Position numbers and translations under genes: made by a program. This document shows, in pieces, positions 1 through 64,000 of a stretch of 64,000 bases of DNA. Location of the stretch: assembly GCF_026914265.1 (NCBI RefSeq), contig NC_069127.1, forward strand, positions 24,628,637 through 24,692,636. The letters are read 5' to 3'. The notes below the pieces were generated by a model. That model did no database searches. It saw nothing but the letters and a program-made list of their open reading frames with translations, and had not been told where the DNA came from. How positions within the stretch are numbered: position 1 is the stretch's first letter; each line of letters starts with the position of its first letter. This stretch comes from Mya arenaria. Lineage: Eukaryota; Mollusca; Bivalvia; Myida; Myidae.

Positions 1-743
1 TTCAATTATTGATCTTATTCTTATCCTTAGATGTGCCTCATTGATTTCATTCAGCCAATTGGTCAGCTGAATATACAGGTCGATCAAAAGACTCAGATTG
101 AACTTGAATTTAATTTAACCCTTAGGCTGCTGATGGCGATTTTAAAGGCTTTACAAACAGCTTGGAACCAGACCAGACTCCGAGTAACTCGATGCCTGGT
201 CTGGTTCTAAGCTGTTTGCCACTCAGTCAATATATCCCCAAAGTTAAGTAAATTGAAAGAAATTTAGAATAAACCAGACGACATTTTTGAGCAGACGACA
301 ATTTACCCAGCATGCAAAAGGTTAAGATTAGAAACGAAGTTGCTTATTGAATATGGCATCCGATAGCATTTATATTACTGTGGTATGTCCACCGGTTGTA
401 TGAGGAGATGTGGGTTCAATCACTACAAGATGCATATACATGTACTGTAGCAATAAGAGCAGCTCTTTGCAATCTAGTCAACTGGATTTTGGGAGTAGGA
501 TATGAAACTATTTTAAGCTTTAAAATGCACTGAAGTTAGCATTTTGTTTGTTATATCGGTATTTATTTCCTAATATAGTCTCATTTTGTGATTAAATGTA
601 CCTTTGTGATTATGAGATTTAAGATAGCATAACTCTTTAGATGAATGATTGTAGGTCTTATTTACAGTACTATTATATTTCCTATATGGCAATAGTTTGA
701 AGCATTCTACAATTACATGAGATTCTCTGTATTTATGTTTCAG
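1..743 (+). other. STRAP intron sequence (no coding exon seen)
   Basis: No exon-like stretch is visible before the acceptor at 741-743. The first visible STRAP exon begins with a partial codon, so upstream coding exons must lie left of the window and this stretch is taken to be intron. Apart from the fold-back repeat nothing else is recognised. Confidence 0.6.
155..217. repeat. Fold-back (inverted) repeat in STRAP intron
   Basis: Two arms of about 22 bp (155-176 and 196-217) are near-perfect reverse complements around a loop that itself contains CGAGTAACTCG. The sequence lies in the intron upstream of the first visible STRAP exon. It looks like the end of a bivalve interspersed repeat; the outer limits of that repeat cannot be fixed here. 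Confidence 0.6.
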
Positions 744-2044
744 ACTTGACAAGATAAAGGATTTTGAATCTCCGACCCAGATCACCACAGCGAGCCTCCA
801 CCCTGACAAGACCATCTTCATCTCTGGAGGCGAGAACTTCATCATGTACAAGTCAGACTTCAACACAGGAGAGGAACTTGGTAGGTTGGACGGGTTTTAA
901 GCTCTTCTAAGCCCAAAGAGCTCAGCATTAGCTAATGTGATAGGTGATTGTCTGTCATCTGACCTCATCCGTCTGTCCCTCGCCAATATTTTTCTTCAAA
1001 CATCTTCTTCAAGATCAAAAAAAGTTGAAAAATTAGCACAAGCCGGCAAGCCCAGCTATGGTGAATTACCTTCTTGGCTTGCTAAAATTATGGATTTCAT
1101 ATACATGTAGACAGGCTTGTTGAAAAAAATATTGATGCCTAGTACACGAGTAAGAATTACCAGTGTGTGTATACCACGTGATAAATTACGTCAAAAATGC
1201 TACGTCGGAAGGCAACATTTTGCATAAAATGAAGACTTAAATCAAAGATAACTTTTCAATAACAATTTTAAATAAAACAAAAGGCAGTCTATGCCGCTTA
1301 AAGAGCCCAGCATTTGTTTTACTACCAAAATTTTATAAGATCATTTGTTTCATCAAACCTGTTTCCAAAATAATGTTTTGACAGTGCTCCGTCAGACGGC
1401 CGTATTGTGAAAAGGTTTGTCGAAGTGGTTTAAGAAACTAAACTCTCAATCAAACTCTGGTAAAAGATCGAAGGCAGGGCTCCTTAAGTGGCGTGGACTG
1501 CGCTGTGTTTCATTTAAAATGGTGAAGAAGTAGTGAAGAAATCTTTGTTTGAAGTTGATTTTCAAATCAAAATATTGCCGTCCGACGTACCATTTATAAC
1601 GCAATTTATCACGTGGTATAGACACACTGATTACAGCTTGCTTTTTTGGGAGTCAAATTTTGAGGACTGCTTAAGTATGGAAAAGAAACACAAATGCAGA
1701 AATTCTTATCTAATAATTTTGTAAATGTATATCAATCACAATTTAAATCTCCAAATAAGAAAATTTTCAACTGCTATCAATGTGCTGCCTTGTTAACTAG
1801 TTAGTACATATGCAAAATAACATTTACATATTACCATCTTACAGAGGCATTCAAGGGTCACTTCGGTTCTGTCCACTGTGTACGATTCTCTCCCGATGGC
1901 GAGGTGTATGCCAGTGGTAGCGAGGATGGAACACTACGACTCTGGCAGACAACAGTTGGCAAAACTTATGGCCTCTGGAAATGTGTCACCCCAGACGAGA
2001 TTGTGAACAATACTGACTCAACTCCAACAAAGCCCGAAGCCTAG
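744..2044 (+). CDS. STRAP: STRAP, serine-threonine kinase receptor-associated WD40 protein (C-terminal part)
   Basis: Two coding exons: 744-880 (acceptor tttcag, donor gtaggt) and 1845-2044 (acceptor ttacag, stop TAG 2042-2044). They encode about 111 residues. Recognisable pieces are [52 protein letters not shown] and [18 protein letters not shown], which are the last two WD40 repeats and tail of STRAP. STRAP is a WD40 scaffold linked to TGF-beta receptor signalling and to the SMN/Unrip complex in mRNP assembly; that role is family knowledge. The acidic C-terminal tail seen in vertebrates is shortened here to about 15 residues ending KPEA. The 5' exons lie outside the window. The intron at 881-1844 carries a short inverted-repeat element. 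Confidence 0.93.
1161..1629. mobile_element. MITE-like element with ~55-bp terminal inverted repeats
   Basis: The left end CAGTGTGTGTATACCACGTG and the right end are imperfect reverse complements over about 55 bp, including a CACGTGATAAATT block in both. The element is 469 bp and is flanked by the direct repeat ATTAC (1156-1160 and 1630-1634), a 5-bp target-site duplication. It sits inside the STRAP intron and has no coding capacity. The superfamily cannot be assigned from the sequence alone. Confidence 0.85.
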
Positions 2045-2403
2045 ACGATGTCGAAATGATCCAAATTAGCACAAGCCCTTAAGCTATTCACTGGTAAACA
2101 TGTCAGGCTTGCTAAAAACTTACAGAGCCAGACTTGTTACGATTTACATGTTAAGTACTACATGTGTTGTGGTGTAAAAATTCAGGCTAGCTTATCTGAA
2201 AGTCTAATTTAGATGACTGCTAAACATGTCTTGAAAACTGTGTTCTATTTATTGTTGACTGCCTCACCAGTTATTGTTGACTGCCTCCCTAGTCGGGGCA
2301 CTGGTGAAATGGTGTGATTCACGCACACAGCTGATTTTGAGATGTGTCATTTTGCCTACAGTGATGTAGAGAATATCTGAGATTCACTATACTGGAGTGC
2401 ATA

Positions 2404-2409
2404 AATAAA
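2404..2409 (+). promoter_or_regulatory. STRAP: Putative STRAP polyadenylation signal
   Basis: AATAAA lies 360 nt after the STRAP stop codon, the first canonical signal in the 3' region. The choice is positional; another AATAAA occurs near 3593. Confidence 0.45.
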
Positions 2410-2862
2410 TGTATTAAAACTTACACAGGATTTTTTTTATTTTTTTTTATAATGATTGAAGAAATTGTAATTCTTTGTGGGTGCTATTGCTGTAACTGCT
2501 ATATGATTAGATGGTCCGATGTTAGTTACATTGATTTTATGGTATATACATGTTATTACTAGGTTTATTATTCACGTCAACATGTATATTCAATTCTTAT
2601 TTTGTTTAATTATGTACATGTATGTGGTCAAAATTCTTGTCAAATTCTGGATAGAATATACCTGGTACATGTAAATTGTGTATTGGTGCAATTTATCATG
2701 TGAATTCTGTTTGAATGTTGTTTGTAGAACTGTTTTGTATTTTTCTCGAGTCTTGCCCCTGAGATTATACGCTTTGTCTGATAGTTAAACCAATTTCATA
2801 CATGTACATTGTACCTTAATATACATGTTCAGCATGTCCAATTACTGAAAAAGTAAAAATGA

Positions 2863-3038
2863 ATACAGTCGAAACCTGCTGGCTCTCAAATTCGAATTCC
2901 TTGCTGGCTTGATCCTGATGTCAAGGACCGACTTCTTTTTATACTGAAGGTAAATGCTTCCAATTGGGTAAACTTTTTCGAGGCTCAAGGTATTTTTGCC
3001 GGTCCCTGCGAGTTCGAGCATATGGGGTTTGACTGTAT
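2863..3038. mobile_element. Short MITE-like element with ACAGTCGAAACC termini
   Basis: The left end ATACAGTCGAAACCTG and the right end GGGGTTTGACTGTAT are inverted repeats, giving a 176-bp element. The same left terminus recurs at 29631 and 34433, so this is a family with at least three members in the window. Confidence 0.7.
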
Positions 3039-5418
3039 AAGTAAATTAATGCATAAAAATAATGCATTTTGTAAATTTTACAATTGGACTTTTGTGTAAA
3101 AATTGTTGCATTAGTGCATTTAGAATACTGGATATATGATCAAGAATGAATTTCATATTTAAAAAAACAACAAAAAAACATGTTCAACAGTTTAAGAATT
3201 TTTTTTAAATGTACGGACCAAGAATAAAGACATACACCAGCTTGAGTTGAAATGGAATAATTTGATTTCTCTGAATTTTCCCAATAATAAATCTTGATGA
3301 TTTTATTCTCAAGGATCCCACATATCACATTGCTTCAGATTTTCTATACGATGGCTTGATGACAGGAGCTCGTAATAGTCATAATAAATCAGTTGAACTA
3401 GCCAAAATTATATTTTACATATACTTGAACATGTCTTAAATGTAAAATGAGATTTGATAAAATTCAAATGTACCCAATCGGTTCATCGGTACTTATGGCA
3501 TTGCATTATATTTATGATAAACATGTTCAAGTATGTGTAAAATATCGGCCGTTGTCGTCAAGCCATTGTGATTTTCTACACTTGTAATATAAATAAATAA
3601 CTCTGTGGCGGTGTTTTTTTCCTGCTTTTTATGAATACAGCCTGGCCCTTTGAATTGAGAAAATAGTGATACTAATTAATGAAAAGTTCCATTTATGAAC
3701 AAATAATTTTAATGATGATTGCTTAAAATGTGTGCTTTAATTGCTTACTGAACTTCTATCGTAAAATATAGCTGAAAGAAGAAATTTACAGCAGACCAAG
3801 AGTGAAATGATTGAGTAAATGGATTGGTTTTGTGAATTTTTCTACTACTTTCATGAAAAAGTACTGGTAGACATTTTGGGATAATGAATGGGGCCTGATT
3901 TCAGCCCCATCATCAGTAGAGAAAAAAACACTGTATGTACAAGTTTTTGCTTAAGAAAAGGAAAGGATAATTTGTTTTGTGTTGTATTCCATCGAGTCAA
4001 TATGTGATAACATGAAATAAAGCTAACAAAAGTTACCCTGTATCTTGTTGATTGACGAACTATCAGAGCTTTGATGATACTAAGGGTTTAATGGTTTAAC
4101 ATGTACAGCGGGTTCTCAATAACTCAAATTTGACAAATCGATAAAGCCATTTGCTTATTTGGTAATATAAGACCACTAGCCACAAATACATGGCATACAA
4201 CTTGAACTAAAAAGTTTTGTCAGGGGAGTGCATCGATACAAGCATTTTTTCATATATATCAAACATGTTGACCTCCCTTTTACCCGGTACTGTTAATTTA
4301 CGTTAAAAAGAGCGTATACTTACATGTATCTGTCCTTTACGGTGGCATAGAAGTGACCTAAGGGTTTTGTTTTGTTTCTACTTAAAACAACTTGTGTATC
4401 TCATTAAAAGGAATAACATATCTCATACATACAACTTGGACTAACTCTTGCTTTTTTGAATCCAATGAGTTTTATATTAAACAAAGCAGACTGGATTGGC
4501 ACCTTTACTAAAAAGGCCACTTGGACTAGACTTTTTGAGAACCCTGTACTGTTATATGATTTTGTTTTAATGCATTCTATTAAGTACATGTATGAAATGG
4601 GCAAACAAGTCTTAAACAAAGGGAATGCCTAGACTTTCCTGCAAATTTCTTGCATAATTATGTACAGCCAAGAGTGGAAATTTATCGTCCCATTTCATAC
4701 CAGGGATTTCTAGTACCTTAAGCGATTTTTGTGATTTCTCGCATCAAATTTTTTAAATCCCATAGTATATAAATACAAAATATTCTTGCGCTTGCTCGCT
4801 GTAAGTTGTGTCTTTTGTACGTTTTTGCTTTAGTTGTTTATTGAACCACAGCGTGGTCGCCACCTATGGCCGCTTGTTGTTTATTAAATTACAGCGTGAC
4901 TGTCGACTATGGTCTGCCTGTGCCTTATCAAATGTTTTCATCCTTATCTTCTACGCACTTGTTTTAAGCGTTTTCGCCACCTGGATAAGTTTTGTTTCCA
5001 CATACATGACAGGATAGCCTGGCAGACATGCAGCCATCTATAGACAGAACAGTACAGTCAGTATATATGAGATAATACATTAACAGGGATTCCTCCAATA
5101 AGAATTTGAAATAGGAAGTACAAACTTTCTAGCCATCAATTGCAGATTTTCTTCAAAACATGGAAGTGAATTCTCTTTAAACTAAGAATATCTCATTTTT
5201 GTACAACTATTGTGTTATCAATTATGAATTAGCTTACAACTAAAATATGCCAACTCCAAGAAAGCGTATTCAATCTATTTAAATAAGTGCTCCATAATAC
5301 AATATCAATGCCAGGTTTTCATATTTTCCTCCAAACTTTCAAGTCTGAAGTTAAAAGCTCTTAATCCAGATTCCAGGATTTATCCTGAATTGAAGAACCC
5401 CTGGTATTTCTATAGTTA
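3039..5418. other. Intergenic space, no gene recognised
   Basis: AT-rich sequence between the 3' ends of the convergent STRAP (+) and NDUFB8 (-). Only short, unconserved ORFs occur. The 69-codon ORF at 4808-5017 shows no family features. Confidence 0.55.
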
Positions 5419-5423
5419 ATTTA

Positions 5424-5813
5424 CAGTGCTCCAGCTAAGCCTAAATAGCAGAAGGAGCACTGTGCTGCCCTTTTCCGGCACCCTGCTGCCTTTTACTATG
5501 CCCGCTGTGCCCTTTTGTTTGACGGAGACCTATTTGATAATTATGAAACACATTTAAAATTAATTGGACATATTGTCAAGTCAATTTTCAGAAATAAGTA
5601 TTCTAATAATTATATATATTTTTGACACTTCAATTAAGATAACAGCTAAGGTTTTCATTACAGACTCTTAGTAGTGACAGTAGTTACAACACATACACCA
5701 TATGAATTGAACATTGACCCTTGCAAGTGCAACATTAAGGTTCATTCAATGCCCATCAAAAGTGCCCTTTTTGAACTATCTTCTGCCCTTTTTAAATCCT
5801 GGCTGAAGCACTG
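5424..5813. mobile_element. MITE-like element with CAGTGCT termini and ATTTA duplication
   Basis: The left end CAGTGCTCCAGCTAAGCC and the right end CTGGCTGAAGCACTG are inverted repeats. The 390-bp element is flanked by ATTTA at 5419-5423 and 5814-5818. Interior repeats of 'tgccctttt' are spread through it. Its CAGTG start and 5-bp duplication match the style of the element at 1161-1629. Confidence 0.8.
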
Positions 5814-5942
5814 ATTTAATATTGTAGTTTGTTAATAAAGCTATGTTTGTATAAACATATACTATGGGACTGTAAGTCATGCTTCAGAAACTCATATTTA
5901 AAGTAACATAATACAAAAAACACTTTGGTAACTCAGATTGTA

Positions 5943-5948
5943 TTTAAT
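5943..5948 (-). promoter_or_regulatory. NDUFB8: Possible NDUFB8 polyadenylation signal (ATTAAA)
   Basis: The minus strand reads ATTAAA about 160 nt beyond the NDUFB8 stop codon. No AATAAA is nearer on that strand. This call is positional only. Confidence 0.3.
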
Positions 5949-6106
5949 AATTTACCTACCAGTAAATACACACAATAATGTTCACACCGTCACAAAGTGT
6001 AATTGTTTCATCATTCTAGATGTTGAGTTACTAAAATGATTAAATCAGATTCAGTTGTTAGCCAACCAAAAACACTGCTCAATGTCTCGCATGTTGTGAG
6101 ATGCGT

Positions 6107-9100
6107 CTACTCTGCTGGTTCAAAGGTGTAGTGAACGTTCCGTTGAGGGTTAGGCGGGGGATATCTGCCCTTATAATAATATTTATTTTTGTCGAACTCC
6201 TGGTACGGGTATTGCTTTTTCATCTGAAAACAAAAATACAGATTTTTCTTCACCATTGAAATGTTGTGTCATATAAGAAACGAGGGAACAAATACTTTAC
6301 ATAAGCCCATAATTTTACTATTTAATATTAGGATAGAAATAATGTTTTACTTCATAGTTATTTCTTTCAGTTCAATAATAATATGACAAAAGCCGCTGCT
6401 CGTCTGTTTCCAGGGTAGAAATCAGTACTGGGTCCGTATAACTTCAGAATTAAGAAAACTTTACAAATTTTAAAGGGACTTGCCCATGATCTGTAAAATG
6501 CACTTTTTTATTAATGGGTTTCAGCTCTTTGTTGTTGTGTTATTGGTTGATTGAAATGGGTGTTATGGGTGTTATCAATGCATTGTTAAAGGTAAAAGTA
6601 TAAATTTCTGTTGTATACTTCCAGTCATTGAAATTGGACTTTCGGATGAACAAGCCCGAATTCTTATACTATTGCATGGAATCATATTTTTGAACAAGCC
6701 CTGCTATATAAAATTCAGAATTTGAGCAAGCCCGGAAGACATTTTACCAGTGCAGGGCTTGCAGACCACTGTACTTCCTAGTTGTTAAAATGTTGGTTTC
6801 CAATTATTTTTTAATGGTAAAGGTGTGGGTTTGCATCCCTGTAAAACCAAAATATTTTTTATATACTTAAATTGCATTTTTTTCTGCAATTTGGATATGA
6901 TAGAGTTAAATATAAATGATAAAATAAGTGTTTTCAGATCCATAACTGGGAAAACTAAATGTTGGTTCAAAAACATGAGCAGGTCCCTTGAACTTATAAC
7001 TGTAAAGAGTAAAATATCGAAATTGTTGTATTTCTTGAAAAACTAATTCTCTTATGGCTAGTTTTTTTAAATTTTGCGTTTCCATAGTATAATTGAAGAA
7101 ACAAACTTTCCACCAGTGTAATAAAACAGATAAGGAAATTGTTGAATTTAAAGAAAAGTTACAATTTAAACTTAAGATGCTTCTGTAATACGGTTGCAGG
7201 TGTCCATTTAAAACCCATGATAAAGTGCTCCTGGTAAGGATTAAACCAATAACATCTTGGGTGAGACAAGGACATCTTAATCAGTAGACTACCCAACCCT
7301 GAGGAGAAAACACATATACCACGAGACCATTCACACCCTGGACAGGATCAAACCCACAACCCCCTGTGTGAGAGGAGGACACATATACCACGAGACCATT
7401 CACATTGTCGACAGGATCAAACCAACAACCCCTTGTGTCAGAGGAGGACACATATACCATGAGACCATTCACATTCTGGACAGGATCAAACCAACAACCC
7501 CTTGTGTGAGAGGAGGACACATATACCACGAGACCATTCACATTCTGGACAGGATCAAACCAACAACCCCTTGTGTCAGAGGAGGACACATATACCAAGA
7601 GACCATTCACATTCTGGACGGGATCAAACCCACAACCCCTTGTGTGAGAGGAGGACACATATACCAAGAGACCATTCACACCCTGGACGGGATCAAACCC
7701 ACAACCCCTTGTGTGGGAGGAGGACACATATACCACGAGACCATTCACATTCTGGACGGGATCAAACCCACAACCCCTTGTGTAAGAGGAGGACACATAT
7801 ACCAAGAGACCATTCACATTCTGGACGGGATCAAACCCACAACCCCTTATGTAAGAGGAGGACACATATACCACGAGACTATTCACATTCTGGACAGGAT
7901 CAAACCCACAACCCCTTGTGTGAGAGGAGGACACATATACCACGAGACCATTCACATTCTGGACGGGATCAAACCCACAACCCCTTGTGTAAGAGGAGGA
8001 CACATATACCAAGAGACCATTCACACCCTGGACAGGATCAAACCCACAACCCCCTGTGTGAGAGGAGAACACATATACCAAGAGACCATTCACATTCTGG
8101 ACGGGATCAAACCCACAACCCCTTGTGTAAGAGGAGGACACATATACCAAGAGACCATTCACACCCTGGACAGGATCAAACCCACAACCCCCTGTGTGAG
8201 AGGAGAACACATATACCAAGAGACCATTCACATTCTGGACAGGATCAAACCCACAACCCCTTGTGTGGGAGGAGGACACATATACCAAGAGACCATTCAC
8301 ATTCTGGACGGGATCAAACCCACAACCCCTTGTGTCAGAGGAGGACACATATACCACGAGACTATTCACATTCTGGACAGGATCAAACCCACAACCCCTT
8401 GTGTAAGAGGAGGACACATATACCAAGAGACCATTCACACCCTGGACAGGATCAAACCCACAACCCCCTGTGTGAGAGGAGAACACATATACCAAGAGAC
8501 CATTCACATTCTGGACGGGATCAAACCCACAACCCCTTGTGTCAGAGGAGGACACATATACCAAGAGACCATTCACATTCTGGACAGGATCAAACCCACA
8601 ACCCCTTGTGTGAGAGGAGGACACATATACCAAGAGACCATTCACACCCTGGACAGGATCAAACCCACAACCCCCTGTGTGAGAGGAGAACACATATACC
8701 ACGAGACTATTCACATTCTGGACAGAATCAAACCCACAACCCCCTGTGTGGGAGGAGGACACATATACCACGAGACCATTCACACCCTGGACAGGATCAA
8801 ACCAACAACCCCTTGTGTGAGAGGAGGACACATATACCACGAGACTATTCACATTCTGGACAGGATCAAACCCACAACCCCTTGTGTCAGAGGAGGACAC
8901 ATATACCACGAGACTATTCACATTCTGGACAGGATCAAACCCACAACCCCTTGTGTAAGAGGAGGACACATATACCAAGAGACCATTCACACCCTGGACG
9001 GGATCAAACCCACAACCCCCTGTGTGAGAGGGGGACACATATACCATGAGACCATTCACACCCTGGACGGGATCAAACCAACAACCCCTTGTGTGGGAGG

Positions 9101-12100
9101 AGGACACATATACCACAAGACCATTCACACCCTGGACGGGATCAAACCCACAACCCCTTGTGTGGGAGGAGGACACATATACCACGAGACCATTCACACC
9201 CTGGACAGGATCAAACCAACAACCCCTTGTGTGAGAGGAGGACACATATACCACAAGACCATTCACATTCTGGACGGGATCAAACCCACAACCCCTTGTG
9301 TGGGAGGAGGACACATATACCACGAGACCATTCACACCCTGGACAGGATCAAACCCACAACCCCTTGTGTGAGAGGAGGACAAATATACCACGAGACCAT
9401 TCACATTCTGGACAGGATCAAACCCACAACCCCTTGTGTCAGAGGAGGACACATATACCACGAGACCATTCACATTCTGGACAGGATCAAACCCACAACC
9501 TCTTGTGTGGGAGGAGGACACATATACCACAAGACCATTCACATTCTGGACAGGATCAAACCCACAACCTCTTGTGTGGGAGGAGGACACATATACCACG
9601 AGACCATTCACATTCTGGACAGGATCAGACCCACAACCCCTTGTGTGGGAGGAGGACACATATACCACGAGACCATTCACATTCTGGACGGGATCAAACC
9701 CACAACCCCCTGTGTGGGAGGAGGACACATATACCACGAGACCATTCACATTCTGGACGGGATCAAACCCACAACCCCCTGTGTGGGAGGAGGACACATA
9801 TACCACGAGACCATTCACACCCTGGACGGGATCAAACCCACAACCCCTTGTGTGGGAGGAGGACACATATACCACGAGACCATTCACACCCTGGACGGGA
9901 TCAAACCCACAACCCCCTGTGTGGGAGGAGGACACATATACCACGAGACCATTCACACCCTGGACAGGATCAAACCCACAACCCCCTGTGTGGGAGGAGG
10001 ACACATATACCACGAGACCATTCACACTCTGGACAGGATCAAACCCACAACCCCTTGTGTGGGAGGAGGACACATATACCACGAGACCATTCACACCCTG
10101 GACAGGATCAAACCCACAACCCCTTGTGTGGGAGGAGGACACATATACCACGAGACCATTCACACCCTGGACAGGATCAAACCCACAACCCCCTGTGTGG
10201 GAGGAGGACACATATACCACGAGACCATTCACATTCTGGACAGGATCAAACCCACAACCCCTTGTGTAAGAGGAGGACACATATACCAAGAGACCATTCA
10301 CATTCTGGACAGGATCAAACCCACAACCCCTTGTGTCAGAGGAGGACACATATACCACGAGACTATTCACATTCTGGACAGGATCAAACCCACAACCCCC
10401 TGTGTGGGAGGAGGACACATATACCACGAGACCATTCACATTCTGGACAGGATCAAACCCACAACCCCTTGTGTCAGAGGAGGACACATATACCACGAGA
10501 CCATTCACATTCTGGACAGGATCAAACCCACAACCCCTTGTGTAAGAGGAGGACACATATACCACGAGACCATTCACATTCTGGACGGGATCAAACCCAC
10601 AACCCCTTGTGTAAGAGGAGGACACATATACCACGAGACCATTCACATCCTGGACGGGATCAAACCCACAACCCCTTGTGTAAGAGGAGGACACATATAC
10701 CACAAGACCATTCACATTCTGGACAGGATCAAACCCACAACCCCTTGTGTAAGAGGACGACACATATACCATGAGACCATTCACATTCTGGACAGGATCA
10801 AACCCACAACCCCTTGTGTAAGAGGAGGACACATATACCAAGAGACCATTCACATTCTGGACAGGATCAAACCAACAACCCCTTGTGTAAGAGGAGGACA
10901 CATATACCACGAGACCATTCACACCCTGGACGGGATCAAACCCACAACCCCCTGTGTGGGAGGAGGACACATATACCACGAGACCATTCACACCCTGGAC
11001 AGGATCAAACCCACAACCCCTTGTGTAAGAGGAGGACACATATACCACGAGATCATTTACACCCTGGACGGGATCAAACCCACAACCCCCTGTGTAAGAG
11101 GAGGACACATATACCACGAGACCATTCACATTCTGGACAGGATCAAACCCACAACCCCTTGTGTAAGAGGAGGACACATATACCACGAGACCATTCACAC
11201 CCTGGACGGGATCAAACCCACAACCCCTTGTGTAAGAGGAGGACACATATACCACGAGACCATTCACACCCTGAACGGGATCAAACCCACAACCCCTTGT
11301 GTAAGAGGAGGACACATATACCACGAGACTATTCACATTCTGGACAGGATCAAACCCACAACCCCTTGTGTAAGAGGAGGACACATATACCACGAGACCA
11401 TTCACACCCTGGACGGGATCAAACCCACAACCCCCTGTGTGAGAGGAGGACACATATACCATGAGACCATTCACACCCTGGACGGGATCAAACCCACAAC
11501 CCCTTGTGTGGGAGGAGGACACATATACCACGAGACCATTCACACCCTGGACGGGATCAAACCCACAACCCCTTGTGTGGGAGGAGGACACATATACCAC
11601 GAGACCATTCACACCCTGGACGGGATCAAACCCACAACCCCCTGTGTGGGAGGAGGACACATATACCACGAGACCATTCACACCCTGGACAGGATCAAAC
11701 CCACAACCCCCTGTGTGGGAGGAGGACACATATACCACGAGACCATTCACATTCTGGACAGGATCAAACCCACAACCCCCTGTGTGGGAGGAGGACACAT
11801 ATACCACGAGACCATTCACACCCTGGACAGGATCAAACCCACAACCCCCTGTGTGGGAGGAGGACACATATACCACGAGACCATTCACATTCTGGACAGG
11901 ATCAAACCCACAACCCCTTGTGTAAGAGGAGGACACATATACCACGAGACTATTCACATTCTGGACAGGATCAAACCAACAACCCCTTGTGTGAGAGGAG
12001 AACACATATACCACGAGACTATTCACATTCTGGACAGGATCAAACCAACAACCCCTTGTGTGAGAGGAGGACACATATACCACGAGACTATTCACATTCT

Positions 12101-15100
12101 GGACAGGATCAAACCCACAACCCCCTGTGTGAGAGGAGAACACATATACCAAGAGACCAGTCACATTCTCAACAGGATCAAACCCACAACCCCCTGTGTG
12201 AGAGGAGGACACATATACCACGAGACCATTCACACCCTGGACAGGATCAAACCCACAACCCCTTGTGTGAGAGGAGGACACATATACCACAAGACCATTC
12301 ACACCCTGGACGGGATCAAACCCACAACCCCTTGTGTGAAAGGAGGACACATATACCACGAGACCATTCACACCCTGGACAGGATCAAACCAACAACCCC
12401 TTGTGTGAGAGGAGGACACATATACCACAAGACCATTCACATTCTGGACGGGATCAAACCCACAACCCCTTGTGTGGGAGGAGGACACATATACCACGAG
12501 ACCATTCACGCCCTGGACAGGATCAAACCCACAACCCCTTGTGTGAGAGGAGGACAAATATACCACGAGACCATTCACATTCTGGACAGGATCAAACCCA
12601 CAACCCCTTGTGTCAGAGGAGGACACATATACCACGAGACCATTCACATTCTGGACAGGATCAAACCCACAACCTCTTGTGTGGGAGGAGGACACATATA
12701 CCACAAGACCATTCACATTCTGGACAGGATCAAACCCACAACCCCTTGTGTGGGAGGAGGACACATATACCACGAGACCATTCACATTCTGGACAGGATC
12801 AGACCAACAACCCCTTGTGTGGGAGGAGGACACATATACCACGAGACCATTCACATTCTGGACGGGATCAAACCCACAACCCCCTGTGTGGGAGGAGGAC
12901 ACATATACCATGAGACCATTCACACCCTGGACGGGATCAAACCCACAACCCCTTGTGTGGGAGGAGGACACATATACCACGAGACCATTCACACCCTGGA
13001 CGGGATCAAACCCACAACCCCTTGTGTGGGAGGAGGACACATATACCACGAGACCATTCACACCCTGGACGGGATCAAACCCACAACCCCCTGTGTGGGA
13101 GGAGGACACATATACCACGAGACCATTCACACCCTGGACAGGATCAAACCCACAACCCCCTGTGTGGGAGGAGGACACATATACCACGAGACCATTCACA
13201 TTCTGGACAGGATCAAACCCACAACCCCTTGTGTGGGAGGAGGACACATATACCACGAGACCATTCACACCCTGGACAGGATCAAACCCACAACCCCCTG
13301 TGTGGGAGGAGGACACATATACCACGAGACCATTCACATTCTGGACAGGATCAAACCCACAACCCCTTGTGTAAGAGGAGGACACATATACCAAGAGACC
13401 ATTCACATTCTGGACAGGATCAAACCCACAACCCCTTGTGTCAGAGGAGGACACATATACCACGAGACTATTCACATTCTGGACAGGATCAAACCCACAA
13501 CCCCCTGTGTGGGAGGAGGACACATATACCACGAGACCATTCACATTCTGGACAGGATCAAACCCACAACCCCTTGTGTCAGAGGAGGACACATATACCA
13601 CGAGACCATTCACATTCTGGACAGGATCAAACCCACAACCCCTTGTGTAAGAGGAGGACACATATACCACGAGACCATTCACATTCTGGACAGGATCAAA
13701 CCCACAACCCCTTGTGTAAGAGGAGGACACATATACCACGAGACCATTCACATCCTGGACGGGATCAAACCCACAACCCCTTGTGTAAGAGGAGGACACA
13801 TATACCACAAGACCATTCACATTCTGGACAGGATCAAACCCACAACCCCTTGTGTAAGAGGACGACACATATACCATGAGACCATTCACATTCTGGACAG
13901 GATCAAACCCACAACCCCTTGTGTAAGAGGAGGACACATATACCAAGAGACCATTCACATTCTGGACAGGATCAAACCCACAACCCCTTGTGTAAGAGGA
14001 GGACACATATACCACGAGACCATTCACACCCTGGACGGGATCAAACCCACAACCCCCTGTGTGGGAGGAGGACACATATACCACGAGACCATTCACACCC
14101 TGGACAGGATCAAACCCACAACCCCTTGTGTAAGAGGAGGACACATATACCACGAGACCATTCACACCCTGGACGGGATCAAACCCACAACCCCCTGTGT
14201 AAGAGGAGGACACATATACCACGAGACCATTCACATTCTGGACAGGATCAAACCCACAACCCCTTGTGTAAGAGGAGGACACATATACCACGAGACCATT
14301 CACACCCTGGACGGGATCAAACCCACAACCCCTTGTGTAAGAGGAGGACACATATACCACGAGACCATTCACACCCTGAACGGGATCAAACCCACAACCC
14401 CTTGTGTAAGAGGAGGACACATATACCACGAGACTATTCACATTCTGGACAGGATCAAACCCACAACCCCTTGTGTAAGAGGAGGACACATATACCACGA
14501 GACCATTCACACCCTGGACGGGATCAAACCCACAACCCCCTGTGTGAGAGGAGGACACATATACCATGAGACCATTCACACCCTGGACGGGATCAAACCA
14601 ACAACCCCTTGTGTGGGAGGAGGACACATATACCACAAGACCATTCACACCCTGGACGGGATCAAACCCACAACCCCTTGTGTGGGAGGAGGACACATAT
14701 ACCACGAGACCATTCACACCCTGGACGGGATCAAACCCACAACCCCCTGTGTGGGAGGAGGACACATATACCACGAGACCATTCACACCCTGGACAGGAT
14801 CAAACCCACAACCCCCTGTGTGGGAGGAGGACACATATACCACGAGACCATTCACATTCTGGACAGGATCAAACCCACAACCCCTTGTGTAAGAGGAGGA
14901 CACATATACCACGAGACCATTCACACCCTGGACAGGATCAAACCCACAACCCCCTGTGTGGGAGGAGGACACATATACCACGAGACCATTCACATTCTGG
15001 ACAGGATCAAACCCACAACCCCTTGTGTAAGAGGAGGACACATATACCACGAGACTATTCACATTCTGGACAGGATCAAACCAACAACCCCTTGTGTGAG

Positions 15101-18100
15101 AGGAGAACACATATACCACGAGACTATTCACATTCTGGACAGGATCAAACCAACAACCCCTTGTGTGAGAGGAGGACACATATACCACGAGACTATTCAC
15201 ATTCTGGACAGGATCAAACCCACAACCCCCTGTGTGAGAGGAGAACACATATACCAAGAGACCAGTCACATTCTCAACAGGATCAAACCCACAACCCCCT
15301 GTGTGAGAGGAGGACACATATACCACGAGACCATTCACACCCTGGACAGGATCAAACCCACAACCCCTTGTGTGAGAGGAGGACACATATACCACGAGAC
15401 CATTCACACCCTGGATGGGATCAATCCCACAACCCCTTGTGTGAAAGGAGGACACATATACCACAAGACCATTCACATTCTGGACAGGATCAAACCCAGT
15501 TAAAGGCAAAGCTCTCAAGAATTCTTGGTAAGGAAGGTCAAGACACCAAAGAAAGACCATGCTGACCATGACACTCTTATATTATGTATTTCATAGTCAT
15601 TACTTTGTTTTTAATTGTTATTGGGTTTTAGACCTAAGCCTGTGAAATCAATGGGATCATGCCACTTAATTAACTCCTTTGTAAATTAATAAGAGCTGTC
15701 ACAGAGACAGCGCGCTCGACTATTCCGCCGCTTTTCATAAAAATTTCATTGTAAAAATTGAATAGTTTTGCCGAAACATGCATGGATCACTGTATTAAGT
15801 CCAATTCAATAAATCAAGTAGTTGGTGAGATATTAACCTATATGTGCTTACATGCAAAACCTTGACCAGAATTTCTAAGTTGAATAATAAAGGGGCAAAA
15901 TTTATATTATATGCAAAATAGAGTTATCTAACTTGATAAATTAAGAAGGTTGAATGGCTGGGAGCCCATATATAAAGTTTCAATGCAATACATTATGTAT
16001 ATGCTGAGATATTGACTTAAATGTGGTTAAATGCAAAACCTTAACCAGAATTTCTATTTCGAACAAAAAAGGGCCATTATTTGAATTTAAGGCTATCTGA
16101 CTTGGTTATTTAAGTATGTTGGATGGTTAAGTACTATTGTATAAGGTGCTTACATTCAAAAACTGAACCAGAATTTCTTGGTCAAATAATATTGCCCATA
16201 AATTGCATTATATTCAAAAGAGTGTTATCTAACTTCATTAATTTAGTAGGTTAGATAGTTGGGAATACATATCTAAAATTTCAATGCAATACATGATTTA
16301 TTTGCTGAGATATTGACTTAAATGTGGTAACATGCAAAACCTTAACCAGAATTTCTAAGTTGAAAAATAAAGGGCAATTATTTTGCATTAAATGCAAACT
16401 AGAGTTATCTAACTTGGTAAATTAAGTAGGTTGGATGGTTGAGTACCAGTGTATAAAGTCTCAATGCAATACATCAAGTAGTTGCTGAGATATTAATCTA
16501 TGTGTACTTGATTAAATAATCATGTTGGATAGTTGGGAATACATATCTAAAGTTTCAATACAATACATGATGCATTTGCTGAGATAATGACCTAAAGGTG
16601 CTTACATTAAAAACCTTAAGGTGTGACGCCGCCGCCGACACCAACACCAACGCTCTGGTGAGTAGTATAGCTCTCCTTATCCTTCGAATAGTCTAGCTAA
16701 AAATACTACGGTTTTATTGATATAATACAACTAGACATCATGACCAACCTCACTTCAAAGTTTGGTGAACCTAGATCAAAGCATTCTCCTGATATTGCAC
16801 GGAAATATTTTTTTACATTAGAGGTCACAGCGACGTTGACCTTTGACCTTGTGACCCCCCAAAACATAGGAGTTTTCTAAACCTCATGATCAACCTCCCT
16901 ACCAAGTTTGGTGAACCTAGGTCAAACCATTCTCAAGATATTGAGCGGAAATGTTTTTTACATTGGGGGTCGCCGCGACCTTGACCTTTGACCTAGTGAC
17001 CCCAAAAACAATAGGGATCTTCTACACCTCATGACCAACCTCCCTACCAAGTTTGGTGAACCTAGGTCAAACCGTTCTCAAGATTTTGAGCAGAAATGTT
17101 TTTTATATTGGGGGTCGCCGCGACCTTGACCTTTGACCTAGTGACCCCAAAAACAATAGGGATCCTCTACACCTCACGACCAACCTCCCTACCAAATTTG
17201 GTGAACCTAGGTCAAACCATTCTCAAGATATTGAGCGGAAATGTTTTTTACATTGGGGGTCGCCGCGACCTTGACCTTTGACCTAGTGACCCCAAAAACA
17301 ATAGGGATCCTCTACACCTCACGACCAACCTCCCTACCAAGTTTGGTGAACCTAGGTCAAACCATTCTCAAGATATTGAGCGGAAATGTTTTTTACATTG
17401 GGGGTCGCCGCGACCTTGACCTTTGACCTAGTGACCCCAAAAACAATAGGGATCCTCTACACCTCACGACCAACCTCCCTACCAAGTTTGGTGAACCTAG
17501 GTCAAACCATTCTCAAGATATTGAGCGGAAATGTTTTTTACATTGGGGGTCGCCGCGACCTTGACCTTTGACCTAGTGACCCCAAAAACAATAGGGATCC
17601 TCTACACCTCACGACCAACCTCCCTACCAAGTTTGGTGAACCTAGGTCAAACCATTCTCAAGATATTGAGCGGAAATGTTTTTTACATTGGGGGTCGCCG
17701 CGACCTTGACCTTTGACCTAGTGACCCCAAAAACAATAGGGATCCTCTACACCTCACGACCAACCTCCCTACCAAGTTTGGTGAACCTAGGTCAAACCAT
17801 TCTCAAGATATTGAGCGGAAATGTTTTTTACATTGGGGGTCGCCGCGACCTTGACCTTTGACCTAGTGACCCCAAAAACAATAGGGATCTTCTACACCTC
17901 ATGACCAACCTCCCTACCAAGTTTGGTGAACCTAGGTCAAACCGTTCTCAAGATTTTGAGCAGAAATGTTTTTTATATTGGGGGTCGCCGCGACCTTGAC
18001 CTTTGACCTAGTGACCCCAAAAACAATAGGGATCCTCTACACCTCACGACCAACCTCCCTACCAAGTTTGGTGAACCTAGGTCAAACCATTCTCAAGATA

Positions 18101-21100
18101 TTGAGCGGAAATGTTTTTTACATTGGGGGTCGCCGCGACCTTGACCTTTGACCTAGTGACCCCAAAAACAATAGGGATCCTCTACACCTCACGACCAACC
18201 TCCCTACCAAGTTTGGTGAACCTAGGTCAAACCATTCTCAAGATATTGAGCGGAAATGTTTTTTACATTGGGGGTCGCCGCGACCTTGACCTTTGACCTA
18301 GTGTCCCCAAAAACAATACGGATCCTCTACACCTCACGACCAACCTCCCTACCAAGTTTGGTGAACCTAGGTCAAACCATTCTCAAGATATTGAGCGGAA
18401 ATGTTTTTTACATTGGGGGTCGCCGCGACCTTGACCTTTGACCTAGTGACCCCAAAAACAATAGGGATCTTCTACACCTCATGACCAACCTCCCTACCAA
18501 GTTTGGTGAACCTAGGTCAAACCATTGTCAAGATATTGAGCGGAAATGTTTTTTACATTGGGGGTCGCCGCGACCTTGACCTTTGACCTAGTGACCCCAA
18601 AAACAATAGGGATCTTCTACACCTCATGACCAACCTCCCTACCAAGTTTGGTGATCCTAGGTCATGCGGTTTTCCAGTTATCGATCGGAAACGAAGTGTG
18701 ACGTACGGACGGACTGACGGACTGACGGACTACCGGACTACCGGACTATCGGACTACCGGACTACCGGACTGACGGACAGGGCAAAAACAATATGTCTCC
18801 CCCAGAGAGGGGGAGACATAAATATCACTTACCATTTTAATAAACCAAACATCCGGATACATCGAATCGTAGAAAAAGGCCAGGACGGTCCCGAAGTAAA
18901 CAAACAAGAAGGCAGACCACATTTTCCACCTTAAAATAGATATGTGTCATGTAAATGCACTTCTAAAAAAATACTGTTGTTGCTACAAGGAGCATTACTC
19001 AACAAATATTAAAGTAATGATCTTTAATAAACATGATGCACATTCAATATCATACTGCTTTTTTTTGTATTTAAGGAGAATATAAATTCATTGCTAGATT
19101 TTCATACCCATCTGTCACCCCTCTTTTCTGCTTGTCTTAAATTTTATTGACTCAAATAAAAATGTTAAATTAGGGACTGTATTTGTGTACTGCCCGAAAA
19201 TAGTGTTTCATACCTACGATGTTGATGAATAATATTCACATGTAAAAAAGGAGAAATGTTAACATCGTGTACATAATTCGTCTAGAAACACGGTTCCTTA
19301 TGCAAAAAGAAAGAGTATGAACATATATTCAACTGTGAAATCTGTTTTCTTATAGAATCTGAATACTGTTTGCTGTAGAAGTGGAATGGGGCATCCCTTA
19401 CTTCGGCCTAAAGCTTCTTTGAAAACAAATATACTCAAAGGTACATACTGGGAAAAGCGATAGCGCCTTGCTGGGTCAACTCTGTCAGCGTGGATGATGT
19501 CCATATTAATGGGTACCTGTAAAATATTGCATAGTAATTATTTACTTATGACACAATCTCAACATGTCTCTCGTCTTAAATGATGAACAGCAGACTGGAT
19601 TAAAGTTCACAAGGCCTCTAAAAAAGAAATAAAAAACCCCACATGATTATTGAGAGCACCAATGCCCTTTATAATATTAAAGATGCACTCTTACTCCCAA
19701 ATCAATACAATTGTTTTCTTTCCTTAAAAAGATGATATATAAATAGCAAAAACAATGGTTCTTTTGATGATTAATTTGAAAAAGGGTGCAGAAAACACGG
19801 GATATCTACCCTATGAGACAAACTTTGATCTTTATAAATCCTTCAGGACCCACCTCATTCAATATTTGTGTGTTTTCAGCTATTAATACACCATTACATT
19901 ATTTCTATCTGATAATCAGTAGTTCATATTTACCATAAATGCGTTATCTAGTAAGTAATTAAAGGTTCATCACTCAGAATTTATGCTCGTTGTATTGATT
20001 TTAAATATTAGTATCACTTAAAGACTTTAACATAAAATATTATGCTATACAAGCATGTAGTGGATTTGCAAACTGACAACACTGTCATGTGAACATACAA
20101 ATGTACTAATTGCTAGACTATTTCAAAACACTAAATTTCTTCCAGAAGTCATTCCATAATAATCTGTCTCAGACTTTCAATCTGATCAGCATGTAAGAGG
20201 CAATTTTTTTCAGGCTTTATCTATAAAAAGCGCTAGGCAAATGGACAATGAATTGGTGAAGAAAAACACTGGTATTTTTTTTTCTGATTATAGGTATTTG
20301 AAAATAAATGATGATAATGTATATGTTTTACATGTATTGTTACGCATATTGCTGTAATTCAAAATTCCACCCAAAAGGGGTGAGAATATTATGTGTTGAG
20401 AGGGCAAAGGAACCTGCCCCCAAAGAATGAAAAGACTCCCTATATTAGGCCGAAAGGGCTTGTCTATATCAGTATAAAGGTGTAGCTACAATAATGAGCA
20501 ATCAGGGATACTTTTTTTATTATTTTGACATTCTTGTGTATCCCTGTAACGCTACAACTCTCTACCATTCAACACCGAATGAAGGAATATATCTTATTAT
20601 TATGCAACGATTTTGAATAATAATGACAAAGTTGTTCAATACATACCCCACAGTGATCTAAACTAGATTTAATTTGTCATAAGAGTCGGTTTTTTTCACA
20701 TAAATACATTCTAGGTCATGAATACCGTTACATGTGCATAAACTGTCTCATGATATCTGAACATATTTTCTTGGCATAATGACATAACTAAATATGTGTT
20801 TTAACAGTGTGCGAAATTAACGGTAGCCCGATCGCCCGTGGCGACGAAAAATTGACCCAGGCTACGAAAAAATCCTTTAAGGAAGCCCGACTGGCGATGA
20901 AATCATAGGGCTTGTTGGTTAAAAAAAATTGTCGGGTAAATGTTTACTTCGACACCGTTGACCGACTTCCGGATAATCTCTCATTGTTATGGATATTTTC
21001 TGTTGCAGTAATCTCCCTTGTCAAGCAATTATACGCTATGTACTGCTTGAAAATAATTATTTTGACGGAAATCATATTTCGGACTGTCGATACTTTTTTT

Positions 21101-22308
21101 TTGTTTTAGTGAGATATTAAAGTTTGGATGTTGTTTTTGTTGTGTGTTTTTTTTTTTAAATAAACTTGGATTATTTAGTCACCGAAAATTATGAAATAGA
21201 TGTTTGTAAAATCCTGTCACTAATGCCACCAGCAGCACATGTTGACAGGACTTCCAACCTTCCCCTTCATCAACAATCCAACTGCCTTGACAGAGCCAGC
21301 CCCCCCCCCCCCCCCCCCCATCGAACCACCACCAGCCCCCCTGCCCCCTGGCAACACAGGTTCACACAACCACCATACTTGCATTTTATACAAAATATAA
21401 TAAGATATTGTACAGTTGTCATATCATTCCTTGTTTTTAACCATATAAGGTACTAAAGATGCGTTTTTCTGTTTACCGGTGGGCTATGGAAATCTGGCTT
21501 GGGCTACAGAAATCTCAAAGTCTGTAGCCCAATTGGCTACCAGGTAAAAAAGGTTAATTTCGCACACTGTTTTAATAGTAGGCAATAATATTTTCGAATT
21601 TATAATGGAGATAATTTCAAAATTGTGTCCGCGAGGATTGTCTGCGCAAGGACCGTTCACTACTTTTTGAGGATTGTCTGCGCAAGGACCGTTCACTACT
21701 TTTTGCTGGGTGGATGTAACGAATCTGCCATGGTAAAAAAAATCATCAAAAGACTCGTTGACAGCCAGTTAGGTGGACTATATAAAGGTGGAGCAAAAAA
21801 GAATTGCTACAATGTAATGATGTAAACTAACAGGTTCTCCCCAGTTTCGTTTCCTGTATGGATCATCCCAGTTGTGGTAGGAATCTTTCTGATACTCTCC
21901 AATATTGGGCATATCCGGATAGTCGCCGTGTCTTATGTCCTCTGGCAACGGGTGATAGTCCTCAGGTGGCAGACCATACTTTTTGGCGGCTTCTTCATGC
22001 TCTTTTTGGTTCCGTGGTACGGCACTAGGCTTCCAATCGGTATGCCATGCTGCAAGATAATTAATGACAGAGTAAACGATTTTCTTGACAACAGCATTTA
22101 TCTTGTTTATCCGACTTTTTTGCTGTCCGAAAATGCAACGACATGAAGGTCATTCAATTTCGAAGTGGAAACTCTGTGTACTGCATAGTCTATTCGATAA
22201 ACCAAATCATTTACCTCCTAGCAAAGGTCTTGCAGTTGAAATTTTTCGAACCTGCAAAGACTGTCTTTTTAATGTACTTATAACCAGACTTGACCTAAAG
22301 GCAGCCAT
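6107..22308 (-). CDS. NDUFB8: NDUFB8, mitochondrial complex I accessory subunit (complete, five exons)
   Basis: Exons on the minus strand: 22308-22215, 22049-21832, 19516-19449, 18929-18833 and 6223-6107 (stop TAG 6109-6107). All have GT/AG borders and phases agree, giving 197 residues against about 186 in human. Residues 1-31 (MAAFRSSLVISTLKRQ...) are basic and acid-free, as in a mitochondrial presequence. Exon 2 carries EEAAKKYGLPPEDYHPLPED and GDYPDMPNIG, ending NWGEP. Exon 4 holds one hydrophobic span (MWSAFLFVYFGTVLAFFYDS). The last exon has the family motif KQYPY and ends NVHYTFEPAE. NDUFB8 is a supernumerary subunit of the membrane arm of NADH:ubiquinone oxidoreductase in the inner membrane (family knowledge). 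The last intron (18832-6224) is 12.6 kb and contains the 69-bp and 145-bp arrays. The start codon is the only ATG giving a presequence in frame. Confidence 0.94.
7195..7302 (-). mobile_element. tRNA-derived SINE, decayed, adjoining the 69-bp array
   Basis: Read on the minus strand, the sequence has an A-box-like TAGTCTACTGATTA, the block TCTCACCCAAGA and a B-box-like GGTTTAATCC. These are followed by the body start CCAGGAGCACTTTATCATGG and the block AAATGGACACC. The order is that of tRNA-headed mollusc SINEs. Its head aligns along nearly its whole length with the 69-bp monomer of the neighbouring array and has the same orientation. Confidence 0.7.
7303..15499 (-). repeat. 69-bp satellite array, 119 monomers, each a tRNA-like (SINE-head) unit
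   Basis: The marker ACACATATACC falls at 7310 and last at 15452, exactly 118 x 69 bp apart, so the array has 119 monomers and no net length change. On the minus strand each monomer contains TGGTCTCGTGG (close to a Pol III A box), then CTCTCACACAAGGGG, then GGTTTGATCCC (close to a B box). The A and B starts are 44 nt apart, the usual tRNA distance. Common variants occur at a handful of sites, for example ATTCTG/ACCCTG and CACGAG/CAAGAG. Longer blocks recur at 45 or 46 monomers. Both strands are stop-free across the array, but the variants change amino acids in either reading, so it is not called a gene. It lies inside the last NDUFB8 intron, in the gene's sense orientation. Confidence 0.93.
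15690..16705. mobile_element. Bivalve-type non-coding element with degenerate internal repeats
   Basis: It begins near GAGCTGTCACAGAGACAGCG followed by CTCGACTATTC and ends with AGTATAGCTCTCC...GAATAGTCTAGC. The CGACTATTC and GAATAGTCTAGC blocks are sub-terminal inverted repeats. The interior carries several degenerate copies of phrases such as ACCTTAACCAGAATTTC and GCTGAGATATTGAC. There is no ORF. It lies in the NDUFB8 intron between the two arrays. Its exact ends are uncertain. Confidence 0.6.
16741..18660 (+). repeat. 145-bp tandem array, about 13 units, each with a DR1 motif
   Basis: Units recur every 145 bp; the phrase starting GGGGGTCGCCGCGACCTTGA repeats from about 16966 to 18560, and the first unit near 16822 is more diverged. 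Every unit holds TGACCTTTGACCT, whose reverse complement AGGTCAAAGGTCA is a perfect direct repeat of AGGTCA with one-base spacing. The middle units are nearly identical, which points to recent amplification. The repeated 61-codon ORFs inside it are a by-product of the repeat. It lies in the last NDUFB8 intron. Confidence 0.92.
18661..18822 (+). mobile_element. Terminal segment of the 145-bp-repeat element
   Basis: After the last 145-bp unit come GATCGGAAACGAAGTGTGACG, a run of GACGGACT/ACCGGACT 9-mers (about 18705-18780), GGGCAAAAACAATATGTCTC and the palindromic end CTCCCCCAGAGAGGGGGAG. The same closing order, GACGGACAGGGCAAAAACA then ATATGTCTCCCC, closes a second copy at 53706. This shows that the array belongs to a dispersed element. 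It stops 11 bp before the donor of NDUFB8 exon 4 (18832). Confidence 0.75.
19676..19825. mobile_element. Fragment of TTAAAGATGCACTC-type element
   Basis: The phrase ATTAAAGATGCACTCTTACTC matches the terminus of the fuller element at 35811-36178. Only one end is visible, so this is a truncated copy in the NDUFB8 intron between exons 2 and 3. Confidence 0.5.
20805..21569. mobile_element. Inverted-repeat element with CAGTGTGCGAAATTAAC termini
   Basis: The left end CAGTGTGCGAAATTAAC and the right end GTTAATTTCGCACACTG are exact inverted repeats. Both sides are flanked by TTTTAA (20799-20804, 21570-21575), the probable target duplication. Phrases of the type 'GTAGCCC' lie inside both ends. The interior holds a C-rich run near 21300 and no credible ORF. 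The 765-bp element sits in an NDUFB8 intron. Confidence 0.85.
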
Positions 22309-22594
22309 CTTGGCTTTGCCAATAGGGTGCGATGTTTTAGACTATGGCCGGTAAACACTAATCTCCGGTCTCCAGTCTCTCGGTACAGTCTGAGTTTACA
22401 AATTATGTTTAGTTGTTTTGAGCATACTGTAACATGCATGCGCACATCAATGTCTTATGGATTAATGTGACATTGTTCAGAATTAGAATATGTTTTCATG
22501 TCTAAATAACATGAATTATGGGATAACTCGCTGTTACATACATAGCCATATCTTGAAAGATTTATTATACATTTTAGGGTTGTCTACAAAACAT

Positions 22595-22850
22595 TAATAT
22601 TGCTAACGGTTTCGGTTGTCCGGTTAGCGTCACCTAGGCGACCCGGGTTCGATTCCCGGCTTGGGCGCATGTGAGTTTGGTTTGTGGTCACCAAGCCGGA
22701 CAAGTGGGTTTTCTCCGGGTTCTCCGGTTCCCCCCACAACACAATACCACACTCTCGCGTAAAATCGTGCCAACGAGACTGATTAATATAATGTTGTAAT
22801 AACTTGTTTCACAATCGTTGTAAAATAAATATGTTTAAACTAATATTGCT
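22595..22850 (+). mobile_element. tRNA-derived SINE upstream of NDUFB8
   Basis: A B box GGTTCGATTCC (about 22646) follows an A-box-like GGTTAGCGTCACC. It is followed by a conserved-domain-like stretch, GGGTTTTCTCCGGGTTCTCC at about 22708, then ACACAATACCACACTC and a short AT-rich tail ending near 22840. This order is typical of metazoan tRNA-SINEs with a conserved central domain. It lies about 290 bp upstream of the NDUFB8 start codon, in opposite orientation. Confidence 0.75.
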
Positions 22851-24537
22851 AACACTTACCTGTATCGCAGACTCGATCGGTGCTGCCATCTGTCACATTC
22901 ATCGCAGGTGATGGCCTGTTGCAGCGGCCTCACAACCTTATCGCACACAATACACAAATCCGAATCAGACATTACAAATATTATCAAAAGTCCAAAACCC
23001 AAAACATTAAGAAATAAAAGACACTTATTCAATCACACTCACACGTCTTTGAAAGTCTTTTTCACACCTTCAATACCAACAGTTTGCCTGGCAAAGAATG
23101 CATTGATCAAAGACAATTTTTCTTTGAAGTTTTTATTATATTTGATTTATATAATACAGTTTTAACAAAGTATGTTCTATTATTTTTTTTTTAATTTTAT
23201 ATTCAAGATAAGGGTTTAGATTTTAATGCTTTTTTGCAATCTTATCAATATATTTCATGAATGTCTATTTGTGACTTTACAGATCTCATGTACAACGTCT
23301 TTTGAAATACAATTTGAAAATTCATATGTTTTTTCTTTATATTAAATAAAAAATAAAATAAAAAAGTAAGGGGCCGAAATTTCTGTGTTGAAATTCAGTA
23401 AGGGGCCGAAACGTCTCGAGTCAATTAAATTAAGGGGACGAAATGGCAGGGTCGAAACGTCTTAGGGGGCCGATTTGGTAGTAGGCCGATTTGGTAAGGG
23501 GCCGATTTGTCTCGCCCCCCATCATAAGGTCTACATGCAACTTCCATAAGAACGCGCTACAATAAATGTCAATATGTACATTACCACGGACCTATAAATC
23601 ACATATAAAGGTTTATAGGTTCGTGACACTACTGTGTAAAATGTGTGTCTTTAATGCACAGTATGTGTGTTTAAAAATACTCAACCTTGCATCTATAATT
23701 ATGTAATTTCCGTAAAAAACCGCATGTCATGTGTAACATTTTCATTTCGGTTTTCGTAAAGCAAAGTTATAACAATTTTGAAATTTTACACTTATTAGCG
23801 TTCAAAGGTAATGTTTCTGCATGCGAAAATCCTGGGACCATTAAACCAATTCCCAGGAAAATCTAAGCACAAAACGTAAATGTACCGCCATTGAAAAGTC
23901 CTTTTTATAATATAAATGTATTGTGTAGTATACAATTAGTATTGCCGTTGACGTCATTTGCTTTTCTATCTTGATTTATTCATTTGACGTCATTTATAAT
24001 AACGTCGTTTCCAAGACAAAATGACATTCACTTTTAAAATGCGATAGCAAGTTTAATATACACCGATCAATCACACATTACTGTGTAGCTGAAACAAAAA
24101 AAATCAAAAGAGAGGACTTCGGGTACGTGAACCATGATCAATGCTAGCTTCATGCATATTTAATATAAATCCTTTTACCATCAATTATATAAACCAAATA
24201 CACTATTGACAAAAAAACTTGAGCACTAGACTACACGTGCACACGCAATCAAACTCGTGCACGTAATCAAACTCAAGTGTATTTGTTTCATTGCACTTAA
24301 ACAACTGTGTTAAATTTGTGCGGAGTTCTTTGCGAAACATACTTCACAATCAGGGTGGTTGTCGAAGGTTCAAATTAAACGATATAAAGAAATTCAAAGG
24401 GAAGTGTTTATTTAGATATAATGATGTAATTGAAAAATTGAATATGATATGGAAACTACATGTACAGGCTCTGGTCAAGAGGCTGGTGACATTTTTGCTT
24501 CAAAGTGTGTAATCAAATTTAGTTATTTATCTGGTAT
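22851..24537. other. Intergenic space with a short degenerate repeat, no gene recognised
   Basis: At 23368-23515 the phrase 'aaggggccgaa' or 'ggggccgattt' recurs five or six times at irregular spacing. The rest is AT-rich with no family-like ORF. The short ORF at 22908-23165 shows no recognisable motif. Confidence 0.5.
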
Positions 24538-25325
24538 TAAGCATAGCGTAATCAACGCTTTTCGGCAAATAGGGATCTTCCGCCCTATTTTCAATAGCGT
24601 AATCAACGCTTTTCGGCAAATAGGGATCTTCCGCCCTATTTACAATAGCGTAATCAACGCTTTTCGGCAAATAGGGATCTTCCGCCCTATTTTCAATAGC
24701 GTAATCAACGCTTTTCGGCAAATAGGGATCTTCCGCCCTATGTTCAATAGCGTAATCAACGCTTTTCGGCAAATAGGGATCTTCCGCCCTATGTTCAATA
24801 GCGTAACCAACGCTTTTCGGCAAATAGGGATCTTCCGCCCTATGTTCAATAGCGTAACCAACGTTTTTCGGCAAATAGGGACCTTCCGCCCTATGTTCAA
24901 TAGCGTAACCAACGCTTTTCGGCAAATAGGGACCTTCCGCCCTATTTTCGAAAGCGTAACCAACGCTTTTCGGCAAATAAGTATCTTCCGCCCTATTTTC
25001 GAAAGCGTAACCAACGCTTTTCGGCAAATAGGGATCTTCCGCCCTATTTTCAATAGCGTAACCAACGCTTTTCGGCAAATAGGGATCTTCCGCCCTATTT
25101 TTAATAGCGTAACCAACGCTTTTCGGCAAATAGGGATCTTCCGCCCTATTTTCAATAGCGTAACCAACGCTTTTCGGCAAATAGGGACCTTCCGCCCTAT
25201 TTTCAATAGCGTAACCAACGCTTTTCAGCAAAGGACATATCTTCCGCCGCATTTTCAATAGCGTTACTAACGCTTTTCAGCAAAAGAAGATCTTCTGTCA
25301 CATTTTCAATAGATTTACTAATGCC
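24538..25325. repeat. 51-bp tandem array, about 15 units, two hairpins per unit
   Basis: The phrase AGCGTAATCAACGCTTTT starts at 24545 and recurs every 51 bp to 25260. Each unit contains two inverted repeats: AGCGT-AATCA-ACGCT and AATAGGG-ATCTTCCG-CCCTATT. Common variants (AATCA/AACCA, GATCTT/GACCTT) fall in the loops. The last units are more diverged and a partial unit trails off near 25325. The unit is 17 codons long, so ORFs open on both strands, but no protein family is recognised. It lies between NDUFB8 and the first UCP gene. Confidence 0.92.
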
Positions 25326-25631
25326 TGGGAGTAGGATTAAATTGATTGATTTGTTATTGGTTCCAGCTTACGCTGGTCGCCAAAACAATTATCTTCGGTC
25401 ATATTTGTAAATATAGTATCTAAGAACCATAGTCCGTCCATTTGAACTCATTAATTATGGCTCTTTCGATATAGTCAATGGCTGACCCTATATATACATG
25501 AACATACGATCGTGTCACAAATCCGTGCACTGAGAATAACACGAGTTAATTCATTCTTAAGCCTGCTATTGAATTGAAATATTTTCTTATACGTTTCTAA
25601 GGCTTTTTCAGAGTAAGTACAGTAAGAGACT

Positions 25632-25896
25632 GTGGTTCGATTGTTCAGAACTTTGTTATTTTAGTTAACAATGTTGAAACTTCATCGTTGTTAACATTCA
25701 AATTGTTACTTCTCTGGACGTTTAATGGATACACTTATGATCTGCTGTATTTCTAACAAGATTTGAGGCATGTGTTTCAGCTGTACTTATTTATAATTAA
25801 ATATGTAAGCGATGTTTTATTTTATGTTTAAATGTTAACAGAGATGTCGTTCATCGCGTTGTTAACTTTAACAAATTTTTGAATAATCAGCCCATA
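25632..25896. mobile_element. MITE-like element, 'GATTGTTCAGAACTTTGTTA' family, copy 1
   Basis: The left end contains CGATTGTTCAGAACTTTGTT and then AGTTAACAATG. The right end TTAACTTTAACAAATTT...GAATAATCAGCCCAT is its inverted counterpart. The interior carries GTTAAC pairs. Related copies are at 26388-27475 and 47904-48097. Confidence 0.65.
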
Positions 25897-26050
25897 AATT
25901 CAATTTTTGTTTTGTCATAGAACCAGTGAAATGTATCATCAATTTCACAATATTTTATTTACTGCAAACATGAAGGAATTTTAAATACGGTACCTAGTAT
26001 TTTTTAATTGATCAATACACTTTTATGCTCATTTTGAACAGAGAGCACTG

Positions 26051-26250
26051 CGCCCACCGCGTGGGGAGTGACGGATCCAGGTTGGCCCTACGCCTACCGC
26101 AAGGGGAGTGACGGAAACAGGTCGGCCCTGCGCCCACCGCGTGGGGAGTGACGGATTCAGGTTGGGCCAACGCCCGCCGTGTGGGGAGTGACGGGCACAG
26201 GTTGATCCTACGCCTACCGCGTGGGAAGTAACGGATTCAGGTCGGCCCTG
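26051..26250 (+). repeat. 40-bp GC-rich minisatellite, five units
   Basis: Five head-to-tail 40-bp units begin CGCCCACCGCGTGGGGAGTG or a close variant, and a sixth is broken off at 26251. The array is far more GC-rich than its surroundings. No coding sense is apparent. Confidence 0.85.
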
Positions 26251-26638
26251 CGCTCATCCGAAGGGGTGGGTGGTGGGTGGTGGATTCTTTTTTTAATTAT
26301 GTATGTTTTTACCAACTATAAACTACCATAAAATAAAAAATAAATCTGCAAGTAACTCCTATTTATAGTATGACATGTTTATACAATGGCCCGATTATTC
26401 AGAACTTTGTTAAAGTTAACAACCTGATTAACGACATTGTTGTTAACTTTTATAGATGAACTATTTGTGTGATGAGATGTGCTCATATATTTAAATAAAA
26501 CAAGTACGCCTGAAACAGTTGTCTCACCTCTTGTTAGGAACACTGCAAATCATAAGTGTATCTGTTAAGCTTACAGAGCAATATTGATTTGAAATTTAAC
26601 AACGATGACGTTAATAACGTTATTAACTCTATAGAGGA

Positions 26639-26783
26639 TCTGACATGAGTTGTCATTTAATACCAATTTTTATTAAACGAGTTCAGGAAAACTGTTAGTT
26701 AGCGAGCCTTTGGCGAGCTTACTAACAGTTTTTCTGGACGAGTTTAATAAAAATTGGTATTAAATGACAACGAGTGTCAGATT
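26639..26783. repeat. Long fold-back palindrome, arms of about 65-70 bp
   Basis: The left arm TGACATGAGTTGTCATTTAA...ACTGTTAGTTAGC and the right arm are near-perfect reverse complements. They are separated by only a few bases around GAGCCTTTGGCGAGC. A transcript or single strand here could form a hairpin of about 65 bp. Confidence 0.8.
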
Positions 26784-27055
26784 CTTTTTATCACATGCTT
26801 TTTCCGGTATAAAATGGCAAAAAAACCTACCTGTTTCACCTGCGAGGCTGATGAGCCGAATATCACCAAGTGTTGTCATTTCCCGCGCTACATACATTGC
26901 AGGAATGTAGTACCAGGATTTATTTAAAACAGCATATATACCCGATCGTTTTAATTCCGTTTATTTAAGAATGCATTCTCAGATGATATCCAGTAAAAAT
27001 CACACTTTAAACACTTAAATTTTAACGAAATCTTTCTTTCTGTTATACCGTAAGT

Positions 27056-27110
27056 GAACATAAACATCATGACGTCATCTAGTAGATGTGACGTCATAAT
27101 GTTTGTGTTC
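27056..27110. repeat. Inverted repeat carrying a CRE-like TGACGTCA in each arm
   Basis: GAACATAAACATCATGACGT and its inverted partner ending ATAATGTTTGTGTTC flank a short centre. Each arm has the palindrome TGACGTCA, the consensus CREB/ATF site. It lies inside the nested elements at 26.8-27.45 kb. Whether it acts as an enhancer is unknown. Confidence 0.7.
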
Positions 27111-27371
27111 ATTTTCGGTTAAAATAAACTAAATTTTGGACGCTTTTAAATTTGCGTTTTCAAGATATCAAGACGACATACTTTGTTATCCTCTTAATAT
27201 TTACAAAGAAATTCAACTACTCTAACCAAACAAATATTTATTATAGAAATAAAATAAGAATTGAAGGTTTGGTATACAGGAATATTACCAATTAGCAGTT
27301 CCTTTTTGCCAATTAACTTTTTATATAAATGGGGAGGGATATATTTTCTGACCAATAGATGAAGAGCAATG

Positions 27372-27395
27372 TTATATTACACATGTGTAATATAA
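27372..27395. repeat. Perfect 24-bp palindrome
   Basis: TTATATTACACATG is followed by its exact reverse complement around ACATGT. It lies within the nested inverted-repeat element. Confidence 0.75.
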
Positions 27396-27792
27396 AAAAA
27401 TACGTGATGGTTATATTAAACCGGAAACAAGGTGTAGCATGTGATAAAACAAAGTTCTGAACAATCGGCCCATTATAATTCATGTTTATATTTCATGTGG
27501 TGGTTGGTAGATTCTTTTTAATGTATTTTTGAACCAACTATAAATTAATTACTGGCATTAGAGAGTATTTAGTAAATACGAATTCACTTAAGAATGAATG
27601 ATACCATAAACTATAAAAAAAAAACTGCAGGTAACTCTTTTTTACAGAATGACATACGTGTTTATGCAATATAATATATTTCTTGTCTATATTTCATGTT
27701 TAAACTCTCTGCCTTTGTCAAACTTGTTACCTCCTAACGATTTATTGGTGTAGTTTGTCAATAACAAACGTTATACTTGCTAACCTCCACAC

Positions 27793-27973
27793 TAGTTTAT
27801 ACGTAATTTCAGTTCAACCAAAAGTTGAGTCAGGCAATTAGCTGTTTACATTCATATGGGATCATTTGGATTTGATTTGCTGTTGGTTTATACGTAATTT
27901 CGGTACAACCAAAAGTAGAGTCAGGCAATTAACTGTTAATGGTCATTTGCGATCATTTGGGTGCAAGTTGCTG
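27793..27973. repeat. Imperfect tandem duplication, 90-bp unit
   Basis: The phrase TTTATACGTAATTTC...GAGTCAGGCAATTA occurs twice 90 bp apart (27793 and 27883), with scattered mismatches. It lies about 760 bp upstream of the first UCP start codon. Confidence 0.75.
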
Positions 27974-28645
27974 TTAAAAGCAGTAAATACAACGATACTT
28001 AGTGCGCAATAATCGATCGCATAATGAATTAATGAGTGAATGAATCTACGAACGAAAGGGCGGACGGGCGGCTGGACTTACATACGGACGGGTGAACGAA
28101 TATAATTTATTTCTGGTAAGAATACAAAGCTTTTTATAACTTATGAGTTCGTACAACGCAGTAACAATTACATTTATTTTAAATCCTCGGGATTCGAAAG
28201 AACACGAAGCAATTAGAATAAAAAAGAAAACGCGCATCAAGTTATTTCCTATACATGAGACTGGATGGATATTGTTGAAGTGTCATTAACATTTTCCCAC
28301 TTCAAATCATTCATTTATTATATCATTATTTTGATTAATTTTGGGTGCCGTTGCGGCGTTTTCATGGAACACCTTTATGAATATTTTCAACTTTATTTTC
28401 ATCAGATTAATTCATATGCTTTTCTTCACTTCGATTTTATATTCTTGCTTATTTTCATATATTTGGTATGTAAAATTTTTGTTTATTTTATTAGAAAAAA
28501 AAATGCATATGTTCATTAAGTTGAACATGTTCACTAAAATGCTTAATCAATACGGCCCACGCCGCGTTTTCATTAAAATGAACTAGAATAATAATGTTAT
28601 CTTATAACATTTACATTTTGGATTCAATTTTATTTTGTCACACAG

Positions 28646-28728
28646 ATGTGGTCAACATCTGACTCTGACCCTCCGATCACGCGTGCATGCCAAGGGTTAC
28701 AGTCTGAAAAGCAGCGACTAGAGCGGAA
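28646..28728 (+). promoter_or_regulatory. Probable 5' UTR exon segment of first UCP gene
   Basis: A pyrimidine-rich tract ending TTTTGTCACACAG at 28645 could be a splice acceptor just upstream of the ATG, so the first exon may be non-coding and lie further upstream. The second UCP gene shows a comparable candidate acceptor at 41624. No TATA box or start site is proposed. Confidence 0.4.
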
Positions 28729-31700
28729 ATGACGTCAAGTTCGTCCCAGCCGTACCGGGTGCACCCTCACCCCGAGAACCCCCTGGGGGTGCGGCTTGCG
28801 AGTGCGGGAATCGGGGCTTGTATTGCAGACCTTGTAACATATCCGCTGGACATGGCCAAAGTCAGGCTGCAGGTAAAGTTCTAGGCTATATTTATATTGC
28901 ATCATACATTATAACCCCCATTTGTTGAATCCAGAATTAGAATTGTCTATTCCAAGTCTTAATTATTACTATCTAAAAGGACCGGGGGACGTAATTGAAA
29001 TATATACAAGCATCATACTAGTCATAATACACGGTCAATATTTAATAACCGGAGCAACAGTACTCGGTCGATATATAAAAACATAGACACAACAAACGGT
29101 CAATATATAATAACCGGAGTTACAGTACTCGTTCGATATATAATATAAATAAAAAGCGTTGACAATATACACGGTCAATATATTAATTATTTTGGTACAG
29201 TACAAGACCACTTTATTAAAACTGTAGAACAGATATACGGTCACAATATAAAAACCGCAGCCAAAGTTCTCGGTCTCTCAGTTAAAAACGGTTGTCACAG
29301 AACAATGTCACTGTAAAAAACGAAGGGAAAAGTACGGTCACTGTATAAAAAGAGTTGTTACGATTGGTTTGCGTCGTCGAGATGATACATTAGATGTTAA
29401 ATAATCGTACCATAAGAAGCTTTTTACTATGTATGGGTATCTTTGAGATCTTTGGCACTGATATTATACAATCTACAAAAAGTATATAACATATAGCCAT
29501 TCGGTTACCAGTACAAACTGGTTTGAACAGCCGGTTTGTAAATATTGAATACCCTTTGTTTTTTTAAATACTATTACTATGGGCAGAAATATTGTATGGC
29601 AGATATATCATACTCATTAAAAATAACGATATACAGTCGAAACCTGTTATCGCGATGTTCTGGCAATGTCGAACTTTTTTCGATTTCTTTTAGTAAAGTT
29701 ATAAACTTTTTCTATTTCGGTTATACGGAATGTTCGTTATCTCTATTTATTTCCCAAGATCCCGATGACTTGTCTTCGAGACTTCGACATACCGAGTTTC
29801 GATTGAATATGAAGATATATAGGAAAATAAAGTTGGTCACTTTATTTTATAGTCCGTTTATGACATACCGCCCTATTATAATGAAAACCGACGGCACTGA
29901 GATACTCCTGAGGAGATAGTTGTAATGAAAGCATTTATTATTACCTCTTTACTTTTTTTAAATATGTTTCAATAAATAGTGTTTACCGTATAAACATTTT
30001 TTTTTATCAAACTAAAACTGGAATAGCAGAAATAGTGAAATAACGTTACATTTCTATTTTAATTGTAAATATTTTAGCTTATGGTGGTAACTCGATTGAC
30101 TCGGTTTCTATGTAAAAATTGTTGATTGGTAGATAGGATGTTTTCTTCTCGGTTGTTGTTTTTGGGGGTATAATTGTTTTCCTTTTTATTGATATAAATG
30201 AAAAGTATGTTATTTCCATGGCAATTTAGCTTGGGTTGACTTCCGTCAGCATAAAGTTATGGTTAGAAACAATAGAAACTGTTAGCTAAAGTTATTTAGC
30301 CAAATAAGAACGCGAGGATATCCGAATATGCAAATTAAGCACCATCGAAACGTTTTCAGATCCGGAACTCCCCCATGCCGCGCCTCCTGCCGGACAATAT
30401 GGAACTGCTTGTCAACGGAGACTGTGTGCGGAGGTCGGTGCTACTTCCGGCGCCTGAAGGAATGCTCGGAACACTGGCGGCTATCGCCCGGAAGGATGGT
30501 TTCCGGGCCGTGTACGCGGGTTTGACGGCCGGGCTGCAGAGACAGCTTTGTTTTTCAACTATCCGCATTGGCCTTTATGACGACGTAAAACGGAAGTACC
30601 AAACATTGTTTGGACAAGGTATATCTTTTGGTCGATTATAAACGTAATGATAAAAAACACTATTGAAATAGGAGAACTCAAAGCAACAGGACTATTTAGA
30701 AATTAATATGCAAACTCTAGCACTCAAACTACTTGATATATTTTTCAAAGGATTTATATGTGGTAATATATTTTATTTAAGTTTATTATCTTTCCTTATT
30801 TAGAACACCACATTTAGATCCACTTGTACAGTACAACATGGACATTGCTTCTATTGCCATATCTCAATGATAATACCAAATATACTAGCTCTGTTAAATT
30901 GTTCAGTAACTAATAAATCATTAGCACCGATATATAACAGACTTAGAAACAATGTCGTTTATAGAGTCATATTTTTTTTCTTGGACTTTTTTCGCATAGA
31001 CGATAAATAACTTTCCAAACGAAAAATAGCTGGCAACAACAACATAGCATCAAGTCAAGTGAATTTAAGTCAAGTCAATATTTGTTTTTTGTCGGATATC
31101 ATGTAACATTTAAAATATTAGCTATATATTGTATAGTTTTTTTCCGACCGATTCCATAATTCCCGTGTTAGTTAATGACTAAACTTCCCCTATATGCAGA
31201 CAAGAACGTCACTCCCCCAGTTTACATCCGTATTATGGCGGGCCTGTCGACTGGAGCGCTCTCCGTGACGGTGGCCCAGCCGACGGAAGTGGTGAAGATC
31301 CGGATGCAGGCTGCGGGCGCACGGGGTGGGGCTGCGTACACCGGTGGGGTCCTCCAAGCGTACCGTAATATCGCCCGGACGGAGGGGCTTCGAGGGCTCT
31401 GGAGAGGTGAGGAGGGAGTTCATAAGAGGGGGGGGGATGTTTTACTCCAAGATCATTGTTTAGATGAACCAGTACGTGGTATTTTGTCAACTGCAGCATG
31501 TACTGGTTACACATTCACTCTCTATGAGTTCGAACATTGCTTTACGACTATCTGCCATTTTGTTGACCATTGCAATTGCCAACTTTTGGGAAATCCTATG
31601 CCTCGAAAGCTCCTATACAGTTATATTGGAGAAAATAATAAAAAAACATGATGCGACCAATTTGGGATTACGCAGATCGATGACTGACAGCATATTACCC

Positions 31701-33229
31701 CCCACCCCCCCCCCCTTCGGTTTATATTACAAATTCGGGGGTTTTGGTGTGACAAAAACTTCGACCTGTCATAATTTCATCACGCAACTGCGTATTTGTG
31801 AACAGTCTGATTTTATGATTCTATTATATGTTGATTTTACATTTTATTTGATCAAACTACATTATACATTTGCATTTAATTATAAATAGGATACTTGCCG
31901 AACGTCACCCGAAACAGCGTGACGGGCGTATCCGAGCTCGTCACCTATGACGTCATCAAAGAAATGATAATCCAGCGTCATTGGATGACGGATAACTTCC
32001 CGTGCCACGTAGTGAGCGGATTCAGCGCTGGGTTTGTGGCCACGGTTGTAGCCTCTCCAGTCGACGTCGTGAAGACGCGCTACATGAGCGCCTCTCCCGG
32101 GGAGTTCCGTGGCGTCATCCACTGCGCCACCTCTCTCGTGCAGGAATGTGGCCATGGTGCTCTCTACAAAGGGTTGGTTTGCTTTATTTTTTATGACTTG
32201 CCATGAAATTATGTCATTATGTTTCTCGTGTAGCAAAACAACACCACCACCAACAACAACAACAACAGCAATTACAACAACAACAACACTTCTAGTGATC
32301 TGATTATAGTGACACTTATTCATTTAAATTTTAAAGTAACCTGGCAAATGATAAGTAAAGTGTTAGAGTTATGGAAGTCACTCACTCCCACCCTCTGCAA
32401 TTATTAATACATATTTCATAATAAGGTCTTTAACAAGACTATACATAAATTATGATGTTATACTTTATATAAAGAACAAGGCTACATTAAGATATAGGGC
32501 CACTGAGCAAGAGGGGGGAGGGGGCGGCTCGGGGATTTTCTGTGCATGTATTCATCACAGAATGTTATATCATATTCACGATTTTGTAAATGGAAGTCAA
32601 CTGTAGGTTATGTTTGCTTGTTTTCTTATGGAATCCGAATCCATTTCGCGCGGTGGAAAAAAAACGGACCAGTATTCGGCGTATCAAAGGTGGGGTGTGG
32701 GGTGGGTGACTAATGAGAACCGTGTAAACCTTAAGAAATGAATACCACGTACCCAAAACTGCGGGTTTCCAACCATTTTTTTTCTATGAACTGTGTAACT
32801 TGCATCGAAAATGCTATGAAGTCAAGTGCTTGGGCGGGTCCAGAATTTGACGTGAGATGGGCGTAACTTGCGGGCGTAACCTTTTATCTTGCACCCTCTT
32901 TTGGAACCGAAACGTATTTGGTGTAAAGCGTTAACGGGGATTTGGGGGTATGCCGTCAAGAAATTTAAAAAAAATTCTAGGCCGGAATGGTGCATTTTGG
33001 GCATATTTTATTTATTTTTTTCCACCTATATATATTGAAGTAAAAAGTAAACTTCAATCCCCTAGTGACGTATATGCACTTTATATTTGCTTTCCCATAT
33101 TTCAGATTCGTTCCATCATTTATAAGATTTGGGACCTGGAACATTCTGACCTTCGTGTTCTATGAGCAACTGCAGAGAGGATTCACTTCTGGAATTCTCC
33201 TTGTACAGAACAATCATCACTCAGCCTAG
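28729..33229 (+). CDS. Mitochondrial uncoupling protein (UCP1-3 type SLC25 carrier), paralogue A
   Basis: Exons 28729-28872, 30360-30618, 31200-31406, 31890-32172 and 33106-33229 (stop TAG) splice in frame to 338 residues. The three mitochondrial-carrier repeats show the signatures PLDMAK, PTEVVK and PVDVVK. Contact-point residues of the family are kept in [35 protein letters not shown] and [18 protein letters not shown] and [11 protein letters not shown] place it in the UCP1/2/3 clade and not with UCP4 or UCP5. Such carriers sit in the inner mitochondrial membrane and conduct protons or exchange small anions; the substrate cannot be told here. The loop after the first helix ([20 protein letters not shown]) differs from vertebrate UCPs. 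Third codon positions look more GC-rich than in paralogue B. Intron phases are 0, 1, 1, 2, the same as in B. Confidence 0.93.
29028..29365. repeat. Degenerate tandem repeat in UCP-A intron 1
   Basis: Phrases of the form ACGGTCAATATATAATAACC and GTACTCGGTCGATATATA recur irregularly about seven times. The unit length is not constant and the array is old. Confidence 0.5.
29631..29808. mobile_element. MITE-like element, ATACAGTCGAAACC family, copy 2
   Basis: The left terminus ATACAGTCGAAACCTG is shared with the copy at 2863. The right end near GAGTTTCGATTGAAT is its diverged inverted repeat. It lies in the first intron of UCP-A. Confidence 0.6.
32235..32289 (+). repeat. CAA/CCA microsatellite in UCP-A intron 4
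   Basis: A run of CAA and ACC triplets with a few interruptions. Confidence 0.8.
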
Positions 33230-33293
33230 TCTTTCCGATTTGATACCGTACTGATAAAGTTGAGAAGTTTGGACACTTTATGAAGCGTTCATC

Positions 33294-33299
33294 AATAAA
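33294..33299 (+). promoter_or_regulatory. Putative polyadenylation signal of UCP-A
   Basis: AATAAA lies 65 nt after the stop codon, before the start of the neighbouring inverted-repeat element. Confidence 0.55.
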
Positions 33300-33326
33300 T
33301 TCCTTTGAACTGAACCAAAACCAGTA

Positions 33327-33684
33327 AATCGGAACTCCTCGGTCATTTTCCATCGAAAACGCCATTGGATGTATATGGACGGTTTACAATGTCAGAAATT
33401 TATACAGTTTAACTTCGCTGCAAGTAAATCAGTAGTAATTTCAATTTAGCAGTTAAACTTCATGACTTAATTTACTCTAGGGAATCTTAACTATTTATGC
33501 AATTATACACTGCACTGAAAATCAATTTGAACTTAGTAATACAAAATACACGTTAAAACACTACTATTTAGATTTAATCAATACTATTAAATTAATTATT
33601 TATTTTTTTACAAACTACTTCAACTGATGTCCCGGCTTACATCCAATGTTGTTTTCAATGGAAAACGGCCGAAGAGTTCCGATT
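33327..33684. mobile_element. Long-TIR MITE, copy 1
   Basis: The left end AATCGGAACTCCTCGGTCAT and the right end CGGCCGAAGAGTTCCGATT are inverted repeats of about 43 bp, continuing to ACATCCAATG near the inner edge. The interior matches the copy at 34056-34392 along its length. CAAAACCA lies close outside both ends, a possible worn target duplication. Confidence 0.8.
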
Positions 33685-34055
33685 GCAAAACCACTGTGTT
33701 TGTACCACGATTTGGTAAAACATGTCTTATGGCAACGTTATAGACATACATGATGTATGTCTGACTCAGGACAATGGTCGTTGTACTAATCCTTGGACGT
33801 CGCACAGTTTTCATGATACTTCCATTAACTACCATCCGTGCTTTCTATACATGCAATCTCTATATATTATGATTATTGTACATTCTCTAGCATTAAATAT
33901 AACATTATAATTTCATTGGTGATGAGCTATTTGTTCGTCTGTTTTTGAAAATAGAATGAGGTATTATCAAAGTCTTGGTGTCGTCATCGTTGGAGTTTTC
34001 AGTGATGTTGTAAACAGAAGCTTTAATCTTGGCCATAACTCGAAACCCTTCCAAA

Positions 34056-34392
34056 CATTCGGAACTCCTCGGGCATTTTTATCGAAAACAACCTCGGTTG
34101 TATTTGGACGGTTTACATACTCAAAAAGCGGTACGTTTAAGTCCGCTGCAAATAGATCGCGTAGTTATCCTATTTAGCAGTTAAAATTTATGACTTAACT
34201 CTTGGGAATCTTAATTATGTTTGCAATAAAACACTTCACTGGCAATCAATTTAAACTGAGATCAATATATACAACTCTTAAACACTACATTTAATTAATG
34301 ATATTATTCAAAAATTTACGAACTACTTCAACTGTTGTACCGGCATACACCCGACGTTGTTTTTGAAAAAAATGGCCGAGGAGCTCCGAATG
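34056..34392. mobile_element. Long-TIR MITE, copy 2, with 9-bp target duplication
   Basis: The element starts CATTCGGAACTCCTCGG and ends GAGGAGCTCCGAATG. It is flanked by CCTTCCAAA on both sides (34047-34055 and 34393-34401). A 9-bp duplication with long inverted repeats fits a Mutator-like (MULE) non-autonomous element. The 337-bp copy has no ORF of note. Confidence 0.85.
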
Positions 34393-34432
34393 CCTTCCAA
34401 AATGCAATGGAACCTTCTTAGCCAATGTGCAC

Positions 34433-34595
34433 ATACAGTCGAAACCCGAAGTTCGATAACCTAGGGACCGGAAAAAAAACGTCGAGCCAAGCATATATCA
34501 AGCCAAAAGGTAAAAAAAATCGGTCCTTTACATCAAGTTTGAGCCAACAAGGAAATCGAGCCAAGCGAATTCGAGCCGACGGGGTTCGACCATTT
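34433..34595. mobile_element. MITE-like element, ATACAGTCGAAACC family, copy 3
   Basis: The left end ATACAGTCGAAACCCG is shared with copies at 2863 and 29631. The right end is near GACGGGGTTCGACCATT. Internal phrases CGAGCCAA recur. The overlapping ORFs on both strands are incidental. Confidence 0.6.
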
Positions 34596-34896
34596 AAAGC
34601 AACGTACATTACCCAGGCTTTAATACGTGTCATGGCATTCTCCTTGTTGGACTAAGGAAAATAACAGACGGCTCTCTTGTTTTCCCCTTATTACAGCCAG
34701 TACTAGCCAAAATGGTAAGGTAATGTCAATTTGAGTAGGGTAAAAAGCTCTTTTTACAAAAAAGGAATGAAATACCCAAATGTTATGATTTTTTCTTGAT
34801 TCAACGTCGAATGGTAAATAGGGCAATATATACTTATTTTATAAGCATCAACTCAGATACCAAAGTAAGTACGTTAAGTTGCATGTATAGCATTCC

Positions 34897-35372
34897 GCCT
34901 AGCCCGAAGACCGCTCGGCTGGCGACTCCAGGTAGCCCCAGAGAAAGAAGTCGCACGGGTTGAGATCAGGACTGTATGCGGGCCAAGAAATTCCTCACTG
35001 TTTGACGCCTGGGTATTGCTGTCACCCTGTCGTCGAATGATTTGTGTAGAAAATATAATGCCTCATTAGATGTGTGTGCAGTAGCACCATCTTGCATGAG
35101 CCAGTTGTTCTGTTTATTTTGCGTTTGTTTTTGAAGTGCAGGGGAAATGGGTCTTAGAAGGGACAAATACTGTTTAGAATTCACTGTATCGTTAAACACG
35201 TATGGAACAATAATTCATTTGATGACATGGAACACCAAACTGTTACCTTTCCACTGTATTATTACTTCTCGGTGAAGCAATGCAGCGGTTCGTTGACCCA
35301 GAACGTCATATCCTGATTACATGCATGACCAGACAAAAGTGTGACTCGTCGCTAAACCATACATACAAATGC
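34897..35372 (-). pseudogene. Decayed mariner/Tc1-like transposase
   Basis: Read on the minus strand in more than one frame, the segments are VWFSDESHF (35372 side), WLMQDGATAHTSNEALYFL (about 35090) and the block WPAYSPDLNPCDFFLWGYLE (about 34985-34925). These are the three catalytic blocks of a mariner-type DDE transposase: D in SDESHF, D in QDGATAHT and the acidic position in SPDLNPCDFFLW. Frameshifts and stops separate the blocks and both ends are missing, so it is not functional. Inverted terminal repeats were not found. Confidence 0.8.
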
Positions 35373-35810
35373 ACGTGAACAGGTAAATATGTTTAAAAAA
35401 GAACGAGGCTAATACACAATAAGTTTTGGTCATTTCTAATACGACTGGAGCAATGAAATAGAACATACTTTATAATTTAGATATTTACCATGCAAAACTT
35501 GCTTTTATTTGAAATTGTTGTTAAATTGTTTGTCGCTTGTCAATGTATGGTACGTCGCAGTGCTAGAACATAAATGATAAAGTGCAGTGAACGTTTCCCC
35601 GTATAACCAAATTATATTGTCGTCGTCTCTTTCAGACTGTTAATGTTAAGTAACCTTGTGGATCAAAATACAGTATAAATAACCAAAATCCATTGGGTAT
35701 GTTTTTCATAGTGAAATTGTTCACTTATAATTATTATAAGTGTATATCATTAGAATGTTATATACCACCTGTATGTTAAACCCCTAATACGCATTAATAG
35801 TTAAAGTGAC

Positions 35811-36178
35811 ACTCTTATTCAAAATCAATTCATACACATGCATAACAAACATCAATTTTGACGGATAAACCTTTAACTACTTACTAAAAAATGCATTTAT
35901 CGAAAATATTAATTTCTGATAATAAGATTGTAACCGTGTATTTAATAGCAGAAAGCGCAAAAATATTAAATGATTGGTGAATGCTAAAAGATTTACTGTG
36001 GTCTACTATAGTCTCACAAGGTAGAAATATCGTGTTTTATGCTCATTTCTTTCAAATTAAACTCGGTGTCCTTCATAAGAACCATTGTTTTCGACATTTA
36101 TTCATCCTTTTTGAAATTTTAAAACAAAATTATTAATTGTGGTAAATCTTATATCTGGGAGAAAGAGTGCATCTTTAA
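35811..36178. mobile_element. Non-autonomous element with TTAA ends
   Basis: TTAAAGTGACACTCTTATTC at the left and GAGAAAGAGTGCATCTTTAA at the right are inverted repeats, and TTAA is present at both edges. The length is 368 bp. TTAA duplication is typical of piggyBac-like insertions, but TTAA may equally be part of the inverted repeat. Confidence 0.6.
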
Positions 36179-38400
36179 ATAACAATTTGTGTATTTGGGT
36201 TGAAGAGTGATAATAAAAAAAAGAAAACGCATGTATAAATATACATAAAGCTATGTAAATGTATAAACATATGTATATAAGTGTACGTGTTGAATATATA
36301 TAACCATTCAATGTGTAACATTCTTTAATTCAAAGTGTGAAGGAAACACTCCTATCTTTGAGGTTTTTGTTCCATCTTTTTTCAAAGCAACTGCAAACAG
36401 AAGACACAATAGAACTGGCCAATAAAAATTGCATGCAAAGGCAAAGTTCTTGATTATTTGTCAAAAAAGCTTTTTGGTTCTTACCTGACACAAGGTAATG
36501 TTTTTTTCCGTTACGCATTTTAGGAACATCAAACACGAATAACCTCCCTTTTCTACAAAACTGCCTTTAAACGTTAAAGAGGTAATTATAGGAAAATGCA
36601 TAAAATTGCCGGTTTTAAATAATGAAAAGTAACTGTTCTGTTAACTAACTATTTATTTTTTGTATACACATGTATTGGAAATTTTAAGTTAACTTAAGTT
36701 GAGCAATTATTAAAGTATTTTAAGGGACATTAATAGTTGAAAAATTGATCAACATGACCAGTTAGTGAACGAGTTAGGCACAAAAATAGACATTAAGGGA
36801 ACTTTTATTATTATTTGAACATGTTAATGTTCCTTTTTAACGCGAAACAGCTCCTAACTTTACATCACATGTCTTATAAATATGTTAAAGTAAATTATAT
36901 TTTAATTTCACAAAAAGTTATCAATTATTTTCAAAATACATGTAAACATGAATATACACAGACAATGAGAATGACCATCGGACATATCTGGAAACTTATG
37001 TTTTGGTCGGTCACAATGTGCGGTGAAAAAAGACAAGTCATTTTGTTTTCAGAAAATTTACTTTCAGTTTCTATTTTAAATGTTCAGTGTTTATTTTTTA
37101 ACTATTAAATCATTAATATTATTCAGTGTGTTAGTCCGTGAATCACTATTTATTAACCACGTTTTGGAAATGTTGTCATGAAAGTCGAAAATACACGTAA
37201 GACTCCGATTTCATTTGTACCTTTATACTTATTAATAGACAGGGTATTATGGAAATGTTTGGAAATAACAAAATTCAGTAAATATTTTTGGGGAGATGGT
37301 TCTGGGAAATCTTGTTAATTTAAATATGATGATGTAATACCATGTTGACACTCTTTCCGCTCTGTTAAACCTAGTCAATAACAAGAACTTTGCTTCCACT
37401 TTTGCATGTTAAACTGAAGATTTAGACAAATTAATTATTGTCAACACGAATTGTATAAGGAACAGCCGTATATTATACCCCCTTAAATGATCTCAACTCA
37501 ACAAGTTAAGTACATTTATTTCAAACACATGGTATAATGGGTTGAACAACACAGCTGTCACCACAACAGTTTGTGCTATTGGTTGTAAGCCTGCGGCCGT
37601 AGATATAGAGTTTTTTCCTATAATCAATGATTTACGGTGTCCTATTTGTTATATTTTATATCCTTATCTTTAATGTCAAGATTAATTAAAAGATTAAGAT
37701 CTAACTGCTTCAGGGTTGTACGATCTTGAGGAGGACTTAAATAAAGAGACTTTTGGAAAGGCAAGGGAGGAAAAAATGATGACTAAAAGGAAAAAGAAGA
37801 AAAAAATCAAAATATTTATTTTTTTGTCTTTATGTTTAGCTCCCATTTATTTATTTATTTATAACAGTAGGACACCAACCAAGAACATCTAAATAATTAT
37901 GTAATAGTGGGGAATCACAACTTATTTGAATTTACTATCAAGATTTAGTTTGATGTTACTGAATACGGTTTGAAACATTGCAACAGGTTAAAATTTGTTG
38001 TGACAGGTATAATTATAGTTTTCACCTGTCGCAATGTCCTGTAAAGAAAAAAAGTTTAAAATAGCTAGTGACGTTTTGGGGAATTTTCCACAGAAAACAA
38101 TGCAAGAAGGCATTCAACCTGGCGGTGATCTTTGAACCTTTGTTTGACCCCAGTAACTTTCAATGTTTATAATTAATCAAAATAAAATGCCATTCACCTC
38201 ATGCAAAATGTAATGTTTATCAAATATTTTCTCAGAGCGGATTAGAAAAACAATAACAGCAATTTACTGTAGCCATTAAAATAGATTAACAGCTACCTTA
38301 ATTACCATTATTTAACAGGTAAACACTTCACAACGCAGCGTAAAGCATTGACTTGATGCGGACTAAATTATAGAAATTAACACTGTGTGTGCTATGCTTA
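36179..38400. other. Intergenic space, no gene recognised
   Basis: AT-rich sequence between the two UCP genes with only short ORFs of random appearance. No clear repeat structure or conserved motif is seen. Confidence 0.5.
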
Positions 38401-38404
38401 TAGA

Positions 38405-38460
38405 TAAACAAGAGGGCCATGATGGCCCTAAATCGCTTACCTGAGTAAAAGAGTTTAACC
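38405..38460 (+). mobile_element. End of a bivalve repeat, 'GAGGGCCATGATGGCCC' type
   Basis: AGAGGGCCATGATGGCCCTA followed by TCGCTTACCTGAG is a common left terminus of a bivalve dispersed repeat. The matching right terminus TTTGTGCTCAGGTGAGCTAA is at 40549-40566. Both may belong to one interrupted element. Confidence 0.5.
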
Positions 38461-38879
38461 TTTTGTAATCAATATAGCTTGATATTTGTTCTCAAAGAAT
38501 ATTGAAAAACATACTGGTCAAACATGCAGGGCTTTTTCTGCCCATTTTGGGAAAAAGACCCTAGACATTTTGGGAAATTATGCGTCGTGAAAATGCGGAA
38601 ATTGGGAAATTTTACAGTGAAAAGAAAAAGCTGTCTAGTCTCCTGTGAATTAGGAAATGATTTAATATTAGTTAATTTTCCCTATAAAGGACCCACAATG
38701 GCTGAAATATCAATCCTTGGGGTGTAAATATCTATTGCAATAAATCATGACAGATAATATTTCATATCTCTGAATGTGATAAAAATCAATGATTTCCGAG
38801 TTCAATTACCAAAAAAACTTCACATCACATAATTTATTAGGATGTTGAAAATGAACCAGTACAGGTAAAAAGAATTTCT

Positions 38880-38913
38880 AAAAAAAAAAAAAAAAAAAAA
38901 ATTTTTTTTTTTG
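38880..38913. repeat. Poly-A/poly-T palindrome
   Basis: A run of about 22 A residues is directly followed by about 12 T residues, an assembly-difficult homopolymer palindrome. Confidence 0.8.
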
Positions 38914-39014
38914 GATTGGGATTTTTTTCTTAAGATTGGGAAAAATATCTTATATTTTGCTTTGGGAACGGGTCCGATAGTCGGACCCGTGGGTACTATA
39001 GAAAAAGCCCTGAC

Positions 39015-39445
39015 ATGTTGCCTGGATAATCACTGAAAGGACTTGTCACAGGTGCCTGCACACTGACAGGACTTGTAACAGTTTCCTGCACACTGACAGG
39101 ACTTGGTGATTGACTGCACACTGACAGGACTTTGTTTAGTTGCCTGCACACTGACAGGACTTGATGATTGACTGCACACTGACAGAATTTGATTCTCATA
39201 TCTGGACACTGTCTGGACTTTGTTCAGTTGCCTGCACACTGACAGAACTTGATAATTGACTGCACACTGACAGAACTTGATAATTGACTGCACACTGACA
39301 GAACTTGATAATTGACTGCACTCTGACAGCACTTGATACAGATACCTGCACACTGACAGGACTTTTTTCAGTTGCCTGCACACTGACAGGACTTCGTTCA
39401 ATTGCCTGCACACTGACAAAACTATGTTAAATTGCTTGCACACTA
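39015..39445 (-). repeat. 29-30-bp minisatellite, about 14 units
   Basis: The core TGCACACTGACAGGACTTG repeats about every 29-30 bp, alternating with GATGATTGAC-, TTTAGTTGCC- and similar linkers. Because most units are near 30 bp, an ORF (39030-39500, minus) stays open with a repeated LSVCRQ phrase. No protein family fits and the unit length wavers, so it is treated as non-coding. Confidence 0.85.
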
Positions 39446-40159
39446 AAATAACTTTAAGTATAGACACACACACACACACAACAAACAGTGCACCATCCAA
39501 TAAAATTAATAAACTGCCTTAAGTTCTTGAAATTAAATCTCCGTACACATTCTGCACCTTTAACTAATATTATCTCTTCTTCCATCTAGGACAACATCTC
39601 CATCCTACAATTATTTAGAATCAAATTCTTCTTTATAAAAGGCTTATTCACTATCCAAACAAAAGATAAGATTGTAGCTTACATTTAGATTGTAGAATAA
39701 TCTACATGAAGTTTACAATAAACATGAAGTTCAATGGAAAAGTCTGATTATTAAATTTATCATAAAGTAAAATGAAATTTCTTCTAAAGAGTAAAGTGTA
39801 TAATAATTATTTGAATTTATGAACCTTAAAAAAAAGAACAATAATTACCTTAGAAGTGACTATGTTGAAGTCTTAATAAAATTTAAAATCTATTCCCTTG
39901 TTACTAAAAAAGGAAAGTACCGGTAGTGCAATCTCCAACAAAAAGGGAGACCATATAGCAAGACTTGCTGCCCTTGCTTCAAGAGTAAACTTTACATAAC
40001 TATCAGATTTTAACAAAATGTATTTATAATGAACTTGTAACCCACGGGGTGAGGCCAATTTTTTTCCAGGGGCATAATTTGAATAAACATAATAGATAAC
40101 CAATAGACAATATTACACACCAAAATTTTAAGCATTAGGCCTTATAGTATTTGCCAAAA

Positions 40160-40568
40160 AAAGTTTTGTAGTTTTTCCTTTAGGTTGCCATGGCAACCAG
40201 AGTTCTGCATGGAATTAATTTCTTTGAGCAATTTTGAAAAGGCACCAACCATGGATCATTCCTATGAAGTTTCATTAAAAATTGTCCAAGCGGTTTAGGA
40301 GAAGATGATGATTATAACCATTTGTTGACGCTTTTCCTTAAGGTTACCATGGCAACAAGAGTTCTGCATGGAATTCATTTTTTTGATCAATTTTGAAAAA
40401 GCACCAACCAAGGATCATTCCTATGGAGTTTCATTAAAATTGTCCAAATGGTTTTGGAGAAGATGATGATTACAACCAATTGTTGACGCCGAACAACTAC
40501 GACAGACGCAGGACATAGACCGATCACAATAGCTCACCTTGTGGCACTTTGTGCTCAGGTGAGCTAAA
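40160..40568 (+). repeat. Duplicated ~165-bp unit plus right end of bivalve repeat
   Basis: GAGTTCTGCATGGAATT...AAGGCACCAACCATGGATCA and a following stretch recur as two imperfect units (about 40165-40330 and 40331-40490). The second runs into GACGCAGGACATAGACC and AGCTCACCTTGTGGCACTTT, then GTGCTCAGGTGAGC. This end-piece is characteristic of a very common bivalve repeat family. Confidence 0.65.
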
Positions 40569-40861
40569 AAGATAATGTTCACAGTGAGGAAAAATCTCGG
40601 GGCATAGCAAAATCTGCAAAAAAATGAATGGTTGATAGTGTACTGTGTTCTGCCCTCAGGGAGACCAGAATGGACACCCATCTGCCTTAATATGATTAGA
40701 TGCTCAAGACTGTCAAACATACATGTATCTCTTGTCTTATCAAAACTTAATACAATATAATTGTGAATACATACAAACTTAACATATTTAGCAGTTGATT
40801 CCTAATACTGCTTTAATGATAAACAATAACCTAACATTTTCTGTCAAATTATAATGTTCAT

Positions 40862-41603
40862 CAGTGTTATACAATGAGCCCATTTCTTCCTTAGCAAACC
40901 GTCCCTTTTCTGCAGTACCCTGGTCTTTTTTAAGATTTGGTTAAAGGCCCTTGTTAATGCACCAGTCAATTGTAACCACAGCCCCCCCAGGTCCGGGGGT
41001 ATACCGGGGATAGCTGGGGAAATGGGCCGTATTTTTAACTTTCAGGTGGCCCTGCAGTGCCGGGTGAATGCGGTTGTTTTGTCTTCGCGCCAAATATAGC
41101 AGGGAATGGGCCTTACCTAGAGTCCCTGGGGTGCGTGGGCATTTGGTGGGGGTTTCACCAGCAGTTCATCCCCTTTTGCCCGGGCTTGGCTGGACCGAAA
41201 GTCAAAGTCCCCGCTATTCCCGGACGGGGGGGGGGGGGGCTGTGGTTACAATTGACTGGTGCATAACACTTAGGGTTGTAGCTTAAAGTTATAGGTGGGT
41301 GTTGCACCCTGTCCTTTTTTGCTAGCATCCCTCTCCTCTCCTAGAGACCAGCATGTGAACCATATTGCCATCTTAGAATTGAATGCTTTTGATAATCAAA
41401 TAGTTCTGTTTTGTTTCAAAGCTCATTATATGATTGTACATTGGGAACTTGAAACTGCTTTTATTAAACAGATTTCTAACAGTTTTGGTCAAATTTATAA
41501 TATCTTATAAGATCTTTACAGCCAAATGCAAATTGCCCTTTTCACTTTTAGCACCCTGTGTCTTTTCTGCAGCCTTTCCTTAAAAGCCTGGCTAAAACCC
41601 TAG
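40862..41603. mobile_element. Possible CAGTG-type element hosting a nested MITE
   Basis: The left part, GTCCCTTTTCTGCAGTACCC at about 40900, and the right part, CACCCTGTGTCTTTTCTGCAGCC then AAGCCTGGCTAAAACCCTAG, resemble the two ends of the element at 5424-5813 in inverted order. A sharp, younger MITE lies between them. The outer limits are uncertain. Confidence 0.4.
40957..41264. mobile_element. MITE with perfect ~31-bp terminal inverted repeats
   Basis: ATGCACCAGTCAATTGTAAC and GTTACAATTGACTGGTGCAT close the element, with the identity running inward through CACAGCCCCCCC. The 308-bp interior is GC-rich, unlike its surroundings. The perfect ends suggest a recent insertion. No ORF of significance. 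Confidence 0.85.
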
Positions 41604-41624
41604 TGTATTTTTATTTATTTTTAG

Positions 41625-41706
41625 TCCTGGGTATTTCAACCAACAATGAAAAGGTGACACTGGCTTAATCTACTCGGACGAAGGAATTTACTAACGACAA
41701 GCAGAG
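41625..41706 (+). promoter_or_regulatory. Probable 5' UTR exon segment of second UCP gene
   Basis: TTTATTTATTTTTAG ends at 41624 and could be an acceptor for a 5' UTR segment preceding the ATG at 41707. An equivalent candidate precedes paralogue A. Confidence 0.35.
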
Positions 41707-44351
41707 ATGCCTGCATCATGCCAGCCATATCGGCTGGTCAATCCAGATGACCATCAACTGGCCATTAAATTGACCAGTGCCGGCCTGGGGGCATGCAGTG
41801 CTGACCTGATCACCTATCCACTGGACATGGCTAAAGTCCGCCTGCAGGTTTGTTTACAAGACTTTGTACTTTTTTCAAAATACCAGTAAGAAGTCAGAAT
41901 GGCAAAAACATTTTTGAAATGAAATGTGTTGTTTTAACATACAAAAATAGTTTTGTTATATAACTGATGGTTTGGTATTTGTTAATAGCTCATGATGTTT
42001 ATAAAGATGTATCACATTGTAAGTCAATAAAGGACAGTAAATGCATTTATGTTTTATCACACAAAAGAAATGAAGTAATTGAAATAAAACAACAAGGAGT
42101 CTCAGTCGATGTTTATTTTTTAATGTTTATATTTTCAAAGGTCAGCAATTCAGTTGGGCCGCGTTTATTTCCGGAGGTGATGGAAATGCTGATCAACGGT
42201 GACTATGTCCGCCGATCCACTTTGTTTACACCATCGCTTGGCATGATGGGAACGTTAAACCTGATCAGTAGAAGGGAAGGTATCCAGGGAATATACGCTG
42301 GGCTTACAGCAGGACTCCAGAGACAGCTCTGCTTTTCTTCAATCAGGATTGGGTTTTACGATGATGTGAAACTCAGATACCAGAAGCTTTTTGGTCAAGG
42401 TGTGGAAATTTGTATCATTTTGAATGTAATTCCTTTAGCTGTGTGTAATTGTATAACATATTTATTTATTTTTAAATGTTAAAGAGGCGGCAGTTGTTAG
42501 TAATCCATATTTGTTTTGCATTACCAAAGACCTTGAGGAGAAACCAAATGTCCTGATTCGTATCCTGTCCGGTATGACTACGGGGTCCATATCTGTTACC
42601 GTTGCCCAGCCAACAGAGGTGGTGAAGATACGTATGCAGGTGGTCGGGGCGGGGATGGGGAGCATGCCTGGCGGGACAATGAGGGCTTACTTGGACATCG
42701 CCCGAAAGGACGGCTTCAGGGGTCTTTGGAGAGGTGAGTTAATGTATGAAGAGACAAGACATATTATTACTTTATTTCTAAAGATAGCAATGCACATGTA
42801 CTGTTAAATGCCAGCATGTTACATGTTTATTTTGATGCTCACTCACTTGGGTCATGCATATGTAAAACATGATTTAAAAGATCTCGATAAGTAAATTTAA
42901 GGATTGATTCTCATTTTTCGGCAGTTTTGCAAATCTCCATAAAGCAGTAGCAAGCTTTTTGAATATGCATAATGTTGGCCAGGCATTAATACTGCATACA
43001 CTAACGAAAAATTAGAATCAATTTAATTAAAGGGATTGTGTTATTAACTTATTAATATTTTGCCCCCACCAACTGTTCAGACAGCTTGATAAATATAGTA
43101 TTTCTTTGTAGCAATAGAAATATATCAACCTCATTTTAATTATTATTGCCATTAAGACAGATATTTACTCTGTGTTATATGTTTATGCTTTATGGAATGG
43201 GGGTATGTATAATTGTGCACACAATAGAGAATTCTGAACGTGATGTTTCCATTTGCAGGGTATGTACCAAATGTCATTCGAAACACAATCACCGGAGTAT
43301 GTGAACTAGTCACCTATGACCTCATTAAAGAAAAGATACTAAGCATGAACTTGATGACTGATAGCTTTCCGTGTCATGTAGTCAGTGGGTTCAGCGCAGG
43401 CTTTGTGGCGACGGTGGTAGCCTCTCCCGTTGACGTTGTGAAGACGCGCTACATCAGCAACCCGGGCCAATACACTAATGTGCTGCAGTGTGCCAGGCTG
43501 CTTGTCAAGGAGTGTGGGCTTGGATCTCTATATAAAGGGTAGAGCTTAGCTTATCTGTTTTTCAAAGATTAAAGTCAAGTTATTGTCATAGCCATGGTGT
43601 TGTCAGCATCAGCAGTTACGTCAAAAAACTCAAAAACAATTCACAATATTCCCATGAAACCTTGTACACATGTTACACACATGTGACAATACAAAGATGT
43701 AGCAATTTTTCCTGATTCAGACTAGCGTTGGCATCCACATGCAGTTCTCTTGCTGCTTGATGCTGTTATACAGTCTAATGTCTTCAACTGCAATGGAGTT
43801 TGCAATGTACAAATACAGCCTGTTTGGCTGTCATTAATTTTCCAATCTTTATCTGTAGTGAAAAAAAATTGATTCTGTATCTTGAAGTTTAAACTACATT
43901 TATATTACAGTGATTGCGATGTAAGTTATATTCATATAAATGTAAGATATAATTCAGTTTCACTCACAGACTGTGGTTTTACTTTCTCGTTTACATGTTT
44001 ATGTAAAAATGCTGCTATAATTCAATTCTGTTAGAAAAAACTTTGTAAACTAGATTTTTTTTATATATACGAGTATATATATATATATTTATGGGGGATT
44101 TTAGTCCCCCATATGGAGAATGGGGAATGGATCCAATTTCCTGGGGATTTTTTTTCATGGCATGTATGCCTCTTGTCTTTTCAACAAGAAACTGATAATA
44201 TGATTTTCCAGCTGGAAAGAATTATACATATATGATGACGTTACTTTACAGATTCTTGCCATCATTTCTTCGGTTTGGTTCCTGGAACATTCTGACGTTC
44301 GTGTGCTATGAACAGCTCCTGAGATTTTTTTCGGGTAAACAGAGGCAGTGA
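41707..44351 (+). CDS. Mitochondrial uncoupling protein (UCP1-3 type SLC25 carrier), paralogue B
   Basis: Exons 41707-41847, 42141-42399, 42530-42733, 43259-43538 and 44252-44351 (stop TGA) splice in frame to 327 residues. The carrier signatures PLDMAK, PTEVVK and PVDVVK close helices 1, 3 and 5. Family blocks include [54 protein letters not shown] and [18 protein letters not shown]. Exon 2 has the same length (259 nt) as in paralogue A and all intron phases match, so the two are tandem duplicates. The N-terminus ([18 protein letters not shown]) and the tail ([11 protein letters not shown]) differ from A. It acts in the inner mitochondrial membrane; proton leak or anion exchange is the family role, and the actual substrate is not shown by sequence. 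Confidence 0.93.
44060..44170. repeat. Short 'GGGGATTTT' repeat fragment in UCP-B intron 4
   Basis: GGGGGATTTTAGTCCCCC is followed by CCTGGGGATTTTTTTTCATGGCATGTATG. Both phrases recur in the element at 48348-48708, so this is a related fragment. It ends about 80 bp before exon 5. Confidence 0.45.
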
Positions 44352-44939
44352 AAAGATAGTGATATTGATTAGAAAGTGCATACTTAGTGTTCCAGTATAT
44401 GAGTCGTGACCCATGATTTTGGGCCTTTGGACATGATTCTTGCAATTGGAATAGTCAGTGGTTGTTAAATATATCATTTATAATTACAATGCTTGCAATT
44501 TTGTAAATCTTTTGCCTTTTTTCAAAATATAAGCTTCAAATTTTTAGTAAAGAGAATTTCAAGATGTGTTGAAATATAAAATATAGCAAGAAAAGCAATT
44601 TGCATGTCAAAAGGCCTTAAATTATGTGTTATGTCTCATCATTTTTAGATTGAAATGTAGTAGGAGAAGCGTTCAGTATTGTATACACATACTGTAGTCA
44701 TTGTTTTCAGGAAACAGTATTGATCAAATGTGATTGTCTAAGAGATTATCTTATATTATCAAAAGTCCTATATTACTGTATCCAGTGAACAAATATGCTC
44801 ATCATTTTATAGGACAGTTGGTAATAGCATTAAACTTCTATGCCTGGGTGATAGTCATAAAACTTCTTAAGTCTTTTCCTATTTTAAGTCATTTTCCTTA
44901 GTCAAGTATCTCAAAGTCACTGATCATATATTACTGATA

Positions 44940-45150
44940 TATCTTAAAGATATAATAGTTTAAAAATATCTGAAATACTTCATCGACATTAATCTCATTG
45001 AATATCCGTACTTTTAATCTTTCCTTTTGATTTGACTTAAGTTAAGTATGATGTATCTTAAAGATATAATAGTTTAAAAATATCTGAAATACTTCATCGA
45101 CATTAATCTCATTGAATATCCGTACTTTTAATCTTTCCTTTTGATTTGAC
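44940..45150. repeat. Recent tandem duplication, 114-bp offset
   Basis: The sequence starting ATCTTAAAGATATAATAGTT is repeated without visible change for about 97 bp at 44941 and 45055, with a short linker between. The identity suggests a recent duplication. Confidence 0.9.
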
Positions 45151-45409
45151 TTTGAAAAATTTAAGAAATCGACTCAAGTTAAGAAATGACTTGAGGTAGA
45201 CTAAGATATTGTATGAATACCGGCCCTGGTGACCCTATGTAAATTAAGTATCATTTAAAGGGGTTCTAACTTAAAGGGCCTGTGTCACAGATTGGCACCA
45301 AAAAAAGTTTTTTTCTGTAACGAATCTCAGGACAATTATCTAATAGAATGTGTTACGCTTTAATATCATAATTGTAAAAAAAGTACCAAAATATAAAAAA
45401 AAAATTGTG

Positions 45410-45481
45410 TCGGAGACCGGGTTCGAACCCGCGTTGCCAAATTTGAAGTCCAGCGTCTTACTCACTGAGCTACAAAGACTT
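45410..45481 (-). repeat. tRNA-like sequence (tRNA-derived repeat or tRNA pseudogene)
   Basis: The minus strand has an A box TAGCTCAGTGAG (45472-45461) and a perfect B box GGTTCGAACCC (45430-45420). The loop CTTCAAA between them gives a formal TCA anticodon. The anticodon stem pairs mostly through G-T pairs and the acceptor stem does not pair well, so a working tRNA gene is unlikely. An A-rich tract follows on the plus side, as in a SINE tail. Confidence 0.6.
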
Positions 45482-46555
45482 ATTCTAACTGGGTGACATA
45501 ATAAAGCTATACACCTACCTCAGTAATATCACGTGATAACACCGACTAGCCAAGCATGCATAAGGAATGAATTCTACCTGGTAGACATACCCAGTAATCT
45601 TTTTTAATGGAAAAATACGAAATAACTGCTAAACTTAAATAAATTGTAAACTATGTGGTACCTCAGTTAGTAAGTTTCAATGCATTGTACACATCGATAC
45701 CAAGTTTATGTCAGTTTCGACAATTTTTTTTTTTCGCTATTTTATCAAAAACAGTAAGTAGTACCTTGAAATGAATATCAAGGACTTTGGGAACAATTTC
45801 AAAAGGGGTCTAACTTGTAAAGTCTAAGTCCCTTAACACTGCTTTGGGCATGAATCCGTCATACTCAAGCAGGCCCCTGGCTATTTTTTTAGGATTGACA
45901 GTAACGAGCTGTTAGAATCTCTGGGTTTTGCAAAACAAATACTAATTAACAAAACTATTAACAGGAAAAAACATTATTAAAAAAATTACTGCAGTTGGTA
46001 CATGTATTTATGTTATGTTCATCTGAAATTGGACGTGAAAATGACCTATTTTACAATCTTCAAAGCCAAAAAAAGCGTTCCTACTCATAAACCCCTTTCA
46101 AATGATTCCAAAATAATACAAGGTCACCAGACATACACAATTCACATACGTGGACATTCACTATAGCCTTAACCTGCCATTGGACTGTTTACATTGTTCA
46201 AAGAATTGATATTATGGTCTTCATTAAAGCTGCTTTTATTCACTGCAATGCAAACCAATAAGACCATGTTGTTTCATAAATAGATTTATTTTTTTGACAA
46301 ACGATCAATTTTGAGATTCCACTTTTAGTGCCAATAATGATTTCATGACACATTTCGTAACTTATTAAGTTATAGATAATATATATTGCCTCGGGTAGTT
46401 TGTGTGTATGAGCTGTACCGTATTTAACTGGAAAATTGCCATATCATTTGATAGAATAGCGCTCTCTTTAAATTAAGTTTTTGTATGAAAGATTTACATG
46501 CACAAGGGTTGTCACAAAAATTCATGAACAGTGTTTAAAACTGACTTGAATCTAA
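45482..46555. other. Intergenic space, no gene recognised
   Basis: AT-rich sequence downstream of UCP-B with short random ORFs only. Confidence 0.5.
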
Positions 46556-46559
46556 TCTG

Positions 46560-46765
46560 TTTGATATATATTTTGGATGTGATCTGACATATAAGATTTG
46601 GATGAGATGTGACATATATATTTTGAATGTGACATATGTATTTCGGATGTGACATATATGTTTTGGATGAGATTGGACATATAAAATTTGGATGAGATTG
46701 GACATATAAAACTTGGATGAGATTGGACATATAAAATTTGGATGCGATCAGATGTGACTTATCGA
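46560..46765. repeat. Degenerate ~22-27-bp tandem repeat
   Basis: Phrases such as TTTGGATGAGATTGGACATA and GGATGTGACATATATTTTG recur about nine times with unequal spacing. Confidence 0.7.
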
Positions 46766-47358
46766 TTTTAGTTGAGATGTGACCCAATTCTTGTTTTTCA
46801 GATTTAGAAGCTTTAACAATACTGGGTATGCTTCCTTAACCATGTAAAATAACTCTAAATAACAACACAAAAGAAAAATATGTTTGTGCATGAACTTGTA
46901 GAAGGCAATCAAAATTGTGGATGATCTTTACTTACTTTTTCTAACATAACTTTTACATGCAAACACTATTTGTTTTTTCTGTAAATGTCATGACATGATT
47001 TAGTTGAAATGTTTATAACTGGGTTAAGTTACGCCATCAGTGTTCACAGCAAATACATGATACGATTTTGTTTGTTTTGTTTTCAAAATGATATCTCAGT
47101 GTGTTACACAATTGAAATGAATAACTTGGTTGCTTGGCTGTATATTCTTGCAACACAATATTTATTGCAGTTTTGATAAAAAGTCTGAAAGTAAATTTAA
47201 TATTGTAATTCATTATAAGTTAGCCAGAGACCACCAAAAGTAAGAGTATTATGTATTGAAAATATATTTTGAATATGTTTATGTAAAGAATTTCGACCTG
47301 GACAATTCTTTTTTAATGTTCTTAATGTTTTAAAGTTACTTGGCTTTAATTGTTTATT

Positions 47359-47506
47359 ATGTCATTGCTATAATTCTTAATGGTGTCATGGCTATAATTG
47401 TTAAAGGTGTCATGGCTATAATTGTTAAAGGTGTCATGGCTATAATTGTTAAAGGTGTCATGGCTATAATTGTTAAAGGTGTCATGGCTATAATTGTTAA
47501 TGTTGT
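47359..47506. repeat. 24-bp tandem repeat, about six units
   Basis: GGTGTCATGGCTATAATTGT plus TAAA repeats five to six times. The 24-bp unit gives repeated eight-codon ORFs on both strands, judged meaningless. Confidence 0.9.
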
Positions 47507-47903
47507 CCATATTATGACAATACGCATATCAGTTATGAAATGTTTAATGTTAAAAATTAATGTCTCAATCAAAATTATTTAATTTATATATGAGGCCAAA
47601 TCATTTTCTATGTAGAATACTTACAATGATTAAAAAAATGACCAAATGATTTAGATTTTAAACCAAATGCTGCATACATCTAAACATTGTTGACAACAAC
47701 AGGTACTGTTACAATACACTTTATTCGTAACAAAGCACAACGCAGCAGAGACCGGCGATGACTTTAAAAGCAAGTTTTATTGCTTTATTTATATAATGCA
47801 TCCTTTTTAAACATTTACAGCATAAAGATGTGTTTTGTAATTGTGATAATATTGTTTAATTTAATCTAGTAAATTGTATTGTTATTGTTTGCCTTTGTAA
47901 GTC

Positions 47904-48097
47904 TATGGGCCGATTGTTCAGAACTGTTAAAGTTAACATCTCTTTACTGTGCTGGATACACTTGTGATCTACTAAATTTCTAACAATTTTATAAACAACT
48001 GTTTCACCTGTGCTTGTTTATATTTAAATATTTGAGCACATCATTCAAAAGTTCACGTTTGAAAGTTAATAGTAAAAATGTTCGGAACTATGGGCTG
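47904..48097. mobile_element. MITE-like element, 'GATTGTTCAGAACTTTGTTA' family, copy 3
   Basis: TATGGGCCGATTGTTCAGAAC at the left and GTTCGGAACTATGGGC at the right are inverted repeats. The interior resembles the copy at 25632-25896 (GGATACACTTGTGATCT versus GGATACACTTATGATCT). Confidence 0.7.
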
Positions 48098-48347
48098 TAT
48101 AAGATAATATGTTGTTTATATTAATGGAACCTGTTATCTGTTTTGAATAAGGTTGTTAATGCCAAATATAAATAAATGTTTAGAATATTGTATAGAACAG
48201 AATTGATGTTACACAATGATACTACTAAAATTCTTCTTGGATTTTTTATGCATGAAGAAATCTTTTATGAAATGAACTAGGCTTGTCAGAATATTTGATT
48301 AACCAAATGCCATACATGTTTGTATGTTTAAATCATCTTGTTTAACA

Positions 48348-48708
48348 ATACATGCCGTATTTCTGAGAGGCTTCCCAGGGGATTTTGGTCTGAATTCCAG
48401 GGGATTTTTATATTACACCAGGGGATTTTTTCGCGACAAAAATTTGCACAATATGTGCATTTATAATATAAGAATAAATACAGAAATACACTCAAATTAC
48501 AATAATTTTTGGACTTAGTCATCATGGTCCTTCATGGAATTTCACACTCATAATATTATTGATGCTTTCCATTGTCAACCTTAAGCAAGTTTTGAAAACA
48601 AAAAAAATAATTTGTTTTTAAATTCCAGGGGATAAGAATCCCCCGGCAGGGGATGGGTCGAAATTCCGGGGGGGGGGGGGGTTCCCCGCTGGGGGATATG
48701 GCATGTAT
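48348..48708. mobile_element. MITE-like element with ATACATGCC termini
   Basis: ATACATGCCGTATTTC at the left and GATATGGCATGTAT at the right are inverted repeats. CCAGGGGATTTTT recurs inside and a long G run lies near 48668-48681. Confidence 0.65.
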
Positions 48709-48807
48709 AATCTTGTAAGAAAAGAATTCATGATAATTTTTTAGGGTTTTGTCTTCCAAAAATACGGGTTATAGAATGGGCAGGAGGGTGTTCATGTTTT
48801 AATTCTA

Positions 48808-49055
48808 TGTCATAAAGTCAATAGCTTTCATCCAATTGTCATGAAACTTTGTCAGAATACTTTTCAACATGTTGTCTTGAACATTTGTTAATATGGGTTA
48901 CCTCATATCTAAAACTAGGTCACTAGGTCAAAGCTTTGGAAGTTTCTTATTCATGTCACAAAGTCAATAGTTCATATCAAATTTTTTATGAAACTTTGTC
49001 ATAATACTTTTCTACAAGTTATTTTGAACGCTTGTTTAATATTGGTCATCTCATA
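48808..49055. repeat. Imperfect tandem duplication of ~140-bp bivalve repeat
   Basis: CATAAAGTCAATAGCTTTCA...TGAAACTTTGTCAGAATACT and a second, similar stretch about 145 bp later. ACTAGGTCACTAGGTCAAAG lies between them. Confidence 0.55.
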
Positions 49056-49061
49056 TATACA

Positions 49062-49460
49062 AATATTGTTTACACACAAGATGAACAAAACGCGTTTGAG
49101 GAGCTTGCACGTGATATAAATGCAAATGAACTAGAAAGGGAGATAACTAACGATGAAATACTATTAGGTATAACTACGTTAAAAAAAGATTGTAGCCCCG
49201 GAAATGACAGATTATGCATAGAAATGTTTAAGAATACCAGTGGAATTATTTTACCGTATTTACGGGAATTATTTAACAATATATACGATAGCGGTGTATT
49301 CCCTGTTGAATGGAGCGAGAGTATCATTGTACCGTTGCACAAAAAGGGCGATTTCGCTTATTTCAAGCATAAGTAAAATATTTACCAATATTTTGAATAA
49401 GAGACTGTCACGGTGGTGTGAAGATAACGGGGTTGTGAGCGAATCTCAATGTTTGTACTA
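49062..49460 (+). mobile_element. LINE (non-LTR) reverse-transcriptase fragment
   Basis: The reading NDEILLGITTLKKDCSPGND is followed by GVFPVEWSESIIVPLHKKGD and then, in another frame, ISLISSISKIFTNILNKRLS. These are fingers-region motifs of a jockey/I/CR1-type RT. Several codons expected between KKGD and ISL are absent and the palm domain is missing, so this is a dead piece. Confidence 0.75.
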
Positions 49461-50509
49461 TGTTTGTATGATTGTGTATGTGTATTGCTACTTGTTTTTT
49501 TTCATATTACTTGCTCTAATAGAGTATTGGTATTCAAATAAACTTTCATGGATTAAGGATTGTGTTTGCAATGTACATTGAAACATAATAAAGTATGTGC
49601 TAAGCTTTTAAAAGTACAATGTAGTAGTTTTGTTAAACCTTTTACAATGCCCCTTCTAGATGTTTAAAAAATGCAAAATCAGGTCAGATATTAACATCAA
49701 ACTTGCACACTTGTTACGATTTGTTGACACTACCTGCTACACAATCCATGGCATAAATATAGTGACCCCTATATCAACTTTGAAAAGCCTTTGAGACATG
49801 ATAAACAGACGCGCACACTTGTCCTATTGTTGTTGGATACAATAGTGTGCAGTAAGCTTCATCTCTCGGACTAATATCATATTCCTATTAATATCCTCTT
49901 TCCTTATATATTTACAAAGTTGGTTATTATCAAGGGTGGTCTAACTCTTTTAGTCGGCAGTGTTAAAACATGCGCTCTACATGTTACCTTCACATGTACT
50001 CGGACACCAATTGAAGGCTGTTCAAGCAAATTAAAACTGTGACCTTGTCTAGTTACTGGTAACCGGGGTCATTGTAATACTATAAAAAATAGGTCAAGGA
50101 AATATTGAGCAAACATCGATTCAATGCTTAAGCCCATGACCACGTAGTATGACCTTGACCTTGCAAGGTTTTCTGTTGAATTCCCACAATTACCTTATTG
50201 AGCAGATGTGACCAAATTAGATTAATATTATTTTAAGACAACAGAGGGATTTCCAATATTCCTCTCCCAATCTTGAACAACAAATAACAACATGATGACC
50301 CAATATCCCTCACTGGATTGCATTCAAGTGACAACATACTGGACGACTCCGAACCTTACACCGCATTTGAAGCTATGATACATCTCGTTTTAAATGTGCT
50401 TAAAAACATTAAAAATATGTGATCGAATTTGATACAGGGTCACCTAAGGAGTACTTTGTTTTCACTTAATATTTGAGAACGCTGAGACACACAGGAACTT
50501 TATACTGAT
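49461..50509. other. Intergenic space, no gene recognised
   Basis: AT-rich sequence with scattered GACCTTGACC phrases (for example about 50150) related to the 145-bp repeat family, but no clear array. Confidence 0.4.
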
Positions 50510-50790
50510 ATTAGTATGCAGGTTGGTCACGAACAGTAGACGACCCCTATTGATTTTGAGATCTGACTTGAAAAGGTCAAGGTCGCAGTGATTTGAGGTG
50601 AAAATCGGTTTCCGCTCAGTAACGAGAGATCATTTGGCTCCAGGAACTACATACTTGGTATGCAAGTTTGTCATGACTAGTAGATGACCTGTATTGATTA
50701 TGAGACCAGTAGATCAAAGGTCAAGGTCGCGTAGACCTTTAGGTGAAAAGCGATATGTTGGCGGTGACCTTACGCTGACAAATGGTTTCT
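50510..50790 (-). repeat. Two diverged, inverted copies of the 145-bp repeat family
   Basis: On the minus strand the order CGCGACCTTGACCTTTGATC, ACCAAGTATGTAGTTCCTGG and CGTTACTGAGCGGAAACCG matches the internal order of the 145-bp unit at 16741-18660. The copies are older and in opposite orientation. Confidence 0.6.
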
Positions 50791-51151
50791 GCTCAATAAC
50801 ATAATAACGTTTGTTTAACTTTAACTGTTAACGCTTGTAAACTTCATTTCCATTTTCCAAAACTAATCTAAAACATTTCCTTCTCTTCCGCAGTAAGTAT
50901 ATATACATGTATTTATACTATATTGCACCTTACCTTTCAAGCCAGGTACTTGTTAAAGTTGAGCGCAAAATCTGTAATACTACTGATCTCACATTTGGTA
51001 TCAGACTGTTGTGTATACAGTCGTCGTTTTCCACATAACCATCAGTGATGAGTGCATAATCCTCATTGAAATAAAACAAAATATTACTTCTTATATTCAT
51101 TTATCACATTAATTCTTTATTTTCATAGGAGCACTGATCGTATGTTTCTGT

Positions 51152-51157
51152 TTTATT
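51152..51157 (-). promoter_or_regulatory. NADSYN1: Putative NADSYN1 polyadenylation signal
   Basis: The minus strand reads AATAAA 135 nt past the stop codon, the nearest canonical signal. Confidence 0.5.
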
Positions 51158-51291
51158 TGGGTGAATAGGCCTAACAATACGTCACTGTTGGTTCGTCTCC
51201 AGTCCGTTAAGTACAAATGTCATGTTTATCATTGATAATTTCTCAGGTACGACCCAAGAGTGGAGACAAGCGGTTTTTCAAAAATCAATCT

Positions 51292-54200
51292 CTAGTTGTT
51301 GTTTTCGGATTGTGATGTCCCTCGTTCATTTTTTCTGATATCAGCCTTTTGAAGTCTTTTTACCTAACAAAAACATGTACAAGTAGTGGCAAATATTCAA
51401 ACACAGATGTAAAGATGATTCATGTGAAAAGTGAATTAAGTAATTCTTGATACATCAAAGTTAAGCCAGAGGTATGGGCCATGCTAAAGCTTAAAACTGA
51501 GCATATTAATGGTAACATGAGAACTAAGTTCTATGTAACTGAGTTTTAACCAAAGTAAACCCGTTTTCATGATTTTGTCACCCCAGCAGTGCTACTACAA
51601 TACAAACACCTCATATGTTAAAAAAATACCACACATGCAAAACACAACTTCATAATACTCACCTGAGTGTCAATACATTTGAACTGCCAGGGCCAGGAGA
51701 CGTTGTAGAGGAACTGTCTGTGGTCGAACCTGTTGTCATCAGGGCTGTACATCCCTGCGTGGTAGCTCGGTGTCAGTGTCGTCATCTTGTGACGATTCAT
51801 CGCGTAACACCGGAAAAAGTGTTTTACCTTATCTGCTACCTGAAAATGTTGGTTTTGTTTTTTGTTTAAGTTGTTGTTGCACTCTACCGTATACCTGGAT
51901 GGTGTTCGAAGTTAAATAATTTGAAAAACTACGTGCATCTTGCATATTCTAAAAGACTGATGAGAAGCTAGCACCAACGCTGGTCTTTTTTGATTTTAAA
52001 AAGGGGCATAACTCATCAATCAATAATGCCAGAAATGGGTTTGTCCTTATCAACATACATGTGTTCCAAGTTTCAGTTGAATATCTTGAGTAATGGCCAT
52101 GGTTGTTTTTGCACAACAATGCCCATGAAAACAACGATATCAAGGCTATCACAATACCAAAACTTGTTTTGGGAAAAACAGAAATGCTCCAAATCATATT
52201 TCATAAAAATGATGAAAACGTTATAATAGTTTTATGTACATGTAAACCTGAAACAATACAGTGCAAAGCAATCTTCCATGAAATATGGCTTATGATATCC
52301 AACATGATATGCAAAACTCCAACACTTTCCAATTATTGTGCAGACCTAGGAATAACATGAGTTCTACATGTCGTCTTGTTCGACTTGCCAGGTTTTCGGA
52401 CCTAGGAATAACATGAGTTCTACATGTCACCTTATTCGACTTGCCAGGTTTTCGGGAAAAAAAACCAATTCATGTAATATTTATTACATAGGGTCTGCAT
52501 GTTTACTTGATGAGTAAAACGTAACTTAGTTTTATCAATTTCGTTCGAGTGACATAGGAGATGTGGAAAAGACAAAAAAGGACAAACTAAAAAGGATGGA
52601 TCGACAAACAGACAATGTCAGGGTAATGATAAAGATACCTGTTCCGGTGTAAGCCAGTTCCATGTGTGTAGAAGCTTAATGAACATGCTGTATGGTCCAC
52701 AGCCTGGCTGTTTCCTCAGCTTGCCATACACAGACAACTCATCGTACGTCATACCAAGGTCCTCCTGCGCAATGGAAGATAATTTTGTCTGTATCAATTT
52801 TAATGAGAACATAAGACTAAGATAATTTCACTTTAATCTTGAGATATGTATTGAAACAGGTCGCTAGTGTCTGTGAATGTTTGTCTGTTTAAGTATTACA
52901 TGTAGGTATACATGTATGTCGAAAAAATTATTCTATGGTTAAGACTAACTGACCCTAGTGAGATGATTTTAACATAAACTAGAGATTGCTTTATTGAAAA
53001 AGAGCTTGTCTCCCCAATTGTCTGGTCGTAGATGAGAAATGTTCAATGATGGACATGAAATTTGTACTTTTTGACTTGAGACAAACAAACATAGGGGTCA
53101 TCTTCTGGTCATGACCAACCTTCGTACCACTAATGAATTTACTGGGTCCAAGTATAAAGTTCCTGGGTGCATGTGTTCTTTAGTAACTGAGCACAAACCG
53201 ATTGTTTTACCACGATCACTGCGACTTATACCACGGCCTTGACCTTTGACCTACCGATCCCAAAAGCAATAGAGGTTATCTACTAGTCATGATAAACTAG
53301 CATACCAAATATGAACTTCCTGGGTGCAAGTCTTCTTATTATTGGTAACTGTTTTTTTCCCTAAAGGTCACTGCGACCTAAACATTTGGCCCACTGATCC
53401 CAAAATCAATAGGGTACACAAGTGGTAGTCATGACCAGCTGGCATTCCAGGTACACGTATTAGGTTCCTTGGTGTTAGCATTCTTAAGTTATTTGACAGG
53501 ATACCATTTTTTTTCACCACAAGGCCACCTTGACATTGACCTTTTGATCTCAAAAACACTAGGGTCATCTATTGGTCCAACTGCAACCCAAGTTTGAACT
53601 TCCTTTGTCTTAAGAGTTTTCAAGTTATTGAGCGGAAACGAAGTGTGGCGTTCGGACTGAACGACTGACTGACGGACAGGGCAAAAACAATATGTCTCCC
53701 CAAGACATAATTGATCAAGGACTACTTTACTATTGGGCGCTTAAAAAACAATCATGCTAAATTCGTAACCCAACAACTAGCACATAATAAAGGTTCCTTT
53801 TAGTCTGAAAATTTCGCCCAAATTGTGCAAGCTATTGTAGAGAGTTTACATGTCTTTACAAAAGGTGATGAGCTATGATACAATATATAAATTGAGTGAC
53901 AATTCGTAACAAGCTTTAATGGAAAAGAAATATAAATCATATGCACACATATACAAAGTACTTGACGAACCTCATCAATTTGTGCTAGTTTGCCATCCTT
54001 GAGGGGTTCAAGCTCAGCGGTTGGCGGGGCACTGTAGATCCTGAAAATATGGAGGAAATCGGTGAAAATTATCATATACTAACAGGTTATCGGTGAAATT
54101 ATCATATCCCAACAGTTAAATCTATCCGGGTCTCGTTTCAATAAGATATCTAGTTGTAAACCTTAAGCTGCCTAACCGTGCCAATGACACTCGAAAGGTT

Positions 54201-57200
54201 ACGGCCAGAATCCATATGAACTATTTTCTTACAATATTATTATTTCATAATAGTTTACGCCTGTTGCAGTTTTGTCATAGGCAGATTGCATTAAAGTATT
54301 TGAATATCGGAAGCCCATAGGAAAAAAAACAGTTTGCAGACGTACACCAAAGATTGAGCCTTATGGTCGAAGTCAACAACAATATTTAATACAGAAGTAA
54401 ATCAACTGAGAAAGTACACATACTTAGAATAATCAGGTTTCTTATTAAGAACAGGCTGCCGGCTAAAATGGACGGTTCAAATGACTTAGTTTAAGGTCGG
54501 TTCAATTTTGCCAAATCAGATAAAAAAAATAAAAAAGCACGTTGTTGAGAATCTTCTTAGATACTTACCCCTTAAGAGCGGTGATTTTAAATCGCTTGAT
54601 GTAGAAACGTATGAACAACCTCAAATCTGTCTTGCTGATTCCGCCAATAGGATTCAAATCAGCACTTGAACAGTCATGCTTGGTCATATTGCCCCTAAGT
54701 CTGAAACAAATTGCATATCACAAAGAGATTAGTAATGAATTATATCCCATGGGCATATTTGGTCATTTTTTTAGTAACCTTTTTCAATATATCTGTTTCA
54801 CAAAGAATGTGGGTATAATGTGCCAATAAATATGTCAATACTAAGAAGAACACTATGAAATACATTAACAATAACTGTAACCGTACATCCCATGTTCTAT
54901 AGCACTTACCCTTCATCAGCGTTTGATGTGCCGAGCACAAGAAGTCCCCCAGGTCTGCCACGCGCCCAAAGTGACAGCTGTGCAAACAGGTATGCCAGCA
55001 CCATACGAACACGAGCCTGAAATCAAAACAGTTTCTTATTGGTACGCCGCTGTGCATTGCTTAAAATGATTATTTTAATTGTTTAGTAAAACAATATTTT
55101 ATTATTCGAAATAAAAAGAAATAACAGAGACTGTTTAACTTTTTATGTATCCACGTGACTTATACAATACCAGCTTAATTATGATTAGATGTTTTGGCAA
55201 GTGAAAACCGCATATGTAGTGACGTAAAACCCTGACGGTAGATTTGACAATTAATGTTTTACAAACGTGAATGGTAGAAACGGCCGTGTACGTAAGATAA
55301 AACACACATACGTGATGGCAAACCAAACAAAAACCGCCAGTACACATATCTTAACAACATTGACAAAATGGCTGACAAATCGACAAATTGTCTGTTGGTA
55401 ATTACCGGCCTGTGTCCATTTTAAATGTTGTATCGAAAATCCTTGAAAAGGTGGTTTATGACCAGGTTGAAGCTTATTTTAAGGATAAAGATCTGTTGTA
55501 TAAATTACAATCAGGTTTCAGGAGTGGCTTCTCTACTGGTACTTGTCTAGTTCACCTTACAGACTTTATTAGGTATGAAAACGATAAAGGTAATGTTGTT
55601 GGTATGGTGCTGCTGGATTTGCAGAAAGCGTTTGACACAGTCGACCATTCCATTCTTTTAATGAAACTACAAGCATCAGGTCTTAGTATTGACGTCCTAA
55701 ATTGGTTCAAATCATATTTATCAGATAGACAGCAGCTTGTAGATGTCTCTGGTACTTATTCTTCCAATTCCAAAATAACAGGTGGTGTTCCTCAGGGCTC
55801 AATCCTTGGACCCCTTCTCTTTCTAATTTATGTAAATGATATGTCAGCTGTGGTCAAAAATAATTTTCTTTTATATGCTGATGATTCTGGTATCCTGGTA
55901 TCTGGTAAAAGTTTATTTGTTGTTGAAAAGGCGTTGACAGATGATATGGAATTGGTCAGCCAATGGTTAGTGGACAATAAGTTGTCACTGCACTTGGGTA
56001 AAACCGAGTCAATTTTATTTGGGTCCAGGCAAAAGCTTAGGTCACAATCTAACCTGCATATAACCTGTTCTGGTACATCCATTGAATCAACTTCATCTAT
56101 CAAGTATCTTGGGATTACTATAGACCAAAATCTGTCATTTTGCTCCATGGCCAAGTCTGTTCTTAAGAAGGCCAACTCTCGGTTAAAATTTCTTTACCGC
56201 AAGAAAGAGTTTCTTACACAGCATACCAAGAAACTTCTGGTTATGTATCTAATTCATAGTGTCACTATGATTACGCATGCTCTGTTTGGTATAATAGCTT
56301 GACACAGTCTTTAAAAAATAAGTTACAAACTTGTCAAAATAAAATTATGAGATTTGTACTTGACTTGGATTCCAGAGCCCATATTGACCCATCCCACTTT
56401 AAGTCCCTTAGCTGTTTACCGGTCCACAGAAGAGTTGAACAGATAATGTTGTGTCATGTTTTTAAGATAAAAAATGGCCTGTCTCCGGATTACATGGGTG
56501 AACACTTTATTTCGCAAGATTCCGTACATAATTATAGTACAAGACTTAGTCAAAATGGTGGGTATTGTCTACCTAAAGTCAAAAGTCATGGTTCTAAGTC
56601 CTTTGCTTTCTCTGGAATTAAACTATGGAATGATTTACCTGTAGAGTTAACGGAGATCAACAGGTTACAAAGTTTTAAGGTTGCCATCAAAAGTCATCTT
56701 ATGAACAGTATTTAAAATTGTTTTTACCTATTTCGGCTCAGGATTTTAAATTGTTTGCTAATATCTTTTTACAATTTTAGTAATGTGTTTTAAATCCTAG
56801 CTGCAAACAGGAGTGCCACTAAATCAAGATTTGACTGTGATATACATTTTTATGACTCAATAGTACTTTTAAACATGATTATATTTAGGTCCGCCTCTCT
56901 ATGTCATGCCGCCAATACAAAGGACCACAATGGAAATAAGGGCTTGCCCTTTTTTGTGTTATCCTTGGTGTTGATGTGTATGTCATAGTTTTCTCGTATG
57001 TGATATAGTATTTAATAATGCTCATTATTTTATCCTATGTTATGTTGTGAACTATGCATATGCTTCCTATGCCGAAATAAATCTATCTATCTATCTATAA
57101 CCAAAATCGCCAACCGGCCATTCAAGCCTAGGAAACACTGGAAAACTTTCTTTTTACAGACACAGCATCTGGTAGTACACATACAAACAAGGCCAACGTA

Positions 57201-60200
57201 AACTTATCTGATTTATTTACCAAATATGATAACAAAATGGTACACTTATAATTCTATAAACAATTACTAGATACCAGCCACAATGTTGACTCCACAACCC
57301 ATATTGATGTTTGTTACGTACAATGGTAAGCGAATACAGCTATACACACATTTTTCCTAATATTTAAGACTCAGTGAAAATATCTTCCCCCAAATTATGC
57401 AATATCAACCTTAAAGAAGACGTTATTTTATATAACTATTTCTTTTTAGGAGCATGCTTTTCCAGCGTATCGTGTAGAGCGTCTAGATTAAATTCAAGCC
57501 CTAAAGCAGATATAGTATGCCATCCTGTCTAAAGAGACCTTGCTATCAAGATAGAAAACAACTCAGAACAGAAATTCAATAGTCATTTCAGCGATAGTAG
57601 TTCTTTAGGCTTCACATTTTGTTTAGACATAGTAGACCCAATTTTCGACACCACTAACACAACCTTTTCGTCTGGTATCCTAATTATCATGTTTTTGGAA
57701 TCGAGCTCCAGGCCAAGAAAAGCTATGACTTTTGTCTTCCGTTTTCTCTGTCGCCACCGGTACATTAAACTATTGCGTTACAGAGTAAAAAGTATGAATC
57801 GCTTTCATGCATAACGCCGAGGTTTTATCACCACCAAAAAAAAGTCGTCGCGGTAATGGATCAATGCGCCTGAGCGTAATTGCGATTTTACACAGTGTTC
57901 AAGAAACGTGATAAATTTGCGAATGTCTACCAGCTTATTGGGGCTCCGAATGGTAATGTCTTATCAAAATAGTATGAATCCCAGAATCCTTAGAACAGCT
58001 CGATAATCTTTGGAAGTATTGGCATCAACTTAAAAAGCATCATTTATATCCAACTTGCAATTCTTGCCGAGACCTGAATAAATAATACAGCTTTATTAAA
58101 ACAGGTATACTGTACATATGTAAATGACGGATCTGAGTCGATTCACCTTCCGGGTATGACAGGTTGTGAATGATCCTGAATTCATTCCGAGTTTGTTTTT
58201 TTGGAACAAGGAACAAGGACAATGGGCGAAACCGTGATTTTTTTAAAGGTTTAAAACTGAAAGGGCCGGCTAGGCGCACCGCGAAGACCTCTCTGATATT
58301 TTTATGTAATATTTGCGGATGCACGCTTACAGCTGGTAGGTTCCTTTCATTTCGTTCTTGGCGGGGCCTGAATATTCCAAACTAAAGCCTGAGGTGAATC
58401 CTTTTAAAATAAAGCTTTTTTTTTGCTTGCAGCATTTGTGTTATAGTTGTAAATACTGCTGATGTTCGCTAACATTCACTGGGGATGGAGCCATATAAGG
58501 CATATTCTGGTTTATGAGTTAGGCCGAATTGCGTTGTGATTATTTGAATTTCCGGTTGCGAAACGTCTGACCGTTGTCTTTAAAAACGAAAACGGTTGCA
58601 TGGTTGCGCAAAATGACTGACCGGCATGGTGTCGATATGGAATATGTACATAACAGTATATGGCTCGATGATTGTCACCGTATAGCGTGGGAAGACTCTA
58701 TTGGCACAACGTGCAATTACCCCTGTTGAACAAATTACAGGTATGTGACTGTTATGGTAGAATTCGGGGTGAAATGAGTGAAGAGTTTTTAATAATAGCC
58801 GCCTCAAATGACAGCTTCAAAGAGAATTTTGGCCGGATCGAATCCTTAAACAAAATAAAAAAAACTTCGAGTAAAACATCTAGCATATGGGATATTTGTC
58901 AATTACATGAACCCTCTCTGCAGGTATTGATCTGTCAACACCGGGTTATCTATTTATAGATCACATCTGTTTTACACCTTCAGTTTATTTTTAGTTTGTT
59001 ATCAACATAGAGGCTGTCGGTTCTGCAAATTAACGTCATGTGACACTTTCATTTGTAAATAAAAAAAACTAAACATGTGACACGTGCTGGAATAATTTGG
59101 TTTTGAATCATTCACTCACAGAAAGAAAGAAGGAAAAAAGGAAGTGGAATATCCACAAAGTTTGATAAAGGTATTTCAAATCAATGCCATGATGGTTTAT
59201 TTTAATGTAAACTTTTTTTTGATAAAGATACAGTGGGAGTTATTAGAAAGAAAGAAATTAAAGTAATGATTTGTTAACCGATTTTCTCCTTAAGAGCACC
59301 TATTTATCAGAATAGTTGAAATGGCTTTGATTGATCTGTTAATTGAACAATAAAATTCTTATTTGTCTAACAGCAACATTTAATTGTGTTAATAAGTAAT
59401 TAAAAAATGTTTATTTTTCAGAGGGAGTCGCAAACTCCGTCAAAAATCAACATGAGAATTAGACTAAACCAGCTTTAACTTTTTTGTATTACAATCAAAA
59501 CCCTCACATATTATAGAGAACGTACGATTGCATGAGGATAAATGGAGTCGGGACAAGCTTTCTCTGTTGTTCTATTAATTTTCCTGTCGAACCATCTTGG
59601 GGGCATTCAAAATGATAAAAACATGTTCGGCAAGGGTACCCTGCATGGCAGGAATTCGTGAAATCTTTTTATTTTAAAAATATCGCCGTTTACGATACAG
59701 AATTAATGTTAAATTTGAATACATATAATTCTACTTGACCCTATTATATTTAGTTTTTTTTTAACTTATATCTGATTAAAGTTACCGTCATTTTGTAATT
59801 AATTTTGAACATTTTGTAGTCTAGTTTTATTCCAGGCAACCATCCTTATAAGTATTAAACTGTCTTTTGAGAACTGGACAACAAAAAGCCAACGTCAAAG
59901 TCTGACGGTCAAGCTAAATCTACTGTCGCTGGAACTGTTGCCATTATCGCAACGTCAGACAGTAGTACTGGAACAGTCATTTCCCAAGAGCCTCACACAA
60001 GCTCAAGTACGTCATCTGTACCAGAACCACACAAGTGTAGCCTTTGGACTGGTAAATATGTCAGGCAACTATAGAACAACTGTTCGACTGGTCAAAACTG
60101 GTCCATAACTACTCCAGCTGCAACCAGAAGGACTGCGCAAGCATCAGCAGCCATGAAATTCAAAGGCTCACTCCAAGAAAATCAGGTACACTTGGTCAAA

Positions 60201-63200
60201 TAAGGAGAACTATGGCTATGTTATGTGGAAGAGGAAGGTATGTTCTGTCTTATATGCCGGAAGCATAACATAAAACATCGACAGAACCTTAAGGAAGTGT
60301 TTGCTGCTTCACCCATTCTAAGAGTGAAGGTAGAAGCTGTAACTACCCATAGTACAAGTACCCTTTACTCGTCAGCACTAGAAGGTGAACTGCTACAAAG
60401 ATTGTCGTTTTTTTTCACAAAGAAACGGCGAAACCTTCACCTTAATTCAATTATATTGCCGTGAGACAGACAGAAAGAGAGTTGTTGAAACACAGTTCAT
60501 GTTATGCAAAAATGTAGTGGATAACTTTAAATCTGAAAATGCTGAGGCTATAGCCACTTTTTCTGCTGAAGGAAATTGGTGACTTGGGTTCTTTAACTGG
60601 TCTGACATCTGATGGTGCGACTGTGATGTTAGGATATGTTTTGGTGTGGCTGCAATATTAAAGCAAGTGAACCCAACACTGCATTTGTCAAAGATTAGCC
60701 CTTGCTTGTACATATTCCAATGTGTCACTCTCTTATATCAAGGGCATGGAAACTTGATTGCGCCATTTATGGGAATTCTTCTAGAATTCACCAAAAAGAA
60801 TGGCAGCCTGTTTAAAAGTTTAGACACAGCTAAGGTCAATACGGCTGTATGGCATAGGTGTGAAGCGGGTGATTAAGAGACTCGAGAAAGCATGTAGAAC
60901 CAGGTGGTTAAGTCTGGCGGACTCCATGAAAGCTGTACATGAAGACTATAAAGTAGTTCTTCAAACCTTTGCCTAGTTCAAGCAGAGATACCACTGCCTC
61001 TGGGTTATTTAAGAAGGTAAAGTTTTATGGGGTTATCTACAACATGAGGGAAGTGCCTCTCCCGTCGTTTCAGAAGGAATGGTTAAATTTCGCTGAAATT
61101 CTACCAGCAAACAACATGACAAAAGCAGACTTCTAAACTTATCAGAAATGACATCGACTCATTTACAGATATGTGTGCTGATATTAAAATGTACAAAAAT
61201 GATGGACAGCAGTTGAAATCTGTATGTTGTGATAACTAGTTTCAAACATTGACAACAAATTTTCATACACTTTTGAGGTGTTGACAGCATTTAATATTTC
61301 AACCCTTCAACAATACCAGGTTCTACTGCTGAGATAAGAATGTATGGAAATCAATAGATAGAGATTCTATTTAACCATTATTTAAGTGAGAATCAGGACA
61401 GATCCGACAAATTGAAAGCACAGTGCCATGCCATGAAATACCACATCAGGGATGCCATAAAACCTACCAGTGTCCGTAAAATAGGCAGCGATAGTTTCTC
61501 AACTGAGTTGGTTACGTTTCAGCTTTAAGGACAGCCGTATCCAGATATTGTTTGCATTGCAGAAGTTGTTGCCTCTTTTACCTATGTCAAATGCGTTGCG
61601 AGAGAGGGTGCAAGTGCATTAAAACCAGGGAACACACTGAGCAGTTCAATTTTAAAGTCAAATCTGACCATCTGTATAAATGTCCCCGAACCAACATCTG
61701 CTGCAGAGCAGAAACCTAATCAATAAGCTGTTTAATCATGGCTGGACAGAACAGGTAGAAGGAAGATTCCTTGAAGCTTTCTTAAAAAGTAAGTGCACCT
61801 GGATTGTCCGACAACAATCGGCTGTTATAATGGAGGATACTGGAGATCAAACAAAACCTATGGATTAACCACAATAGGCGATGAAGACAGCTGTGGACCT
61901 GGCAATAAAAATGTTTAATTTGGCCCAGTATGGTAGTGATGGTGAAGATGACGATTGGTAAGATGATGGTGCATGCTACTCTTATACATCTTATATTCAG
62001 TTTTGTTACAATGTACACAGAAAAATCATGTATTCTTTTATATTCATGGCACAATGGATAAAACCTGCTATACAGTATTTAATATAGCATTAGGTGAAAA
62101 ACAAACATTTTTTAGAAACACCAGTTGTATAGTTGATTCATAGAACTCATTTTGACAAAGAAATTATATAAACAAAATGACAAAAAAGGTTTTTAATTTT
62201 AATATGAAAGTTCATAAATACATTGTATAACTTGATATAGATGTTTAAAGTGGAATTGTTAAACACGTATACTTCATTTTATTTAACTTAAAAACTGTAG
62301 TTCTAAAATGCAAAGCATACATTTTTGGTATACTGTTGTTTTTTTAAATTAACAGAATGCAAAGCAAAGTTGTGTATTAAATGCATAGTATCTCACAAGT
62401 TTGTTTCTGTTTGATACAAATCGGATCACATTTGTGTTACCAATGATTGATAGCTAGGCTTATAACACAAAGAGTGGATGTTTGTATAAAACGATAACGA
62501 TCCAAAAATTAAAAGAAAAAACTTTTATAAGACTAAAATAATTCCAAACTTTTTCGAGGAACGTTGTCTGAGGTTAAATTTTCTTTGTAAAAATAAAGCA
62601 CATTATGCTTTAAAATGCTCAAAATGCCCCGATTCTTATACTTCGCAACTTCGATGCTAGCATGTTTGTTCCTCCTTTAATTATTTCCTGGGATGCTCAA
62701 CATTTCCTTAACGAAAGTCATGGAAATGTGCTGGCTAGCTGGCCGTAGCTGGATGCCTCGCCATCAAAGGCCATTATTTATATGACCCCAAAATGTGGAG
62801 GAGATGGACTGGTGAAGCATAAATTACTCGTCATATATTCCCATTCCCGGATGTTCGACATGTATTGTAACAATTCAAGAGCAAAGTTGACAAACTCACC
62901 CCTCAGGATCAGTTTACAAAGTTGATTTGAAATTTTGGTGGCTACATCGTCAACGGCCAAACGGATAAGGGCCTGATCAACTGCAGACATGGGTAATGAG
63001 GATAAGCGGACATTTGACGAAATCAACAACATTGGACATGTCTTGTATAGAGTTTATAAATGTATCCGTCTCCGTTGGTTGATCAGCCATTCTCGACGTC
63101 GGCGCCTGCGTTCGTCGTCGCTTTGCCCCTCTGCCCGGCATGTTGTATTACAGAAAAGATGACGAAGGTTATTATATTATAAGTTTTAGAAGTTGTTGTT

Positions 63201-63611
63201 TCCCTAAGTATCAATGCGCGAGATAGAACGCATGCGCTTTAATTACGTCCGAACATGCCCGAAAGTTGGATATGACCGCGTCTAAAGCAGGAGAAAGTAA
63301 ACCACGCATATCTCTCGGAAAATAATTGAAATTATAGATATGCATTAATAATTTTGTATAATTTTACATGGCTAAAGATCACAATAAGTGAACAATCACC
63401 AGTTGTTATTGGTAACAAACTATCAACTTAAGAGAGCAAAAAAGCCATCAATATGGTGGGCAAGGTGTACCTTACCTGTACATTTTGAAGGGCTAGGTTT
63501 TCTCTCAATCCGCCGCCATGGACCTTAAATTTTGGCACCAGCTTCATGGCAGCTATGAACACTCCCAGGACTCCAGCAACTGCTGCGTCTATACCGATTG
63601 ACAAATGGTTA
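51292..63611 (-). CDS. NADSYN1: NADSYN1, glutamine-dependent NAD+ synthetase (C-terminal part, seven exons)
   Basis: Minus-strand exons 63611-63476, 55016-54910, 54700-54569, 54040-53971, 52764-52639, 51839-51663 and 51363-51292 (stop TAG) splice in frame to about 272 residues. They match the C-terminal part of the synthetase domain of eukaryotic NAD+ synthetase: [89 protein letters not shown] and [18 protein letters not shown]. The enzyme amidates nicotinic acid adenine dinucleotide to NAD+ using ATP and glutamine in the cytosol (family knowledge). The glutaminase domain and the ATP-binding P-loop lie beyond the right edge. The last exon encodes a short polar tail, [20 protein letters not shown] and NNN. 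The 8.5 kb intron between the first two visible exons is filled with old mobile elements. Confidence 0.93.
52343..52454. repeat. 56-bp tandem duplication in NADSYN1 intron
   Basis: GACCTAGGAATAACATGAGT...TTGCCAGGTTTTCGG occurs at 52343 and 52399 with very few differences. Confidence 0.9.
52990..53706 (+). mobile_element. Older copy of the 145-bp-repeat element in NADSYN1 intron
   Basis: The interior has four or five strongly diverged units with phrases CTTGACCTTTGACCTACCGA, ATCTACTAGTCATGA and GTTATTGAGCGGAAACGAAG. It ends with GACTGACGGACAGGGCAAAAACA and ATATGTCTCCCC, as at 18822. The left end, CTTGTCTCCCCAATTGTCTG, may be the inverted partner of the GTCTCCCC end. It lies between NADSYN1 exons at 52764 and 53971. 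Confidence 0.7.
55385..57099 (+). mobile_element. 5'-truncated LINE with RT domain and (ATCT)n tail
   Basis: It opens inside the RT domain at [18 protein letters not shown], then [35 protein letters not shown] and the catalytic FLLYADDS. The following C-terminal region ([37 protein letters not shown]) lies in a shifted frame beginning near 56290, so one small frameshift splits the ORF. The 3' end is GCCGAAATAAATCTATCTAT. It belongs to the jockey/I/CR1 group of non-LTR elements; the clade is not settled. It is inserted in the NADSYN1 intron on the opposite strand. The 5' truncation is typical of incomplete reverse transcription. Confidence 0.88.
57100..57559. other. NADSYN1 intron sequence, nothing recognised
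   Basis: No ORF, repeat or motif of note between the LINE tail and the retroelement fossil. Confidence 0.5.
57560..58450 (-). mobile_element. Fossil of a DIRS-like (tyrosine-recombinase type) retroelement: RT/RNase H region
   Basis: The minus strand shows short stretches typical of DIRS/Ngaro-type reverse transcriptase: a segment with [11 protein letters not shown] and [10 protein letters not shown], a palm-like segment near 57870 and the start of the RNase H side ([11 protein letters not shown]). Read as a broken, old copy with several breaks. No ends or repeats were identified. Confidence 0.65.
58451..59859. other. NADSYN1 intron sequence, nothing recognised
   Basis: Short ORFs on both strands (58580-58959) show no family features. 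AT-rich remainder. Confidence 0.45.
59860..61960 (+). pseudogene. Decayed hAT-like transposase-derived sequence (ZNF862-like)
   Basis: In several broken frames the plus strand reads [13 protein letters not shown] (a BED/zinc-finger-like start), KTHSTST-like spacing as [20 protein letters not shown], then [32 protein letters not shown] and a C-terminal block [20 protein letters not shown]. The order matches the long hAT-related proteins of the ZNF862/C17orf113 type that are abundant in molluscs. Many stops and frameshifts lie between blocks, so the copy is dead. Terminal inverted repeats were not found. It lies in the NADSYN1 intron, antisense to the gene. Confidence 0.7.
62778..63145 (-). mobile_element. 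Fossil piece resembling ORF1 start of a DIRS-like retroelement
   Basis: The minus strand opens with a basic stretch ([14 protein letters not shown]) and later has [19 protein letters not shown], a pattern seen near the N-terminus of the gag-like protein of DIRS-type elements. It is on the same strand and upstream of the RT fossil at 57560-58450, so both may be parts of one old element interrupted by the hAT-like sequence. Broken; family call tentative. Confidence 0.45.
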
Positions 63612-64000
63612 CTGGAAAAAGCAATCACATCGTAATAGTTAATACCAATTTATTTAAATTCAATTGTAATAGAATAGTAATTCCTAAGGACATTTTGCAG
63701 GAATGGATAGGGCAGAAAAAGGCCGAGGGAAAGCCCTATTTAGCTAATTGAATATATATTTGACTTAACTGTAATAAAGACCTTTATTCATGTTCATGTT
63801 CATTGATAAAGTGTTTCCGTAGAAATTTGCACATGAAATAGAAATCTGAATTCTTAACTTGGTTTTTCAACAAAACTTGCTAGCTCTGTTGAACAAATAT
63901 GCAGGTTAAGCAATCAAGAGCTGTGGAGCGAAGGCCAACGTTTATTTGTTTGTGTTTTTTTTCCATTCAAACAAGGGGCATAACTCTAAAATTATTACTA
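63612..64000 (-). other. NADSYN1 intron sequence to window edge
   Basis: No further exon is seen up to the right edge. The final phrase AAGGGGCATAACTCTAAAAT belongs to a bivalve repeat also seen at about 52000. Confidence 0.55.

Follow-up and report, generated by a model that had tools for sequence, protein, structure and literature searches.

The NDUFB8 locus and its tandem array

The window analysed here, i.e. the whole stretch of 64,000 nucleotides from Mya arenaria, lies 24.6 Mb into an 83.6-Mb contig and near a gene, which does not look like a subtelomeric or other heterochromatic location as judged by the contig position. On its minus strand, an array of 69-bp monomers sits between one firm exon of NDUFB8 and a candidate last exon of the same gene (Table 1). 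The candidate exon is supported by one alignment only, in which the two exons were joined through an X spacer; by itself the candidate gave no match in PDB or Pfam, and no middle NDUFB8 exon was found by the splice-site script. With a single firm exon and a weakly supported last one, the placement of the array in an intron and on the sense strand is likely rather than proven. A WD40 match in Pfam belongs to a different gene.

Table 1. Features of the window, with positions counted from its first nucleotide
Feature	Position	Strand	Basis or remark
Dispersed repeat domain after the SINE body	7005..7193	-	
SINE-body remnant (ACTTTATCATGG..AAATGGACAC)	7199..7229	-	short alignment
Last SINE head, diverged, adjoining the array on its 3' side	7230..7299	-	
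Array of 69-bp monomers, each a tRNA-derived SINE head, ~119 copies	7303..15499	-	TRF, nhmmer head model, monomer columns
Sole minus-strand TTTT within the array, Pol III-terminator-like, at the extreme 3' end	7307..7310	-	
~2.7-kb block present twice, offset 45 monomers (3105 bp)	9690..15498	-	limits approximate
Candidate last NDUFB8 exon	6107..6224	-	acceptor TTTTCAG, KQYPYQEF..VHYTFEPAE stop
NDUFB8 exon, firm	21820..22068	-	Pfam PF05821 (NDUF_B8 positions 11-94)

The earlier note on this DNA had described a 119-copy array in the sense orientation of an NDUFB8 intron. TRF confirms the array (period 69, 118.7 copies, 94% match, 7310-15498) and the orientation holds, the intron being likely. 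The nhmmer head model counts 120 heads in the window, including the terminal one. Within the array, 61 of 118 monomers are distinct and the two copies of the ~2.7-kb block are at least 98.5% identical in 690-bp windows. The 5' end breaks off inside a head and, in a direct-repeat test run on 13 loci, no target-site duplication above chance was found around the array. A 36-mer spanning one unit had no match in IMG/VR.

Toward its 3' end on the minus strand, the array is followed by one extra diverged head and then by a SINE-body remnant, so the terminal unit extends into the remaining SINE. This head scores higher against the SINE head consensus (64) than against the array monomer (52); the alignment of the body remnant, which falls under the profile-search threshold, was matched by 0 of 10,000 shuffles. 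The first ~62 bp of the domain that comes next are present at other loci, among the matches listed, and the locus L059 displays head, body and this domain in the same order as the window.

The SINE family and the origin of the array

Single copies of the SINE in the same genome are organised as GGGTGAGAG - A box - B box - CCCACCAGGGGTACTTTCTCATGG - body, and the array unit is the head of this dispersed element, with 57 of 70 positions identical between the window monomer and the SINE head. Among eight tRNA species recovered from the genome, tRNA-Glu(CTC) is the nearest to the SINE head (53 identical, z 8.6). The tRNA-like and SINE-head-like character earlier recognised in the monomers is thus borne out, as tRNA(Glu)-like SINE heads rather than tRNA genes.

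The genome search for the 69-bp unit, which had been proposed as a check, uncovered a genome-wide family with 3,734 head-head and 1,117 head-body junctions at no more than 3 mismatches (0 for the control in both cases); 80 exact head-head junctions form 40 clusters, counted by hand, on 14 contigs. Regarding the multi-headed loci, picked non-randomly because they resemble the window unit or a young head, the SINE body comes after the last head at 25 of 30 captured 3' ends, window included (21 by nhmmer profile; L020, L024, L085 and the window by short alignment), L021 and L025 being excluded as their 3' end runs off the locus. The five ends with no recognisable body are those of L013, L014, L015, L022 and L087. 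Once the duplicated pairs are collapsed (L013/L014, L020/L024, L081/L082 and L089/L090), the body is present in 19 of 26 by profile, or 22 when L020, L085 and the window are added, and absent in four. The captured 5' ends of multi-headed loci showed no body on the same strand. Both the SINE body at the array 3' end and the genome-wide family go beyond what the earlier note saw.

Besides, heads are homogenised within loci. In the window, 118 of 119 heads have their nearest relative in the array itself, with a within-locus value of 0.938 vs. 0.756 between loci; over 25 loci the figure is 497 of 620 heads. This comparison omitted L014, L024 and L082 (near-copies of L013, L020 and L081), L057, which belongs to the window, and heads that cover fewer than 58 model positions, and loci with fewer than three heads were not tabulated.

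The origin we hold, with good confidence, to be the probable one is a SINE in or beside NDUFB8 whose head was amplified at the DNA level and homogenised into what is now probably an inert satellite. The founder SINE, with a head of tRNA(Glu) type, would have inserted in the sense of NDUFB8 and its 69-nt head would have duplicated in place. As the head starts with GGGTGAG and ends with CAGGGG, the unit is bounded by a short GGG repeat that could account for the 69-nt period. The later growth to ~119 homogenised copies would be due to unequal exchange or replication slippage, with the duplication of the ~2.7-kb block at the 45-monomer offset as a putative late and large step. If intronic, the array would be carried in the NDUFB8 pre-mRNA and then spliced out.

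The heads may instead have been gained first at retroposition, a possibility given a minor but appreciable weight here, and one that overlaps with the favoured origin since it may precede DNA-level expansion. Here, a reverse transcriptase reaching the GGG at the 5' end of the SINE would jump to the head-ending GGG of another SINE RNA, and multi-headed copies would be made at insertion. The two GGG runs are indeed one period apart, of 17 captured 5' ends 10 have a first head that begins where the SINE does and seven do not, and L080, with four heads and a full body, lies inside one 12-bp direct repeat present on both flanks; this repeat and the exact 5' ends also fit an RNA-level gain of heads. 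In the direct-repeat hunt on 13 loci, L080 was clear, p was 0.04 for L011 and L016, the latter running off its locus, and 0.07 for L083, and the others stayed at chance level. As for single-headed SINEs, 7 of 13 copies have flanking direct repeats at p<=0.01; since three of the seven are one duplicated insertion (L068, L073 and L075, with common flanks, being counted as one) and the repeat of L065 matches a neighbouring SINE tail, they amount to four independent insertions with a good target-site duplication. Against a gain at retroposition, heads cluster by locus, as counted above, and SINE bodies show 67-89% identity in multi-headed loci (n=14) vs. 86-98% in single-headed copies (11 independent ones; p 6e-5, or 2e-5 with all 13 single copies), i.e. 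a greater divergence with several heads, the two samples having been chosen by different searches and L082 and L085-L092 being unused. Moreover, tens to more than 100 heads and the lag-45 duplication require DNA-level expansion regardless.

A and B boxes in the array

Exact minus-strand occurrences in the array number 67 for TGGTCTCGTGG and 41 for GGTTTGATCCC. At the expected phase, 99 A-like motifs have at most one mismatch to TRGYNNARNGG; among the B-like motifs, 41 have at most one mismatch to GGTTCGANNCC and 117 at most two. The starts of the two motifs are 44 nt apart. In other words, the Pol III-type boxes at tRNA spacing that had been reported are there, near consensus in nearly every monomer. 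They score better than shuffled sequence, if narrowly, as 31 of 2000 dinucleotide shuffles of the monomer, scanned on both strands with spacings of 35-59, equalled the motif pair, which by itself is only moderately unusual. The homologous SINE head has no mismatch to either box consensus and none of 2000 shuffles equals that, hence the box resemblance of the array is a matter of homology.

The boxes of the window are an inheritance from the SINE promoter and are now decayed. None of the 116 scorable heads (119 in total) has a perfect A box or a perfect B box, and the B-box C (tRNA C56, a key TFIIIC contact) is replaced by T in 119 of 119; the intact B box of an active Pol III/TFIIIC (ETC-like) array is thus lacking in the window. 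The A box is perfect in all 14 single-headed copies (L068, L073 and L075 included, as well as L084, which is without a recognised body), and the B box in 11 of them. With the boxes decayed, Pol III output is probably nil or weak, and the dense set of potential Pol III promoters first noted finds no support as a working one.

It is rather improbable that the SINE lineage gains and loses 5' promoter heads, with intact multi-headed copies transcribing and retroposing better and the window array as a decayed giant. Tandem 5' monomers serve mouse L1 and provide an analogy; L083 exemplifies a possible multi-promoter element, with 26 heads of which 19 have perfect boxes.

Improbable to a comparable or slightly higher degree is a working platform in which TFIIIC, bound to many B-like boxes, would yield Pol III transcripts or a chromatin boundary in NDUFB8. 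The tRNA spacing of both boxes in nearly all monomers and the sole TTTT at the array 3' end would suit it, as would the perfect pairs that persist in other arrays (19 of 26 heads in L083, 7 of 25 in L016) and the somewhat better conservation of the boxes across 25 locus consensi (47 of 550 positions changed vs. 170 of 1225 in the rest, p 0.0013). This conservation could reflect promoter constraint on the arrays, and constraint on the source SINEs would explain it too. Besides the loss of every perfect box and of C56, no box-specific constraint is seen within the window array, where minor alleles amount to 3.8% in the boxes and 4.9% in the rest. From its sequence, the array is most likely inert DNA and not a working promoter array. 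The options earlier put forward, namely SINE-head RNAs, a TFIIIC platform or inertness, did contain the origin found, the SINE-head part being retained and the Pol III promoter set abandoned.

A tandem series of tRNA genes or pseudogenes amplified straight from a tRNA gene is hardly credible. The unit is about the length of a tRNA, the A box of the SINE head is identical to that of the genome's tRNA-Glu genes and genuine tRNA-Glu clusters exist in the genome; these genes, however, are hundreds of bases to kilobases apart among the matches listed, and the match of the unit to the SINE head extends to the non-tRNA 5' end of that head, with the SINE body coming after. ARAGORN found no tRNA in the window, and Rfam no tRNA there, either at gathering or up to E=10, nor in 17 related loci. 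The units do not display a tRNA fold: in RNA fold prediction, the window monomer does less well than shuffles (z +1.9), and the SINE head does better (z -3.0) but as a long, non-cloverleaf hairpin. Some snoRNA and miRNA matches, far under gathering scores, were taken as chance.

A repetitive protein has next to no chance of being encoded, and this reading was rejected: there are ORFs of 2762 codons on the minus strand and 2711 on the plus strand, with no stop in one frame each way, but 69 nt make 23 codons, so that an open frame of the founder tends to persist in near-identical copies, frames are open on both strands and the monomer is a SINE head. Pfam matches to Egg_lysin and Ocnus, the latter in the translated array, were below cut-off and discarded.

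SINE-derived satellites in molluscs and beyond

Squamates, Hydromantes and Xenopus already provide examples of satellites derived from SINEs or from their tRNA regions, the Xenopus satellite being transcribed by Pol III. A/B-box-rich arrays in eukaryote genomes call for caution, as they can be promoter fossils. In molluscs, PcH-Sat of Patella caerulea is likewise related to a SINE, but its 179-bp unit goes back to a truncated Nin-SINE that lacks A and B boxes, and its location is mainly pericentromeric (PMC11121367). The tRNA-derived SINEs of bivalves share the arrangement of tRNA-related head, central domain and tail; the survey mined 13 species for SINEs, Mya not among them, and the part of it considered does not describe tandem heads (PMC10294476). 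A search by title and abstract, with most subscription papers outside its reach, returned no bivalve SINE satellite made of tandem heads. Hydromantes Hy/Pol III and Xenopus laevis Satellite 1, compared by description only, are likewise listed as tandem repeats from a SINE-like tRNA-related region (PMC9659126).

The closest likeness is with the squamate sSats, which are tandem units cut from a tRNA-headed SINE, with up to ~1000 units, a longer terminal unit running on to the SINE end, short units (67 nt in snakes) and longer loci that are more homogeneous (PMC10702118). The snake unit joins the box B-bearing 3' portion of the head to a section of the body, whereas the whole head with A and B boxes is repeated here; sSats prefer subtelomeric regions, without strict requirement, whereas the Mya loci are dispersed. 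Whether SINE-derived satellites are restricted to squamates was left uncertain by the authors (PMC10702118), and the question is answered for the genome of Mya arenaria. What is new is a mollusc member with a head-exact unit and many dispersed loci, i.e. a clear case of SINEs becoming satellites with many stages within one genome, from single-headed SINEs to copies with 2-8 heads, tens and more than 100 heads, most of them still joined to the SINE body.

The array and its SINE family

The array of tRNA-like monomers described in the earlier note is confirmed by TRF (table below), and it is a SINE whose tRNA(Glu)-like front end, the head, has been multiplied. A search of the genome (1.216 Gb, 18 contigs) for the 69-bp unit, as had been proposed, returned at least 220 matches at E<=0.001, the array itself included, and among the matches listed were ones on other contigs and in other parts of the window's own contig (C6), at 81-85% identity to the unit. 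All 17 places fetched carry two or more heads, commonly at steps of 69 or 68, with perfect A and B boxes (TGGTCTAGTGG and GGTTCGATCCC) among the monomers of three loci read out, and a 29-place pattern matched the genome 401 times (control 0). Of 16 loci picked for an isolated-looking match (L-numbers denote fetched loci), L069 and L076 proved multi-headed, the head in L084 has no recognised body attached, and the other 13 are SINEs with one head each and a body that they share. The SINE is laid out as GGGTGAGAG, the head, CAGGGGTACTTTCTCATGG..., the body and ATTAGTATAAACC. Flanking direct repeats (p<=0.01) occur in 7/13 single-headed copies. Three of the seven go back to a single insertion that was duplicated, and the L065 repeat matches the tail of a SINE next to it, so that the independent insertions with a good target-site duplication number four.

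The body follows the heads in most of the 30 multi-headed loci, the window among them, whose head run ends 3' inside the fetched DNA: it lies on the same strand at most 35 nt after the last head in 21 (nhmmer; only an inner part of it in L009), is shown by short alignment in L020, L024, L085 and the window (at most 1/5,000 shuffles as good), and was not found there in L013, L014, L015, L022 and L087. Of 17 captured 5' ends, 10 have a first head that starts where the SINE itself starts. Genome-wide, at up to 3 mismatches, there are 1,117 head-body junctions (control 0) and 3,734 head-head junctions (control 0), the latter a lower bound for the family because the window's consensus junction is more than 3 letters off the pattern used.

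One and the same single-headed insertion, flanks included, occurs at three places on two contigs (L068, L073, L075), which means that the SINE travelled inside some other sequence, duplicated or mobile. Two further head arrays, L081 (C2:25.21 Mb) and L082 (C2:23.99 Mb), have a step of 54, their unit being a shortened head; their flanks are common, and they are probably one locus duplicated.

Features of the window
Feature	Position	Strand	Detail
WD40 exon and adjoining open stretch	721-2044	plus	exon Pfam E 1.7e-9
Candidate last NDUFB8 exon	6107-6224	minus
Dispersed repeat domain	7193-7005	minus	after body remnant; same order after head and body in L059
SINE body remnant	7229-7199	minus	after terminal head
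Diverged terminal head (one)	7299-7230	minus	directly after homogeneous heads
Tandem array	7310-15498		period 69, 118.7 copies, 94% (TRF)
Homogeneous heads, about 119	from 15499 onward	minus
Truncated array start	15499	minus	5' end in minus-strand reading
Second satellite-like array	16731-18664		145-bp unit, 13.3 copies, 96% (TRF); beside the first
ACGGACTA-type run	18709-18778		after 145-bp array
NDUFB8 exon	21820-22068	minus
51-bp repeat	24543-25312		15.1 copies, 94% (TRF); long open frames on both strands

Growth of the array

Most heads (497/620, 25 loci) have their nearest relative within their own locus, among them 118/119 in the window (similarity 0.938 within, 0.756 between); the count of such heads is 0 in several loci that are small or duplicated. 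Among 118 monomers of the window array 61 are distinct, and the array contains a duplicated block of ~2.7 kb, offset by 45 monomers and reaching 99.9% identity over 690 bp. Bodies are more diverged in multi-headed (n=14) than in single-headed copies (n=11; p 6e-5, samples chosen differently). Own-locus clustering, block duplication and diverged bodies together favour in-situ expansion through unequal exchange or slippage. The terminal head scores 64 against the SINE head and 52 against the array monomer, as expected if amplification occurred upstream of it. The 69-nt period could be accounted for by the GGG common to head start and head end, which would serve a reverse-transcriptase template jump equally well; L080, with four heads and a full body within one 12-bp direct repeat, fits either DNA-level expansion or such a jump. 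The domain following the body remnant, which L058 and L060-L064 also have but with no SINE head close by, may be an element in its own right or a tail that SINEs share.

Head origin and promoter boxes

Of the eight tRNA species recovered from the genome (not all isoacceptors), tRNA-Glu(CTC) resembles the SINE head most, matching it at 53 positions (z 8.6) and in the whole 11-nt A box. Folding of the head RNA predicts a long hairpin (z -3.0), and folding of the window monomer a shorter one, no better than shuffles; GGGTGAGAG at the 5' end of the head consensus exactly complements CTCTCACCC in the anticodon-loop region. Real tRNA genes are clustered at C6:74.37 and 77.04 Mb, C9:13.15 Mb and C15:6.07-6.14 Mb, nearly regularly spaced (~705-715 bp) at C6 and C9 and irregularly at C15. 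Neither ARAGORN nor Rfam, the latter even at E=10, reported a tRNA in the window.

The 44-nt box spacing on the minus strand holds in fixed phase (TGGTCTCGTGG 67 times, GGTTTGATCCC 41 times); the proposed comparison of box scores with shuffled sequence was passed narrowly, the pair being only moderately unusual (31/2000 dinucleotide shuffles of the monomer as good). A working promoter in each monomer is not supported: perfect boxes occur in 0/116 scorable window heads (119 total), and the B-box C is T in 119/119, a CpG transition also seen in other locus consensi. Both boxes are perfect in 34/307 scorable heads (508 total) of other multi-headed loci, and 14 single copies have 14 perfect A and 11 perfect B boxes. 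Across 25 locus consensi, boxes change less than the rest (47/550 vs. 170/1225, p 0.0013, gaps counted as changes), which counts against the reading of the boxes as decayed; array function is not required for this, since source SINEs need the boxes to spread. Inside the window array the boxes show no special conservation (3.8% vs. 4.9%).

Gene context and known systems

The array is likely intronic in NDUFB8 and in sense orientation: the upstream exon is firm, the last exon being a candidate that lengthens the alignment to vertebrate NDUFB8 when exons are spaced with X and that gave no match when searched alone. A middle NDUFB8 exon was searched for and not found. The WD40 gene would be convergent with NDUFB8; the open stretch adjoining its exon presumably resembles STRAP.

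SINE-derived satellites have been described in squamates (PMC10702118), satellites from the tRNA region are listed for Hydromantes and Xenopus (PMC9659126), and a limpet satellite is related to a truncated Nin-SINE (PMC11121367). The M. arenaria array, any function of which is putative, adds to these SINE-derived satellites, its unit being exactly the head, both boxes included, and its loci many and dispersed.
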